Shown piece after piece: positions 1 to 45,865 of a stretch of DNA of 45,865 bases. The DNA is from a virus. Position numbers and translations under genes: made by a program. Positions within the stretch are counted from its first letter, which is position 1. Each line of letters begins with the position of its first letter. The notes under the pieces are model-generated. The model saw nothing but the letters and a program-made list of their open reading frames with translations. It ran no database searches and was not told the DNA's origin. The stretch spans positions 1 through 45,865 of the IMG/VR virus record IMGVR_UViG_3300010413_000190. The stretch is one strand, 5' to 3'.

Positions 1-144
1 TTCGCTTTCTGAGGGAGATGAAACCCACTGTATGGTAAGTGGTGAGGTTATTCATTTTAGATTTGATTATGACGGAACCGGTGCAGAGAATACGACTACA
101 CATCCATACACAGTTAGACCGGATGATTATTCTACACAAGGCAC
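1..144. repeat. Terminal direct repeat, left copy
   Basis: Bases 1-144 are identical to 45722-45865. The repeat lies inside the tailspike gene, so it more likely reflects circular assembly of a circularly permuted genome than a defined physical end. Confidence 0.95.
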
Positions 145-2140
145 ATGGGTTGAGTTTGAGCCGCCGGGAGGATTAGAAGCCGATAGCGTCAATGACACGC
201 ATATTGATTGGGGGACCGGAGCTAACCAGGTCAGCATAACAGATGTTCCGGCTAATAATTGGAAAGCATTTTATTCAAATGGTTCAGGGGTTATAACAGA
301 GTTGGCATTAGGGGCATCTGATAAGTTCTTGATGTCTAATGGCGCGGCGGCAGCGCCAACTTTTGAAACACCATCTTATACAACTGCCAACGTGTTCAAT
401 GTTGCCGATTATGACGTTGGGGATGATGACGCAGATATACAGGCTGCTATCGACGCCGCAGAAGCCGTAAAAGGAAGGGTGTATATTCCTCCTGGAACCT
501 ATACGCTTGATGCTTCTCTTACCGTTACGGAACCGATTGAAATATTTGGTGCCGGAATGGATTCAACCATTTTACAGGTTGCCTCCAATACTCTTGATGT
601 TTTCTCGGTTACGGCATCAACAAACGAATCTATATCCATTCATGATATGCGGATTCAGAATAACAATACGACACCAACAGATGGTGCAGGAATATTAGTA
701 AATCCGGCATCGGGGCAAAATAATTATTCAAGATTTTATAATCTTTTCATTAATGGAATGTATAGAGGTATTGAATTTCAGAAAGCTGCTTTGTGGGTTG
801 TGAGAGATTCTTTCATTCAAGTTTCTGAGGATTCAGATATTTATGTAGCCAATACAAATGTGCCGGATTCAGGAGACTCTTATATAACTGGTTGTGTTTT
901 TTCGGGAGATTCTGGAAGCAATTATGGTGTGCAAGCCGTATCATCAGGGGGCCTTAAAATAATGGGCAACAAATTTTTAGGGCATGACACCGCAATTTAT
1001 GTAAATATCGCAAGCAATGCGCCAGCCGGATCAGTAACTTCTATATTTTTGATTGAGGGAAATAGTATAGAGAACTTTAGGGACCACGGTGTCAACATGA
1101 GTAATAACGATGCGGATCCCATGTACTTTTTTATCATAAACGGAAATCAATTCGCATCTACCTCAGGTGATGGAAGCACTAACGGTATCGTAGTTGGAGG
1201 GGATTGGAAATACTTTGTAATCAGCAGCAATGTTATGGTTGTTGTTCCATCCAATTACGTGATCGTATTGAATGACGGAGATTATTTCACAATAACCGGA
1301 AACGTTCTATACGGTGATGGGACAGATATAGGGATAGGAATCAATTCGGTATGTACGAACGGGTTTATCAGTCTTAACAGAGTCGAAAATTTTGCAACCA
1401 GGATATCAAACGGTAGCTCAACGACTACGGTATTAGATACTCGTACAAATGTTTTAGCATTAAATGAAGACCCGCAAACCCAAACTAAATTCTATTCTTA
1501 TACAAATGGGTCAACAGTTTATAGAGCCATAAGAGGACATACCGAAAGCACGTCTGTTGCCGATACGAACGATGGTGTTTATGGTTCTTCTCTAGGAGCC
1601 GGTTCAGGAACAAATGTAGGTGTCAGAGGAAATGCGTCAGGTTCATCGGGAAACAATTATCATTTTTACAGCAACGATGGTGATAATTGCTCTGGTGGGG
1701 CCTGGAACGATTCATCAAGCCCTGATAGAAAAAGGCTTATCAGAGAAATGTCTGATAACGAAAGGGATAATTTTTATGATATTCTTGATCAGATAGACAT
1801 TAAGGGTTTCAGACATACGGCTGAAATGGAAATCATTGGATACAACAGACCTGAAGATGAAATAAAATCTGAAATATTGAGAGACAATACGATAGAAGAC
1901 GGTAAAAAATATGACGCAATAAGAACGAGACTATTGAACAACACTATTTATGGAGACCCTAAAAATGCCCCACAGAGGTTTGGGCCGATGGCAAATGAAC
2001 TTCCTGATTTTCTTAGCACTAAAGATAAAAAAGGATATTCGCCAGGCAGAATGGCGAGTTTCCTTGTTGTGATCGTTCAGCATCAAAAAGAATTGATAAA
2101 CGATTTAATGAAACGAATAGAAGCTCTTGAGGTACAGTGA
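1..2140 (+). CDS. Tailspike/tail fibre with beta-helix body and S74 chaperone (3' part)
   Basis: This is the main part of the receptor-binding tailspike. The frame is open through base 1 and joins the ORF starting at 45597 once the contig is closed, giving about 754 residues. The middle (VADYDVGDDDADIQAAIDAA, then IYIPPGTYTL-like text) is typical of a pectate-lyase right-handed beta-helix. The C-terminus has an S74-type intramolecular chaperone: SSSPDRKRLI, then FGPMANELPDFL, then a helix ending IEALEVQ. In this family the chaperone drives trimerisation and then cleaves itself off. ATG at 32 is internal and not the real start. The next gene starts with GTG overlapping the stop. Confidence 0.85.
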   Translation, partial: SLSEGDETHCMVSGEVIHFRFDYDGTGAENTTTHPYTVRPDDYSTQGTWVEFEPPGGLEADSVNDTHIDWGTGANQVSITDVPANNWKAFYSNGSGVITELALGASDKFLMSNGAAAAPTFETPSYTTANVFNVADYDVGDDDADIQAAIDAAEAVKGRVYIPPGTYTLDASLTVTEPIEIFGAGMDSTILQVASNTLDVFSVTASTNESISIHDMRIQNNNTTPTDGAGILVNPASGQNNYSRFYNLFINGMYRGIEFQKAALWVVRDSFIQVSEDSDIYVANTNVPDSGDSYITGCVFSGDSGSNYGVQAVSSGGLKIMGNKFLGHDTAIYVNIASNAPAGSVTSIFLIEGNSIENFRDHGVNMSNNDADPMYFFIINGNQFASTSGDGSTNGIVVGGDWKYFVISSNVMVVVPSNYVIVLNDGDYFTITGNVLYGDGTDIGIGINSVCTNGFISLNRVENFATRISNGSSTTTVLDTRTNVLALNEDPQTQTKFYSYTNGSTVYRAIRGHTESTSVADTNDGVYGSSLGAGSGTNVGVRGNASGSSGNNYHFYSNDGDNCSGGAWNDSSSPDRKRLIREMSDNERDNFYDILDQIDIKGFRHTAEMEIIGYNRPEDEIKSEILRDNTIEDGKKYDAIRTRLLNNTIYGDPKNAPQRFGPMANELPDFLSTKDKKGYSPGRMASFLVVIVQHQKELINDLMKRIEALEVQ

Positions 2141-2418
2141 AACTATTAAGCATCCTATTTATATTTGAAATCGTGTTTATCCTTAATTATGAAGGCTATC
2201 ACGACATACCCAAAGACCCGTATGAAGCCTTAATGAGCGAACCTGTACCGGCGGAAACAAGGTATTGCGACGATATGCAATGTGTTGACGAAAACTTACT
2301 TGAAACCGGAACCAAGCATTTGAAATCTATTTATAAAATAACGTATTATCCTGAAAGCATGACTTGTGATATTGAAGTCAGGAAGGTTACACTTAGGCCA
2401 ACAATAGAGGATTTTTAA
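2137..2418 (+). CDS. Small exported or membrane-anchored protein
   Basis: A 93-residue protein of unknown function. The GTG start overlaps the tailspike stop (GTGA), indicating translational coupling. The first 17 residues are hydrophobic (MKLLSILFIFEIVFIL), a signal anchor or uncleaved signal. The rest is polar with two cysteines in CDDMQC. It is the first of three small membrane genes after the tailspike, a place where lysis genes often sit. I see no lipobox and cannot assign a lysis function. Confidence 0.6.
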   Translation: MKLLSILFIFEIVFILNYEGYHDIPKDPYEALMSEPVPAETRYCDDMQCVDENLLETGTKHLKSIYKITYYPESMTCDIEVRKVTLRPTIEDF

Positions 2419-2763
2419 ATGGATTGCCCTAACCCAACATGCCATGAAGAAATAGTTAAGGAATTTGAAACTATGAAGCGATACATTGACAAGAAAATAA
2501 GCTGGAAAGCCCTCAGTGCTACTATAGGCTTTATTATCGTATTGGGGCTTGCAGGTCTTGGAGCATGGGGAAGGGCGGCTGATCAACGAAATACAAACAA
2601 ACAATCCATAGCCGTAGAGAAAAAAGAACGAGAAAAAGACATGGAATATATTAAGAGGTCGATAACGAAAATAGAGAACCAGCAGTTAAGTCCTGAAAAG
2701 ATGGCTGAGATAATCAGGCAAGCTATTTCTCAGGAGATGAAAGAGAAAAGGAATAACCCATAA
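2419..2763 (+). CDS. Single-pass membrane protein with coiled coil
   Basis: A 114-residue protein that follows the previous stop directly. It has an N-terminal CPNPTC pair, one transmembrane segment at about 34-52 (ATIGFIIVLGLAGLGAWG) and a long charged helix rich in K/E. This resembles small phage holin-associated or spanin-like membrane proteins, but there is no decisive motif. It shares its last base with the next ATG, so expression is coupled. Confidence 0.6.
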   Translation: MDCPNPTCHEEIVKEFETMKRYIDKKISWKALSATIGFIIVLGLAGLGAWGRAADQRNTNKQSIAVEKKEREKDMEYIKRSITKIENQQLSPEKMAEIIRQAISQEMKEKRNNP

Positions 2764-2969
2764 TGAAAAAACCACTGTTCAAGATTGATTTCGATGATAA
2801 AGACCTTGCTATGATTATAATCGGTGTTTTGGCTCTTGTAATAGGAGGAATATTGGTATTTAAGGGTCATGTAACAGAAGGCGCGGCAATAGGTTCAAAT
2901 TCTATAACTGCACTTGGATCATTAGCGGTAGGTCGTAAGAACGGCAATCAAAACAAGCCTAATGCATGA
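2763..2969 (+). CDS. Putative small holin-like membrane protein
   Basis: A 68-residue protein. A hydrophobic segment at about 15-34 (LAMIIIGVLALVIGGILVF) is followed by a weaker one and a basic tail. Size, hydrophobic profile and position at the end of the late operon suit a holin, but this is inference because no endolysin is recognisable nearby. It ends 2 bp before the convergent minus-strand gene. I see no clear hairpin terminator at the junction. Confidence 0.5.
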   Translation: MKKPLFKIDFDDKDLAMIIIGVLALVIGGILVFKGHVTEGAAIGSNSITALGSLAVGRKNGNQNKPNA

Positions 2970-2971
2970 TA

Positions 2972-3307
2972 TCAAGCAATGACTTTTTTCAACCGGGTCA
3001 CATCTCCCTTGTACTTCCTCGCACGGTAATCATTCCGTTTGGCCTTTTCCTGATAATTGATACAGCATTCGTTTAGATGTGAATTTTGTTCTGTGAGATT
3101 CCTTATAGCAGCTTCTTTTTGTTTAAGCCTATTTTTTAAAGACTTGCCGATATAGACTTGGTGATGACCATTAGGGCAACAAAAATCACCATCTTCATTT
3201 AATTCGCGCTGTTTATCATCAAACTCTTTCGGAACAGCAAATACAATATGACATTTATAACATTCTATTGCGACCATTTTTAAATTTGTAACGAAATATT
3301 CACCCAC
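2972..3307 (-). CDS. Zinc-ribbon and coiled-coil protein
   Basis: The last gene of the leftward operon, 111 residues. A zinc-ribbon-like N-terminus (CYKCHIVF, then CCPNGHH) is followed by a basic coiled coil with many K/R/N residues. The likely start is the ATG at 3307, after a GGAGGTAACC-type ribosome site on the minus strand. An internal methionine (MVAIECYKC) is an alternative. Function unknown; it could bind nucleic acid or act as an adaptor. Confidence 0.65.
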   Translation of the reverse strand: MGEYFVTNLKMVAIECYKCHIVFAVPKEFDDKQRELNEDGDFCCPNGHHQVYIGKSLKNRLKQKEAAIRNLTEQNSHLNECCINYQEKAKRNDYRARKYKGDVTRLKKVIA

Positions 3308-3386
3308 GGTTACCTCCTTTCACACAAAACTAAGATAATCATTCATTCGGGTCCGGTATATAGATATTCTCTCTGGCTTCTGACTG

Positions 3387-3833
3387 TTATGTTTTCGGTT
3401 TCTTTTTGGGTGGTGGTATATAAACTTGATGTTCAGACGATGCCCACCGACAAATACGTTCAATATAACTGTCATCGGCAACCATAAATTCAATTGTTGA
3501 CATTTTGGTTGTCGTACCACCTATTTTGGCACCTGGCTTTACTTTGCTATCAACCGGGTTAAAGTGTAGTTTTAGATCTTCATGCATATCTTCTGGATTG
3601 TCGTGTCCAAAATAATCGGCTAATATAGGTATAACAATTTTCCAATAATAAGCGTTTTGAAGGTTTGAACGTTTCTTCTTGTGCTTACATATAATGATAT
3701 CAAGGCGCTGACCAATCTTAAATGTTTGTATCCATCGGCTGATACCCTCTTTATCACCAGGAGCATATTGAATTGTTTTCTTATCCTTGCCCTGAATAAC
3801 CTTTCCATCAAATATCGGATCTTGTGGCTTCAT
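3387..3833 (-). CDS. NinB-like recombination-associated protein
   Basis: A 148-residue basic protein. The segment RSNLQNAYYWKIVIPILADYFG has the N-Q-N-x-x-x-W helix seen in phage NinB-like proteins, which act with recombination systems. The ATG overlaps the stop of the upstream nuclease gene (ATGA), and the gene sits in a block with a Sak4-like ATPase and an exonuclease. The C-terminus is a lysine/proline tail. The family assignment rests on one motif and context and is tentative. Confidence 0.5.
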   Translation of the reverse strand: MKPQDPIFDGKVIQGKDKKTIQYAPGDKEGISRWIQTFKIGQRLDIIICKHKKKRSNLQNAYYWKIVIPILADYFGHDNPEDMHEDLKLHFNPVDSKVKPGAKIGGTTTKMSTIEFMVADDSYIERICRWASSEHQVYIPPPKKKPKT

Positions 3834-4459
3834 TTCCTAACTCTTTCATACAATTCAAGCATTTCAGGGCAATTTTCACGAATGAATTTTAATAGATTAT
3901 AGATACCTGTCTCAATATCTGAGATCATTATAGGGTATCGATACATCTTAATTGAATATGAATCGGTGATCGTTATTTCATTATCTTTCTTTTTTCCGTG
4001 AAATATAATATACTCAAAAACATCCGCATTAAAAATATCAAGATAGCATCTCCATTGAAGGCTTTCAAAATAGGTATCAAGATTCGGCTTAAAAGTAAGT
4101 TTATAGTCCAGTATTTTATTGCCCGTTATGCCGTCGCATTTGCCCGTTAAGCGTACCTCGGTTCCATCTATATGATAAGCCTTGCTCGCTCTAATCTCAC
4201 GAATTTGAGGTAATGTGACGCTTACATCACACAAAAAACGGAATATATGTCCATGGCGTTCTATAAAATCAAATCCATTAACGCAACTCGCTTTCTTTGG
4301 CGGATGATTTTCAAATATAGAATGCAAAGCGGTTCCGGCTAGCATGAGTTCATTGGGTGCTTCGGTGTGTTTCAGTCTTTTTGACAATTCAGCAGCGGTC
4401 ATCGATTCTATTTTATGATACCATATATATGAATCAAGGTCTGTTACGTGTAATTTCAT
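3830..4459 (-). CDS. PD-(D/E)XK exonuclease (RecB/Cas4-like)
   Basis: A 209-residue nuclease. The core reads RLTGKCDG, then ILDYKLTFK, then SLQWRCYLDIF. This gives the acidic residue of GKCDG, the D-x-K pair of LDYK and the Q-x-x-x-Y helix of RecB/Cas4 nucleases. Such enzymes resect DNA ends for single-strand annealing. It overlaps both neighbours by ATGA, so ATPase, nuclease and NinB-like protein are made together. Confidence 0.75.
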   Translation of the reverse strand: MKLHVTDLDSYIWYHKIESMTAAELSKRLKHTEAPNELMLAGTALHSIFENHPPKKASCVNGFDFIERHGHIFRFLCDVSVTLPQIREIRASKAYHIDGTEVRLTGKCDGITGNKILDYKLTFKPNLDTYFESLQWRCYLDIFNADVFEYIIFHGKKKDNEITITDSYSIKMYRYPIMISDIETGIYNLLKFIRENCPEMLELYERVRK

Positions 4460-5352
4460 ACTGTCTCTATGTATCCGTTATCTTTATCATACTTAAAACC
4501 AGCATCGGTAGCCTTTTTGTGTAAAGCAGACTTCAGAATTGTAACAACCGCTTTGTCGGCTTTTTTAACCTCTTTGATCATCTTGTTAAAATGGTCAGCG
4601 GTATGATTTTCATCGATCATTGAAAGATAATCGGCTATGATTTTTTGACGTCTGGCCTGTTCTTCGGTCATTGAATTGAGTTTTTCCTTGATCGAATCAA
4701 TGATATCTGCAAGAAAGCTATTCGATTCTGTGATTTTGGGGATAATCAAAGGTTCAAATTGGCCAGGGTTTTTTCCGAATGCGATATCAGATGGAGAAAA
4801 ATTCAGAATTCTTTTTCCGTTTTCGATTAAGATTCTACCCATTGCATCGGCTGATTTGTAAATTTCATTCTTTGATCCACCTTGAACATCGAGCCGCTCA
4901 ATGAGATCGTCCCCTTTTCGTTCTTCGGATGAATGCGCTATTAGAACAACATCCTTTCCGATGAATTTCAGCATTTTCAACCATGATGTGAACTCAGCCT
5001 TGAGTTGACCATAGCCTTGTAAAGTGAGGGCACCACCATAACCCATTTTCGGGTTTCGTTTTATAATATCGACCGTTAGCATATCAAGAGCACGACCAGC
5101 AGTATCAACTATTACCGTTTTGTATGGTTCAAGATCTTCTGGTGTGACGTCTTTAACATCAGGCCATGAACTCGGTATTACCGTATCATTCCTTATGGCA
5201 GATCGATGTGAACCGGAATCGAAGTCAAAAAGCAGCGGCAAATTAGATGAAAATCCGAGTGTGGTTTTTCCAAGGCCAGGGTTTGAATAAATTGCAATAA
5301 CAATTTGATCAACCTGTATCGGATCATCTGATTTTATTATCTTGAGTGCCAT
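4456..5352 (-). CDS. Sak4-like single-strand annealing ATPase (AAA_24)
   Basis: A 298-residue RecA-fold ATPase. Walker A is NPGLGKTT (about 26-33), followed by LLFDFDSGSHRS, a hallmark of phage AAA_24/Sak4 proteins. Walker B is TVIVDTAG. Sak4 proteins promote annealing in phage recombination, usually beside an SSB or exonuclease. A well-placed AAAGGAGAA ribosome site precedes the ATG at 5352. It is the first gene of the recombination block. Confidence 0.8.
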   Translation of the reverse strand: MALKIIKSDDPIQVDQIVIAIYSNPGLGKTTLGFSSNLPLLFDFDSGSHRSAIRNDTVIPSSWPDVKDVTPEDLEPYKTVIVDTAGRALDMLTVDIIKRNPKMGYGGALTLQGYGQLKAEFTSWLKMLKFIGKDVVLIAHSSEERKGDDLIERLDVQGGSKNEIYKSADAMGRILIENGKRILNFSPSDIAFGKNPGQFEPLIIPKITESNSFLADIIDSIKEKLNSMTEEQARRQKIIADYLSMIDENHTADHFNKMIKEVKKADKAVVTILKSALHKKATDAGFKYDKDNGYIETV

Positions 5353-5395
5353 AAATTCTCCTTTCAGTTAATTCATTTTCTGGCATGACACCTCC

Positions 5396-5692
5396 CTATC
5401 TACCTAAAATAAGTGTTCCATCCTCACACCCGCAATCATTACCACGCCATAGGTACGGTTCCCAAGTTGGGAACCTTTTACCGCATTTCATATCACAACG
5501 GATTGTAACAGGTCCTTCAATGTCGAGAAAATCATCATTTCCACATATTGGACACCCAGGATCTGATCCACTGAAAGGCGCTTCAAGTTCATCAGGATTA
5601 CCGATCCATCCACAGCATTGGCACTCAATTAGTTCTTTTTCTTCGACCGGATTTAAACCGGCTAATTTGGCTACTGTTTGCATTGATAACAT
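5396..5692 (-). CDS. Multi-zinc-ribbon protein
   Basis: A 98-residue protein with several metal-binding pairs: CQCCGW, CPICGN, CDMKCG and CGCEDG. They suggest two zinc ribbons in tandem. AAGGAG lies just upstream of ATG 5692. Unlike the next genes upstream, its stop (TAG) is not inside an attC-like core, so it marks the downstream end of the cassette-like array. Function unknown. Confidence 0.65.
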   Translation of the reverse strand: MLSMQTVAKLAGLNPVEEKELIECQCCGWIGNPDELEAPFSGSDPGCPICGNDDFLDIEGPVTIRCDMKCGKRFPTWEPYLWRGNDCGCEDGTLILGR

Positions 5693-5769
5693 ATTGACTC
5701 CTTAAAGAATGAAGCGTGGGAAATATCCGAATTTTTCACCTTGCATGACTTTCCTTTGAGTAAACAATC

Positions 5770-5802
5770 CCGTAACGATCCACCTTTCATTTGGGGTTAA
5801 CC
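5770..5802 (-). repeat. Degenerate attC-like palindrome (site g)
   Basis: A short weak palindrome with ends CCGTAAC and GTTAACC. The TAA stop of the 5797-6018 gene lies in the second end. Arms pair poorly. I include it only because it continues the series of better sites to its right. Confidence 0.3.
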
Positions 5803-6018
5803 GGATGCGGCCCGGTGTCCGCCCTCCGCTTCAAAATTGCAGTCCTTTTGAGCATCGACTTCAACCTGTGGTTGGAGCGCTTTACTGAGTTCAGATGCAC
5901 ATACTCTAATAGCTCTCGCTTCGCCCAACATGCGATCCTGTATTAATTTGGGCCTTGACTGTGCATTTCTTTCATACCGAGTGGCCCTACTTTCCCAACG
6001 CGCAATCAATTCTCTCAT
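5797..6018 (-). CDS. Small arginine-rich cassette protein
   Basis: A 73-residue charged, probably helical protein (RELIARWESRATRYERNAQ) of unknown function. The GAGGGACT ribosome site precedes ATG 6018. The stop TAA lies inside an inverse-core-like GGTTAAC, as in the other cassette genes. The leading core (GTTCCAC on the gene strand) does not fully complement it, so this cassette is degenerate. GC-rich 3' end (GGHRAASG). Confidence 0.5.
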   Translation of the reverse strand: MRELIARWESRATRYERNAQSRPKLIQDRMLGEARAIRVCASELSKALQPQVEVDAQKDCNFEAEGGHRAASG

Positions 6019-6031
6019 AGTCCCTCCAATG

Positions 6032-6145
6032 GTGGAACTAAGGGGTGACGTGTTGATTGCCCCCCCATAGGTCCACGTTCTTTAAAAATTTAAATTGTTT
6101 TGAGACGGTACTTTCACGCCATCCCTCTTAAGTGACAGGTTATAC
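6032..6145 (-). repeat. attC-like palindrome (site f)
   Basis: A 114-bp imperfect palindrome. On the gene strand it opens with inverse core GTATAAC, which holds the stop of the 6140 gene. Inner arms GGGATGGCGTG and CACGTCACCCC pair with bulges. The far core (GTTCCAC) is degenerate. Confidence 0.45.
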
Positions 6146-6475
6146 CCGTTGCCGGTATTTCCACTGACTACGGATTTTCTCAAGCCGTTTTATAGCCCTT
6201 TCGGGCAATTCATACCTGTCATACCAAACGCCACCATATTTGACTCTGCTTGCACACTGAGACGCAACAGCCCGAAGATACAACCGCGATAATTTCTTAT
6301 ACTTTTCGAGCTTACGAACAAGGTGTTTGGTCGATGGTACATCCCTTCCGGCTCCAAGCATACCGCCGGAATAACCACAGAACGGACACCAGTATTCCGC
6401 ACCGATGAAAGCGAATGTCCAAATCAAGGGAACCTTATAGTACTGATGGCTTTCACAGATTTTAATCTCTTTCAT
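6140..6475 (-). CDS. Cassette gene: zinc-binding protein
   Basis: A 111-residue protein. The N-terminal half has C-x7-H-type residues and a CPFCGYSGG knuckle; the C-terminal half is basic and helical (KLEKYKKLSRLYLRAV), which suggests nucleic-acid or RNA binding. The TAA stop lies in the GTATAAC inverse core. Its leading core upstream of the start is GTTATAC, the exact complement, as expected for an integron-type cassette. Function unknown. Confidence 0.6.
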   Translation of the reverse strand: MKEIKICESHQYYKVPLIWTFAFIGAEYWCPFCGYSGGMLGAGRDVPSTKHLVRKLEKYKKLSRLYLRAVASQCASRVKYGGVWYDRYELPERAIKRLEKIRSQWKYRQRV

Positions 6476-6487
6476 AAATCACCAAGG

Positions 6488-6571
6488 GTATAACGGTGGA
6501 ACTGAGCCACCGACCTAAGTTATTGAGTCAACCCGGTACTATTCCCGGTTGGCTCAAGTGAATGGTTAGGC
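6488..6571 (-). repeat. attC-like palindrome (site a)
   Basis: An 84-bp site. On the gene strand: inverse core GCCTAAC (perfect RYYYAAC), arms TTGAGCCAACCGGG and CCGGGTTGACTCAA, a second hairpin CGGTGG/CCACCG, and core GTTATAC. The TAA of the 6566 gene is inside the inverse core. There is no U-tract, so it is not an ordinary terminator. Confidence 0.6.
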
Positions 6572-6850
6572 AGCATACGCACATTCAAATTCGCTGCCAA
6601 CAGTTTCCCAAAGATCCCCAAAACAAATACACTCTAAACCCTGTACGTAAGCCTCATCACGGACATCCTGACATACCACACAGGTTTTCCAAGTCGCAAT
6701 TTCCCCATCCCAAATACCAGTAAATCTATAATACTTTTCACCAGGATCAATGCTTGAGCCGCACTCACAGCACATATGCTGCTTTCGTGCTTTTGGTGTA
6801 CTCTCCCAATATACGGATGGTGAATCATCTATGCTGCATGAACAACACAT
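6566..6850 (-). CDS. Cassette gene: cysteine-rich zinc-binding protein
   Basis: A 94-residue protein counted from the methionine at 6850 (MCCSCSIDD). A longer frame to 6910 would run through the attC-like palindrome and is rejected. Metal pairs: CCSC, CCECGSSI and CVVCQDV, with aromatic YYRFTGIWDG between, a layout met in small phage proteins of unknown role. The leading core GTTAGGCAGC and trailing GCTGCCTAAC are 10-bp perfect complements flanking the gene. Confidence 0.65.
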   Translation of the reverse strand: MCCSCSIDDSPSVYWESTPKARKQHMCCECGSSIDPGEKYYRFTGIWDGEIATWKTCVVCQDVRDEAYVQGLECICFGDLWETVGSEFECAYAA

Positions 6851-6865
6851 GGTAAACCCTTTGCT

Positions 6866-6990
6866 GCCTAACGTCTGCGGCTGACCGGTGCGGGGGCTAC
6901 AGCGCACCACAATGAAGCCATTGCCCTGACTCCGCTGTAGTTACTGGCACGGAGTCAGGCCCCCGCATCGGGTCAAGCCGCTGGTTATGC
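6866..6990 (-). repeat. attC-like palindrome (site b, best example)
   Basis: A 125-bp site bounded on the plus strand by GCCTAAC and GTTATGC. Long arms GCGGCTGACCGGTGCGGGGG and the complement of CCCCCGCATCGGGTCAAGCC pair with an extra unpaired base in one arm, like the extrahelical bases of attC. The variable loop carries a further 9-bp perfect hairpin CTGACTCCG/CGGAGTCAG. Much more GC-rich than its surroundings. Confidence 0.65.
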
Positions 6991-7161
6991 GTTATATGAT
7001 TCTCCTGTTTTTTGCCACTCTCCACCACAGTCACACAACCCGCCCACATTACAATGTGGGTAATCCTCTCTTTCAGCACCGCATTTTGAACAGGTATAAA
7101 TATACATTAGATTAAGTTCTGGGTCCATTTCTGCTTCTTCTCTTGTTGAGTATTCTCTCAT
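6985..7161 (-). CDS. Cassette gene: small zinc-ribbon protein
   Basis: A 58-residue protein starting MREYSTREEAEMDPE. Metal ligands are CSKCGAE and CDCGG. GAAAGGGAAAC precedes the ATG at 7161; an extension to 7353 would cross a palindrome and the next gene. The stop lies in GCATAAC, the exact complement of the leading core GTTATGC at 7185-7191 (minus strand). Function unknown. Confidence 0.6.
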   Translation of the reverse strand: MREYSTREEAEMDPELNLMYIYTCSKCGAEREDYPHCNVGGLCDCGGEWQKTGESYNA

Positions 7162-7184
7162 TTTAGTTTCCCTTTCACCCAAAG

Positions 7185-7240
7185 GCATAACGTGTTGATC
7201 AGGCGTGAGCTTGCGAATCGCCTGAATTAACTGGTTATCT
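7185..7240 (-). repeat. attC-like palindrome (site c)
   Basis: A 56-bp site. Plus-strand ends GCATAAC and GTTATCT; arms TTGATCAGGCG and CGCCTGAATTAA with one bulged base; loop TGAGCTTGCGAAT. The stop of the 7235 gene is inside the inverse core. Confidence 0.6.
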
Positions 7241-7429
7241 GACCCTCTTCTCGGTAATTTCAAACTCATGAATGTCGTATTTGTCTTTGTCTTGATAAAT
7301 ATTATGAACATTTGATGATCTTGCGCTTTCCTCTGATGAGAAGTCATATTCATCGTGATAGGCTCGTGAATACACCCCCTCGTAACGTTTATCTTTTTTG
7401 TTCCATATTCTAAATACTCTCCGTGGCAT
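7235..7429 (-). CDS. Cassette gene: small charged protein
   Basis: A 64-residue protein, MPRRVFRIWNKKDKRYEGVY then a region rich in S/D/K/Y. The start resembles small phage proteins of the VxRIYN/W-K type but I do not recognise a named family. AAAGGGGAATAA precedes the ATG. The leading core GTTATCT (7445-7451) exactly complements the trailing inverse core AGATAAC that contains the stop. Confidence 0.6.
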   Translation of the reverse strand: MPRRVFRIWNKKDKRYEGVYSRAYHDEYDFSSEESARSSNVHNIYQDKDKYDIHEFEITEKRVR

Positions 7430-7444
7430 ATTTATTCCCCTTTC

Positions 7445-7501
7445 AGATAACGTTGAAATCAGGGGTGCGCTTTTTGCATCCCCTGGATTGATTTGTTATG
7501 C
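7445..7501 (-). repeat. attC-like palindrome (site d)
   Basis: A 57-bp site. Plus-strand ends AGATAAC and GTTATGC; arms AATCAGGGGTGC and GCATCCCCTGGATT pair with single unpaired bases on both sides; short T-rich loop. The stop of the 7496 gene lies inside GCATAAC. Confidence 0.6.
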
Positions 7502-7837
7502 CCGCTCTTCGTCAAAAGTTAAGCCAATAGCGTAACACCAAACCCATGACGAACCATCTACATATAGACGCGGGAAATTCCATATGTTCTGATCTTCATT
7601 TCCCATGTAGCGGACCTTTTCGAGTGGTATCCCCGGCATTTGTATTTCATGGCAGACATTCTCTTTCCACAACAAAAAGGCGTATCTACCTTCCCCATAA
7701 TCATTATCAGGAATACGGATAAATTTAACACCGTCAACATTATTATCGGTTATGAAATGCTTAATGTTTTCGGTCGCATCGGCCTCAGACGTATCGGAAA
7801 CCGGTCCAGAACCTGGATTTATTGCTACCATCACCAT
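7496..7837 (-). CDS. Cassette gene: conserved hypothetical (IAINPGSGPV type)
   Basis: A 113-residue protein. The start VAINPGSGPV and the end NFPRLYVDGSSWVWCYA strike me as a recurring small-protein family of phages and mobile cassettes, without known function; this is from memory. AGAAAGGAGAAAT precedes the ATG. The leading core GTTATGC (7863-7869) exactly complements the trailing GCATAAC. No enzyme motif seen. Confidence 0.65.
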   Translation of the reverse strand: MVMVAINPGSGPVSDTSEADATENIKHFITDNNVDGVKFIRIPDNDYGEGRYAFLLWKENVCHEIQMPGIPLEKVRYMGNEDQNIWNFPRLYVDGSSWVWCYAIGLTFDEERA

Positions 7838-7862
7838 TTATATTTCTCCTTTCTGCCAAAAG

Positions 7863-7909
7863 GCATAACCATTGATTATCAGGTACATTTGCCCTGATAA
7901 TTGTTACGT
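7863..7909 (-). repeat. attC-like palindrome (site e)
   Basis: A 47-bp site. Plus-strand ends GCATAAC and GTTACGT; arms TTATCAGG and CCTGATAA are 8-bp perfect; loop TACATTTGC. It is the rightmost clear site. I could not find a matching leading core for the cassette further upstream. Confidence 0.5.
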
Positions 7910-7924
7910 TTTTGTATTAATCGT

Positions 7925-8276
7925 TTCCACAGTTCGGTCTTGGCAAGGTACGCGATCTTTTCAACCTGTGATTAAGCTATGCCATTTGGTTTCGCAGACG
8001 AACTATATTGCGAGACCCCCTACCCGACCCAATGCCGTATCGGGAGTCACGCGGGTTAAATTGGGTGCCGGGGATACTCGGATCGGATCCTAATCTCCCC
8101 TCCGTAAGATGCGCCTTGCATCACCACAACTTGGCGTTGTTTCCCTCTCCCCGGCATATCAAAGAATACTTAGCTAAATCCTCTTACCCGATGTGCCTCG
8201 CCTCAACACGGCTTCTCATCGGCTTCGACCATTTAACTCTCAGCTTGGTCGGTCAGGTTTCCCGGCCTGATCCAAA
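7925..8276 (-). ncRNA. Candidate structured RNA element
   Basis: About 350 bases without a credible gene, clearly more GC-rich than its surroundings. Plus-strand pairings: TGCCGGGGA (8064-8072) with TCCCCGGCA about 80 bases on, enclosing hairpins GATGC/GCATC and CAAC/GTTG; ACCCAAT/ATTGGGT; CCGATG/CATCGG; TCAGG/CCTGA. One outer helix (AGTTAAAT with ATTTAGCT) needs a G-U pair and works only as minus-strand RNA. This matches the direction of the surrounding operon. I do not recognise the class. Confidence 0.4.
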
Positions 8277-8939
8277 TACCCTGGGGCATGGGGGCCGGTA
8301 GGACTGTGGTGCTATGGTTTGCGGTTCTCCCTTCAATTTGGGTGCGTCCCGCGTCAATTGTTTATCTAATATATACATATATCCAAACGGAAGATTTCCC
8401 GATGCTATTTTTTTCCAATGCTTGATTACTTCTGGGTTTGCACTATATCCAACAGACCTATAATAGGTTGATACATAGCCACCAAATGGGGACGAAAAAT
8501 CACGAAATAAAATTTCTTTCCGTTTTAATTCTGAATCCGTTTCAAAACGTTTTTTATTTGTGTGTTCTTTAAGTTTTTCTGTTGCTTCATTTCGTAACCA
8601 ATCAAGTGTTGATTGGTCAATAGTTGGCAAAAAATTTGTTTCGTATTGAGGATAGAGGGCGTTTTCATAATTCACAATCTTGAAAGGGCCTTTTATAGAC
8701 CGTGTTCTCCTTAATATGTCGAGATCTGCACAGCCAGCTTGAAAACCTGTTGTACCAAGAGAACCAGCAATATAATTGAATGCGGCTGTTGCAGCCAATG
8801 ACATTGAATAGGCAGATGTACCATAATCGTGTTCCCTATTGACCAGAGATTGAATATATTCTGTGAGTTCTTCAATCGATTTGATCCAAGGTACTTTGTG
8901 TTCCCTCATTTCTTGTTCTGTCTGAGCTTCACATTTCAT
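8253..8939 (-). CDS. Conserved phage protein (HDYGTSAYSMSLAATAAFNY type)
   Basis: A 228-residue soluble protein. The segment REHDYGTSAYSMSLAA, then GTTGFQAGCADLDILRRTR, then a PQYE motif is, from memory, a recurrent phage family of unknown function. A possible internal start is MREHKVPW. The C-terminal 20 or so residues (RPPCPRVFGSGRET) are read from the GC-rich structured element, which suggests the original stop was lost or the element inserted at the 3' end. It starts 2 bp after the previous stop. Confidence 0.65.
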   Translation of the reverse strand: MKCEAQTEQEMREHKVPWIKSIEELTEYIQSLVNREHDYGTSAYSMSLAATAAFNYIAGSLGTTGFQAGCADLDILRRTRSIKGPFKIVNYENALYPQYETNFLPTIDQSTLDWLRNEATEKLKEHTNKKRFETDSELKRKEILFRDFSSPFGGYVSTYYRSVGYSANPEVIKHWKKIASGNLPFGYMYILDKQLTRDAPKLKGEPQTIAPQSYRPPCPRVFGSGRET

Positions 8940-8941
8940 AC

Positions 8942-9076
8942 TTACCCCCTCTGTGTATGGGTGGATCTGTTAATTATTCCCAACCAAATATCCCGACGCC
9001 TATGCGCTGCTTTTAGATCAGGTGCAACACATATAAATATCTGTCCGTCTTTATGGGTATATTCGTATCTTAGCAT
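8942..9076 (-). CDS. Small hypothetical protein
   Basis: A 44-residue frame, MLRYEYTHKDGQIFICVAPD to STHTQRG, ending 2 bp before the next gene. The frame stays open to 9424, but that extension is a translation of the inverted-repeat element and is compositionally odd (rich in R, S, P and C), so I prefer the short form. The ribosome site is weak (AAGAAAAAG). Function unknown. Confidence 0.35.
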   Translation of the reverse strand: MLRYEYTHKDGQIFICVAPDLKAAHRRRDIWLGIINRSTHTQRG

Positions 9077-9120
9077 CTTTTTCTTTAGAAACTTGTGATA
9101 AAAGGGTTTTGAGGTTTCGG

Positions 9121-9400
9121 TGTATGAGACGAAAGCCGGGTCTCTATCCAGGCCCGTTGTGTCAGGCACGCTCCCCCCAAGAGGTCCGGGCTTTCGACTG
9201 TTGCACAAAGCAGAGCAGATGCCCCCGGAGGCATGGGTTACACACATTGCCAGTTTCGCTACTTTCCGTTCGCTACATGGAATTCTCATGGCCGGATCGT
9301 CGTTATGACTACGGCTCAACTCGCTAATAGGTTTCGCGTCCTGGATGCGCGTCCTGTTTTCCAAGGCTTTCGATTTTCGCATCACCGGCTTTCGTCTCAT
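9121..9400 (-). ncRNA. Candidate structured RNA closed by an 18-bp inverted repeat
   Basis: A 280-base, GC-rich element. GTATGAGACGAAAGCCGG at 9121-9138 and its perfect reverse complement at 9383-9400 close it. A third partial copy, CCGGGCTTTCG, lies at about 9187. Internal hairpins include ATGCC/GGCAT, GTC/GAC and CGCG/CGCG. It begins a few bases after the stop of the upstream gene. There is no flanking target duplication and no transposase, so a structured RNA is preferred over a MITE, but a MITE is not excluded. Confidence 0.4.
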
Positions 9401-9413
9401 ACTGTTTTTAGGA

Positions 9414-9716
9414 TTATTCTTCATTCATAAAATCCACGTATTTTTTAGCACAAGCCAAATCTATTTCAGACATAAATCCGAAATTAAATCTACACCATTT
9501 TCCATCAACCATTGTGGTAACGTGAATCTGGCCGCAATCTCTACAAATTGATACTCTATATCGACCGCTTTCAAATTCTGGTTGAACCCATTTATTTTCT
9601 TTATCGTGGAAACCCTTTTTTAATTCTATTGACCATGTCGAAGCAGCGATAAAGCGCATGTGTTCATGTTTACAGGTTGTTGGATCGGTGCATTTTATTT
9701 TTGGGTGGTTAATCAT
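9414..9716 (-). CDS. Zinc-binding hypothetical protein
   Basis: A 100-residue protein with C/H-rich motifs CTDPTTCKHEH and CRDCGQIH, consistent with a zinc ribbon with histidine ligands. The start at 9716 overlaps the upstream gene by 8 bp, so the two are co-translated. Its stop is followed within about 15 bases by the inverted-repeat element. Function unknown. Confidence 0.6.
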   Translation of the reverse strand: MINHPKIKCTDPTTCKHEHMRFIAASTWSIELKKGFHDKENKWVQPEFESGRYRVSICRDCGQIHVTTMVDGKWCRFNFGFMSEIDLACAKKYVDFMNEE

Positions 9717-10080
9717 GGCTCAATGCCTGAGACTTTTCTTGAATCTTACTAAAATCGATTCTCGGTAAAACTGTCAAATAACCCTTTTTAATTAAGGCCC
9801 CGAGTGCCCTTAAAAGCCAATTCTGAGCGTTGCTTTCTATTTGATAATCCGTATAATCTTCATATCTATGGCCCCACTTTTCTTTTTCATGGTCATAATA
9901 TGGAGTCCAGCACCTTTGTTCTCTTTGGACTTTTGTTTTATATATTGTTATCAATTCGTCATGTTGGACGTGCTGACCGTCTTTGAGTTTTTTACAAATT
10001 AATATCAGAAGAGCACGCTGACCGTCATTAACACCTTTCAGCTTTGATCCATTAAATATATTTTCTGGTAAGTTTTCCAT
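9709..10080 (-). CDS. First gene of the leftward operon; small wHTH-like protein
   Basis: A 123-residue protein, taking MENLPENIFNGSK at 10080 as the start. A frame to 10143 would cover the promoter and operator and is rejected. The core GQRALLILICKKLKDG and the end LGALIKKGYLTVLPRI suggest a winged-helix fold. The promoter -10 lies about 10 bases upstream of the ATG, so the mRNA is almost leaderless. Possible early regulator; no family recognised. Confidence 0.55.
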   Translation of the reverse strand: MENLPENIFNGSKLKGVNDGQRALLILICKKLKDGQHVQHDELITIYKTKVQREQRCWTPYYDHEKEKWGHRYEDYTDYQIESNAQNWLLRALGALIKKGYLTVLPRIDFSKIQEKSQALSHD

Positions 10081-10083
10081 GAT

Positions 10084-10119
10084 GTCTAAGATTATTTCAC
10101 AGAAAATCGACCGTGTCAA
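10084..10119 (-). promoter_or_regulatory. Leftward early promoter
   Basis: On the minus strand TTGACA (10119-10114), a 17-bp spacer and AATAAT (10096-10091). Predicted transcription start is about 10084, only about four bases before the ATG at 10080. Confidence 0.65.
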
Positions 10120-10136
10120 GCATAATTTACTTGACA
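10114..10136. promoter_or_regulatory. Operator palindrome spanning both -35 boxes
   Basis: TGTCAAG, a 9-base spacer and CTTGACA form a perfect 7-bp inverted repeat. Each arm contains the -35 hexamer of one of the two divergent promoters, so one bound dimer would block both. The adjacent HTH protein is the natural candidate ligand. Confidence 0.6.
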
Positions 10137-10160
10137 AGCCCATTTATTTTTTGATACAAT
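10131..10160 (+). promoter_or_regulatory. Rightward promoter for the repressor gene
   Basis: TTGACA (10131-10136), an 18-bp spacer and TACAAT (10155-10160). Start is expected near 10167, next to the ATG at 10169, so the repressor mRNA would be leaderless or nearly so, as for lambda cI from PRM. Confidence 0.7.
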
Positions 10161-10168
10161 CTTTAACC

Positions 10169-10369
10169 ATGGAAAATCATCTTAAACATTATATCAAATC
10201 AACAGGAATCACAAAGGCTGCCCTTGCTGAAAAGATCGGCATATCACGGCAGGGACTTTATTTAATTTTGGAAAAGAACAGAATGAGTCCAGAAGTAGCC
10301 ATACTTATTGAGAATGCAGTTGGGATTCCGAAGGAAAAGTTAAGGCCAGACCTATGGCAGAAACCATAA
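10169..10369 (+). CDS. Cro/YdaS-like HTH repressor
   Basis: A 66-residue DNA-binding protein. The helix-turn-helix is AALAEKIGISRQGLYLIL, and the end IPKEKLRPDLW is characteristic of the YdaS/Cro family. It lies between divergent operons next to a palindromic operator, so it probably sets the early transcription switch. I chose ATG 10169, not the longer frame, because the promoter occupies the upstream part. Confidence 0.75.
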   Translation: MENHLKHYIKSTGITKAALAEKIGISRQGLYLILEKNRMSPEVAILIENAVGIPKEKLRPDLWQKP

Positions 10370-10423
10370 ATAAAGCCTGCGGGAAGCTAGCCACCAGACG
10401 GCCTAATGCGTGGGAATCTGAAA

Positions 10424-10633
10424 ATGCATGAAAAAGCTGAAATATTTGATATGGGGCCTGTTGATGATTTTGGCTTAAAGGTTGGTTCTCCTGAATGGGA
10501 AGAACATTATGATAAGCCATACCACATACAGTTTGATGGAGTATGGTGCAAAAGACCATTTTTAAGGCGTTGTGATGCATCAAGATATGCAAAAAAAAGA
10601 GCTAAAACCATTGAGCATTGGTACGCTATTTAA
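10424..10633 (+). CDS. Small hypothetical protein
   Basis: A 69-residue protein from the ATG at 10424 (MHEKAEIFDMGPVDDFG), or 75 from 10406. It is acidic at the N-terminus and basic at the C-terminus (RRCDASRYAKKRAKTIEHWY). The ribosome site is weak for either start. First gene after the repressor; function unknown. Confidence 0.5.
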   Translation: MHEKAEIFDMGPVDDFGLKVGSPEWEEHYDKPYHIQFDGVWCKRPFLRRCDASRYAKKRAKTIEHWYAI

Positions 10634-10769
10634 TGGTTCTGGCAGGGTGGATGACACCGACACAAAAAGGATTAAAACGCACCCGCAGAAAGTAACCCCT
10701 AAGTGCTGTGGAATACCGAAATATCCGTGGCAAATATGCTGTTGGGGAAAGAATAAAGGATATAAATAA
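10572..10769 (+). CDS. Possible small cysteine-rich protein
   Basis: A 65-residue frame from GTG 10572 that overlaps the previous gene by 61 bp. The 3' half (TPKCCGIPKYPWQICCWG) has two CC pairs. It stops directly before the next ATG. A competing 20-residue frame starts at 10633 (TAATG overlap). Either may be the real product. Confidence 0.35.
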   Translation: MMHQDMQKKELKPLSIGTLFNGSGRVDDTDTKRIKTHPQKVTPKCCGIPKYPWQICCWGKNKGYK

Positions 10770-10958
10770 ATGGATGATAAGATCGAAAAGATAGACTTTG
10801 CAATATCTGAAGCGCAAAGATTTATTTTAAGGGCCAAACAATGGCGACAACGATTAAACGCTGATTCGTATGCAAAATATGGCTCAAAAGAGGGAGGAGC
10901 TGCAAAGAGATCAAGTCTTGATCTTACTCGCGCATTATCAGAATTGAGGAAATCGTGA
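10770..10958 (+). CDS. Small helical basic protein
   Basis: A 62-residue protein, MDDKIEKIDFAISEAQRF then AKQWRQRLNADSYAKYG, predicted largely helical and basic. AAAGGAT lies upstream of the ATG. Function unknown. Confidence 0.5.
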   Translation: MDDKIEKIDFAISEAQRFILRAKQWRQRLNADSYAKYGSKEGGAAKRSSLDLTRALSELRKS

Positions 10959-10970
10959 AACAATATATTA

Positions 10971-11022
10971 ATCTAACTACCGCTATACCAGACCATTCGG
11001 GCTGGTGAGCTATTTGTTGGGG
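10971..11022 (+). repeat. Weak attC-like palindrome on the rightward side
   Basis: ATCTAAC (fits RYYYAAC) and GTTGGGG (one off GTTRRRY) flank arms CCAG/CTGG with outer weak pairing. It lies between two small genes, but the cassette test (leading core complementing trailing core) fails here. Confidence 0.25.
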
Positions 11023-11028
11023 TGCTTT

Positions 11029-11274
11029 ATGGATATACCAACAAAAGAAAAAATTTACAGGGTTTTACGAGATTATCAAGATGGTAAGCTGAATGACGGT
11101 TGTGTGAGTAACGGGTGTTTGGACATTCCGTTATCAAATGTTTTTAATAGAATTGTATCTATAGTAGAAGACGCACCCCAACCCATCATTCAAGATGGAC
11201 GGGCTGAATGTACCGAGTGTGAAGTAATTGGTTTTACCATTCACCATAAACCGGGGTGTAAGCATTATGAATAA
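11029..11274 (+). CDS. Small protein with C-terminal Cys/His cluster
   Basis: An 81-residue protein from the ATG at 11029 (MDIPTKEKIYRVLRDY). A GTG at 11005 would lie inside the palindrome. The C-terminal CTECEVIGFTIHHKPGCKH can bind zinc. GTTGGGGTGC serves as spacer and ribosome site. Just past its stop is a 7-bp hairpin AATGCCG/CGGCATT. Function unknown. Confidence 0.5.
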   Translation: MDIPTKEKIYRVLRDYQDGKLNDGCVSNGCLDIPLSNVFNRIVSIVEDAPQPIIQDGRAECTECEVIGFTIHHKPGCKHYE

Positions 11275-11340
11275 TGCCGACCACGGCATTCATGGTATGC
11301 AAAGAGTCGCACCCCTGATGCCGAACGTTAAATTAAAACC

Positions 11341-11634
11341 ATGAACCAAATAGACTGGGCCGGATATCCGAAAATAAAACCGATTAGATCTCCACGGTAT
11401 CTTAAATTCATCCGTTCTCATTCCTGTATTGAATGCGGATCCACAAACAATATCCAGGCATCACACCAAAATATTTACGAAGGTGTAATGGGTTCAAAGG
11501 TTTCTGATTTTCAGTCTTTACCGAGATGTTATCAATGCCATAGGGAAAATGACCAGATGGATGATAAGCTGTTTGCGGCTATTTCGATAATCAAATTTAT
11601 CAATAAATTCTTTTCATTAGGTTATAATATTTAA
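11341..11634 (+). CDS. HNH-like nuclease, YbcO/DUF968 type
   Basis: A 97-residue protein. RSHSCIECGSTNNIQASHQN, then LPRCYQCHRENDQ gives paired CxxC/CxxCH zinc ligands and the central histidine of a small HNH fold, in the layout of phage YbcO/NinG-like nucleases, which act on recombination intermediates. Its position before the replication genes fits. The motif is clear; the exact family is inferred. Confidence 0.65.
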   Translation: MNQIDWAGYPKIKPIRSPRYLKFIRSHSCIECGSTNNIQASHQNIYEGVMGSKVSDFQSLPRCYQCHRENDQMDDKLFAAISIIKFINKFFSLGYNI

Positions 11635-11646
11635 AGGAGTTGATAT

Positions 11647-12042
11647 ATGAAAAACGCGATGATTAAAAACAACATAACACTGAGGGAATTATGGAAATTG
11701 ACAGGCATTGAACCGAGTCGATTATCTGATATAAAGTTCGGTAGGGCCGTCCCGAATGCTTTAGAGCGATTAAAGATAAACGACTATCTTGGCAATGAGT
11801 GGGAATATGAAAAAGACCCAAACAGGGCCGATCAAAAGAAGTTTGAAGAAGAAACGCACTTAAAAACAATTTTAGATGTAATGGGTAAAATTAAGAAACA
11901 GCACGGAAAAACAAACGCAAAAGGAACATTTAAACCGTGTCCAGCTTGCGGAGAAGGGGTTTTGTCTTATGTGGTTCACGGCTATAATGGTCATGTGTGG
12001 ATGAAATGTTCAACCGAGAAATGTATATCGGTTATGGAATAA
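11647..12042 (+). CDS. HTH plus zinc-ribbon regulator
   Basis: A 131-residue two-part protein. The N-terminus ITLRELWKLTGIEPSRLSDI has the form of an XRE-type helix-turn-helix, and the C-terminus has CPACGEGVLSY and CSTEKC as a zinc ribbon. This is a plausible transcription factor for the rightward genes and lies directly before a strong promoter. GGAGTTGATAT precedes the ATG. The fusion is unusual; its role is inferred. Confidence 0.6.
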   Translation: MKNAMIKNNITLRELWKLTGIEPSRLSDIKFGRAVPNALERLKINDYLGNEWEYEKDPNRADQKKFEEETHLKTILDVMGKIKKQHGKTNAKGTFKPCPACGEGVLSYVVHGYNGHVWMKCSTEKCISVME

Positions 12043-12074
12043 TTAATATAAACCCATTAAATACGAATAAAGCC

Positions 12075-12103
12075 TTGACAACCAAACCCTAAAGACCTAT
12101 AAG
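12075..12103 (+). promoter_or_regulatory. Rightward sigma70 promoter
   Basis: TTGACA (12075-12080), a 17-bp spacer and TATAAG (12098-12103). The upstream AAGCCTTGACA is shared with the promoter at 16039. Start about 12110. Confidence 0.65.
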
Positions 12104-12108
12104 GAGAT

Positions 12109-12261
12109 ATGAACATAATGGCCGTGGCAAGCCTAAAGACAGAAAACCAAAAAACCCTTTTTAAGCTGGCTTTGCCGGTTCCTACGATCTGTCGGGAATT
12201 GCCACAGCCGGGGAGTCAGCTTAAAAAGGGTTTTTTATTTGGTGAATCATGGGACATATAA
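12109..12261 (+). CDS. Possible 50-residue peptide overlapping the hairpin
   Basis: AAGGAG is followed by in-frame ATGs at 12109 and 12118; the frame ends TAA 12261. The peptide (LFKLALPVPTICRELPQPGS) is readable but partly encoded by the 17-bp inverted repeat. It may be a leader peptide, or fortuitous if the transcript is a small RNA. Confidence 0.3.
   Translation: MNIMAVASLKTENQKTLFKLALPVPTICRELPQPGSQLKKGFLFGESWDI
12152..12240 (+). terminator. Long-stem terminator with branched loop
   Basis: AAACCCTTTTTAAGCTG (12152-12168) and its perfect complement (12217-12233) form a 17-bp stem followed by a T-run. The loop holds further short hairpins (GGC/GCC, TTCC/GGAA). With the promoter at 12075 it would give a terminated transcript of about 130 bases. 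Confidence 0.6.
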
Positions 12262-12428
12262 GAGACTTATACGGAGACCAAGGCCAACAGTTTATATGTG
12301 GTTTCATTGCAGCTATGCAAATATATCTTGATGAATTATTGTTTCGGGAGGATCTTCACGAAGAAATTAAAAACGCTATCTCAGAACTTGGTGACGATCC
12401 AGAACTTTATAAAGATGAGATATTATAA
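12249..12428 (+). CDS. Small acidic protein
   Basis: A 59-residue protein, MGHIRDLYGDQGQQF, then a helical acidic C-terminus (FREDLHEEIKNAISELGDD). It begins just after the terminator and ends 2 bp before the initiator gene, with which it probably shares translation. Function unknown. Confidence 0.5.
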   Translation: MGHIRDLYGDQGQQFICGFIAAMQIYLDELLFREDLHEEIKNAISELGDDPELYKDEIL

Positions 12429-12430
12429 CC

Positions 12431-13105
12431 GTGCATCGGGGTTATACGAAAAGATGGCGTAAACGATGGGATAAGAAACTTCACAAAGATAGGCTTCTTT
12501 GGGTTATGATGGATTATTTGATAGATCACGCATCTTTTGAGGATAAGGAAGAATACATTCCGAACTATGGAATTTTGAAATTAAAGCGTGGTCAGTATCC
12601 ATTTGGTAGAAAGGCTTTCGCAAAAAAGATCTTTGCGAGCGAGCAGGAAATAAGAACTCGAATAAACGTACTTAGAAAAACAGGATTTCTAACCACTGAA
12701 TCAACCAATAAAATAACCATAATAACTATTTGTAATTACGACATATACAATCCATTAACCGAATCAAATCAACCACCAAAAAAACCAAAGGTTAACCAGC
12801 AGTTAACCAACAGTCAACCACAGACTAATAAATTAAAAGAATTAAAAGAATTAAAAGAAATATATAAGTGGCTTGATATTGATCTTTGGAAAGACTTTAG
12901 GATTCATAGGCAAAAAATTAGAGTTCCATTATCACCGAGAGCAGAAAGCACCATATTGAACAAATTGGAACCATTTTCTGGAAACGGTAAAAACCCAAAT
13001 AAATATATCGAAGAAGCCATTGAAAAAGGGTGGAGGAGCGTTTTTCCAAAAGAAGAACATGAAGAACAATCATCTTTTAGGCCGTTTAAGGAGACGGTGT
13101 ATTAA
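12431..13105 (+). CDS. Replication initiator (replisome organiser-like)
   Basis: A 224-residue protein with a GTG start. The N-terminal winged helix (LKRGQYPFGRKAFAKKIFAS, then EIRTRINVLRKTGFLTTEST) matches the phage replisome organiser/DnaD-type fold, a polar linker with L-K-E repeats follows, then a C-terminal domain (WKDFRIHRQKIRVPLSP, then EEAIEKGWRSVFP). Such proteins bind iterons at the origin and load the host helicase. Direct repeats inside the gene support this. No DNA polymerase is encoded, so host replication machinery is implied. Confidence 0.65.
   Translation: MHRGYTKRWRKRWDKKLHKDRLLWVMMDYLIDHASFEDKEEYIPNYGILKLKRGQYPFGRKAFAKKIFASEQEIRTRINVLRKTGFLTTESTNKITIITICNYDIYNPLTESNQPPKKPKVNQQLTNSQPQTNKLKELKELKEIYKWLDIDLWKDFRIHRQKIRVPLSPRAESTILNKLEPFSGNGKNPNKYIEEAIEKGWRSVFPKEEHEEQSSFRPFKETVY
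12791..12857 (+). other. Candidate replication origin inside the initiator gene
   Basis: Three tandem 11-mers (GTTAACCAGCA, GTTAACCAACA, GTCAACCACAG; 12791-12823) are followed by three tandem AATTAAAAG 9-mers (12831-12857) and an AT-rich stretch. Iterons beside an AT-rich tract inside the initiator gene resemble the lambda O-gene origin. Confidence 0.45.
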
Positions 13106-13119
13106 GGGGGTATGAAAAA

Positions 13120-13356
13120 ATGGGATGGTCAGGACATGAATTGCCAACAAAGGGATGGTATCTTTATACAAGAGGCGGGTCACATGGTGTGTATATCCAA
13201 AAAAGAAGCGAAAAAGGAGAATTATTATCTGAAGAAGTTGAAATAACTTCCGAAATGATCAGAATGTTAGTTGCTGAAGATGTCAGATCTTATCAAATAT
13301 CAAAATATGAAAGCATAGAAGATAATGAGATATTGGGTTTACCAATAGAAGAATAA
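13120..13356 (+). CDS. Hypothetical protein
   Basis: A 78-residue protein, MGWSGHELPTKGWYLYTRGG, then acidic EEVEITSEMIRMLVAEDV. AAGGGGG lies upstream. The beta-rich N-terminus is followed by a helical acidic C-terminus. No family recognised. Confidence 0.5.
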   Translation: MGWSGHELPTKGWYLYTRGGSHGVYIQKRSEKGELLSEEVEITSEMIRMLVAEDVRSYQISKYESIEDNEILGLPIEE

Positions 13357-13361
13357 TTGTA

Positions 13362-13691
13362 ATGAAACTTGGAACCGAACAAGCTTGGATAAAAAGAGCC
13401 AAAAGAATGCAATGGCAGACGTGCCTTGAATGCCAGAGGGGATATAACCAAAGAGTTGTCCACTGTCACAGATGCGGGAATCATTTCAGGGCATACTTTA
13501 ATCGATGTAATGTATGCGGTACTTATAAGTCTGATGAATCGACATATTCTGTACCGGACCAGAGGACCACGGGGCTTATAGATTGCCTATATGGTTTCAA
13601 GATCCATCCGAAAGAATGCGGGTACTTTGTGACAAGGAAAAACAGTTTGTGTCATAAATGCCCTAATAAGCCAGAGGCAATCCCATTTTAG
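13362..13691 (+). CDS. Multi-zinc-finger protein
   Basis: A 109-residue basic protein with at least three metal pairs: CLECQRG, CHRCGNHF, CNVCGTY, plus CHKCPN near the C-terminus. Probably two or more zinc ribbons binding nucleic acid. The start follows the previous stop by 5 bases. No family recognised. Confidence 0.6.
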   Translation: MKLGTEQAWIKRAKRMQWQTCLECQRGYNQRVVHCHRCGNHFRAYFNRCNVCGTYKSDESTYSVPDQRTTGLIDCLYGFKIHPKECGYFVTRKNSLCHKCPNKPEAIPF

Positions 13692-13715
13692 CCAATGCAA
13701 CCGAAAGGATGATGT

Positions 13716-13895
13716 ATGAAAACAAAAGTCACGTTTGAGATTAAAAAACCAGACGGCGTAAGTGATAAAGATTTTCAAGATTGGTTAAATTATGAAATGG
13801 GTATTGCACCCATGCGAAGTAAAAATCAAATGCTATATTCAGATTTGAGAAGTCACGCAAAAAACGTACAAATAGAAATAATTACACATGAATAA
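13716..13895 (+). CDS. Small hypothetical protein
   Basis: A 59-residue protein, MKTKVTFEIKKPDGVSDKDF to VQIEIITHE. Good ribosome site (AAAGGATGATGT). Overlaps the next gene by 8 bp. Function unknown. Confidence 0.55.
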   Translation: MKTKVTFEIKKPDGVSDKDFQDWLNYEMGIAPMRSKNQMLYSDLRSHAKNVQIEIITHE

Positions 13896-14316
13896 CGACC
13901 AATACCTATTCAACTGTGGCCACATATTAGACGCTGAGGATGTTGATCGGTCTTTTGGAAAGGTTAGGGTATGTTCCGTATGTGGAGACTCTCTTAAATT
14001 CAAAATTAGGACATGCTCAAAGTGTTCAGACGAATTTTTAACCAACAAAAACAATAATTGCAAGAAACCATTCTGTGATAACTGTAAAGAACGGGCCGAG
14101 AGAGAGCGGAGAAGGCGCTCAATCGACGCAAAAAGAAAACGAAGGATAAGAGGGTATTCAAGAGAAACGCATAAAAAACGAAATAGACCCACTTCAGAAG
14201 GTAGAAAGCCATCTCAAGAAGAATTAGACCAAAGGTTTATGAAAAAATATTTTCCAAGGATAGAAATCCCGATAATGGCGCGAGACTATCCAGAATTGTA
14301 TAGGGTGACACAATGA
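13888..14316 (+). CDS. Zinc-finger protein with strongly basic tail
   Basis: A 142-residue protein. N-terminal metal cluster CGHILD, CSVCGD, CSKCSDEF and CKKPFCDNC, then a run of arginines and lysines (ERERRRRSIDAKRKRRIRGY). Architecture of a DNA/RNA-binding protein. Start overlaps the preceding gene. An eight-residue frame (MKTYYRNS) overlaps its stop at 14313-14339 and may only be a coupling leader. Confidence 0.6.
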   Translation: MNNDQYLFNCGHILDAEDVDRSFGKVRVCSVCGDSLKFKIRTCSKCSDEFLTNKNNNCKKPFCDNCKERAERERRRRSIDAKRKRRIRGYSRETHKKRNRPTSEGRKPSQEELDQRFMKKYFPRIEIPIMARDYPELYRVTQ

Positions 14317-14353
14317 AAACCTATTACCGAAACTCTTAAAATGGGGCATAAAA

Positions 14354-14536
14354 ATGAATGAGCATACCATATCATATCTTGTTGAAAAGGTTCGGAGACA
14401 GTTCAGATCGTTTGGCGGTGGCGATCATGGTTTTAACAACCCCATCGCTGCTGCACTACAAAATAGCAAGCCTCAGTTTGCTGCGGGCGTGGACATCGAA
14501 GATGTGGTTCGCTTTATTTTAAAAGAGATTGCTTGA
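14354..14536 (+). CDS. Small hypothetical protein
   Basis: A 60-residue protein, MNEHTISYLVEKVRRQFRS, a GGGDHGF loop and a C-terminal helix (IEDVVRFILKEIA). Typical of small phage accessory proteins. Function unknown. Confidence 0.5.
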   Translation: MNEHTISYLVEKVRRQFRSFGGGDHGFNNPIAAALQNSKPQFAAGVDIEDVVRFILKEIA

Positions 14537-14547
14537 ACCCTTAAAAG

Positions 14548-14709
14548 ATGAATAAACCAACTCAACAAAATTTAGATACAACACTAGAAACATTAGAATG
14601 GTGGAAGGATTATTTAGAAAAAAATGAACCTCAAGCTACAAATGACCGAAATGCATTAAATCAAGTTATTGATTCATTTCCATATGAACTTGAGGAGTTA
14701 GATTTATGA
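14548..14709 (+). CDS. Small helical protein
   Basis: A 53-residue acidic protein, MNKPTQQNLDTTLETLEWWK to YELEELDL, mostly helical. Its stop overlaps the next ATG (ATGA). Weak ribosome site. Function unknown. Confidence 0.45.
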   Translation: MNKPTQQNLDTTLETLEWWKDYLEKNEPQATNDRNALNQVIDSFPYELEELDL

Positions 14710-14780
14710 AAACCATAGAGATAATAGGCTACAAGATAGCCGGCAGGATGCCATCGGAGAACCTAAAACGCTATGAATAA
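14706..14780 (+). CDS. 24-residue linking peptide
   Basis: Starts on the ATGA of the previous gene and ends 8 bp inside the next (ATGAATAA). Product MKTIEIIGYKIAGRM then PSENLKRYE. The double overlap argues that it is translated, perhaps mainly to couple the nuclease gene to its upstream neighbour. Confidence 0.35.
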   Translation: MKTIEIIGYKIAGRMPSENLKRYE

Positions 14781-15084
14781 ACTCGAAAAAAGATACTCAG
14801 AAAATCTTGAATTAAAGCTGTTGGCTGGTGAGATAAAGTTGTGGAGATTTATAGGCGATGATAGGAATGAATCGTTAGAACTGGCCCACCGGTGTAATTA
14901 TACGCCTGATTTCAAAATAGTAAACATGGATTATAAAACAGAATATCACGAAACGAAGGGTTTTATGAGATCAAGGGATTCGGTAAGGCTTAAGGTTGCA
15001 GCCCGTATGTACCCTCAATATAAATTCGTTCTGGTTAAATGGGATGACCGAAAGGGATGGACTTTTAAGGAAATACCAAAATAG
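14773..15084 (+). CDS. DUF1064-type nuclease (resolvase-like)
   Basis: A 103-residue protein. ELKLLAGEIKLWRF, then NYTPDFKIV, then EYHETKGFMRSRDSVRLK fits the PD-(D/E)XK core of phage DUF1064 proteins, often placed where RusA-type Holliday junction resolvases are found. Here the core acidic residues are D of TPDF and E of HETKG, with the following K. Role in branch resolution before packaging is inferred from the family. Confidence 0.65.
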   Translation: MNKLEKRYSENLELKLLAGEIKLWRFIGDDRNESLELAHRCNYTPDFKIVNMDYKTEYHETKGFMRSRDSVRLKVAARMYPQYKFVLVKWDDRKGWTFKEIPK

Positions 15085-15097
15085 GAAAGGGGGAGGG

Positions 15098-15472
15098 ATG
15101 AAAACAATAATAATCACAGCAATCATACTGATATTAATCTCCTGCATTGACAAATCTAAAGAATATAGAGATTGGTTGGATTGCCCCGAATATGTATTCG
15201 CTCCACACTATAAATCTATCTCTGATTATGATGAATATGTTACTATTTGCAAAAAGGATTGTGTTGAACAGCTTAAAGCAATTATCCGTTATCATAATTT
15301 AAAAGAGACTCCAGACTGTTATAGCGTAAGATTCATGCATGGAACTTATTATTTAAGCTACGCTGGAAAACTGTTTGAATATGTTGTACCCACAGAAAAT
15401 ATCTACAAAAGCCTACCAGGAACGATGTCAACTTTAGAATTAGAGGTAGCAGAAGAAAGGGAAAAGGAATGA
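15098..15472 (+). CDS. Predicted lipoprotein
   Basis: A 124-residue protein. MKTIIITAIILILISC is a lipoprotein signal with LISC lipobox, so the mature form begins at the cysteine and is anchored in a membrane. The rest has four more cysteines in a small secreted domain. GGAAAGGGGGAGGG precedes the ATG at 15098; a longer frame to 14996 reads through the nuclease gene and is rejected. A surface role such as exclusion is possible but not shown. Confidence 0.6.
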   Translation: MKTIIITAIILILISCIDKSKEYRDWLDCPEYVFAPHYKSISDYDEYVTICKKDCVEQLKAIIRYHNLKETPDCYSVRFMHGTYYLSYAGKLFEYVVPTENIYKSLPGTMSTLELEVAEEREKE

Positions 15473-15876
15473 AACGTCTATTAATAGCCAGTCTAATCAT
15501 ACTGATATTTGCGGGGGTGGGGTATTGTGATGACCTTCGAATCGTTGATATATCATTGACGATTAACGGATTTACTTTCCCTATTGAATTTGAACAGAAA
15601 AATGAAAGCGGGATACTAAAAGCGAAAAGCGGGGATTTTGAAATTACAGCATGGAGCTCTACGCCAAAGCCAGAACCCAAAACCTGTTGGGAATATAAAG
15701 AAGCGAGTAATGGAGTTCCTTATTATCCTGAACCCGGTGTAAAGATGTTTTCGGTTGTTGCTTTAGATGAATACGGAAAAGAGGGTTGGGAATTAGTTGA
15801 TACACAACGCGGTAATTTCCCAGGAGATCCTATCGTGTTTTATTTCAAACGCCCTAAACCATGTAAAGGAGACTAA
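15469..15876 (+). CDS. Secreted protein with DUF4177-like domain
   Basis: A 135-residue protein. Signal peptide MKRLLIASLIILIFAGVGYC, then a beta-rich segment and a C-terminal WEYKEAS, ... YGKEGWELVDTQ, ... VFYFKRP that matches the DUF4177 pattern. Start overlaps the lipoprotein gene (ATGA), so both exported proteins are made together. Unknown function in the periplasm. Confidence 0.6.
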   Translation: MKRLLIASLIILIFAGVGYCDDLRIVDISLTINGFTFPIEFEQKNESGILKAKSGDFEITAWSSTPKPEPKTCWEYKEASNGVPYYPEPGVKMFSVVALDEYGKEGWELVDTQRGNFPGDPIVFYFKRPKPCKGD

Positions 15877-15877
15877 A

Positions 15878-16042
15878 ATGGACATTAACCAAATAAGAGA
15901 ACTGCCTACTCATATTGCCGGAAATGATGAATCGATGCTAAGATCATACCAAATTCTGGAGACGGTAAAAGGGTATCTGAAAAACAAGGTTCCGTCAGAT
16001 ACAATCCTGGAATTGATAGGTGAAATGGAAAAAAAGCCTTGA
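15878..16042 (+). CDS. Small helical protein
   Basis: A 54-residue protein, MDINQIRELPTHIAGNDE to IGEMEKKP. Strong AAAGGAGAC ribosome site. Its last codons overlap the -35 box of the promoter at 16039. Function unknown. Confidence 0.5.
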   Translation: MDINQIRELPTHIAGNDESMLRSYQILETVKGYLKNKVPSDTILELIGEMEKKP

Positions 16043-16067
16043 CACCCTATAATTTATAAAATAAAAT
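16039..16067 (+). promoter_or_regulatory. Rightward sigma70 promoter
   Basis: TTGACA (16039-16044), a 17-bp spacer and TAAAAT (16062-16067). AAGCCTTGACA is shared with the 12075 promoter. Confidence 0.65.
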
Positions 16068-16078
16068 ATGTAACATGA

Positions 16079-16190
16079 TGGCAATCCACAAAAAGCCTAT
16101 CAATGAATCAGCCTCACGAAATGTGGATTGTCTTTCTATACCTCCTTCTGAAGCCCCCGGCCTTGGGTGGGCCGGGGGCAATCCATAAGG
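16079..16190 (+). promoter_or_regulatory. Leader RNA with two mutually exclusive stems
   Basis: GTGGATTG (16123-16130) can pair with CAATCCAC upstream (16082-16089), or its TGGATTG part with CAATCCA downstream (16179-16185). The second pairing encloses a very stable hairpin GCCCCCGGCC/GGCCGGGGGC and lies against the AAGG before the next start. This is the form of an attenuator or translational switch. No U-tract follows. Confidence 0.45.
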
Positions 16191-16197
16191 CTAAATC

Positions 16198-16470
16198 GTG
16201 CTTAACTCAGAAATAAAAAGAATGAAAGCAATTGGAAACTACGGAACTACAGCTTTCTATGGATGGTTTCTGTTTGCGGGAATTTTTTTCTTATGTACCC
16301 TAATCGATCCTGATTTTATTGCAACCAATAAGGTAATGTTTTATTATCGATGGACTATTATTGTATGGTTAATAGTCGAATTTCCATTATTTTATTTATT
16401 GGCCAAGCGTGAAATATGGTACAATAGTATGAGCGAAGAGGGGTATAACACAAGAGTACCGCAGGATTAA
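16198..16470 (+). CDS. Two-helix membrane protein
   Basis: A 90-residue protein from GTG 16198 (82 from ATG 16222). Two transmembrane segments: AFYGWFLFAGIFFLCTL and WTIIVWLIVEFPLFYLLA, with a short polar tail. It has its own promoter and structured leader, which suggests separate control. Possible superinfection or membrane-modifying protein; not recognised. Confidence 0.55.
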   Translation: MLNSEIKRMKAIGNYGTTAFYGWFLFAGIFFLCTLIDPDFIATNKVMFYYRWTIIVWLIVEFPLFYLLAKREIWYNSMSEEGYNTRVPQD

Positions 16471-16560
16471 ACGTCCTGCCATGGGGGTGCGGACATGAAA
16501 CATATAAACCGCCCGGACAGAGGCACAGAAATATGGTGATATCCGCACATATCTTAATTC
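16461..16560 (+). repeat. Hairpin cluster
   Basis: GCAGGA/TCCTGC at the stop of the membrane gene, then GTGCGGA (16487-16493) with TCCGCAC (16542-16548). Loosely attC-like; no U-tract. Role unclear. Confidence 0.3.
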
Positions 16561-16590
16561 CCATACGATTAGCTTTATCCGGGCATAACC

Positions 16591-16857
16591 ATGATTAAGA
16601 CGTCAAAAAAACAGTTGGATCTCTTGAAATTAATCGGACAACACCCGAAACACGCTTGGATGCCTCCAAGCAATCGAACTAAGGAGGGATATTTAGAATC
16701 AGAACATAGGTATATTTTTGTTGATGGGACTTCTTCTGCAAACGCTATAAAAGCGCTATGGCGGAAAGGATTAGCAATACCATATCCGAAACTTGGTTCG
16801 TATGCTTCTAAAATAACAGAAAAAGGATTAAATTTTTTGACCATGGTAGCGGAGTGA
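16591..16857 (+). CDS. Small winged-helix-like protein
   Basis: An 88-residue protein. KTSKKQLDLLKLIGQHP, then SSANAIKALWRKGLAIPYPK, then YASKITEKGLNFL resembles a winged helix with recognition helix ANAIKALWRKGL and wing. A possible regulator. Last plus-strand gene before an opposite-strand pair. Confidence 0.5.
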   Translation: MIKTSKKQLDLLKLIGQHPKHAWMPPSNRTKEGYLESEHRYIFVDGTSSANAIKALWRKGLAIPYPKLGSYASKITEKGLNFLTMVAE

Positions 16858-16938
16858 ATATTTTGAGAGCGCGTAACTCCGCTTGTATGAATGCCAGGAG
16901 TTTCGTCGGTAAAGACATGTCTCCTGGAAACATCCAAC

Positions 16939-16961
16939 GGGGGGAGAACCGGACTCCCCCC
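16939..16961 (+). terminator. GC-rich hairpin
   Basis: GGGGGGAG and CTCCCCCC form a perfect 8-bp stem, preceded by a CCAGGAG/CTCCTGG stem (16894-16927). It lies between convergent genes. Lack of a U-tract weakens the terminator call. Confidence 0.4.
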
Positions 16962-16973
16962 AAGGACTATGAA

Positions 16974-17255
16974 TTAACTTGCAAGTTCTTTTAGTGTATT
17001 CTGAAAGCATTCTGGGCATATTCCATGAGATACCCTGTCCGTTGGTCCCTCCGTGGCCCCCAACTCCGTCCCACACCCTCCACAAATTTTGCCCATGAGG
17101 CCCATACTTCGATTCCATAGGCAGAAATTACATTCAGCCCCTAATGACTCTTTTAGGTCAACAACACCCCAAACCTCACCTGTTTTATCATCTATCATGA
17201 TTTGATAGTCGTGGACAGGTATTTGTCTATTACAGGTTTTGCAATGCAATATCAA
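16974..17255 (-). CDS. Four-knuckle zinc protein
   Basis: A 93-residue minus-strand protein with CKTCNRQ, CNFCLW, CGGCGTE and CPECFQN, consistent with two zinc ribbons. It is in the opposite direction to the neighbours together with the next gene, a small inserted unit. Function unknown. Confidence 0.6.
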   Translation of the reverse strand: MILHCKTCNRQIPVHDYQIMIDDKTGEVWGVVDLKESLGAECNFCLWNRSMGLMGKICGGCGTELGATEGPTDRVSHGICPECFQNTLKELAS

Positions 17256-17267
17256 TTATCCTTTTGG

Positions 17268-17597
17268 TTATGGTTTTTTAACTGCAAACGTAGTTGCAAT
17301 GCATTTTCCATGTGTTGTGCTGTTTGTTTGTCTGAGGCAGATGACATAATAATTTCGATATTTAATTGTATCGGGCAACCTCCGATTATTACCATTTATG
17401 ATTTTGTATCCATATTTTAGGGCCATGGCAATTCTGGTTTCTGTCTGTGTACGAGAGGATTCACGGATTAGAATATTTTCCTCATAGGGTGGTTTTTTGC
17501 GCTGTATATAGGCCGCGCCTTTTGGCATCCATTCATAGTTGGGATACGAAATATTCCATACTCGTTTATCATATTCATCAGGATTTAAGGTAATCAT
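17268..17597 (-). CDS. Hypothetical protein
   Basis: A 109-residue protein, MITLNPDEYDKRVWNISYPN, basic at the C-terminus. GGAAAGGAAA precedes the start at 17597. First gene of the two-gene minus-strand unit. A TTGGCA hexamer with an AT-rich downstream box at about 17660-17690 (minus) is a possible promoter. Function unknown. Confidence 0.5.
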   Translation of the reverse strand: MITLNPDEYDKRVWNISYPNYEWMPKGAAYIQRKKPPYEENILIRESSRTQTETRIAMALKYGYKIINGNNRRLPDTIKYRNYYVICLRQTNSTTHGKCIATTFAVKKP

Positions 17598-17746
17598 AAT
17601 TTTTTCCTTTCCTTATTGTTTGATTATAATATACGCTGTTCTTTTCCCACTAATATGTTGATAATTTATAAAGCATTATCCGTGCCAATTGATGAACAAA
17701 GACATAAAAAGGTATAAGTGTGTGAAAATACAGAATATAAAAACTA

Positions 17747-17775
17747 TTGACAGGCTGTTGCAATAACTATAAAAT
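17747..17775 (+). promoter_or_regulatory. Promoter of the membrane-protein module
   Basis: TTGACA (17747-17752), a 17-bp spacer and TAAAAT (17770-17775). Start near 17782. It would drive the membrane and O-antigen-type genes to 20438 and could continue into terminase. Confidence 0.65.
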
Positions 17776-17798
17776 ATTATATAGCTGTAAATGAACCC

Positions 17799-17809
17799 TA
17801 CACATTGTA
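17799..17809. promoter_or_regulatory. Candidate operator 1 (TACACATTGTA)
   Basis: Palindrome TACA-CAT-TGTA just downstream of the predicted start of the 17747 promoter. The same motif recurs at 17902. It also lies in a nine-codon frame (17791-17820). Confidence 0.4.
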
Positions 17810-17901
17810 AAGAAAACTGACACCCCATGAATAAAGTCTTTGCGCGGATGTGGTACATAACTAAAGATAAAAATCCAAATAAAAACAACAATGTCGAAAA
17901 C

Positions 17902-17918
17902 TTTTACACATTGTAAAA
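17902..17918. promoter_or_regulatory. Candidate operator 2 (TTTTACA-CAT-TGTAAAA)
   Basis: A 17-bp perfect palindrome sharing its core with operator 1, about 106 bp further on. A 29-codon frame (17827-17916) ends inside it. The stretch 17598-17929 holds no larger gene. Confidence 0.4.
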
Positions 17919-17929
17919 AATAATGACAC

Positions 17930-18103
17930 ATGGCGAGTGGCAAGAACACAACCAGGCTAATGAATGTATGCTCAGCTTTAGCCGCTGCCCGTGATTACAT
18001 ATCAGAACTCCCAAAGGACACATGGATCAAAACCAAGGCTCAAATTGATGCCCAAGAACGATATGAAAAGGCAATGAAGATCATAGGCTGGGAAACAGAA
18101 TGA
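17930..18103 (+). CDS. Small hypothetical protein
   Basis: A 57-residue protein, MASGKNTTRLMNVCSALAAA to AMKIIGWETE, helical. A stop lies immediately upstream, so the ATG at 17930 is the only start, yet there is no ribosome site. It overlaps the next gene by ATGA. Confidence 0.5.
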   Translation: MASGKNTTRLMNVCSALAAARDYISELPKDTWIKTKAQIDAQERYEKAMKIIGWETE

Positions 18104-18312
18104 GAGTTATAATCAGATTGTCAATCATATTTGGAGTTATTGTTTTTATGTATGTCGGATTTAAAATAGGACAGGAGGAAGGGCAGATAGATGGGTATAG
18201 ATACGGCCAATATGAAGTCCTTATAAATCAGAAGCCAACGCAGGAAAGAGAAATAGAATATCAAGACGAAATATTTAAAGCAAAATATCACAATTATAAG
18301 ATCGGCATATGA
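18100..18312 (+). CDS. Single-pass membrane protein
   Basis: A 70-residue protein with an N-terminal transmembrane segment (IRLSIIFGVIVFMYVGFKIG) and an acidic cytoplasmic or periplasmic tail. Start overlaps the previous stop. Part of a membrane-protein-rich module. Function unknown. Confidence 0.55.
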   Translation: MRVIIRLSIIFGVIVFMYVGFKIGQEEGQIDGYRYGQYEVLINQKPTQEREIEYQDEIFKAKYHNYKIGI

Positions 18313-18313
18313 A

Positions 18314-18421
18314 GTGAAGACGATTAAATTAATAACAGGATTATTCATCATATCGATCATTATGATCGTTTTATATATCATGACATTACTATCAAAAAAA
18401 CCCATCTACAGGAGAATATGA
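18314..18421 (+). CDS. 35-residue membrane peptide
   Basis: GTG start 1 base after the previous stop; product has one transmembrane helix (LITGLFIISIIMIVLYIM) and a short basic tail. AGGAG for the next gene lies in its 3' end. Small membrane peptides of this type often accompany host-modifying genes; no specific role known. Confidence 0.45.
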   Translation: MKTIKLITGLFIISIIMIVLYIMTLLSKKPIYRRI

Positions 18422-18422
18422 A

Positions 18423-19046
18423 ATGAAACAGATTTCATTCATTTTAACCATTTTGTTTTTGCTGTGTATATCGGCAAATGCCTTTGCTTTCGGTGAACCT
18501 CATCATCCGAACTGGAAAAGATATGGAATTGTTCCTATGCCATTGACATCGTTCATTAATAATGACGGCACTAGGATAGTCGAATCAGAAGCAGAGGGCG
18601 CAGCATCAGGACCAGCAGGAAAAGCACTTTTAAGTGTAAATAGCGGCAAGCCATGCATAATGTTAGGTGCTGTAGGTCTTGCACATGACCACGACAATAC
18701 AATTATAACATCTGTTCCCCTTCCGCCAGATTATTGGAGAAACGGAATAGTTAAGGCGATAGCAGATAATAGTGTTGCGACTAATGTAAATTTAAAGTGG
18801 TATTTTAAAGTTAGCACCGGTTCTACATTAGCCACTTCAGGAGTTAGACAGGCTGATGTAACAGCCACAGCAGGAACTACCGAGGAGCTAACATTCACAC
18901 CAAATGTAGATGCTGAACCACAAACAATGGCAGAAGGGGCTAGCGTTGTTTTTGAGGTCGGACGGAATGATACAAGCACACAGGCAGGAAAGGTGATGCG
19001 GTTCTATGAATTTTATTTCCAATACGAGAAAAAGACAGATTCTTAA
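18423..19046 (+). CDS. Exported protein, possible virion or surface protein
   Basis: A 207-residue protein. Sec signal MKQISFILTILFLLCISANA, with cleavage near AFA|FG. The mature part is beta-rich (LKWYFKVSTGSTLATSGVRQ, ASVVFEVGRNDTSTQAG) and ends in aromatic FYEFYFQYEKK, like small virion decoration proteins. It may be a virion component or a secreted surface protein. Strong AGGAGAAT ribosome site. Confidence 0.55.
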   Translation: MKQISFILTILFLLCISANAFAFGEPHHPNWKRYGIVPMPLTSFINNDGTRIVESEAEGAASGPAGKALLSVNSGKPCIMLGAVGLAHDHDNTIITSVPLPPDYWRNGIVKAIADNSVATNVNLKWYFKVSTGSTLATSGVRQADVTATAGTTEELTFTPNVDAEPQTMAEGASVVFEVGRNDTSTQAGKVMRFYEFYFQYEKKTDS

Positions 19047-20208
19047 TGGTTTAATCTATATACTATTAGTTATAGCCATGACACAAAGACCGCCTTTTTT
19101 TGGATATTACAATTTAAGCGAAAACATAAGATTTAATATGAGCTTTATCTTTATGTGGGTTACTATTTTCGCTTTCGGTCTTTATATAGCGTCTGAGATA
19201 AATTTATGGATAGGATTTTTTTTGTTCTATTCCATGATTTCAGCGAATATATATAACACAGAAGAATCAGGCGCTGCACTATTATCAGTCATACTCGGAG
19301 CCATATTATTCGTTACGATCTTTCATGTTTACAATAAAAATGCAATTATTACAATATTCTGTCTGTTTTCGGTTGCCAATTTCATCTTCATAATAGCCCA
19401 ACTATTAAATCTTGACCTAACCATAATAATAAACAAGAAACTGTTTCTTCCAGATCGTCAGATGAGAATGGGTATTTTGGATAATAGAAACTCCCTGTCA
19501 GCCGCATTCGCATTCTGTCTTCCTGTACTATTCGACAAAAAGCTATGGTACGGAATTCCCATAGTCTTTGCTGGCTTGATAATGGCTAAAGCAGTTGGTG
19601 GAGTTATTTCTACAATCCCGGCATTAACATATTATTCGTATGTATGGCTTGGAAAAAAAGCTATAATCATGTTTATTATCATAGCTTGCGGATTGTTCTT
19701 ATATATCAAATTCATAGACCATCCTGATTATAAATCCAGGTGGGCGTGTTGGAAGATGTACGGAGAAATCAGGCAAAACGATTATGTGCTTGTGAACGAC
19801 AATAAAGATTATGGCGCGATAAGAAATACGTCACTATTCGGGGCCGGGCTTGGACACTGGAAAAAGATATTTAATCTTCGTGACACAAGATCTAATCGTT
19901 GTTTTGTGTGTGAAAAAATTTCTGAATGGTCCGGGTCAAATAGACCCATGATCTATTTGCAAGCCCACAATGAGTTTATTCAAACGGACATGGAAATGGG
20001 AAAGATAGGTCTTTTGTTAATCATCGGATATTTAATAAACGTTCTGGTAAGAGTTCGTAATATTAATGATCCAAGACCGGCCCTGATCCTATTAGCGGTT
20101 ATTGTGGACTCAATGGTATATTTTCCGTTTCATATACCCATTCTTGCAATGTTAATTATATTGAGTATGGTATGGTTAGAAAAGGAATTACAGCAACAAT
20201 ATTCATAG
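19006..20208 (+). CDS. Wzy-like O-antigen ligase/polymerase membrane protein
   Basis: A 400-residue protein with about ten transmembrane helices. GILDNRNSLSAAFAFCLPVL, then the large periplasmic loop with FGAGLGHWKKIF and AHNEFIQTDMEMGKIGLLL, match the Wzy_C family that joins or polymerises lipopolysaccharide O-units. Phages use such proteins for seroconversion that blocks superinfection. It overlaps the exported protein gene by 41 bp; the upstream hydrophobic start supports ATG 19006. Enzyme specificity cannot be read. Confidence 0.7.
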   Translation: MNFISNTRKRQILNGLIYILLVIAMTQRPPFFGYYNLSENIRFNMSFIFMWVTIFAFGLYIASEINLWIGFFLFYSMISANIYNTEESGAALLSVILGAILFVTIFHVYNKNAIITIFCLFSVANFIFIIAQLLNLDLTIIINKKLFLPDRQMRMGILDNRNSLSAAFAFCLPVLFDKKLWYGIPIVFAGLIMAKAVGGVISTIPALTYYSYVWLGKKAIIMFIIIACGLFLYIKFIDHPDYKSRWACWKMYGEIRQNDYVLVNDNKDYGAIRNTSLFGAGLGHWKKIFNLRDTRSNRCFVCEKISEWSGSNRPMIYLQAHNEFIQTDMEMGKIGLLLIIGYLINVLVRVRNINDPRPALILLAVIVDSMVYFPFHIPILAMLIILSMVWLEKELQQQYS

Positions 20209-20438
20209 TATTTTCAATTATATGTGTATTATATGCAAGAGATATTATTGCAGAGATAGAACTGAACCAGGTAACTGAAAGAGCAACATTTGGAAGTGTG
20301 GACGATCAATTAAGGCTTGGAATGATGTACGGTAACAAAGACAGGGAACAAGCCGTTTATTGGCTTAGAAAGGCCAGAGACAATGGCGATCAAATGGCTA
20401 ACGATATTCTGTGTTGGAATTATGATATTTGTGATTAG
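20172..20438 (+). CDS. Membrane-anchored Sel1-repeat protein
   Basis: An 88-residue protein. N-terminal signal anchor (ATIFIVFSIICVLYA), then one Sel1-like repeat (ATFGSVDDQLRLGMMYGNKD, then EQAVYWLRKARDNGDQMA). Sel1 repeats mediate protein contacts, often in membranes or periplasm. Overlaps the Wzy-like gene by 37 bp, so it is probably a partner or regulator of it. Confidence 0.6.
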   Translation: MVRKGITATIFIVFSIICVLYARDIIAEIELNQVTERATFGSVDDQLRLGMMYGNKDREQAVYWLRKARDNGDQMANDILCWNYDICD

Positions 20439-20444
20439 TAGATT

Positions 20445-20852
20445 ATGCCAAAAAGAAAACCAAAGAAAATAACCATTAAGCAACAAAGATTTATCGATTC
20501 TTTTGATGGCGACATAAAGAAAGCGTCTGAAATTGCTGGATTTTCATATAATTATGGTCGGCAATTAATGACCATGAAAAAACATAAGCACATTCAAGAA
20601 GCAATCAGAAAAAGAGAGTTAACAAAATCTAACGTTCTGATAGCAAATAGGGAAGAGCGTCAGATTTTTTGGACACAAGCAATGCGTGGTAAAGAAGATG
20701 GAATAGACAGACTAAAAGCATCAGAACTATTGGGCAGATCAGAAGGCGATTTTCTTGAACGTGTTAAAGACGAAACACCTGAACGCAAAGTACGTATTGA
20801 CGGACCATTAGGCGATCTATTGGGTAAAGTGTATGTTACCCACGAGACTTGA
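20445..20852 (+). CDS. terS: Terminase small subunit
   Basis: A 135-residue protein. N-terminal KKITIKQQRFIDSFDGDIKK, then ASEIAGFSYNYGRQLM is the helix-turn-helix of Terminase_2 small subunits, which recognise packaging sites. It overlaps the large subunit gene by 20 bp. C-terminus is short and charged. Confidence 0.8.
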   Translation: MPKRKPKKITIKQQRFIDSFDGDIKKASEIAGFSYNYGRQLMTMKKHKHIQEAIRKRELTKSNVLIANREERQIFWTQAMRGKEDGIDRLKASELLGRSEGDFLERVKDETPERKVRIDGPLGDLLGKVYVTHET

Positions 20853-22401
20853 GGCACATGCGTTTTATGATAAGGTCTTACATGAAGCGGCTAAAGATGG
20901 AAAAGAAAAGCTCAGAGTGGTTGTTTCATACCTTGACAAACACGATCTATTTTTCCTTTTATGTAGAATCCTTGAAAAGCCTGGTATTGATGATGATTGG
21001 CTCTATCAAAGATGTCGGGAAGTCCAATACAACCCAAACAACAACCTTGATCTGTGGGCGCGGGAACACTATAAATCAACCATTATCACCCATGGAAAGA
21101 CAATCCAAGACATCCTCATCGACCCAGACATTACTTTCGGGTTTTTCAGTCTTAACAGGCCTATATCCAAGGGTTTTTTATTCGGGATTATGCAAGACAT
21201 GGAGGATAACGAAAAGCTCAAAGAAGCGCATCCTGATGTATTATATCAAAACCCGAAGAAAGAATCCCGTAAATGGTCCCTTGATGACGGAATCATTGTC
21301 AAGAGAAACACAAAGCCAAAGGAATCAACGATTGAAGCATGGGGTCTTATCGATGCTATGCCTACTTCGAGACATTATCAAATCAGAGTCTACGATGATA
21401 TTATTGACGAAAGGCATGTAGGGAATGCTGAGATCATTAAAAAAGCTATTAAAATGTGGGAACTTAGTTTGTCGTTGGGTTCTGCTATCCCCTCCCGTGC
21501 TTACCCCGATTGCGTTGATGTCGCTCGTTACGTTGGTACTCGCTATCATGCTAATGATCCATACAGGGAAATTATTAAGCGTAATTCTGCTGATTTGCGT
21601 CTATATCCTGGTACAGATAACGGTAAAGTTGATGGAAAACCGGTCTTGTGGCCACAGGAACTATTAGACAAAAAGCGTAGAGACATGGGTTCATACACAT
21701 TCGGATGTCAGATACTTCAAGATCCAACAGCTGACCAGGTTCAAGGGTTTAATCCTGAAGATTTAAGATACTGGAATCCATGTCAAGATGCATGGTTAAA
21801 GATGAATCGATATCTGTTATGCGATCCCGCCGGTGAAAAGAAAAAAGAGAACGATTATACCGTTATGCTGGTTATCGGGCTGAATGACGATAATAATTAT
21901 TATCTGATTGACGGATTAAGGGATAGATTAAATCTAACAGAGCGCACGAGACACCTGATTAGATTCCACCGTCTCTATCAGCCATTGGCAACAGGTTATG
22001 AGAAATACGGAAAAGACAGCGATATAGAGCATATAGAATACGTACAGCGACAAGAGAATTATAGATTCGAGATTATGCCGCTCAAGGGACCGCTGGCAAA
22101 GAACGACAGAATAGGCAAGCTGATACCTATATGTGAGAATCATCGGCTATTCATACCAACAAGGCTGTTATTCATAGATTATGAAAAGAAACAACACGAT
22201 TTGCACGATTTGACCCAAGAGCTTATTGACGATGAAATGACGATGTTTCCGGTTGCGTCACACGATGATATACTTGATTGTGCTGCCAGAATAACGGATC
22301 CTGATTTAGACGCTCAGTTTCCAAAGCCGGATAAGAGAGATAGAATCGAACGATTTGTAAGTCAGACCCAAAACTATGACCCACTAAGGCGGTCAGCATG
22401 A
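20833..22401 (+). CDS. terL: Terminase large subunit
   Basis: A 522-residue packaging motor. Walker A is the deviant WAREHYKSTII at about 75-85, Walker B is IRVYDDIIDE, and the C-terminal RNase H-like nuclease shows LLCDPAGEKKKENDY with the acidic DAGD-like centre and DDILDCAARI. ATPase drives DNA translocation and the nuclease cuts concatemers. The Walker A variant suggests the podovirus-like group of terminases common in environmental phages. Circular permutation implies headful packaging, which is inference. Confidence 0.9.
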   Translation: MLPTRLEAHAFYDKVLHEAAKDGKEKLRVVVSYLDKHDLFFLLCRILEKPGIDDDWLYQRCREVQYNPNNNLDLWAREHYKSTIITHGKTIQDILIDPDITFGFFSLNRPISKGFLFGIMQDMEDNEKLKEAHPDVLYQNPKKESRKWSLDDGIIVKRNTKPKESTIEAWGLIDAMPTSRHYQIRVYDDIIDERHVGNAEIIKKAIKMWELSLSLGSAIPSRAYPDCVDVARYVGTRYHANDPYREIIKRNSADLRLYPGTDNGKVDGKPVLWPQELLDKKRRDMGSYTFGCQILQDPTADQVQGFNPEDLRYWNPCQDAWLKMNRYLLCDPAGEKKKENDYTVMLVIGLNDDNNYYLIDGLRDRLNLTERTRHLIRFHRLYQPLATGYEKYGKDSDIEHIEYVQRQENYRFEIMPLKGPLAKNDRIGKLIPICENHRLFIPTRLLFIDYEKKQHDLHDLTQELIDDEMTMFPVASHDDILDCAARITDPDLDAQFPKPDKRDRIERFVSQTQNYDPLRRSA

Positions 22402-22559
22402 AGATTATCCGTATCAATCATCATAAATGCTCAGGACGAAGATGCACCAATGATGTTGAGAATAAAGGCGATTTGTGCGAAACGTGCAGATTAACCGAAA
22501 AGATTCAATTAATTCGGTCGGAAAGACCGGAGAAGCGGTATAATCCGCTGGAAAGGTGA
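22398..22559 (+). CDS. Small cysteine-rich protein
   Basis: A 53-residue basic protein. CSGRRCTND and CETCRL can bind one zinc. The start overlaps the terL stop (ATGA). Small zinc proteins next to terminase are found in phages without known role. Confidence 0.5.
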   Translation: MKIIRINHHKCSGRRCTNDVENKGDLCETCRLTEKIQLIRSERPEKRYNPLER

Positions 22560-22563
22560 TTAA

Positions 22564-22755
22564 ATGAAAATACATATTCAAGTCAATGTGGGTGAACCTA
22601 AAGAGACTGTTGTTGATATTGTAGACGACAAAGACACCGCTATTAAAAGAGTTGAGCAAATTGCAAGAAACGGTATATGGTTAGTTGATGGTAAGTTTGA
22701 TCGATTCTATCCTCAACATTCGATTAAAAGAATATCATACGTTTCGGTAGATTAA
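22564..22755 (+). CDS. Small paralogous protein A
   Basis: A 63-residue protein. Its end, IARNGIWLVDGKFDRFYPQH then SIKRISY, resembles that of the 34393-34572 protein (KNGVW, YEKYYAPSSIKK). Beta-rich small domain; GAAAGGTG is the ribosome site. Function unknown. Confidence 0.5.
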   Translation: MKIHIQVNVGEPKETVVDIVDDKDTAIKRVEQIARNGIWLVDGKFDRFYPQHSIKRISYVSVD

Positions 22756-23132
22756 TGAGCCGTAAACGCCTAATATCCAATACATCAATAGTATTCGGCA
22801 AAGGTCAGAGGGTGCCGAGTAAGCGGTATAAAGAAAATTTTGACCGGATTAGATGGGATAATTTGAAGCATCAGAAACCAACAAGTATATGCAAAAACGA
22901 GAATATAGATGCAGAAAAAAGCGGGTTTTTAGCCAATAATATTCCAAATCAAGAATATTCTGAACCGAAGCCAGAGGTCACACCTAAAGACGTATCGAGT
23001 ATCGATGAAAATATTAGATGGAACATTCAAGACCCCGAAGAGTTTACCGGATGCCTACCAAAAAGCAAGGGGAACCGACCGTTTATATTTAATCCAGACG
23101 GATCAATAACAGAGTTAACGGGTGAATCATGA
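22755..23132 (+). CDS. Hypothetical protein with duplicated linker
   Basis: A 125-residue protein. Residues about 69-90 (SEPKPEVTPKDVSSIDENI) are nearly the same as the middle of the next gene (EPKPEVTSEDVSSINEDI), so one arose by partial duplication. TAATG overlap with the previous gene. Disordered, charged; unknown role near the portal. Confidence 0.5.
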   Translation: MSRKRLISNTSIVFGKGQRVPSKRYKENFDRIRWDNLKHQKPTSICKNENIDAEKSGFLANNIPNQEYSEPKPEVTPKDVSSIDENIRWNIQDPEEFTGCLPKSKGNRPFIFNPDGSITELTGES

Positions 23133-23338
23133 CAGCCTTATTTTCAAAACCAAAACTACCGAGTGTGCCTGCACCTGAACCGAAGCCTGAAGTCACATCT
23201 GAAGACGTATCGAGTATTAATGAAGATATTAGGAGGCGTCAGAGACTATCAAGGGGAAGGAGGTCAACGATTGTGACCGGTGGCCAGGGTGTACAGGGCC
23301 AGGCCCAAACCTTAAAGACCAAGTTGGCAGGATATTAA
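23129..23338 (+). CDS. Portal-associated short protein
   Basis: A 69-residue protein, MTALFSKPKLPSVPAPEPKP, then RRQRLSRGRRSTIVTGGQG. Short proline-rich proteins with an arginine-rich RRGRxxTILTGGQGL-type end immediately before the portal are a common podovirus arrangement, by memory. Virion role inferred. Confidence 0.6.
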   Translation: MTALFSKPKLPSVPAPEPKPEVTSEDVSSINEDIRRRQRLSRGRRSTIVTGGQGVQGQAQTLKTKLAGY

Positions 23339-23339
23339 A

Positions 23340-25067
23340 ATGCCTAATGACGGACTCGGACAATTCAGACGAAAGCTGACCTATCAGATCAGAAAGCCGG
23401 CCGAACCTTACGTAAAGGCTTTAAAATATCTGACGGAAGAAAGGAAAAGAAGCGGCAGGGAAGACGACGCGAGAGACATAACACAATATATTGTACCTCG
23501 AAAAGGCATGTATTATATGTCTGAAGGGTTTGATACGCCTGAAAAGCGACGTGAACAGAAAATGATGATTGATTCTGCCCCACGCAAGGCCGTTAGAAAC
23601 GCAACCGCTGGAATAATGGGGGGCATGACATCAAAAGCCCGTCCATGGATCAGGTTGGCCCTTAGAGACGATGATTTAATGAAAGACGATGCTACACGTC
23701 AGTGGCTTCACAATACCACAAATGCGATGCTTGAGGCGCTTCAGTTATCTAATTTTTATACCGCTGTTTCACCATGGTACAAGGAGCTACTATGTTTTGG
23801 TATGCCGGGCGGTATGATGGAACTGGCAGACTTTGAAACGTTGGTGAGGTTCTATACATTCGCTTTCGGTGAAACCTACTATGCAGTTAACGAACGTGGC
23901 ATTATTGATACGATGTATCGAAGATATGTAATGACCGCAAAGAACGTAGTTGATAAGTTTGGAGAGACGAACGTATCAAAAAAGATATTAGGCGATTATC
24001 AGGCATCAGACAGACAGTACAAACCCCACACGATATGCCACTGTATCAAGCCAAATGAGGGCAGGGACACCACAAAGATTGATAATCAGAATATGCCATA
24101 TGAATCTGTGTATTGGGAAGACCAGGAGATATCACAGACTCTAAACTATGAAATATTGGGAATGAGCGGTTTTGAAGAATTTCCGGTATTCGCTCCACGG
24201 TGGGATACGGTAACGACTCAATCTGTTTATGGTGACGGTCCTGGGCAAGACGAGCTTGGTAATTGTATGATGATTCAGGCACTTAATGAAGATGATTTAA
24301 AGGCAAGACACCTTGAGACGGATCCGCCAATGAGGATACCGCCCGATTATAACGATAAATTATCATTATTGCCTGGTGCTCAGAACGTAGACCCGACCTT
24401 GAGAGCCGGTGGGAATGGCAAGGGTATTGACAAGCTGTTTGAACATCGATTTGATTATAATGCTACTTTCGTCAGGATAGAAGACACCAGGAATCAGATA
24501 TTTGAGGGGTTTTTCAATGACCTATTTCGTTTACTTATTGACCGACCAGGAGCGCAACCGCCTACGGCGTATGAGATCGCGCAGAGAAAAGAGGAGAAAA
24601 TTGCTCTCCTTAGCCCTGTTCTTGATAGGATACACACGGAAGGGCTGGCACCTCTTGTACAAAGAACCTTTGGTATTATGTCAAGAGCAGGGGCAATCGA
24701 AAGACCGCCCGAACAGATCCAAGGGGCGGAACTGAAGGTAGAGTTCATATCGACACTGGCCCAGGCTCAAAAGCTAATAGGCTTGCAGCCGATTGAAATG
24801 GTGCTCGGTTTTGTGGGTCAAAATGCTGAACTGTGGCCGTCAATGCTTGATAAGATCGATTCAGACGAGGTTCTTGACCAATACGTTGAAGTCACCGGGG
24901 CACCACCTAAAATTATCAATGACGATAAGACAGTAGCAGCAATCAGGGACCAGAGAGCACTGGCACAGCAAGCACAGCAGCTAATGGAACAAATGTCACA
25001 AGGGGCGCAAATAGCCAAGGACGCCAGTGGTGCAGATCTTGGGGCGCTTCAGGAAGGATTGTCATGA
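23340..25067 (+). CDS. Portal (head-tail connector) protein
   Basis: A 575-residue protein of T7 gp8-like type. Length, position after terminase, and text such as MPNDGLGQFRRKLTYQIRK, LHNTTNAMLEALQLSNFY, and C-terminal GAQPPTAYEIAQRKEEKIA match podovirus portals. It forms the dodecameric ring through which DNA passes and to which terminase docks. The TGA overlaps the next ATG (ATGA). Confidence 0.85.
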   Translation: MPNDGLGQFRRKLTYQIRKPAEPYVKALKYLTEERKRSGREDDARDITQYIVPRKGMYYMSEGFDTPEKRREQKMMIDSAPRKAVRNATAGIMGGMTSKARPWIRLALRDDDLMKDDATRQWLHNTTNAMLEALQLSNFYTAVSPWYKELLCFGMPGGMMELADFETLVRFYTFAFGETYYAVNERGIIDTMYRRYVMTAKNVVDKFGETNVSKKILGDYQASDRQYKPHTICHCIKPNEGRDTTKIDNQNMPYESVYWEDQEISQTLNYEILGMSGFEEFPVFAPRWDTVTTQSVYGDGPGQDELGNCMMIQALNEDDLKARHLETDPPMRIPPDYNDKLSLLPGAQNVDPTLRAGGNGKGIDKLFEHRFDYNATFVRIEDTRNQIFEGFFNDLFRLLIDRPGAQPPTAYEIAQRKEEKIALLSPVLDRIHTEGLAPLVQRTFGIMSRAGAIERPPEQIQGAELKVEFISTLAQAQKLIGLQPIEMVLGFVGQNAELWPSMLDKIDSDEVLDQYVEVTGAPPKIINDDKTVAAIRDQRALAQQAQQLMEQMSQGAQIAKDASGADLGALQEGLS

Positions 25068-25261
25068 TTACCATTTGTGTAGCAATAAACCAGACTGAGG
25101 GGAAGATTATTGATAAACATCCAGATTCAACATTCTATATTTCATATGGTGGTACGTTAGTTATTCAGCGCAGGTTGCTTAAATACGAAGAAAGCATTGC
25201 CGCGTATCCTTCGGGGTCTTGGTCGAAAGCGTGGGTAGATGAGGTTATAGATAATGTCTAA
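25064..25261 (+). CDS. Small hypothetical protein
   Basis: A 65-residue protein, MITICVAINQTEGKIIDKHP to WVDEVIDNV. Overlaps portal and next gene, so it is embedded in the head operon. Function unknown. Confidence 0.5.
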   Translation: MITICVAINQTEGKIIDKHPDSTFYISYGGTLVIQRRLLKYEESIAAYPSGSWSKAWVDEVIDNV

Positions 25262-25613
25262 CCAACTATCAACAACAGAACGCCTATTAAACATCGGGCC
25301 GGATATTAGAGAGTCCGAAAAAGGAGAAGCGTTTAACCAATTAATATCAGACGTTCAAAAGACGTTCGGCACCGGTCATGGCCGACGTGTTCTTTTACAT
25401 TTAATATCAAATACTTACCAGCATGAAAGCGCAATGACCGGAAACAGCTTTACATATTTTAACATTGCCTTGGTTGATTGGGGACGTGCGTTGATGGATC
25501 TGGTTGCAACCGCTGACTTTGAAACCCATCAATGGGTACATGCTCAACATGCTAATAAAATAAAAGAGCAGTACATGGAAAGGATGAGGGATGGCAAAAA
25601 ACCAAGTTCCTGA
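25254..25613 (+). CDS. Bbp19-like structural protein
   Basis: A 119-residue protein. FGTGHGRRVLLHLISNTYQH then NSFTYFNIALVDWGRALMDL matches the pattern GRRVLxxLL ... TFFNxGxRxxGLxLL of Bbp19-type proteins encoded after podovirus portals. A virion role is inferred from the family's usual place; the exact role is unknown. Confidence 0.6.
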   Translation: MSNQLSTTERLLNIGPDIRESEKGEAFNQLISDVQKTFGTGHGRRVLLHLISNTYQHESAMTGNSFTYFNIALVDWGRALMDLVATADFETHQWVHAQHANKIKEQYMERMRDGKKPSS

Positions 25614-25791
25614 TGAACTTATCAGTGAAGAAGAAGCAGATTACAGAGTAAGGTATCTTGCTTGTATGATCCGAGATCTGGATAAAAAACTCGATACGAT
25701 TATCAAAGCCATGGCAAATCCGCTATTAACGATTGATGAAAATGGAAACATTTCAGAGATTAAAGCAAAGGATATATTGGATTTAATATAG
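25591..25791 (+). CDS. Small helical protein
   Basis: A 66-residue acidic helical protein, MAKNQVPDELISEEEADYRV to KAKDILDLI. Starts 22 bp inside the previous gene, ATGGCAAAAA. Function unknown. Confidence 0.5.
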   Translation: MAKNQVPDELISEEEADYRVRYLACMIRDLDKKLDTIIKAMANPLLTIDENGNISEIKAKDILDLI

Positions 25792-25938
25792 ATGCCGTTA
25801 GTTGTAGACCGGAAAATAAAGCGTCAAGGCGGAGCCAAGAAATACCGTACAATCAAGAAGGGTAAAACCACTCTGACTTGTGCAATAACCCGTAAGGAAG
25901 GACCGAAAGGCGGTAAGACGGTATGCTGGAAAAGATAG
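25792..25938 (+). CDS. Small basic protein
   Basis: A 48-residue basic protein, MPLVVDRKIKRQGGAKKYRT, with two cysteines (LTCAIT, VCWKR). It immediately follows the previous stop and overlaps the next ORF by 16 bp. Function unknown; possibly DNA- or RNA-binding. Confidence 0.45.
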   Translation: MPLVVDRKIKRQGGAKKYRTIKKGKTTLTCAITRKEGPKGGKTVCWKR

Positions 25939-26066
25939 CTTTGGTACTCTGTGTTTTAATAATTGCATGTTCTCAATCTGGAACAAAGACGACATCACAC
26001 ACCATTAAGGCTCAGTATTGCAATGGGTCTGATTGTACGAGCAAGGGGTATATTATAAAGCCATGA
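25923..26066 (+). CDS. Small lipoprotein, possible outer spanin
   Basis: A 47-residue protein. MLEKIALVLCVLIIAC is a lipoprotein signal with lipobox IIAC, leaving a short mature peptide with a C-x4-C pair (CNGSDC). Size, lipobox and overlap with neighbours are like Rz1 outer-membrane spanins. No partner is proven, so the function is inferred. Confidence 0.5.
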   Translation: MLEKIALVLCVLIIACSQSGTKTTSHTIKAQYCNGSDCTSKGYIIKP

Positions 26067-26164
26067 TAATTGATAATTGGCAAGATCGATTTAAGTCTGA
26101 AATCATGAAAACAATTGAAATGGGTTTAATGACCATATCGGTTATAGGCATGTGGTTGCAATAG
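26063..26164 (+). CDS. 33-residue membrane peptide
   Basis: ATGA overlap with the lipoprotein gene. MIIDNWQDRFKSEIMKTIEM followed by GLMTISVIGMWLQ, a short hydrophobic C-terminus. It may be a small membrane-binding lysis or coupling peptide. No family known. Confidence 0.4.
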   Translation: MIIDNWQDRFKSEIMKTIEMGLMTISVIGMWLQ

Positions 26165-26298
26165 CGGCGCTTGATAGTCATGCCAAAGAGACGAATCAGT
26201 GCTTGTCTGAAATTGCTGATAGTATTAATTGCTTATTTGAAATCAAGAAAACAATCACCGGATTTAAAAGGGTTATTTTTACGAAAAGGAATCAATGA
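26152..26298 (+). CDS. 48-residue helical peptide
   Basis: A GTG start inside the previous gene; product MVAIAALDSHAKETNQCLSE to KKTITGFKRV. It ends in the ATGA of the next gene. Both overlaps argue for translation, though the start is not certain. Helical with an i-spanin-like length only. Confidence 0.4.
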   Translation: MVAIAALDSHAKETNQCLSEIADSINCLFEIKKTITGFKRVIFTKRNQ

Positions 26299-26591
26299 AA
26301 TTAAACAGAAGACAGTTATTAAAGGGTATTATCGGTGCTGCAATAGCGGCAATTTTCGGGTGGCTGTTTAAGAAGAAAGAATGGCGCGAAGTGCCGATTA
26401 ACGCTTTTAACAAATCGGACAAGGCGGTTGTCGGGGCAAATACATTCACAGAGGAAGATTTGATTAATCTTCTTAACAAGATGCAAGACAACCATCAACC
26501 GCTTGTGTATTATGCAAACAAGCACGAATACGAAACGATGAAAAAACTATATGGAGACAATGAATCATTTTACGGTCAGGCCTCACTTTAG
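26295..26591 (+). CDS. Membrane-anchored protein resembling a capsid-protein segment
   Basis: A 98-residue protein. N-terminus LNRRQLLKGIIGAAIAAIFG has a twin-arginine (RRQLLK) Tat-like motif and one transmembrane helix. Residues 49-95 (NTFTEEDLINLLNKMQ, ... MKKLYGDNESFYG) line up without gaps to residues 246-291 of the major capsid protein (NIFSEDDLIDLLVEME, ... WKRLKDKNNVYFG). It looks like a membrane-tethered capsid fragment, upstream of the scaffold gene. It could modify assembly or interfere with rival capsids; inference only. Confidence 0.6.
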   Translation: MKLNRRQLLKGIIGAAIAAIFGWLFKKKEWREVPINAFNKSDKAVVGANTFTEEDLINLLNKMQDNHQPLVYYANKHEYETMKKLYGDNESFYGQASL

Positions 26592-26617
26592 GTTCGCTAC
26601 CTGAAGGACAGCAAATT

Positions 26618-26677
26618 AAGGGGAGTGCATGGACTCCATGCCGGATAAGTTCCGGTTCGTGCACTTCCCTTTTTTTG
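26618..26677 (+). terminator. Branched intrinsic terminator before the capsid operon
   Basis: Outer stem AAGGGGAGTGCA with TGCACTTCCCTT, two inner hairpins (CATGG/CCATG and CCGGA/TCCGG) and a run of seven Ts. This three-way structure separates the early head genes from scaffold and capsid. Confidence 0.65.
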
Positions 26678-26708
26678 TGGGCCAAAATCAAAAAGAAAGG
26701 ATCTTAAG

Positions 26709-27395
26709 ATGAACGAACAGGCAGAAGTTACCTATTACACCCAGGATGACACCGGTGGGTATGTGGAAGCTAAATTGCCTTCGTTTCATGAAACCTTACC
26801 TGAAACGCTAAGGGATCATGAAGCACTAAAGGAAATGGACCCTGCAAAATTAGCGCAGGAATTTGTTGACCTAAAATCAAACACACCTCAAGTGCCAGAA
26901 AACGCAGACGCTTACGAAATACCAGAAGTACCCGAAGGGGTGCCCTTAGATGAGGAAGCCCTGAAAGGCTTTAAGGCGTTTGCCCATGAAAACGGTATCA
27001 GTCAAGAGTTGTTTCAGAAAATCCTAAGCCTGGATTTTGAACGCGCCCAGAAATACATGGCCGATGATACCGAAGCAGCGGAAGCCGCTAAAAAGGAAAT
27101 TGAACTTGCGCGGGAAGCATCAAGCAAGGCCCTTGATAAGGAATGGGGATCTACCAGAGGTGCCAAAGAAGAATTGGTCGCTAAGGTAAAAACAAGATTC
27201 TTTTCAGAAAGCCTTATCAAAAAGCTGGACGAATCGGGTTTGGGCGATGATGCCGAGTTCATGATGGCAATGGCAGCGTTTGGTGGTGTGATTGATGAGG
27301 GTCATTTAATATTACCAGATACCACGCCGAGAGGGGAAATACCGAGAAGCGCAGACGGAAGACCGATACTTGATTACAGTACGGTTGATCGGTAG
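26709..27395 (+). CDS. Scaffolding protein
   Basis: A 228-residue acidic, helical protein just before the capsid gene. Conserved style: PETLRDHEALKEMDPAKLAQ, a proline/acid linker (IPEVPEGVPLDEEAL), then coiled coil with KEIELAREASSKALDKEWG. Scaffolds guide procapsid assembly and then exit. AGAAAGGATC ribosome site. Confidence 0.75.
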   Translation: MNEQAEVTYYTQDDTGGYVEAKLPSFHETLPETLRDHEALKEMDPAKLAQEFVDLKSNTPQVPENADAYEIPEVPEGVPLDEEALKGFKAFAHENGISQELFQKILSLDFERAQKYMADDTEAAEAAKKEIELAREASSKALDKEWGSTRGAKEELVAKVKTRFFSESLIKKLDESGLGDDAEFMMAMAAFGGVIDEGHLILPDTTPRGEIPRSADGRPILDYSTVDR

Positions 27396-27397
27396 GA

Positions 27398-27416
27398 CTC
27401 CATTCGACGGATGGAG
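27398..27416 (+). promoter_or_regulatory. Hairpin hiding the capsid ribosome site
   Basis: CTCCAT (27398-27403) and ATGGAG (27411-27416) pair and contain the GGAGG ribosome site of the capsid gene (ATG 27425). The scaffold stop lies just upstream, so a terminating ribosome would open it. Confidence 0.4.
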
Positions 27417-27424
27417 GTCGATAA

Positions 27425-28396
27425 ATGACAGCACAGACACTAACCAACTTAACTCTTAAAGAGTTGACCGGACGTATAGACCCTATGGGGAATCCGGCCA
27501 GGATTGCAGAGGTTTTGCACGAAAAAAACAAGATCTTAGATGACATCCCATGGGTGGAGTCAAACGAAACATTCTCTAACCGGACGGTGAGACGACACGC
27601 CGAACCGACCGGAACTTACAGGAAGTTGAACGCAGGAGTCGCTTATCATGCATCCAAGACAGTTCCGATTGTGGATGTTGTTGGAATGCTTGAAGACTAC
27701 TCGAAAGTTGACTTCAGGTTGGCAGAAGCAGCGCCAGGGGGGGTAAATGCCTTCCGATCTCAGGAAGATATGGCGTTTGTTTCCGGTATGGGAAAGACGT
27801 TTGCAGAGTCGTTATTTTACGGCAACGCTGCGGAATTGCCAGAAGAGTTTACCGGATTTGCCCCGAGAATGGACGCCGCTACCGATACCAACGTGATTGA
27901 TGCAGGAGGGTCCGGTTCGGATTGTACGTCAATTTTCGTTGTTACATGGAGTCCTTCGGATGGATGTTACGGTATTTACGGCAGAGGGACTCAGGGCGGA
28001 CTTCAGTCTTATAACCTTGGGCTTGTGCCTATCGAATCATCGTCTACCATCAACAAATGGTACATCACCCATTTTAAATGGGAAGGTGGCCTTGTCGTAA
28101 GGGATCCCCAGTATATGGGGAGAATCGCTTCAGTCGAATCGGGGAAATCGGATACATCGAACATTTTCAGTGAAGATGATCTAATAGATCTCTTGGTTGA
28201 AATGGAAACCGGGCCTACCACACGTATCTATATGCACAAAAACGTGATGGCTCAGGCATGGAAGCGATTGAAAGACAAAAATAACGTTTACTTCGGTCGG
28301 AATGAAGGTCTTGATGCCGGCGGGATGCCGTTGAACTTTAACGGTTATCCCATTCGTCAGGTTGATCAGATTTCCATTACCGAAACAGCGTTATAA
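27425..28396 (+). CDS. Major capsid protein
   Basis: A 323-residue capsid protein of a podovirus type. The WVESNETFSNRTVRRHAEPT, GVNAFRSQEDMAFVSG and EFTGFAPRMDA segments are characteristic of this family, from memory. It follows the scaffold and precedes a Bbp16-like gene, as in Bordetella phage BPP-1-like phages. C-terminal NIFSEDDLIDLLVEM is shared with the membrane protein at 26295. Confidence 0.85.
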   Translation: MTAQTLTNLTLKELTGRIDPMGNPARIAEVLHEKNKILDDIPWVESNETFSNRTVRRHAEPTGTYRKLNAGVAYHASKTVPIVDVVGMLEDYSKVDFRLAEAAPGGVNAFRSQEDMAFVSGMGKTFAESLFYGNAAELPEEFTGFAPRMDAATDTNVIDAGGSGSDCTSIFVVTWSPSDGCYGIYGRGTQGGLQSYNLGLVPIESSSTINKWYITHFKWEGGLVVRDPQYMGRIASVESGKSDTSNIFSEDDLIDLLVEMETGPTTRIYMHKNVMAQAWKRLKDKNNVYFGRNEGLDAGGMPLNFNGYPIRQVDQISITETAL

Positions 28397-28408
28397 GGAG
28401 GTGATAAC

Positions 28409-28864
28409 ATGACAGTTTTAGATGCACTATATGATTTTTCTGACGAGCAGGATATCGCATCCGGGTCTCTTTCGTCAGGGACCACAATTTCATCAGAAGA
28501 CACCATGGATGAAGGGTCAGACCGTGTGAACGCATTCGGGACAACGGAATATGACGCGAGAATAGGAGCACAAGCAAAAGCCCCGGTCGTGGTCGTTACA
28601 GTCGGTGCCGAAACCATTGCAGGTGGTAAAGTCATTGCGAAGATTCAGAGCAAAGCCGCAGACAGAAGCATTCATTCCGGCGGCACGGAACACGCCAGGG
28701 TGACGTTTTCAAGTGGTGACACTCAAGGCACACAGAAGGTTTTACCGGTTCCGGTAACAGGCATGAATCGATACTGGGGTGTGACCTATACCTCCGCAAG
28801 CGGAACGGTAACGGCAGGATATATGAATGCTTATCTTGCCGAAGCGCCTGAAGTTCACGATTAA
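28409..28864 (+). CDS. Bbp16-like virion protein
   Basis: A 151-residue beta-rich protein. MTVLDALYDFSDEQDIASGS, then APVVVVTVGAETIAGGKVIA follows the pattern of Bbp16-type proteins encoded next to podovirus capsids, thought to decorate or cement the capsid. Strong GGAGGTGATAAC ribosome site. A hairpin follows. Confidence 0.65.
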   Translation: MTVLDALYDFSDEQDIASGSLSSGTTISSEDTMDEGSDRVNAFGTTEYDARIGAQAKAPVVVVTVGAETIAGGKVIAKIQSKAADRSIHSGGTEHARVTFSSGDTQGTQKVLPVPVTGMNRYWGVTYTSASGTVTAGYMNAYLAEAPEVHD

Positions 28865-28879
28865 CCATTAACCGGTTTA

Positions 28880-28904
28880 GGGGGTGTCCGATAACACCCC
28901 TTTC
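28880..28904 (+). terminator. Weak hairpin after the capsid genes
   Basis: GGGGTGT (28881-28887) and ACACCCC (28894-28900) with a short T-tract. It may lower downstream expression relative to the capsid genes. Confidence 0.5.
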
Positions 28905-28917
28905 AAAAAAGGAATAA

Positions 28918-29679
28918 ATGGACTATCCACCAGAAATAACAAGCTATTCAGTATTGAATAGAACAAACTTTTATCGACACACTTCTAAGGAATGGAAAAA
29001 GCGCAATTATATAAGCCTTGAAACCCAAAAGGTAACTGCTAACGGATTTTCAGACTGGAATACTCCATGGGATTTCGTAAATAACGATAAAAAAAGGGGT
29101 ATGTGGTGCCGTAGGGCACAAGAATTGGCAGAAATGTACAACATGATACCGCCTTTCTGTATTAATTGCTGGAAGATTGTGGTCAAGCCGAGAAAGCATT
29201 CAGAATTAATTCTTTTAAGAAATATACAAAGGGAAATGGCAGAAAATGACCCTGATTGCTGGTGTAAATGCGGCATAGAATTAAGAAACTATGTCCCGGG
29301 TTTATATGGCGGTTATTTTTATACAGACTCTAAGGAGATGGGAATTAATCGATATAAACAGGTAAGAGAAAATGTTCCCGAACACATACCGGTTATTTTA
29401 AAGCGATACTGTACCGAGTTTGAAATGAGGTGTGGCGATTCAATAGATACAGAAAAGCGTCAACCAGAAGACGTTGAAGAACTTCAAAAATTCTATTTTG
29501 CACATATTGATGAGCCACTAATCATGCAAGCGCAACCGAAATTAATAAAACTCGAAGTTTATCAAGGCTGGATTGATTGGGGTTGGAAATTCGGATCTGA
29601 GGAAGACCGTTCAGAAATTGAACGTACTTACAATGATGGGAAACCGTTATATCCTCAGCCGAGAAAATACGAAGAATGA
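28918..29679 (+). CDS. Conserved zinc-binding protein of the head region
   Basis: A 253-residue protein, MDYPPEITSYSVLNRTNFYR. Two cysteine clusters, CINCWK and CWCKCG, suggest zinc binding. It contains aromatic KLEVYQGWIDWGWKFG near the end. Position between capsid and tail genes suggests a virion or assembly role; family unknown. Confidence 0.5.
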   Translation: MDYPPEITSYSVLNRTNFYRHTSKEWKKRNYISLETQKVTANGFSDWNTPWDFVNNDKKRGMWCRRAQELAEMYNMIPPFCINCWKIVVKPRKHSELILLRNIQREMAENDPDCWCKCGIELRNYVPGLYGGYFYTDSKEMGINRYKQVRENVPEHIPVILKRYCTEFEMRCGDSIDTEKRQPEDVEELQKFYFAHIDEPLIMQAQPKLIKLEVYQGWIDWGWKFGSEEDRSEIERTYNDGKPLYPQPRKYEE

Positions 29680-29690
29680 AAGGATAGAAA

Positions 29691-30302
29691 ATGGCGAATT
29701 ACAGAATTTTAAAAGGCAGCAGAAAGAACAAATTTGTCTTTGCCGGTGTTAGGCTAATGGCCGGTGAAATCGTACAACTTGACGAACCTCCAAGAGACGG
29801 AAAGGGGAATCTTCTATTTGGTCCTATCGTGTTTCGATGTATCAGAAGGGACAAGAACCAAAATAACATCGGATGCAACCACGAATGGGAAGTGCCTGCG
29901 TCAGCATGGGTGCCTGAAACAGACAAAAATGGAAACATCATTCCTATAAACAGGTTTCGCCAGGGCTGCCCGAAATGTCATATGGCCAATATCATTCCTG
30001 TAAAGACTCCTGCTTTTGAGCCTCTTGACGGGTTTATCGGTGAAGCCAAGTCCATTTCAGGAGAGCAGACAGCAAATCTTGATTTTGAAGCCTTGGCAGC
30101 TAAAGACCCACGGAATGTGCCTCAGATACTAAGCGATATTAAAAATAACTATGGTCTCGAATTACCAAAAACAACCAAAAAGGTTGAAGCGCTTGCCCAT
30201 GAACATACCTGGAAAATGCTCAAGGGCAAGGACGTCTTATCCGGTGCGGTTGACCACAGCCAGGAAATGACCGGGCTACAAGCCCAAGACATCGTAAGAT
30301 AA
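29691..30302 (+). CDS. Zinc-ribbon protein of the tail-gene neighbourhood
   Basis: A 203-residue protein. An N-terminal beta domain (FAGVRLMAGEIVQLDEPPRD), then FRCIRR, CNHEWE and CPKCHM, a zinc ribbon. The N-terminal domain with DGKGN resembles that of the next gene. Possible head-tail joining protein, inference from position. Confidence 0.5.
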   Translation: MANYRILKGSRKNKFVFAGVRLMAGEIVQLDEPPRDGKGNLLFGPIVFRCIRRDKNQNNIGCNHEWEVPASAWVPETDKNGNIIPINRFRQGCPKCHMANIIPVKTPAFEPLDGFIGEAKSISGEQTANLDFEALAAKDPRNVPQILSDIKNNYGLELPKTTKKVEALAHEHTWKMLKGKDVLSGAVDHSQEMTGLQAQDIVR

Positions 30303-30311
30303 GGAGAAAGT

Positions 30312-30563
30312 ATGAAATTTTTATGTTTGAAATCGCATAACGATGCAAGTGGGAAAAGATTTGTTGCTGGCACGAAATATGATTTTGATGCCGAACCGAC
30401 AGATGGAAAAGGCAACAGCCTTGTAAAGCTGTCTCAGAGAGACCTTGAACGTGGAAAAAAACCGGCATTTGAAAAAATCGAAGAACCGAAAAAGCCAAAA
30501 GAACCGAAAAAGCCCAAACAGCCGAAAAAGCCAGTTATTGAAACAACCACAACCCCTAAATAG
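30312..30563 (+). CDS. Small protein with KP-rich tail
   Basis: An 83-residue protein. The N-terminal part (GKRFVAGTKYDFDAEPTDGK) echoes the N-terminal domain of the previous protein. The C-terminus is a tandem run of E-P-K-K-P-K type repeats, probably disordered and nucleic-acid binding. Function unknown. Confidence 0.5.
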   Translation: MKFLCLKSHNDASGKRFVAGTKYDFDAEPTDGKGNSLVKLSQRDLERGKKPAFEKIEEPKKPKEPKKPKQPKKPVIETTTTPK

Positions 30564-30571
30564 GGGGCATC

Positions 30572-31493
30572 ATGACAACCCTTACTACTTCAACACAGAT
30601 AGCCAATCTTGTGTTAGGCGCTTGTGGTATTACCAAACAGATATCAACACTAGGATCCGATGGCGGTGCAGTTGACAATCTTTTGAACCTTCTTTATGCG
30701 CCTACCAGGGATGAATTAATTGAACTCAATCCTTGGTCAGAATACGTTGAACATAGACCGCTTGTGTTAACGTCTGGATATTACGAATATAATCAAGAAT
30801 ATACGTATGAACCGATTGACATTACGAACATCACCAAGGCTAATCCGGCTGTTATTACAGCGGCATCCCACGGATATGTAACCGGTGATTACGTAAAGGT
30901 CTATGATGTAATCGGAATGACCGAGGTTAACCGGACAGACCCTTATCATTTTACCAAGTCTGACGCTAATTCAGGAAGTCTGACCGGGATAAATTCAACA
31001 AATTGGTCGGCGTATACTTCAGGCGGTAAAATGGTCAAGCTCGAACCGCTTTCAAAGTATCAGTCAGGGTTTGTGTATGATCTTCCTTCGGATTTTGTTT
31101 ATGCAATCGATCTTGAAGGGATGCAGGATTTTGAATTGAAAGGCATATCAGGTGATGTCAAATTATTGACAATAGCCGAAGATGCTGTGTTGAAGTATGT
31201 AAAGTCTGATATGGACATCGCTTTTTATCAATGCTTTTGTGGCCAGGTTAGCGATAAAGGCTGCACCAGGTCTGATCGGGGTTAAAGAAGCAAGATTTCA
31301 CATTAGAGACATTCTACAACCAATGTACGATCGGGCTTATAACGACGCTGTTTATATGGCTGCTACAAACAAACGACAGACCAGACCAACCAAAGATCCA
31401 TGGATAGTGGCGAGAGGTAGAACTACTGATAATCGTGGCGTATGGATAGATGGGCGATACGTCCATAGGTCTTTAAGTGAAAGAATCGATTAA
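30572..31493 (+). CDS. Tail tubular protein A (gp11-like), frame split at a T run
   Basis: Two overlapping frames together make one gatekeeper protein of about 306 residues. Residues 1-216 (TQIANLVLGACGITKQISTL, DELIELNPWSE) lie in frame 30572-31285; the C-terminal helices (FINAFVARLAIKAAPGLIGV to SERID) continue in the +1 frame to 31493. Both join across TTTTT at 31222-31226. An FCCH-like domain (ITNITKANPAVITAASHGY) is inserted in the middle. One T too many or a +1 shift explains the split. Confidence 0.7.
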
Positions 31494-34202
31494 ATGAAAC
31501 GCTCCCTAATACTATTATTTATATTAACCTTTCTGTTAGGCACAGCAAAAGCCGCGAATGTCATTATAACATCATTCAATTCCGGTGAGCTAAGTCCTCT
31601 TCTTGGGGCAAGAATTGATTTTGACAAATACAATTCAGGGCTTCAAACCGCTTTAAACGCTATTCCCCTACCTCAAGGCGGTATAACTCGAAGGCCAGGA
31701 ACCGAATATTTAGGCGCGACATACGGAAGCAGCAAGGCCCGATTAATACCTTTTATCTTCAGTGAAGATCAAGCCTATATCCTTGAATTTACAGATTCAC
31801 TATTGAGGGTATGGGCTGACGGGGGTTTGGTCCAAACAGTCGATGCAAATACAGAACTGCTTCTTCATTTTGACGATTATGACGGGTCTACCGACTTTAC
31901 AGATTCAGGCACAAACACTCACACAGTTACCGAAAGCGGCGATGCCGCCATGGACACGTCACAAAAGAAATTCGGCCAGGCATCGGGGTATTTTGACGGA
32001 ACCGGTGATTATTTAAGTGTTTCAGACTCAGATGGTGTCAATGATTACTGGAATATAGGGGCCAGTGATTACACCATAGATTTTTGGGTACGGACTACAG
32101 CAACGTCTGGAAGCGAGAGCATATTCGAGCAGTACGATGATGCTGACAATTTTGTTAGACTGTACCTTAACGGCGCTGATGATATCACATTTGAAATAAG
32201 AGACACAGCTTCAACTCTATTTTCGTCAACCACCACCGGAAATTATATAAGCGATAATGCATGGTATCATGTCGCTATCGTAAGAGATGGTGATGATATC
32301 GGTTACGCAGTCAACGGGACGTGGGTTTATAACACGACCGATACCGATATGGATTGGCCTGATCTTGCTGCCGATTTGGTTATAGGCTCCTGTACCGGAC
32401 TGAGCGCATATTCGGGATGGTTGGAAGAATTTAGAGTATCAAAAGCCGCACGATGGACGATAGGTACTGATTTCGATGTCCCTACTTTCCCGTATCCTTC
32501 AGGTGATGGATCAGGCACCACATATACAACTGCAACGTCATATAAAGAAGGCGACCTTGAAGCGCTTAATTACGTTCAATCTGCCGATACTATGTATATC
32601 GTCCATAAGGACCATATACCCCGCAAGCTAACCAGAACAGCACACGATTCATGGGCATTTACTGATTTTGCATGGACGGACGCTACAAGTGCTGTAGCAG
32701 ACAGGTTTCCACCCTTTCAGGACATCAACACAACCGATATAACATTAGACCCTTCAGCGGTCACAGGAGTTGGAATTGATGTAGTTGCTTCTGCGGCGTT
32801 TTTTAGTTCGGGTCATGTCGGAGCTTATTTTAAGCACGACGACGGAATGTATATCATTACCGCCGTGACTGATTCGACTAATGCTGTAGCTACTGTCATT
32901 GATGATTTAACGGGTCATGTTGCGACTGCGGATTGGTATGAAAGCTCGTGGAGTGATTACAGGGGATGGCCGTCTATTGTGGCATTTTTTGAAGAGAGGT
33001 TGGTTTTTGCAAACAATGCAAATCAGCCACAAACATTATGGATGTCAGAAAGCGGAGATTATGAGGATTTTGTTGTAAACTCAACTGTTACAGCTTCTGA
33101 TGGGGTAACGATTACCCTATTGGCAGAAAAAGTAAACGCTATAAAATGGTTGATGTCGGGGCGTCGCCTTTTGGTAGGTACAACAGGCGGTGAGTGGTAT
33201 ATTACAGGTGACAGTGCTGAAAGCGCGATTGATGCCACAGAGTCGCCACTGGTTAGAAAGTCAACCGATTTTGGGAGCGACGGCCAAAGGCCGGTCAAAA
33301 TCGGTGGAGATACGATATTTGTCCAAAGGCCGGGGAAAAAACTCAGAAGGTTTCAATATTCTTTTGATACCGATTCATATCAATCAACCAATCTCAGTGT
33401 TTTAGCGGAGCATATCACTGATTCTGTCACGATAGAAGAGATAGTATTCCAGCAACAGCCCAATCAATTAATATGGTGTCGTTTATCCGATGGGACTATG
33501 GCGACACTTTCTTTTATGCCTGAACATGATGTTTATGCATGGGCAACTCATCGGCTTGCGCGGTGGTCTTCAAGTGGGGATATCGCAGACGTTGAATCCA
33601 TGGCTGTTATCCCAGGTACTACCGATGATGAATTATGGTTGACCGTTCAGCGGGTGATTAATTCAGCAAATGTTAGATACGTCGAACGGTTAAAGCCGTT
33701 TTATTTTGCATCAATTAATGATGCTGTCTACTCGGATGCATCAGCCACATATTCAGGCGACGCTGCAACCTCTATAACCGGTCTGAGTCATTTGGAAGGT
33801 GAAGCAGTAGCGGTTTTGGCTGATGGCTTAGTTGTGAACAACAAAACAGTTTCAAGCGGGGCCACAACCCTATCAACAGCAGCGTCAGACGTTCATGTAG
33901 GGCTAACCTATTATACAGACATAAAGACTATGAGACTCTCAGCCTCAAGTCCGTTTTCGACAGTTCACGGCCGCTTGAAGCGTATAAACAAAGTAACTGG
34001 CAGGTTTTACAAGTCACTAAGTTGTAAAGCAGGGCCGGACTCATCGACACTTGATGATGTTTTTACAACATATACCGCCGAAAGTGACCAAGATATTATA
34101 ATCAGCCAGGACAGGGACACGGATGGGGTTATTTTTTTAAGACAGCTTCAGCCAGGGCCGCTAACTGTTTTGGGATTAATTTTAGATGTAGAGGTATATT
34201 AA
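31494..34202 (+). CDS. Tail tubular protein B (gp12-like) with signal peptide and LamG insertion
   Basis: A 902-residue nozzle protein. After a Sec-like signal (MKRSLILLFILTFLLGTAKA), SFNSGELSPLLGARIDFDKY and GGITRRPGTEYL are the family start. Residues about 120-345 are a LamG/jelly-roll insertion (GQASGYFDGTGDYLSV, DFWVRT, NAWYHVAIVRDGD). Then the family resumes (ALNYVQSADTMYIVHKDHIP). An exported signal on a tail tube protein is unexpected. LamG probably binds glycan. Confidence 0.8.
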   Translation: MKRSLILLFILTFLLGTAKAANVIITSFNSGELSPLLGARIDFDKYNSGLQTALNAIPLPQGGITRRPGTEYLGATYGSSKARLIPFIFSEDQAYILEFTDSLLRVWADGGLVQTVDANTELLLHFDDYDGSTDFTDSGTNTHTVTESGDAAMDTSQKKFGQASGYFDGTGDYLSVSDSDGVNDYWNIGASDYTIDFWVRTTATSGSESIFEQYDDADNFVRLYLNGADDITFEIRDTASTLFSSTTTGNYISDNAWYHVAIVRDGDDIGYAVNGTWVYNTTDTDMDWPDLAADLVIGSCTGLSAYSGWLEEFRVSKAARWTIGTDFDVPTFPYPSGDGSGTTYTTATSYKEGDLEALNYVQSADTMYIVHKDHIPRKLTRTAHDSWAFTDFAWTDATSAVADRFPPFQDINTTDITLDPSAVTGVGIDVVASAAFFSSGHVGAYFKHDDGMYIITAVTDSTNAVATVIDDLTGHVATADWYESSWSDYRGWPSIVAFFEERLVFANNANQPQTLWMSESGDYEDFVVNSTVTASDGVTITLLAEKVNAIKWLMSGRRLLVGTTGGEWYITGDSAESAIDATESPLVRKSTDFGSDGQRPVKIGGDTIFVQRPGKKLRRFQYSFDTDSYQSTNLSVLAEHITDSVTIEEIVFQQQPNQLIWCRLSDGTMATLSFMPEHDVYAWATHRLARWSSSGDIADVESMAVIPGTTDDELWLTVQRVINSANVRYVERLKPFYFASINDAVYSDASATYSGDAATSITGLSHLEGEAVAVLADGLVVNNKTVSSGATTLSTAASDVHVGLTYYTDIKTMRLSASSPFSTVHGRLKRINKVTGRFYKSLSCKAGPDSSTLDDVFTTYTAESDQDIIISQDRDTDGVIFLRQLQPGPLTVLGLILDVEVY

Positions 34203-34396
34203 TGTTATGGCAAATGTGTTTGCAATTCAAGGATGGGCACACAGAAATGAGAGTGCAAAAAGATATTAATACAATAGAGGAGATGCATGAATTTGTTGAA
34301 GAAACAAAAGGGCTTTTTCCAGAAGTGCCAGAAAAAGCTACTGGATGGATGTGCTGCAATGAAAATTCAAAGCATTTTGTATGGGCCAAAGCATGA
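34202..34396 (+). CDS. Small hypothetical protein
   Basis: A 64-residue protein, MLWQMCLQFKDGHTEMRVQK to HFVWAKA. TAATG overlap with the previous stop and ATGA overlap with the next gene. Function unknown. Confidence 0.5.
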   Translation: MLWQMCLQFKDGHTEMRVQKDINTIEEMHEFVEETKGLFPEVPEKATGWMCCNENSKHFVWAKA

Positions 34397-34572
34397 AAAT
34401 TAAGATATATTTTTATGACAATGATAGTTGTACTTACGGAGCTAATTCATACAAATTAGCTAAAGCAGTTGCAAGTGAAAAAATTAAAAATGGCGTATGG
34501 ATTTATACAGTAGAATATGAAAAATATTATGCTCCATCAAGCATTAAGAAAGTTGTAATTTCAAGACATTGA
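34393..34572 (+). CDS. Small paralogous protein B
   Basis: A 59-residue protein from ATG 34393 (ATGA overlap). MKIKIYFYDNDSC, then EKIKNGVWIYTVEYEKYYAP and SIKKVVISRH. The end resembles that of the 22564 protein (KNGxW, YY/FYP, SIK). Function unknown. Confidence 0.5.
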   Translation: MKIKIYFYDNDSCTYGANSYKLAKAVASEKIKNGVWIYTVEYEKYYAPSSIKKVVISRH

Positions 34573-34970
34573 TAGAACGATTCAAAATAGACCATCTTCA
34601 CAGAATGGATATAGAAAATGCTCAGATGTATGTCGGGGCATATATTCAATCAACAGGTCCGGCCTTTACGTATATAATGGATAAAAAGGTTATTGGTTGT
34701 GGCGGCATTCATGAAATGTGGAATGGAGTCGGAGAAGCATGGTTGATACTCGGAAAAGACGTTATTGATTATCGAGTTACCACAATGCGGCATATAATGA
34801 GAGAATTTCCTAAAATACTAAACGGATATCACAGAGTTCAAGCCCATGTTTTGCAGGGCTTTGAAAAGGGTATTCAGTTTATCGAGTCTTTAGGATTTGT
34901 GACAGAAGGGAAAGCGTTACAATACGGACCGAACCGTGAAAACTATATTCGTTATTCTATTCTGAGGTAA
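34569..34970 (+). CDS. GNAT-like acetyltransferase of the tail-gene block
   Basis: A 133-residue protein. GEAWLILGKDVIDYRVTTMR and GFEKGIQFIESLGFVTEGKA are typical of the GNAT-like protein found between the tail tube B gene and internal virion proteins in many podoviruses. TTG start overlaps the previous stop; ATG 34605 is an alternative. Substrate unknown. Confidence 0.6.
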   Translation: MIERFKIDHLHRMDIENAQMYVGAYIQSTGPAFTYIMDKKVIGCGGIHEMWNGVGEAWLILGKDVIDYRVTTMRHIMREFPKILNGYHRVQAHVLQGFEKGIQFIESLGFVTEGKALQYGPNRENYIRYSILR

Positions 34971-34973
34971 CTT

Positions 34974-35414
34974 ATGGCCCAGGCGTTATTGATAGCAGGT
35001 ACAGCGATATCGGCAATATCGTCCTTTCAACAGGGAGCCTATCAGCGGCAGGTTGCAAAATACAATGCAAAGGTATCGGAAAACAGAAAGGTTGCTTTGC
35101 AACAAAAAGCCGACTTAGATGTTGAAGCACACAGGAAAGCAGTCCAACGGTTGAAAGGCAAACAAAGGGTGGCATATTTATCAAGCGGAGTCGATCTTTC
35201 AGGGACCCCTTTAGAAGTTATGTCGGAAACCGAAAGAAACGCTCTGCTTGATGAAAAAATTATCCGTTATAACGCACGTCAGGAGATAGCCGGCACAGAA
35301 TCGGAGATTGCCTTGACATTGGCTGAAGGAGATCAGGCGTTTAAGAGTGGGCTAATTCAATCCGGCACGTCATTATTATCAGGTGCCGGGAAGTTTATAA
35401 AGAAAAAGAAATGA
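34974..35414 (+). CDS. Internal virion protein (gp14-like)
   Basis: A 146-residue protein. AQALLIAGTAISAISSFQQG hydrophobic N-terminus then a long amphipathic coiled coil (AKYNAKVSENRKVALQQKA), with GTPLEVMSETERN. This matches T7 gp14-type ejection proteins that form the outer-membrane channel. ATGA overlap with the next gene. Confidence 0.7.
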   Translation: MAQALLIAGTAISAISSFQQGAYQRQVAKYNAKVSENRKVALQQKADLDVEAHRKAVQRLKGKQRVAYLSSGVDLSGTPLEVMSETERNALLDEKIIRYNARQEIAGTESEIALTLAEGDQAFKSGLIQSGTSLLSGAGKFIKKKK

Positions 35415-37072
35415 GAGTTCCAAAATACGAAAATCAGAAGTCTTTACAAGTCGTTAACCAACCTGTTTCACGTGGAACAAGTCAGTATCCGGCCTTATAC
35501 AGAGCAGGACAGACCATTACGGATATCGGGTCTTTATTAGCCGAAAGAGCAGAAGAACGAAAAAAACAACAGAATATCGCCGATGCTGCAAATGCCTATA
35601 ACGCATACGTTGAACAGGCTATCGAATTAAAAACAGAGATAGAGCAAAGAAGGGGTGCCGATGCCCGCAATTCATCGGTAGAATATAAAGAATGGCATAA
35701 TGAGGCCATGTCTAAAATAGCAGGAGAATTTACCCACAACCCGGACGCTGAACGACTATTCAGGACGAATGCCGGAAAACATTATCTATCTAAAATAGGC
35801 ACCATCGCAAAACACCAGGCCGATCAAGAAAGAGTTTATAACAAATCCGTATTAGCTCGAAACCTTCAGAATCTGGAAGCAGAAATCACGGATGATCCTT
35901 ACGCGACATACGAAACGGAAGAAGGAGAGGTTTCAGCGATCGAGGACAAGATTGATTTTTATCATGCCTTAGCCATCAGTCTTTTAGGGGGAGCCTATAC
36001 AGCAGATCAGGCCGGGAATATCGAGGCTAAAATAAAAGCCGATACCATAACCGCCATGATAGCCAAAGACCCCTCAAAAGTCGAACCATTTCTTTATAGA
36101 TGGAAAACTGACATAGGTTCTAAAGCGTATGCGACATATAAAAAAGCCCTGAAAACAGAGATAGAACAGCAGCAAGTTGATACGGTTTATAACTTAATTC
36201 AAGGGATGGACATTGAAAAGGCGGAAGATTTCATTAATTCATCAGGCTTACATTCAGACAAAAAAAGAACTCTCATAAACAACGTAAGGTCTGATTACGA
36301 CCGAAAACAAAGAGAGATCGAAAAACAGCAAAAAGAGATAGTTGAACAGAACGACCTTGATATAATCGATGCTTATTACAGTAACGCTCCGAATGTTGAA
36401 AGAGATGCCGACACATTAGCTCAAGGACAGCAAATCAGCGAAGGTACATATAAATGGTTAAAGGCTAAAATCAGGACCGATGAAAAAGCCGAAGAAAACA
36501 ACCCTGAAATAGTAGCTGATATTAATGATTTGATAGAATCTAAAAACTTTCAGGCAGCAAGGGAATCTTTATCGATGGCGCTGGAACGCGGTCAGATAAA
36601 AGGTGAGACCTTTATTAGTATGAGGAAAGCCCTTGCTTCTGACAATTACGCATTGGGCTTGGGTGTTCTCAATGCCTATATGAGACCGAAGGAATTTGAA
36701 ACCGATTTCAATTTGAAAACCAAACACGCCCTCGCACTTGAAGACTATGCAAAAAGGGTAGCTTCTGGCGATGATCCACTAAAATCTGTGGCAGACATAC
36801 TCGGAACATATAGGCCGATTAAAGCGTCCGGCCTTCCACGGCCAAGATACATGAAAAACGACGGAGACAAGACAAATCTGATTCATGTTACAGAAGCCAG
36901 ATATGAAACGGTTCAAGCATTTGAAAATGGAGAGATTTCTTTAGACGAATATAACTTTGAAATCAGAAACATTCAAACCCTTGAAAATGCATTACTGGAC
37001 AATCAGAGATACGAACAGACCCAAAAGGATCTTGATAAAACCATAAAGGACTTGAAGATCGGAAAGGATTAA
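35411..37072 (+). CDS. Internal virion protein (gp15-like)
   Basis: A 553-residue mainly helical protein. Starts MRVPKYENQKSLQVVNQPVS and is dominated by coiled coils (EIEQRRGADARN, KTEIEQQQVDTVYNLIQGMD). Position after a gp14-like gene and before a giant protein fits T7 gp15. It is ejected with the DNA to form the periplasmic channel. Confidence 0.65.
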   Translation: MRVPKYENQKSLQVVNQPVSRGTSQYPALYRAGQTITDIGSLLAERAEERKKQQNIADAANAYNAYVEQAIELKTEIEQRRGADARNSSVEYKEWHNEAMSKIAGEFTHNPDAERLFRTNAGKHYLSKIGTIAKHQADQERVYNKSVLARNLQNLEAEITDDPYATYETEEGEVSAIEDKIDFYHALAISLLGGAYTADQAGNIEAKIKADTITAMIAKDPSKVEPFLYRWKTDIGSKAYATYKKALKTEIEQQQVDTVYNLIQGMDIEKAEDFINSSGLHSDKKRTLINNVRSDYDRKQREIEKQQKEIVEQNDLDIIDAYYSNAPNVERDADTLAQGQQISEGTYKWLKAKIRTDEKAEENNPEIVADINDLIESKNFQAARESLSMALERGQIKGETFISMRKALASDNYALGLGVLNAYMRPKEFETDFNLKTKHALALEDYAKRVASGDDPLKSVADILGTYRPIKASGLPRPRYMKNDGDKTNLIHVTEARYETVQAFENGEISLDEYNFEIRNIQTLENALLDNQRYEQTQKDLDKTIKDLKIGKD

Positions 37073-37113
37073 AAGAACGGTTTGAGATGGATACCGAACT
37101 TATTCAGAATTAA

Positions 37114-40100
37114 TTGAATGAAATAACCGGACAAAATAAAAATCAGAAAATGGCAGATATACTTAGAAATAACGAAGACGATGCGGGCAATGATTATTTG
37201 TTGTCGAGACAAGTCGCTCATGAATACCATTCGGCTCCGATGCAGTCTTATATTAACAGTTTTTCGCGTCAGATGCAAGAACCGCCTGCCGGTCAGCTGG
37301 AAAAAACCAAGGCCGAATCAGATTTGAAACGAACCACCGGAAAGACCGTTGAGGAAGTCGAGAAAGGCGGCCTTGAAGAACCTATGCTTGACCCTGTTGG
37401 GTCGGCGTCTGGTGGATTTGCAGGAACAGGTGTTGTCAGTTTAAGACAGGGCATGAAACTAATGCCTGCACTCGGAAGGGCTATTTTGGCTGGTATTGTC
37501 GGCGGTGTGGCTGATTACCCAATCGGAGCAGCAACGGAAGCTATTGAGCCTGAATACCCTGAATTGGCCTTGCCGTTTAATGTTGTTACCGGTCTTATCT
37601 CAGGTGCAACCCTGGAAAACGCCATTGAAACAGGAGTCAGAAAAGGACTTGGCAAAATAGCCAATGAATCACCGGAGCTTGTGAGTCGGTTTGTCAATGA
37701 TATTCGTTTTCGTCTTGCCAGCGAAACCGGATCGATAGGAAGATTTACAAAAGGCGGTAATGAACTCGCCGAAAAATCAGGCGTTAAATATATCGGAGAA
37801 GCGGACGGATTAGAATATTTCAACGTTCAGACTCCGAAGGGTGAAACAACAATAGCAACAAAAGGACTTGATGAAACCGAATTAACTAAGCGGATCGAAG
37901 AAACTAAAAAGCTGTTTGAGGCTAAAGTCACCAAAGGCAAGGATGGTGAATACCTCATAGAAGAAACCGACCTATCGGAAGAACAAAAACAATCAGTTTT
38001 GAAATCAGTTGTTCAAACATTGAACGATACGATTGATAACGAGATCGGAGCGGTTGGGGATATTAAGAATATCCGTAAGCGTCTTGAAGGAGCAACAGAC
38101 GTAAAAGCCGAACTATCTAAAATACAAAAAGAACAAATAAACGTAAAAAAGCATAAGATGCTTGTTGCGGTGGGTGCGCGGAAATCAACCGATGTCAAAT
38201 CAGAACCAACAATATTTACAGAAGGTTTAAGCGATTTAGAACTTAAAGATAAAGCCATAAATATCAATTTCAAAAACGTCGAAACCGAAGACGATATAAA
38301 ACGAATCATGCAGCGGGTAGGGGAAATCTATGAACCTGAAATTCAAGACGCCCGAAGAAATGTTGTAACCAATAAAAATACAAAATTGTTAGCCAATCTT
38401 TTCGGCATGACACCGGAACAACTTTTATTGCGTCGAAAAGGCCAGGCTTTCAACGCGAATGAATCGTTATCGGCAAGAAGGATTTTAGTGTCATCGGCTG
38501 AAAATCTTCATGAATTAGCACAAAAAATAGCCAATACGACTACGGCTACGCAAGAAGATATGTTTGAATTTCGCAAAGCAATGAATCTTCATTATGCGAT
38601 TCAAGCCCAAGTGTCTGGAATGACAGCAGAAGCAGGCAGGGCATTACAAGCCTTTAAGATTTCAGCCGGATCAACTGAGGCCAAAACTCGTCAAATCAAA
38701 GAACTTCTTTCAACCGCTCCTGGTATGTCTATTGAGAAAATGGCTCAACATATAGCTACAATAGATACCGTAGAAGGCTTAACTCAAGCCGTACCAAAAA
38801 TGGTAAGGGCTACAACAAAAGATATGTTCCTTGAAATATGGATAAACGGTCTTTTAAGCGGCCCTCATACCCATATCATAAACTCATTATCAAACTCATT
38901 AAACGCTGTCTGGCAAGTACCTGAGCGATTCTTAGCGGCTATGCTCGGACGGGTGCTGCCAGGTGAGCAAGTCATAAAAGAAACAGAAGCCCTTCAACAG
39001 GCATACGGGCTTGTAGAGGGTTTTAAGGACGGTTTAAAGGCTTTCAGTAAGGTAGCTCGAACCGGTCAAGCCTCTGATGAATTGACTAAGCTGGAAGCGG
39101 CAAGATACCGGGCTATTACCGCTGAAAATGTTCGTCAATTACCGGTTATTAAAAAGATGGCTCCAAACGCTCTGCAAGAGGGTGGAATATCTGCAAGAGC
39201 GGTTGATTTTATGGGTGAAACCGTTCGACTTCCCGGACGCTTTCTGATGGCTGAGGATGAGCTTTTTAAGGCTGTGGGCTACCGTATGGAACTGAGGGCC
39301 CAGGCATTCAGGATGGCATCGGAAGAAGGGTTGATCGGAGAAGCAAGAGCGCGGCGAATGGCCGAGATAATGAGGGACCCGGAAACCTTAGCACCGAATA
39401 TTCACTTAGCGGCTGTTGACGCTTCGAGGTACGCTACTTTTACGAATCCCTTGAAATCAGAAATATTAGTGGCTTTATCTCGGAGCAAGAACCCGGTTGT
39501 TAGGTTAATAGTTCCCTTTGTGAGAACGCCGACAAATATTTTTAAATACGCTTTTGAACGAACTCCGTTTGCTCTGACTTCAAATAAGATCAGGGCTGAT
39601 ATCTTAGCCGGTGGAGCGAGAAGGGATTTAGCATTGGCACGTATTTCAATGGGGTCCGTGCTAATGTCGACCGCTGCGATTATGGCAGCGGAAGGAAAAA
39701 TAACCGGTGGTGGTCCGTCGGATCCGAATTTACGTGCAAATCTTGTTCGTCAGGGATGGAAGCCATATTCTCTGAAGATCGGTAATAAATACGTTCAGTA
39801 CGGACGCTTAGAGCCTTTAGGTATGGTCTTTGGCCTTGCGGCTGATTTCTCAGAGATAACCGGACTTGCCGGGGAAGAATTAGCACCTGAAGTCGATAAT
39901 TTAGCTTCAGCCATTACGATGGCTGTTTCAAAGAACGTGACATCTAAAACGTGGCTCAGGGGCATATCTGAAGCTGTTCAAGCCATGGATGATCAAGATA
40001 GGTACGGCAATCGATATATTCAGAATTACGCTCGGTCGTTGGTTCCTGCCGTTGTAGCTCAAGCAGAAAGAACGATAGATCCAGAAACCGAAGCGGTTTA

Positions 40101-40620
40101 TGGTCTTGTTGATTCTATGAAATCAAGAATACCCGGACTATCTAAAGACCTTCCCCCAAGACGTAACTTGTGGGGTGAACCGATTACCACTCAAATAGGA
40201 TCTGGCGAAAGGTCATGGGCTGAAATAGCCTATTCAGCCATATCTCCTATTTACGTATCAGAAGGGAAAGAAAGCCAGATCGACAAGGAACTAACCAGGT
40301 TGAAACTTGGTGTATCAAAACCTGGAAAGAAACAAGATATTTTAGGTGTGCCGGTTGATCTGACCCCTAAACTATACGATGACTATTTACAATTAATGAA
40401 CGAAGACTTTTACGCCGGGAAAAGCCTGAAACAAACCCTAAACGAAATTGTCAGAAGTCCTGATTATAAGGGATTAACGGACGACCAAAAAAGAGAACAG
40501 ATACGGGATGTTTTTACGAAAGCTAAAAGAAAAGGCAAGGCTAAGTTGATAGAAAAATATCCAGATATATTAAACGCTGTCACAGCATGGAGACAAAGAC
40601 TTTCGGCAGGAGATCAATGA
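37114..40620 (+). CDS. Giant internal virion protein (gp16-like)
   Basis: A 1168-residue protein, the largest gene here, in the place of T7 gp16. Long helical stretches, a hydrophobic stretch (VVSLRQGMKLMPALGRAILA) and repeated charged coils. No transglycosylase signature was recognised. Start uncertain: TTG 37114 or ATG 37150. An ATG at 37087 opens the same frame but a TAA at 37111 stops it after eight residues. C-terminus (KAKLIEKYPDILNAVTAWRQ) is helical. Confidence 0.65.
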   Translation: MNEITGQNKNQKMADILRNNEDDAGNDYLLSRQVAHEYHSAPMQSYINSFSRQMQEPPAGQLEKTKAESDLKRTTGKTVEEVEKGGLEEPMLDPVGSASGGFAGTGVVSLRQGMKLMPALGRAILAGIVGGVADYPIGAATEAIEPEYPELALPFNVVTGLISGATLENAIETGVRKGLGKIANESPELVSRFVNDIRFRLASETGSIGRFTKGGNELAEKSGVKYIGEADGLEYFNVQTPKGETTIATKGLDETELTKRIEETKKLFEAKVTKGKDGEYLIEETDLSEEQKQSVLKSVVQTLNDTIDNEIGAVGDIKNIRKRLEGATDVKAELSKIQKEQINVKKHKMLVAVGARKSTDVKSEPTIFTEGLSDLELKDKAININFKNVETEDDIKRIMQRVGEIYEPEIQDARRNVVTNKNTKLLANLFGMTPEQLLLRRKGQAFNANESLSARRILVSSAENLHELAQKIANTTTATQEDMFEFRKAMNLHYAIQAQVSGMTAEAGRALQAFKISAGSTEAKTRQIKELLSTAPGMSIEKMAQHIATIDTVEGLTQAVPKMVRATTKDMFLEIWINGLLSGPHTHIINSLSNSLNAVWQVPERFLAAMLGRVLPGEQVIKETEALQQAYGLVEGFKDGLKAFSKVARTGQASDELTKLEAARYRAITAENVRQLPVIKKMAPNALQEGGISARAVDFMGETVRLPGRFLMAEDELFKAVGYRMELRAQAFRMASEEGLIGEARARRMAEIMRDPETLAPNIHLAAVDASRYATFTNPLKSEILVALSRSKNPVVRLIVPFVRTPTNIFKYAFERTPFALTSNKIRADILAGGARRDLALARISMGSVLMSTAAIMAAEGKITGGGPSDPNLRANLVRQGWKPYSLKIGNKYVQYGRLEPLGMVFGLAADFSEITGLAGEELAPEVDNLASAITMAVSKNVTSKTWLRGISEAVQAMDDQDRYGNRYIQNYARSLVPAVVAQAERTIDPETEAVYGLVDSMKSRIPGLSKDLPPRRNLWGEPITTQIGSGERSWAEIAYSAISPIYVSEGKESQIDKELTRLKLGVSKPGKKQDILGVPVDLTPKLYDDYLQLMNEDFYAGKSLKQTLNEIVRSPDYKGLTDDQKREQIRDVFTKAKRKGKAKLIEKYPDILNAVTAWRQRLSAGDQ

Positions 40621-41081
40621 TGGCTGAAAAGATATCGTTAAAAGATCTTATAAAACTAAAAAATAAAGGGGTCAAACTTGTAGACGGCAAGACAGGGCTT
40701 CCGTTTAATCCAGATTTGGAAGGCGATACTAACTTCATATTTGAATTAAAGTCTGTTGTTAGTCCATCGGCAGAGAACCAGGAGAAAGCATATTTAAAAG
40801 AACTTCAAACTCTTATTAAAGGAATTACGGATTTATCAATAAGTACCATGAAAATGGTATCAGAATTACAAGCAGTTAATAAAATGATCGTTGATGAACT
40901 CAAAAAACCAAAACAGTTAGATCAGCCGAAAATAGAAGTCAAGCCAGATGTCAAACCAGAAATCAAGTTAGAGCCGAAAGTTAGCATAGAACCGCAACCA
41001 CCTAAAAAATGGAAACATGAAGTAACCAATATGACAAGGACTGGTAGAATAATCGAAATTGAAAGCACACCAATAGATTAG
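40617..41081 (+). CDS. Coiled-coil tail-associated protein
   Basis: A 154-residue protein from ATG 40617 (ATGA overlap with the previous gene). MAEKISLKDLIKLKNKG then a central coil and a K/P-rich linker (KPDVKPEIKLEPKVS) ending in a small beta segment. Possibly a fibre-attachment protein, by position. Confidence 0.5.
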   Translation: MMAEKISLKDLIKLKNKGVKLVDGKTGLPFNPDLEGDTNFIFELKSVVSPSAENQEKAYLKELQTLIKGITDLSISTMKMVSELQAVNKMIVDELKKPKQLDQPKIEVKPDVKPEIKLEPKVSIEPQPPKKWKHEVTNMTRTGRIIEIESTPID

Positions 41082-41092
41082 GAGGAAACACA

Positions 41093-41425
41093 ATGGCCGG
41101 AAACGATATGGACAAAAGCAATATGATTAAATTGGCAATGAACCTTGCCACAAGAGTCAAGGAAGTTGAAATGGACATCAGGACATTCATTGACCAATGG
41201 GATGGAAAAGACCTTGGAACAGGTGGAGCGAATGAAATCGATGATACTTTTATTGAAACGACTTCTCTCCCTATTAATGCGACAAATTTGAATAGCAAGG
41301 GCGTATACAGTCTAAGGAATTTATTGAAATTCCTGGACAATGATACGCCAGCAGCGGCACAACACGGAGACAATTTGGCCATTGTCGCAAATGTAGATGG
41401 TGAATACACGATAACGTTGCCTTAA
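41093..41425 (+). CDS. Putative fibre/baseplate component
   Basis: A 110-residue protein with a strong AGGAGGAAAC ribosome site. Helical N-terminus (NMIKLAMNLATRVKEVEMDI) then DGKDLGTGGANEIDDTFIET. Ends in the ATGA overlap of the next gene. Position suggests a fibre adaptor. Confidence 0.5.
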   Translation: MAGNDMDKSNMIKLAMNLATRVKEVEMDIRTFIDQWDGKDLGTGGANEIDDTFIETTSLPINATNLNSKGVYSLRNLLKFLDNDTPAAAQHGDNLAIVANVDGEYTITLP

Positions 41426-42615
41426 TGATAACGCAGATACGAAACAAAAGGGAATATCAGGCTTTGTATTTGGGCGATGTGAAACCTATTGTTAAAATAG
41501 GTGGAAGTCAACGCGATACAGAGGATCGTTTTGTTCCGAATGTAAATGCATCATTTCACTGTGATTCTGGACATGAATTATATTTTCTGAATCTTAACAG
41601 GAAGGATCTTGATGTATCGCTCGGAAACGAACCAGAATTTAATAACGGAGTAATAGGCCAAACCTTTAATATTGAATCACATGAATATAGCGTTTTAGGT
41701 GATCGGTTAAAATGGTCGTCTATGTTTTCTGAATGCCCGGCTTCGTTTGTTATCGAATTCGATTTGAAATGTTCTCAAGAATTAACGTTTTACAAACAGC
41801 CCGAAGATGAGCCTGGTTCACCTGAAAACGTAAAGGGGTCTTATGCTGTTTATTGTGATAAATCGTTTTCTTTGAAGGATCAATCTGGAAAGTGGATACA
41901 CAACACCAAAAACGGAAAGTTATGCCATATTTACAGATCAAAAGTAACGGATTCAAAAGGTAAGTCATCATGGTGTAGTCTTAACATCGTAAACGATCAA
42001 GGTTTAAAACTAAGGATTTCACTTCCTGAACAGTTTATGAGGTCAGCCCAATATCCCGTTATCCGAAATGTTGATGTTGGATGGTCAACAGAGCCAGGCA
42101 GTTGGACAAGTGGGGTCACGACGCTACACGGATCAGGCCCGTTTACCTTGGCCGATAACGGCACGATTACAGAGCTTCATGCCTGGGGGAAAAACACAGC
42201 AGGTGCAACAGATTTTGGGTATAGAGTCGGAATCTACAATTATTCAGGAGCAAATCCAAATTCGTTAATCGATGAATCAGGAGAAATTGACTGTCCTTTT
42301 GGTGGGGCCGCAACGGATCTATCAGAAGGGGGGCATTCAACAGCGATAAGCGCGGCAGATTATTTTACGTGTTTAATCGTTGAGAATGCAACTTTTTGTA
42401 ATTACGGCTTTGATAGCAGTATTTCAGGAATTACCCGACACTATGACACAGATCCATCATATGGGCCTCTTCCGGCGACATATACCTCTGATGGAACAAC
42501 GGCAGGAAGAAGGGTTGCGATTTGGGCGGTTGTTACGGTTGGCGGAGCATCAATAATGAATCAATTGCAAGGCCCTAATTTGGGTGCCGATCTTTTTAAC
42601 GGGACACTACTATGA
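41425..42615 (+). CDS. Tail fibre-like protein
   Basis: A 396-residue beta-rich protein. First part MITQIRNKREYQALYLGDVK to the aromatic region, then a repeat-like C-terminal part (GSWTSGVTTLHGSGPFTLAD, NTAGATDFGYRVGIYNYSGA) typical of receptor-binding or carbohydrate-binding folds. ATGA overlap with the next gene. Specific receptor unknown. Confidence 0.6.
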   Translation: MITQIRNKREYQALYLGDVKPIVKIGGSQRDTEDRFVPNVNASFHCDSGHELYFLNLNRKDLDVSLGNEPEFNNGVIGQTFNIESHEYSVLGDRLKWSSMFSECPASFVIEFDLKCSQELTFYKQPEDEPGSPENVKGSYAVYCDKSFSLKDQSGKWIHNTKNGKLCHIYRSKVTDSKGKSSWCSLNIVNDQGLKLRISLPEQFMRSAQYPVIRNVDVGWSTEPGSWTSGVTTLHGSGPFTLADNGTITELHAWGKNTAGATDFGYRVGIYNYSGANPNSLIDESGEIDCPFGGAATDLSEGGHSTAISAADYFTCLIVENATFCNYGFDSSISGITRHYDTDPSYGPLPATYTSDGTTAGRRVAIWAVVTVGGASIMNQLQGPNLGADLFNGTLL

Positions 42616-44459
42616 GTCATCAACACGCCACAATAGGCGATACGGTTTATTTTTGGTTTGCATCTAACGACACTTCGGGAAGTGGTAACGACGGTGCAAG
42701 TGCCGTATTCGATGTGAGGGAAGCAGGGGCAGCGAGTAATGCGGCTCCATTATTATCAGGAAGCGCTACCCTTCTATCTCATGCTGATTATCAGGCTGGA
42801 TGCTATGAAATAGCCGTAGCTGCTACGGTTGGAAACGGGTTTGCGGCCGGCGACACGTTTGCCGTTTTCTGTACTCTAACCGTTGATTCTCAAAATCCAT
42901 CCGGCTTTGTAGGTTCATGTACTTTGTCACCGATAATTGCGAACACAACACAAATAGAAGGCGCTGACGCTTCAACAACTATAATAGGAGCCGATAGCGA
43001 TACTCTTGAAACCCTCAGCGATCAAATCGATACGGTTATAACCGAAGTAGGAAATTTGGCTGTTGGTTCTGGTGGCATAGCAACAACTGCTGAATCATTC
43101 ACCAAAGCCGGAGCAGAGCCTGAAACAAACACCTATACCGCAACCATACAGGAAGACGGAACTTATCATATAGTCGAAGATGACACTACAAGCACTGACT
43201 GTTATTATCAATTTGACGTTGGCCCTGATGGTGTGCCTCAGTCCATAGAATGGTATGGCTACGCTCAGTCTCAAGGCGATTCATATGCAATTTCCTTTTA
43301 TAATTGGGCCAGCACATCATGGGATCAGGTTGGAACAATAAACGGTGCAAATGGGTCTACGCCTTTTGCAAGGTCATTTACGGCCACTATTGCTCATGTC
43401 GGTTCTGGTTCAAATGTAGGCAAGGTAAGATTCAGATTTTCGTCATCAGACGGAACGGCATTTGCCACAGATCGATTGATATGTGTTTATACTCAGATAA
43501 GCCAGGGCATTACAAACGGGTCTACCATCACGCTATCGTCATCGACAACTGATCAGAATTTCTTAGGTCATAATTGGACCCTTGCTTTAGGGGGTCAGGA
43601 CATTAGCGGATCTTATTTTTATCAGTCGATAAACGTTTCAGGAACCGGAACGGCTACAAACGGTTCACCCTTTACATTTCAAGAATGTAACTTCCCATCA
43701 GCTACTTTATCGGCTTATGGGTTTATTGAAAATTCTGCTATTTCGGCACTGACATTTACCAGTACAGCCGGTGTATCAGCGGATACCATAGATCTATTTC
43801 ATTGCTATTCAGGTGTCGCTGGTTCTGGTGCTCCAACGTTCGATTTTTCAGGAGTCACCAAAACAACCAATATCCAGGTCAGAAAATGGTCTGGTGGTGG
43901 AACATGGACATTCACAAGCGATTGCGTGGCTTCTATAGAGGTTGAACAGGGCGGAACCCATACGATTACAACCGGCGGTGGAAATGTTGAATTACGGGGT
44001 ATTATCAAAACCGCTGCGATAACATCTTCAGGATCAAGCACGACTAATATCCATGGGATTGTAGGATCTGTTACGGTAGCCGGAACGGGTGGAACGGTTA
44101 ATATTTATGGAGCGCATGGAACCGTTACAGATAGCAGCGGTGGAAACGTAACGGTTAATGATTACGGCATAGATAATCTTCCGGTAAGAATACAAAAAAA
44201 TGTAGCTCTTTCAAACTTCACTTTTTATATGGTCAAAGATGACGATCATGTCACCGCTGCAACAGGAAAAACAATAACAGCACAAATAAGTAAGGACGGT
44301 GGAGCATTCGCAAGCTGTTCAAATTCAGTATCGGAAATAGGGAGTGGTCATTATAAGATAGATTTAACTCAAACTGAAATGAATGCAGATATAATAAGTT
44401 TGAAATTTACAGCCGATAGATGCGATCAACGCGCTATAACGATAGTAACTGATTCATGA
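42612..44459 (+). CDS. Large tail fibre protein
   Basis: A 615-residue protein. N-terminal BppU-like adaptor pattern (DTVYFWFASNDTSGSGNDG, ADYQAGCYEIAVAATV), G/T/S-rich repeats in the middle (TVAGTGGTVNIYGAHGTVTD) of beta-solenoid type, and a C-terminal adaptor-like repeat (NFTFYMVKDDDHVTAATGKT). Likely structural side fibre. ATGA overlaps on both sides. Confidence 0.65.
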   Translation: MSHQHATIGDTVYFWFASNDTSGSGNDGASAVFDVREAGAASNAAPLLSGSATLLSHADYQAGCYEIAVAATVGNGFAAGDTFAVFCTLTVDSQNPSGFVGSCTLSPIIANTTQIEGADASTTIIGADSDTLETLSDQIDTVITEVGNLAVGSGGIATTAESFTKAGAEPETNTYTATIQEDGTYHIVEDDTTSTDCYYQFDVGPDGVPQSIEWYGYAQSQGDSYAISFYNWASTSWDQVGTINGANGSTPFARSFTATIAHVGSGSNVGKVRFRFSSSDGTAFATDRLICVYTQISQGITNGSTITLSSSTTDQNFLGHNWTLALGGQDISGSYFYQSINVSGTGTATNGSPFTFQECNFPSATLSAYGFIENSAISALTFTSTAGVSADTIDLFHCYSGVAGSGAPTFDFSGVTKTTNIQVRKWSGGGTWTFTSDCVASIEVEQGGTHTITTGGGNVELRGIIKTAAITSSGSSTTNIHGIVGSVTVAGTGGTVNIYGAHGTVTDSSGGNVTVNDYGIDNLPVRIQKNVALSNFTFYMVKDDDHVTAATGKTITAQISKDGGAFASCSNSVSEIGSGHYKIDLTQTEMNADIISLKFTADRCDQRAITIVTDS

Positions 44460-44647
44460 TAATAGATTGGGATCCGAGAACATCATTATATTATAGCCAT
44501 GGATATATAAGAACATATTCAGGATTATTGGAAATTGGTGGAAAGCCAATAATTGAAAGAGTATTACCAGATGATGGACTGATGGCATTCATAGCGGTAA
44601 TAACGCCTATTATAGATTCAACAGGCTTTAAACCAAAAGGAGAATAA
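44456..44647 (+). CDS. Small fibre-associated protein
   Basis: A 63-residue protein, MIIDWDPRTSLYYSHGYIRT to STGFKPKGE. ATGA overlap with the fibre gene. Function unknown. Confidence 0.5.
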   Translation: MIIDWDPRTSLYYSHGYIRTYSGLLEIGGKPIIERVLPDDGLMAFIAVITPIIDSTGFKPKGE

Positions 44648-44650
44648 ACC

Positions 44651-45211
44651 ATGAAAAAGTTGATTGTTTTATTTTTGATTTTGTTTCCGTCTTTTGTATG
44701 GGCGGCAGGATCAACAATAGTCACCGGAGACGATCTAATTCGGTCAGTTGGATCAAATCTTACCATTAGAAAAATATCTATCCGGTTCACTTCAGATGAA
44801 ACTAATGGAGATGTTCCTGAAATAACGATAGGAGAAGGTTCGACAACCGGATTTACGCACGGACCATTATATGGATGGTTCGCATATAAGGTAGAGATTG
44901 ATGCAGACCTATGCAATGAAACAGGTCCACGATGTGATATAAAAGGGCCATTTGAATTTCCGTCTGATAGCGATCTTTATATTTACCATAAAGGCGTTGA
45001 TTTATTGGCTGGACAAGGTGTTGATGCTGTTGATAGTGATGCTGAAGGTCAAGTTTATTTTTATGATAACTCAACAAATCTTAATCCTGTTAGACAACCT
45101 ATTTCATCAGACCTAACGATTGATTTAAACCAAGCAACGGCTGTGGCGTGGGATCCTTACGTTCTGACCAATAACGAAGCGTCTATTGATATTTACTTTA
45201 TGAATCAATAA
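44651..45211 (+). CDS. Exported fibre-region protein
   Basis: A 186-residue protein. MKKLIVLFLILFPSFVWAAG is a clear Sec signal with cleavage near VWA|AG. The mature part is beta-rich (TIRKISIRFTSDETNGDVPE type). AGGAGAATAAACC ribosome site. Its stop overlaps the next ATG (TAATGG). Position in the fibre block suggests a virion protein, yet it is predicted to be exported. Confidence 0.55.
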   Translation: MKKLIVLFLILFPSFVWAAGSTIVTGDDLIRSVGSNLTIRKISIRFTSDETNGDVPEITIGEGSTTGFTHGPLYGWFAYKVEIDADLCNETGPRCDIKGPFEFPSDSDLYIYHKGVDLLAGQGVDAVDSDAEGQVYFYDNSTNLNPVRQPISSDLTIDLNQATAVAWDPYVLTNNEASIDIYFMNQ

Positions 45212-45600
45212 TGGCTGGAACAAATCCAAGAAGCGTAAACGATTGGGACCGCCAAATGCCGAAAAAAGACAATTTCGGCAAGATCGGGCATGAAGAAAAG
45301 CGATGGGCAGAAGGATGGTTTGTCGATTTATACGGTACGCCATATTCTTATTCATCGACCATGACCGGCAATGAAACGTTTACGGATTCAAAAAGGTTTT
45401 TATCGATTTATTTTTTAGACCCGAATGGATCAGATAGAAATTTCAATCCATCAGGAACGTTCAGAGATGGATGTGTTGTATTGATTAAAAACATAGACCG
45501 AACAGGCGGGAACGTAATTTTTGACAGCACTTCGAGTAAACAGCTTATTGGTCCGGGTAGACTTCAAATATCAATGTATGATGGAACACAATGGCGATGA
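45211..45600 (+). CDS. Small fibre-type protein
   Basis: A 129-residue protein, MAGTNPRSVNDWDRQMPKKD, then GTPYSYSSTMTGNETFTDSK and RDGCVVLIKNIDRTGGNVIF. The style of the last part is found in C-terminal fibre domains. Its stop overlaps the tailspike ATG (ATGA). Function unknown. Confidence 0.5.
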   Translation: MAGTNPRSVNDWDRQMPKKDNFGKIGHEEKRWAEGWFVDLYGTPYSYSSTMTGNETFTDSKRFLSIYFLDPNGSDRNFNPSGTFRDGCVVLIKNIDRTGGNVIFDSTSSKQLIGPGRLQISMYDGTQWR

Positions 45601-45865
45601 AAAAATATATCATTCTTCTTTTGTTAATTAGTTCAACCGCATTTGGAGCGGTTAAAGACGATTTTCCATGTACCGGATTGACCGGTGGAACTGTAGGGGC
45701 GTTAGATTATTACGGTGTGGCTTCGCTTTCTGAGGGAGATGAAACCCACTGTATGGTAAGTGGTGAGGTTATTCATTTTAGATTTGATTATGACGGAACC
45801 GGTGCAGAGAATACGACTACACATCCATACACAGTTAGACCGGATGATTATTCTACACAAGGCAC
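45597..45865 (+). CDS. Tailspike (5' part, with signal peptide)
   Basis: Start of the tailspike continued at base 1. ATG 45597 overlaps the previous stop. The product begins MKKYIILLLLISSTAFGA, a Sec signal with cleavage about after FGA, then VKDDFPCTGLTGG. After closing the circle the frame runs to 2140. The 144-base end overlap lies in this gene. Confidence 0.75.
   Translation, partial: MKKYIILLLLISSTAFGAVKDDFPCTGLTGGTVGALDYYGVASLSEGDETHCMVSGEVIHFRFDYDGTGAENTTTHPYTVRPDDYSTQG
45722..45865. repeat. Terminal direct repeat, right copy
   Basis: Identical to bases 1-144. See the left copy for interpretation. Confidence 0.95.

Follow-up and report, generated by a model that had tools for sequence, protein, structure and literature searches.

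A cassette array of the integron type (CALIN) in the early operon of a podovirus-like phage

Bacteria swap genes by means of small mobile gene cassettes. Arrays of such cassettes that lack an integron integrase (CALINs) were described in phages by Qi et al. in 2023, who reported 17 in 10,705 genomes, including those of Tetrasphaera phage TJE1 (three attC sites), Pseudoalteromonas phage H101 (PH101) and Polaribacter phage P12002L (PMC9892861). We analysed the whole of IMG/VR virus record IMGVR_UViG_3300010413_000190 (45,865 bases, hereafter the window) and found a clear further example; because phage CALINs were already published in 2023, the surprise is tempered. Like the published arrays, the one in the window consists of attC cassettes in the same direction, without an integrase, in a phage genome, and a covariance model of bacterial attC sites (R2, see below) finds the three TJE1 sites with scores similar to those in the window. 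Unlike them, it lies in another phage, carries other genes in five contiguous single-gene cassettes with matching cores in all five, and has one gene family in common with a second viral CALIN; the methyltransferase cassettes highlighted by Qi et al. (PMC9892861) do not occur in it. Sedentary chromosomal integrons of Gammaproteobacteria resemble the array in attC sequence and structure, core complementarity and gene direction, whereas the window has no intI and its cassettes are shorter (260–464 bp; bacterial median 604 bp in the one class surveyed).

The record encodes podovirus-like structural genes (terminase large subunit, head-tail adaptor, major head and tail proteins), and its adaptor is 34–38% identical to those of the podovirus-like phages Bordetella BPP-1 and Cobetia phage Carin1. 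A terminase query found no relatives among viral contigs, and relatives of its Sak4 gene in genomes belonged to several groups, indicating no single host group. At 10079 on the plus strand, a repressor-like gene marks the boundary between two gene sets: a leftward one on the minus strand (about 10143 to 2972) and a rightward one that includes a DnaD-like replication gene. The cassettes belong to the leftward set and share its direction. They lie upstream of a Sak4-like ssDNA-annealing gene (AAA_24/RecA-like, 4456..5352, minus strand; AAA_24 E 5e-38), whose homologue in Aggregatibacter phage S1249 is annotated as Sak4-like. After it the operon ends with an exonuclease-like or CRISPR-associated-like gene (3830–4459, minus strand; phrog_34697 and phrog_1706 were reported for 3387..4459) and a NinB-like gene (3387–3833, minus strand; phrog_72 NinB). 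An early-operon setting had been proposed in an earlier note on this DNA, and this collinear arrangement, divergent from the repressor-like gene, bears it out. Directly upstream of the array are about 400 nt of GC-rich, apparently non-coding sequence (7920–8330, minus strand). A long fold is predicted for this stretch (z only −1.44), which has no notable Rfam match and no phage DNA match; the region is possibly a non-coding RNA or an intron remnant truncating the ORF at 8253–8939. Elsewhere, 19006–20208 (plus strand) encodes a large multi-membrane-spanning protein that by eye resembles an O-antigen polymerase or ligase. Such a protein is also encoded in viral contig L031 (3264–4658), the second phage with a cassette 4 gene, and neither copy has a PHROG or Pfam match.

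The array extends from 7869 to 6024 on the minus strand. It is a real cassette array, narrower than the 5770–7909 first assigned to it, and the gene at 5797–6018 is not a cassette. Cassette 1 (7450..7869, 418 bp) opens with the core GTTATGC (7869–7863), holds an ORF of 113 aa (7837–7496) and is closed by attC1 (7501–7445), in which the inverse core, R'', GCATAAC (7501–7495) is followed by the next core, GTTATCT. Cassette 2 (7190..7450, 260 bp; core pair GTTATCT/AGATAAC) holds an ORF of 64 aa (7429–7235), and its attC2 (7240–7185) joins R'' AGATAAC to the core GTTATGC. Cassette 3 (6871..7190, 319 bp; GTTATGC/GCATAAC) encodes a zinc-finger-like protein of 58 aa (7161–6985) and ends in attC3 (6990–6866), which has a long terminal structure between R'' GCATAAC and the core GTTAGGC. 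Cassette 4 (6493..6871, 378 bp; GTTAGGC/GCCTAAC) encodes a 94-aa member of a Cys-rich phage family (6850–6566), followed by attC4 (6571–6488) with R'' GCCTAAC and the core GTTATAC. Cassette 5 (6029..6493, 464 bp; GTTATAC/GTATAAC) encodes a protein of 111 aa with a CPFCG motif (6475–6140). The site after it (6145–6024) is decayed: the inverse core GTATAAC is intact, while ATTGGAG stands where GTTRRRY is expected and the crossover G is thus replaced by A. All of these features are on the minus strand. At least four of the cassette genes have in front of them a purine-rich stretch that resembles a ribosome-binding site.

Complementarity between the core that starts a cassette and the inverse core that ends the same cassette is the trace left by circular cassettes inserting at G/TT. 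The earlier note had named five such pairs, and both direct reading and a script found every one of them exact; the stop codons were also where it had placed them, as all five cassette genes end on the TAA of the inverse core. By this measure the five units are integron gene cassettes. The chance of an exact core match was 0.07 as judged from core-like pairs elsewhere in the window (3 of 43) and 0.11 as judged from shuffled integron cores, which gives a probability of roughly 2e-6 to 2e-5 for five out of five. Similarly, adjacent site pairs showed own-cassette complementarity in 71% of cases in bacterial arrays and 73% in viral arrays, against 11% at random. Within palindromes, such complementarity was found in none of the four in the window and in 16–20% in the arrays surveyed (20% in true integrons).

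Hairpins are frequent between small genes in phage operons, and the palindromes could be no more than that: terminators or members of a phage repeat family, with a chance likeness to attC. An attC covariance model had been set beforehand as the test of this point. A strict search for RYYYAAC/GTTRRRY was rejected as a detector because it missed the window sites, whose real cores, such as GCATAAC, deviate from the pattern; a covariance model was therefore built. Bacterial attC sites came from arrays adjoining integron integrases (TIGR02249; 137 of 369 over the cut-off), which had been found in genomes of one class, that of an Acinetobacter genome. A first model (R1) comprised 38 bacterial sites with gap-free arm alignment, and the second (R2) was trained on 107 bacterial sites found by the first; the window was absent from both training sets, which held bacterial sites only. 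On the window, R2 returned four strong minus-strand attC sites, on the strand and with the boundaries that had been predicted: attC1 with 46.6, attC4 with 38.4, attC3 with 29.8 and attC2 with 28.1 bits (E 2e-8 to 3e-4). Apart from these and the decayed distal site (13.9 bits), no part of 4500–9500 reached 7 bits even when the filters were switched off. When 621,765 bases were scanned, made up of bacterial loci and of both related and known phages, the 12 matches listed came from the window, viral contig L033 and TJE1, and the 30 viral loci retrieved through the Sak4 gene gave no attC by R2.

Structure agreed with the model. In all four intact sites an inverse core ending in AAC and a core starting with GTT pair with each other, the fifth having lost the G. 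Folding of the four bottom strands is much stronger than that of shuffled sequences (z −2.8 to −4.6). The extrahelical-type bases claimed earlier were seen in the R2 alignments and single-strand folds as an L''/L' stem with a one-sided unpaired base, together with unpaired spacers and a variable end loop. A search of Rfam yielded no match, whether judged by the gathering score or with E≤1. The four sites are thus attC by sequence, structure and covariance model. Scores of 28–47 bits from a model of bacterial attC with a clean background, core complementarity across rather than within hairpins, and four hairpins mutually unrelated in sequence all argue against ordinary terminators or repeats; the covariance-model test refuted that explanation, to which we give almost no credence.

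Of the alternating palindromes first described, the four attC sites stand; what speaks for an ordinary hairpin is the first one, of 48 nt (7863–7910, minus strand), just before the G/TTATGC of cassette 1. Its stem folds (z −2.98) and it has no attC match even with model filters off. It is possibly a degenerate site, an attG-like target or a terminator. Insertion at attG, a non-classical G/TT target, was described by Loot et al. (2024, Nat Microbiol) for bacterial genomes, according to the citations of that work in PMC12901181 and PMC11023631, and would, as a candidate only, explain cassettes without attI at the entry point 7869/7868. At the other end, the bottom strand of the distal site (6024–6145) folds no better than shuffles (z 0.12) and the site is probably inactive; loss of its crossover G has probably fixed the 3' end of the array.

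The record, which may be incomplete, has no integron integrase, as the earlier note had stated, nor any other tyrosine recombinase (no TIGR02249 or PF00589 match). With four attC sites within 1.1 kb and no integron integrase in the possibly incomplete record, the array is a CALIN; with no intI in the record, it is not a complete integron. The enzyme would therefore come from the host or from another element. It might be suggested that the hairpins are moved by a phage-encoded recombinase other than an integron integrase, since recombinases are frequent among phage genes and the majority of ORFs in this record have no known function. We consider this very unlikely, as the sites agree with the substrate of bacterial IntI down to details and a search for tyrosine recombinases found no such domain in the record. 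The phage probably relies on the integrase of its host. Borrowing of this kind is plausible by analogy, as Qi et al. tested six phage attC sites and IntI1 recombined five of them (PMC9892861). According to a review, folding of attC sites can take place during phage infection, and infection by dsDNA phages can induce the SOS response, which controls intI (PMC8946536).

Overall, the array is a CALIN of five promoterless cassettes that would have been moved at G/TT by the integrase of a host or co-resident element, with an early phage promoter in place of Pc, an explanation that we consider very probable. Each cassette consists of one small gene and its attC hairpin site. Most likely, site-specific recombination at G/TT brought the cassettes in and rearranged them; its substrate would be folded single-stranded attC bottom strands, and the integron integrase would be expressed by the host or co-resident element. 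The early operon could supply transcription of the cassettes, its promoter substituting for the integron Pc promoter, and the array may still be mobile today.

The cassette proteins have different kinds of relatives. A protein from a Kitasatospora plasmid is related to that of cassette 1 (51%), no relative was found for the product of cassette 2, and a search for viral relatives of these two found none. Cassette 3 gave a weak zf-DPOE match, below the cut-off. The cassette 4 protein matches phrog_7314, phrog_19515 and phrog_28814; its homologues in Arthrobacter, Salmonella and Rhodococcus phages lie in tight operons, and a genome scan with it found no relatives. A 45% identical homologue of cassette 5, in viral contig L235, likewise belongs to an operon and has no attC close to it. 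Viral cassettes as a group did not match phage families clearly more often than bacterial ones (18 families among 67 viral against 10 among 52 bacterial proteins), and the claim of phage genes is therefore made for cassettes 4 and 5 only. Cassette 4 also has a relative in viral contig L031/L033, with a 63–65% identical protein; in L033 it is likewise flanked by attC sites as a cassette, and this contig, which has baseplate genes, has no other tested gene in common with the window. At the DNA level the gene is 69% identical (z 16) and the attC sites are near background (z 3), which fits attC replacement and plain divergence alike. Read from their sequences, the proteins of cassettes 3, 4 and 5 and of the neighbouring operon gene (5396–5692) are small, Cys-rich and zinc-ribbon-like. 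By eye, a helicase/methyltransferase gene of L031 (5–2575; L033 4045–7617) appears to carry an intein-like insertion.

A survey of IMG/VR with one degenerate attC pattern gave at least 120 stretches. Among those listed, R2 confirmed at least 272 sites in the first 80 loci and at least 158 in the other 40, and after removal of duplicates at least 51 loci (TJE1 included; about 50 among the 80 examined) had two or more attC sites. Near these arrays, long ORFs have matches in hallmark families of phages, namely terminases, portals, baseplates and RecT/Bet annealing proteins. The survey suggests that CALINs are common in phages, in a collection that can include misassigned contigs. Among the matches listed, an integron integrase scored over the cut-off in one of 50 viral CALIN records, leaving 49 without intI. 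Matching-core cassettes had a median of 328 bp in viral (n=121) and 604 bp in bacterial arrays (n=59; p about 1e-12), with ORFs of 55 and 132 aa, respectively, the bacterial set being limited to one class and the viral one to a single search pattern, which is biased towards short attC loops. Several viral CALIN loci (L115–L234) also hold RecT/Bet-like ssDNA-annealing genes, and the window holds a Sak4-like one; a link to single-stranded DNA is possible.

Comparison of related phages had been proposed for finding gain or loss at exact crossover points. No close relative of the window phage with an empty or different array site was found, and the breakpoints come from other viral CALINs: where viral loci share DNA, nine alignment ends lie within 3 nt of an attC G/TT against 0.9 expected, and 17 within 8 nt against 2.1 expected, some ends being counted from both partners. 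For example, in L138/L213 and L171/L191 a shared cassette starts at the core and the preceding sequence is unrelated. L147 and L173 are 99.8% identical over 6.8 kb and then diverge inside the same attC loop (L147 13340–13395, L173 1324–1379), with different cassettes past that point; an integrase would not be expected to recombine within the hairpin loop, and therefore other recombination also occurs. This pair would suit an array that is now static, an old piece of a bacterial integron acquired by ordinary or illegitimate phage recombination and later exchanged by homologous recombination (Sak4, annealing). The record without an integrase, the decayed terminal site and the adjoining Sak4-like gene are consistent with such a history, and Qi et al. 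propose illegitimate recombination for some phage CALINs (PMC9892861). However, four of the five sites are intact, the five self-complementary cores indicate little drift, sister arrays break at G/TT, and short cassettes with two genes that have phage homologues are unlike a slice of a typical bacterial array. We consider a static array improbable, though a serious alternative, and favour cassette movement at G/TT by an integrase from outside the phage.

The frequency of CALINs in viral metagenome contigs, the short cassettes, the G/TT breakpoints between phages and the occurrence of cassette genes as operon genes elsewhere go beyond Qi et al. in the literature searched, which included few subscription papers and preprints, and may be known elsewhere. 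Tentatively, phages might keep a cassette pool of their own, in which small phage genes are made into cassettes and exchanged between unrelated phages via host integrases, a proposal that we think more doubtful than not. Hints in this direction are that cassettes 4 and 5 have homologues that are plain operon genes in other phages, that members of the cassette 4 family are cassettes in two phages with no other known relationship, where the attC sites resemble each other no more than at background, that viral cassettes are about half the bacterial size and 49 of 50 records are without intI among the matches listed, and that homology breaks at G/TT. The origin of gene cassettes is an open question, and most work considers bacterial integrons only. 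Intact phage arrays, apparently common and with phage-sized genes, offer a second system for following cassette gain and loss. They would provide a route for small-gene exchange between phages and bacteria, possibly of host-takeover or anti-defence genes, and if a phage cassette pool exists, new integron cassettes may arise in phages, among other places.
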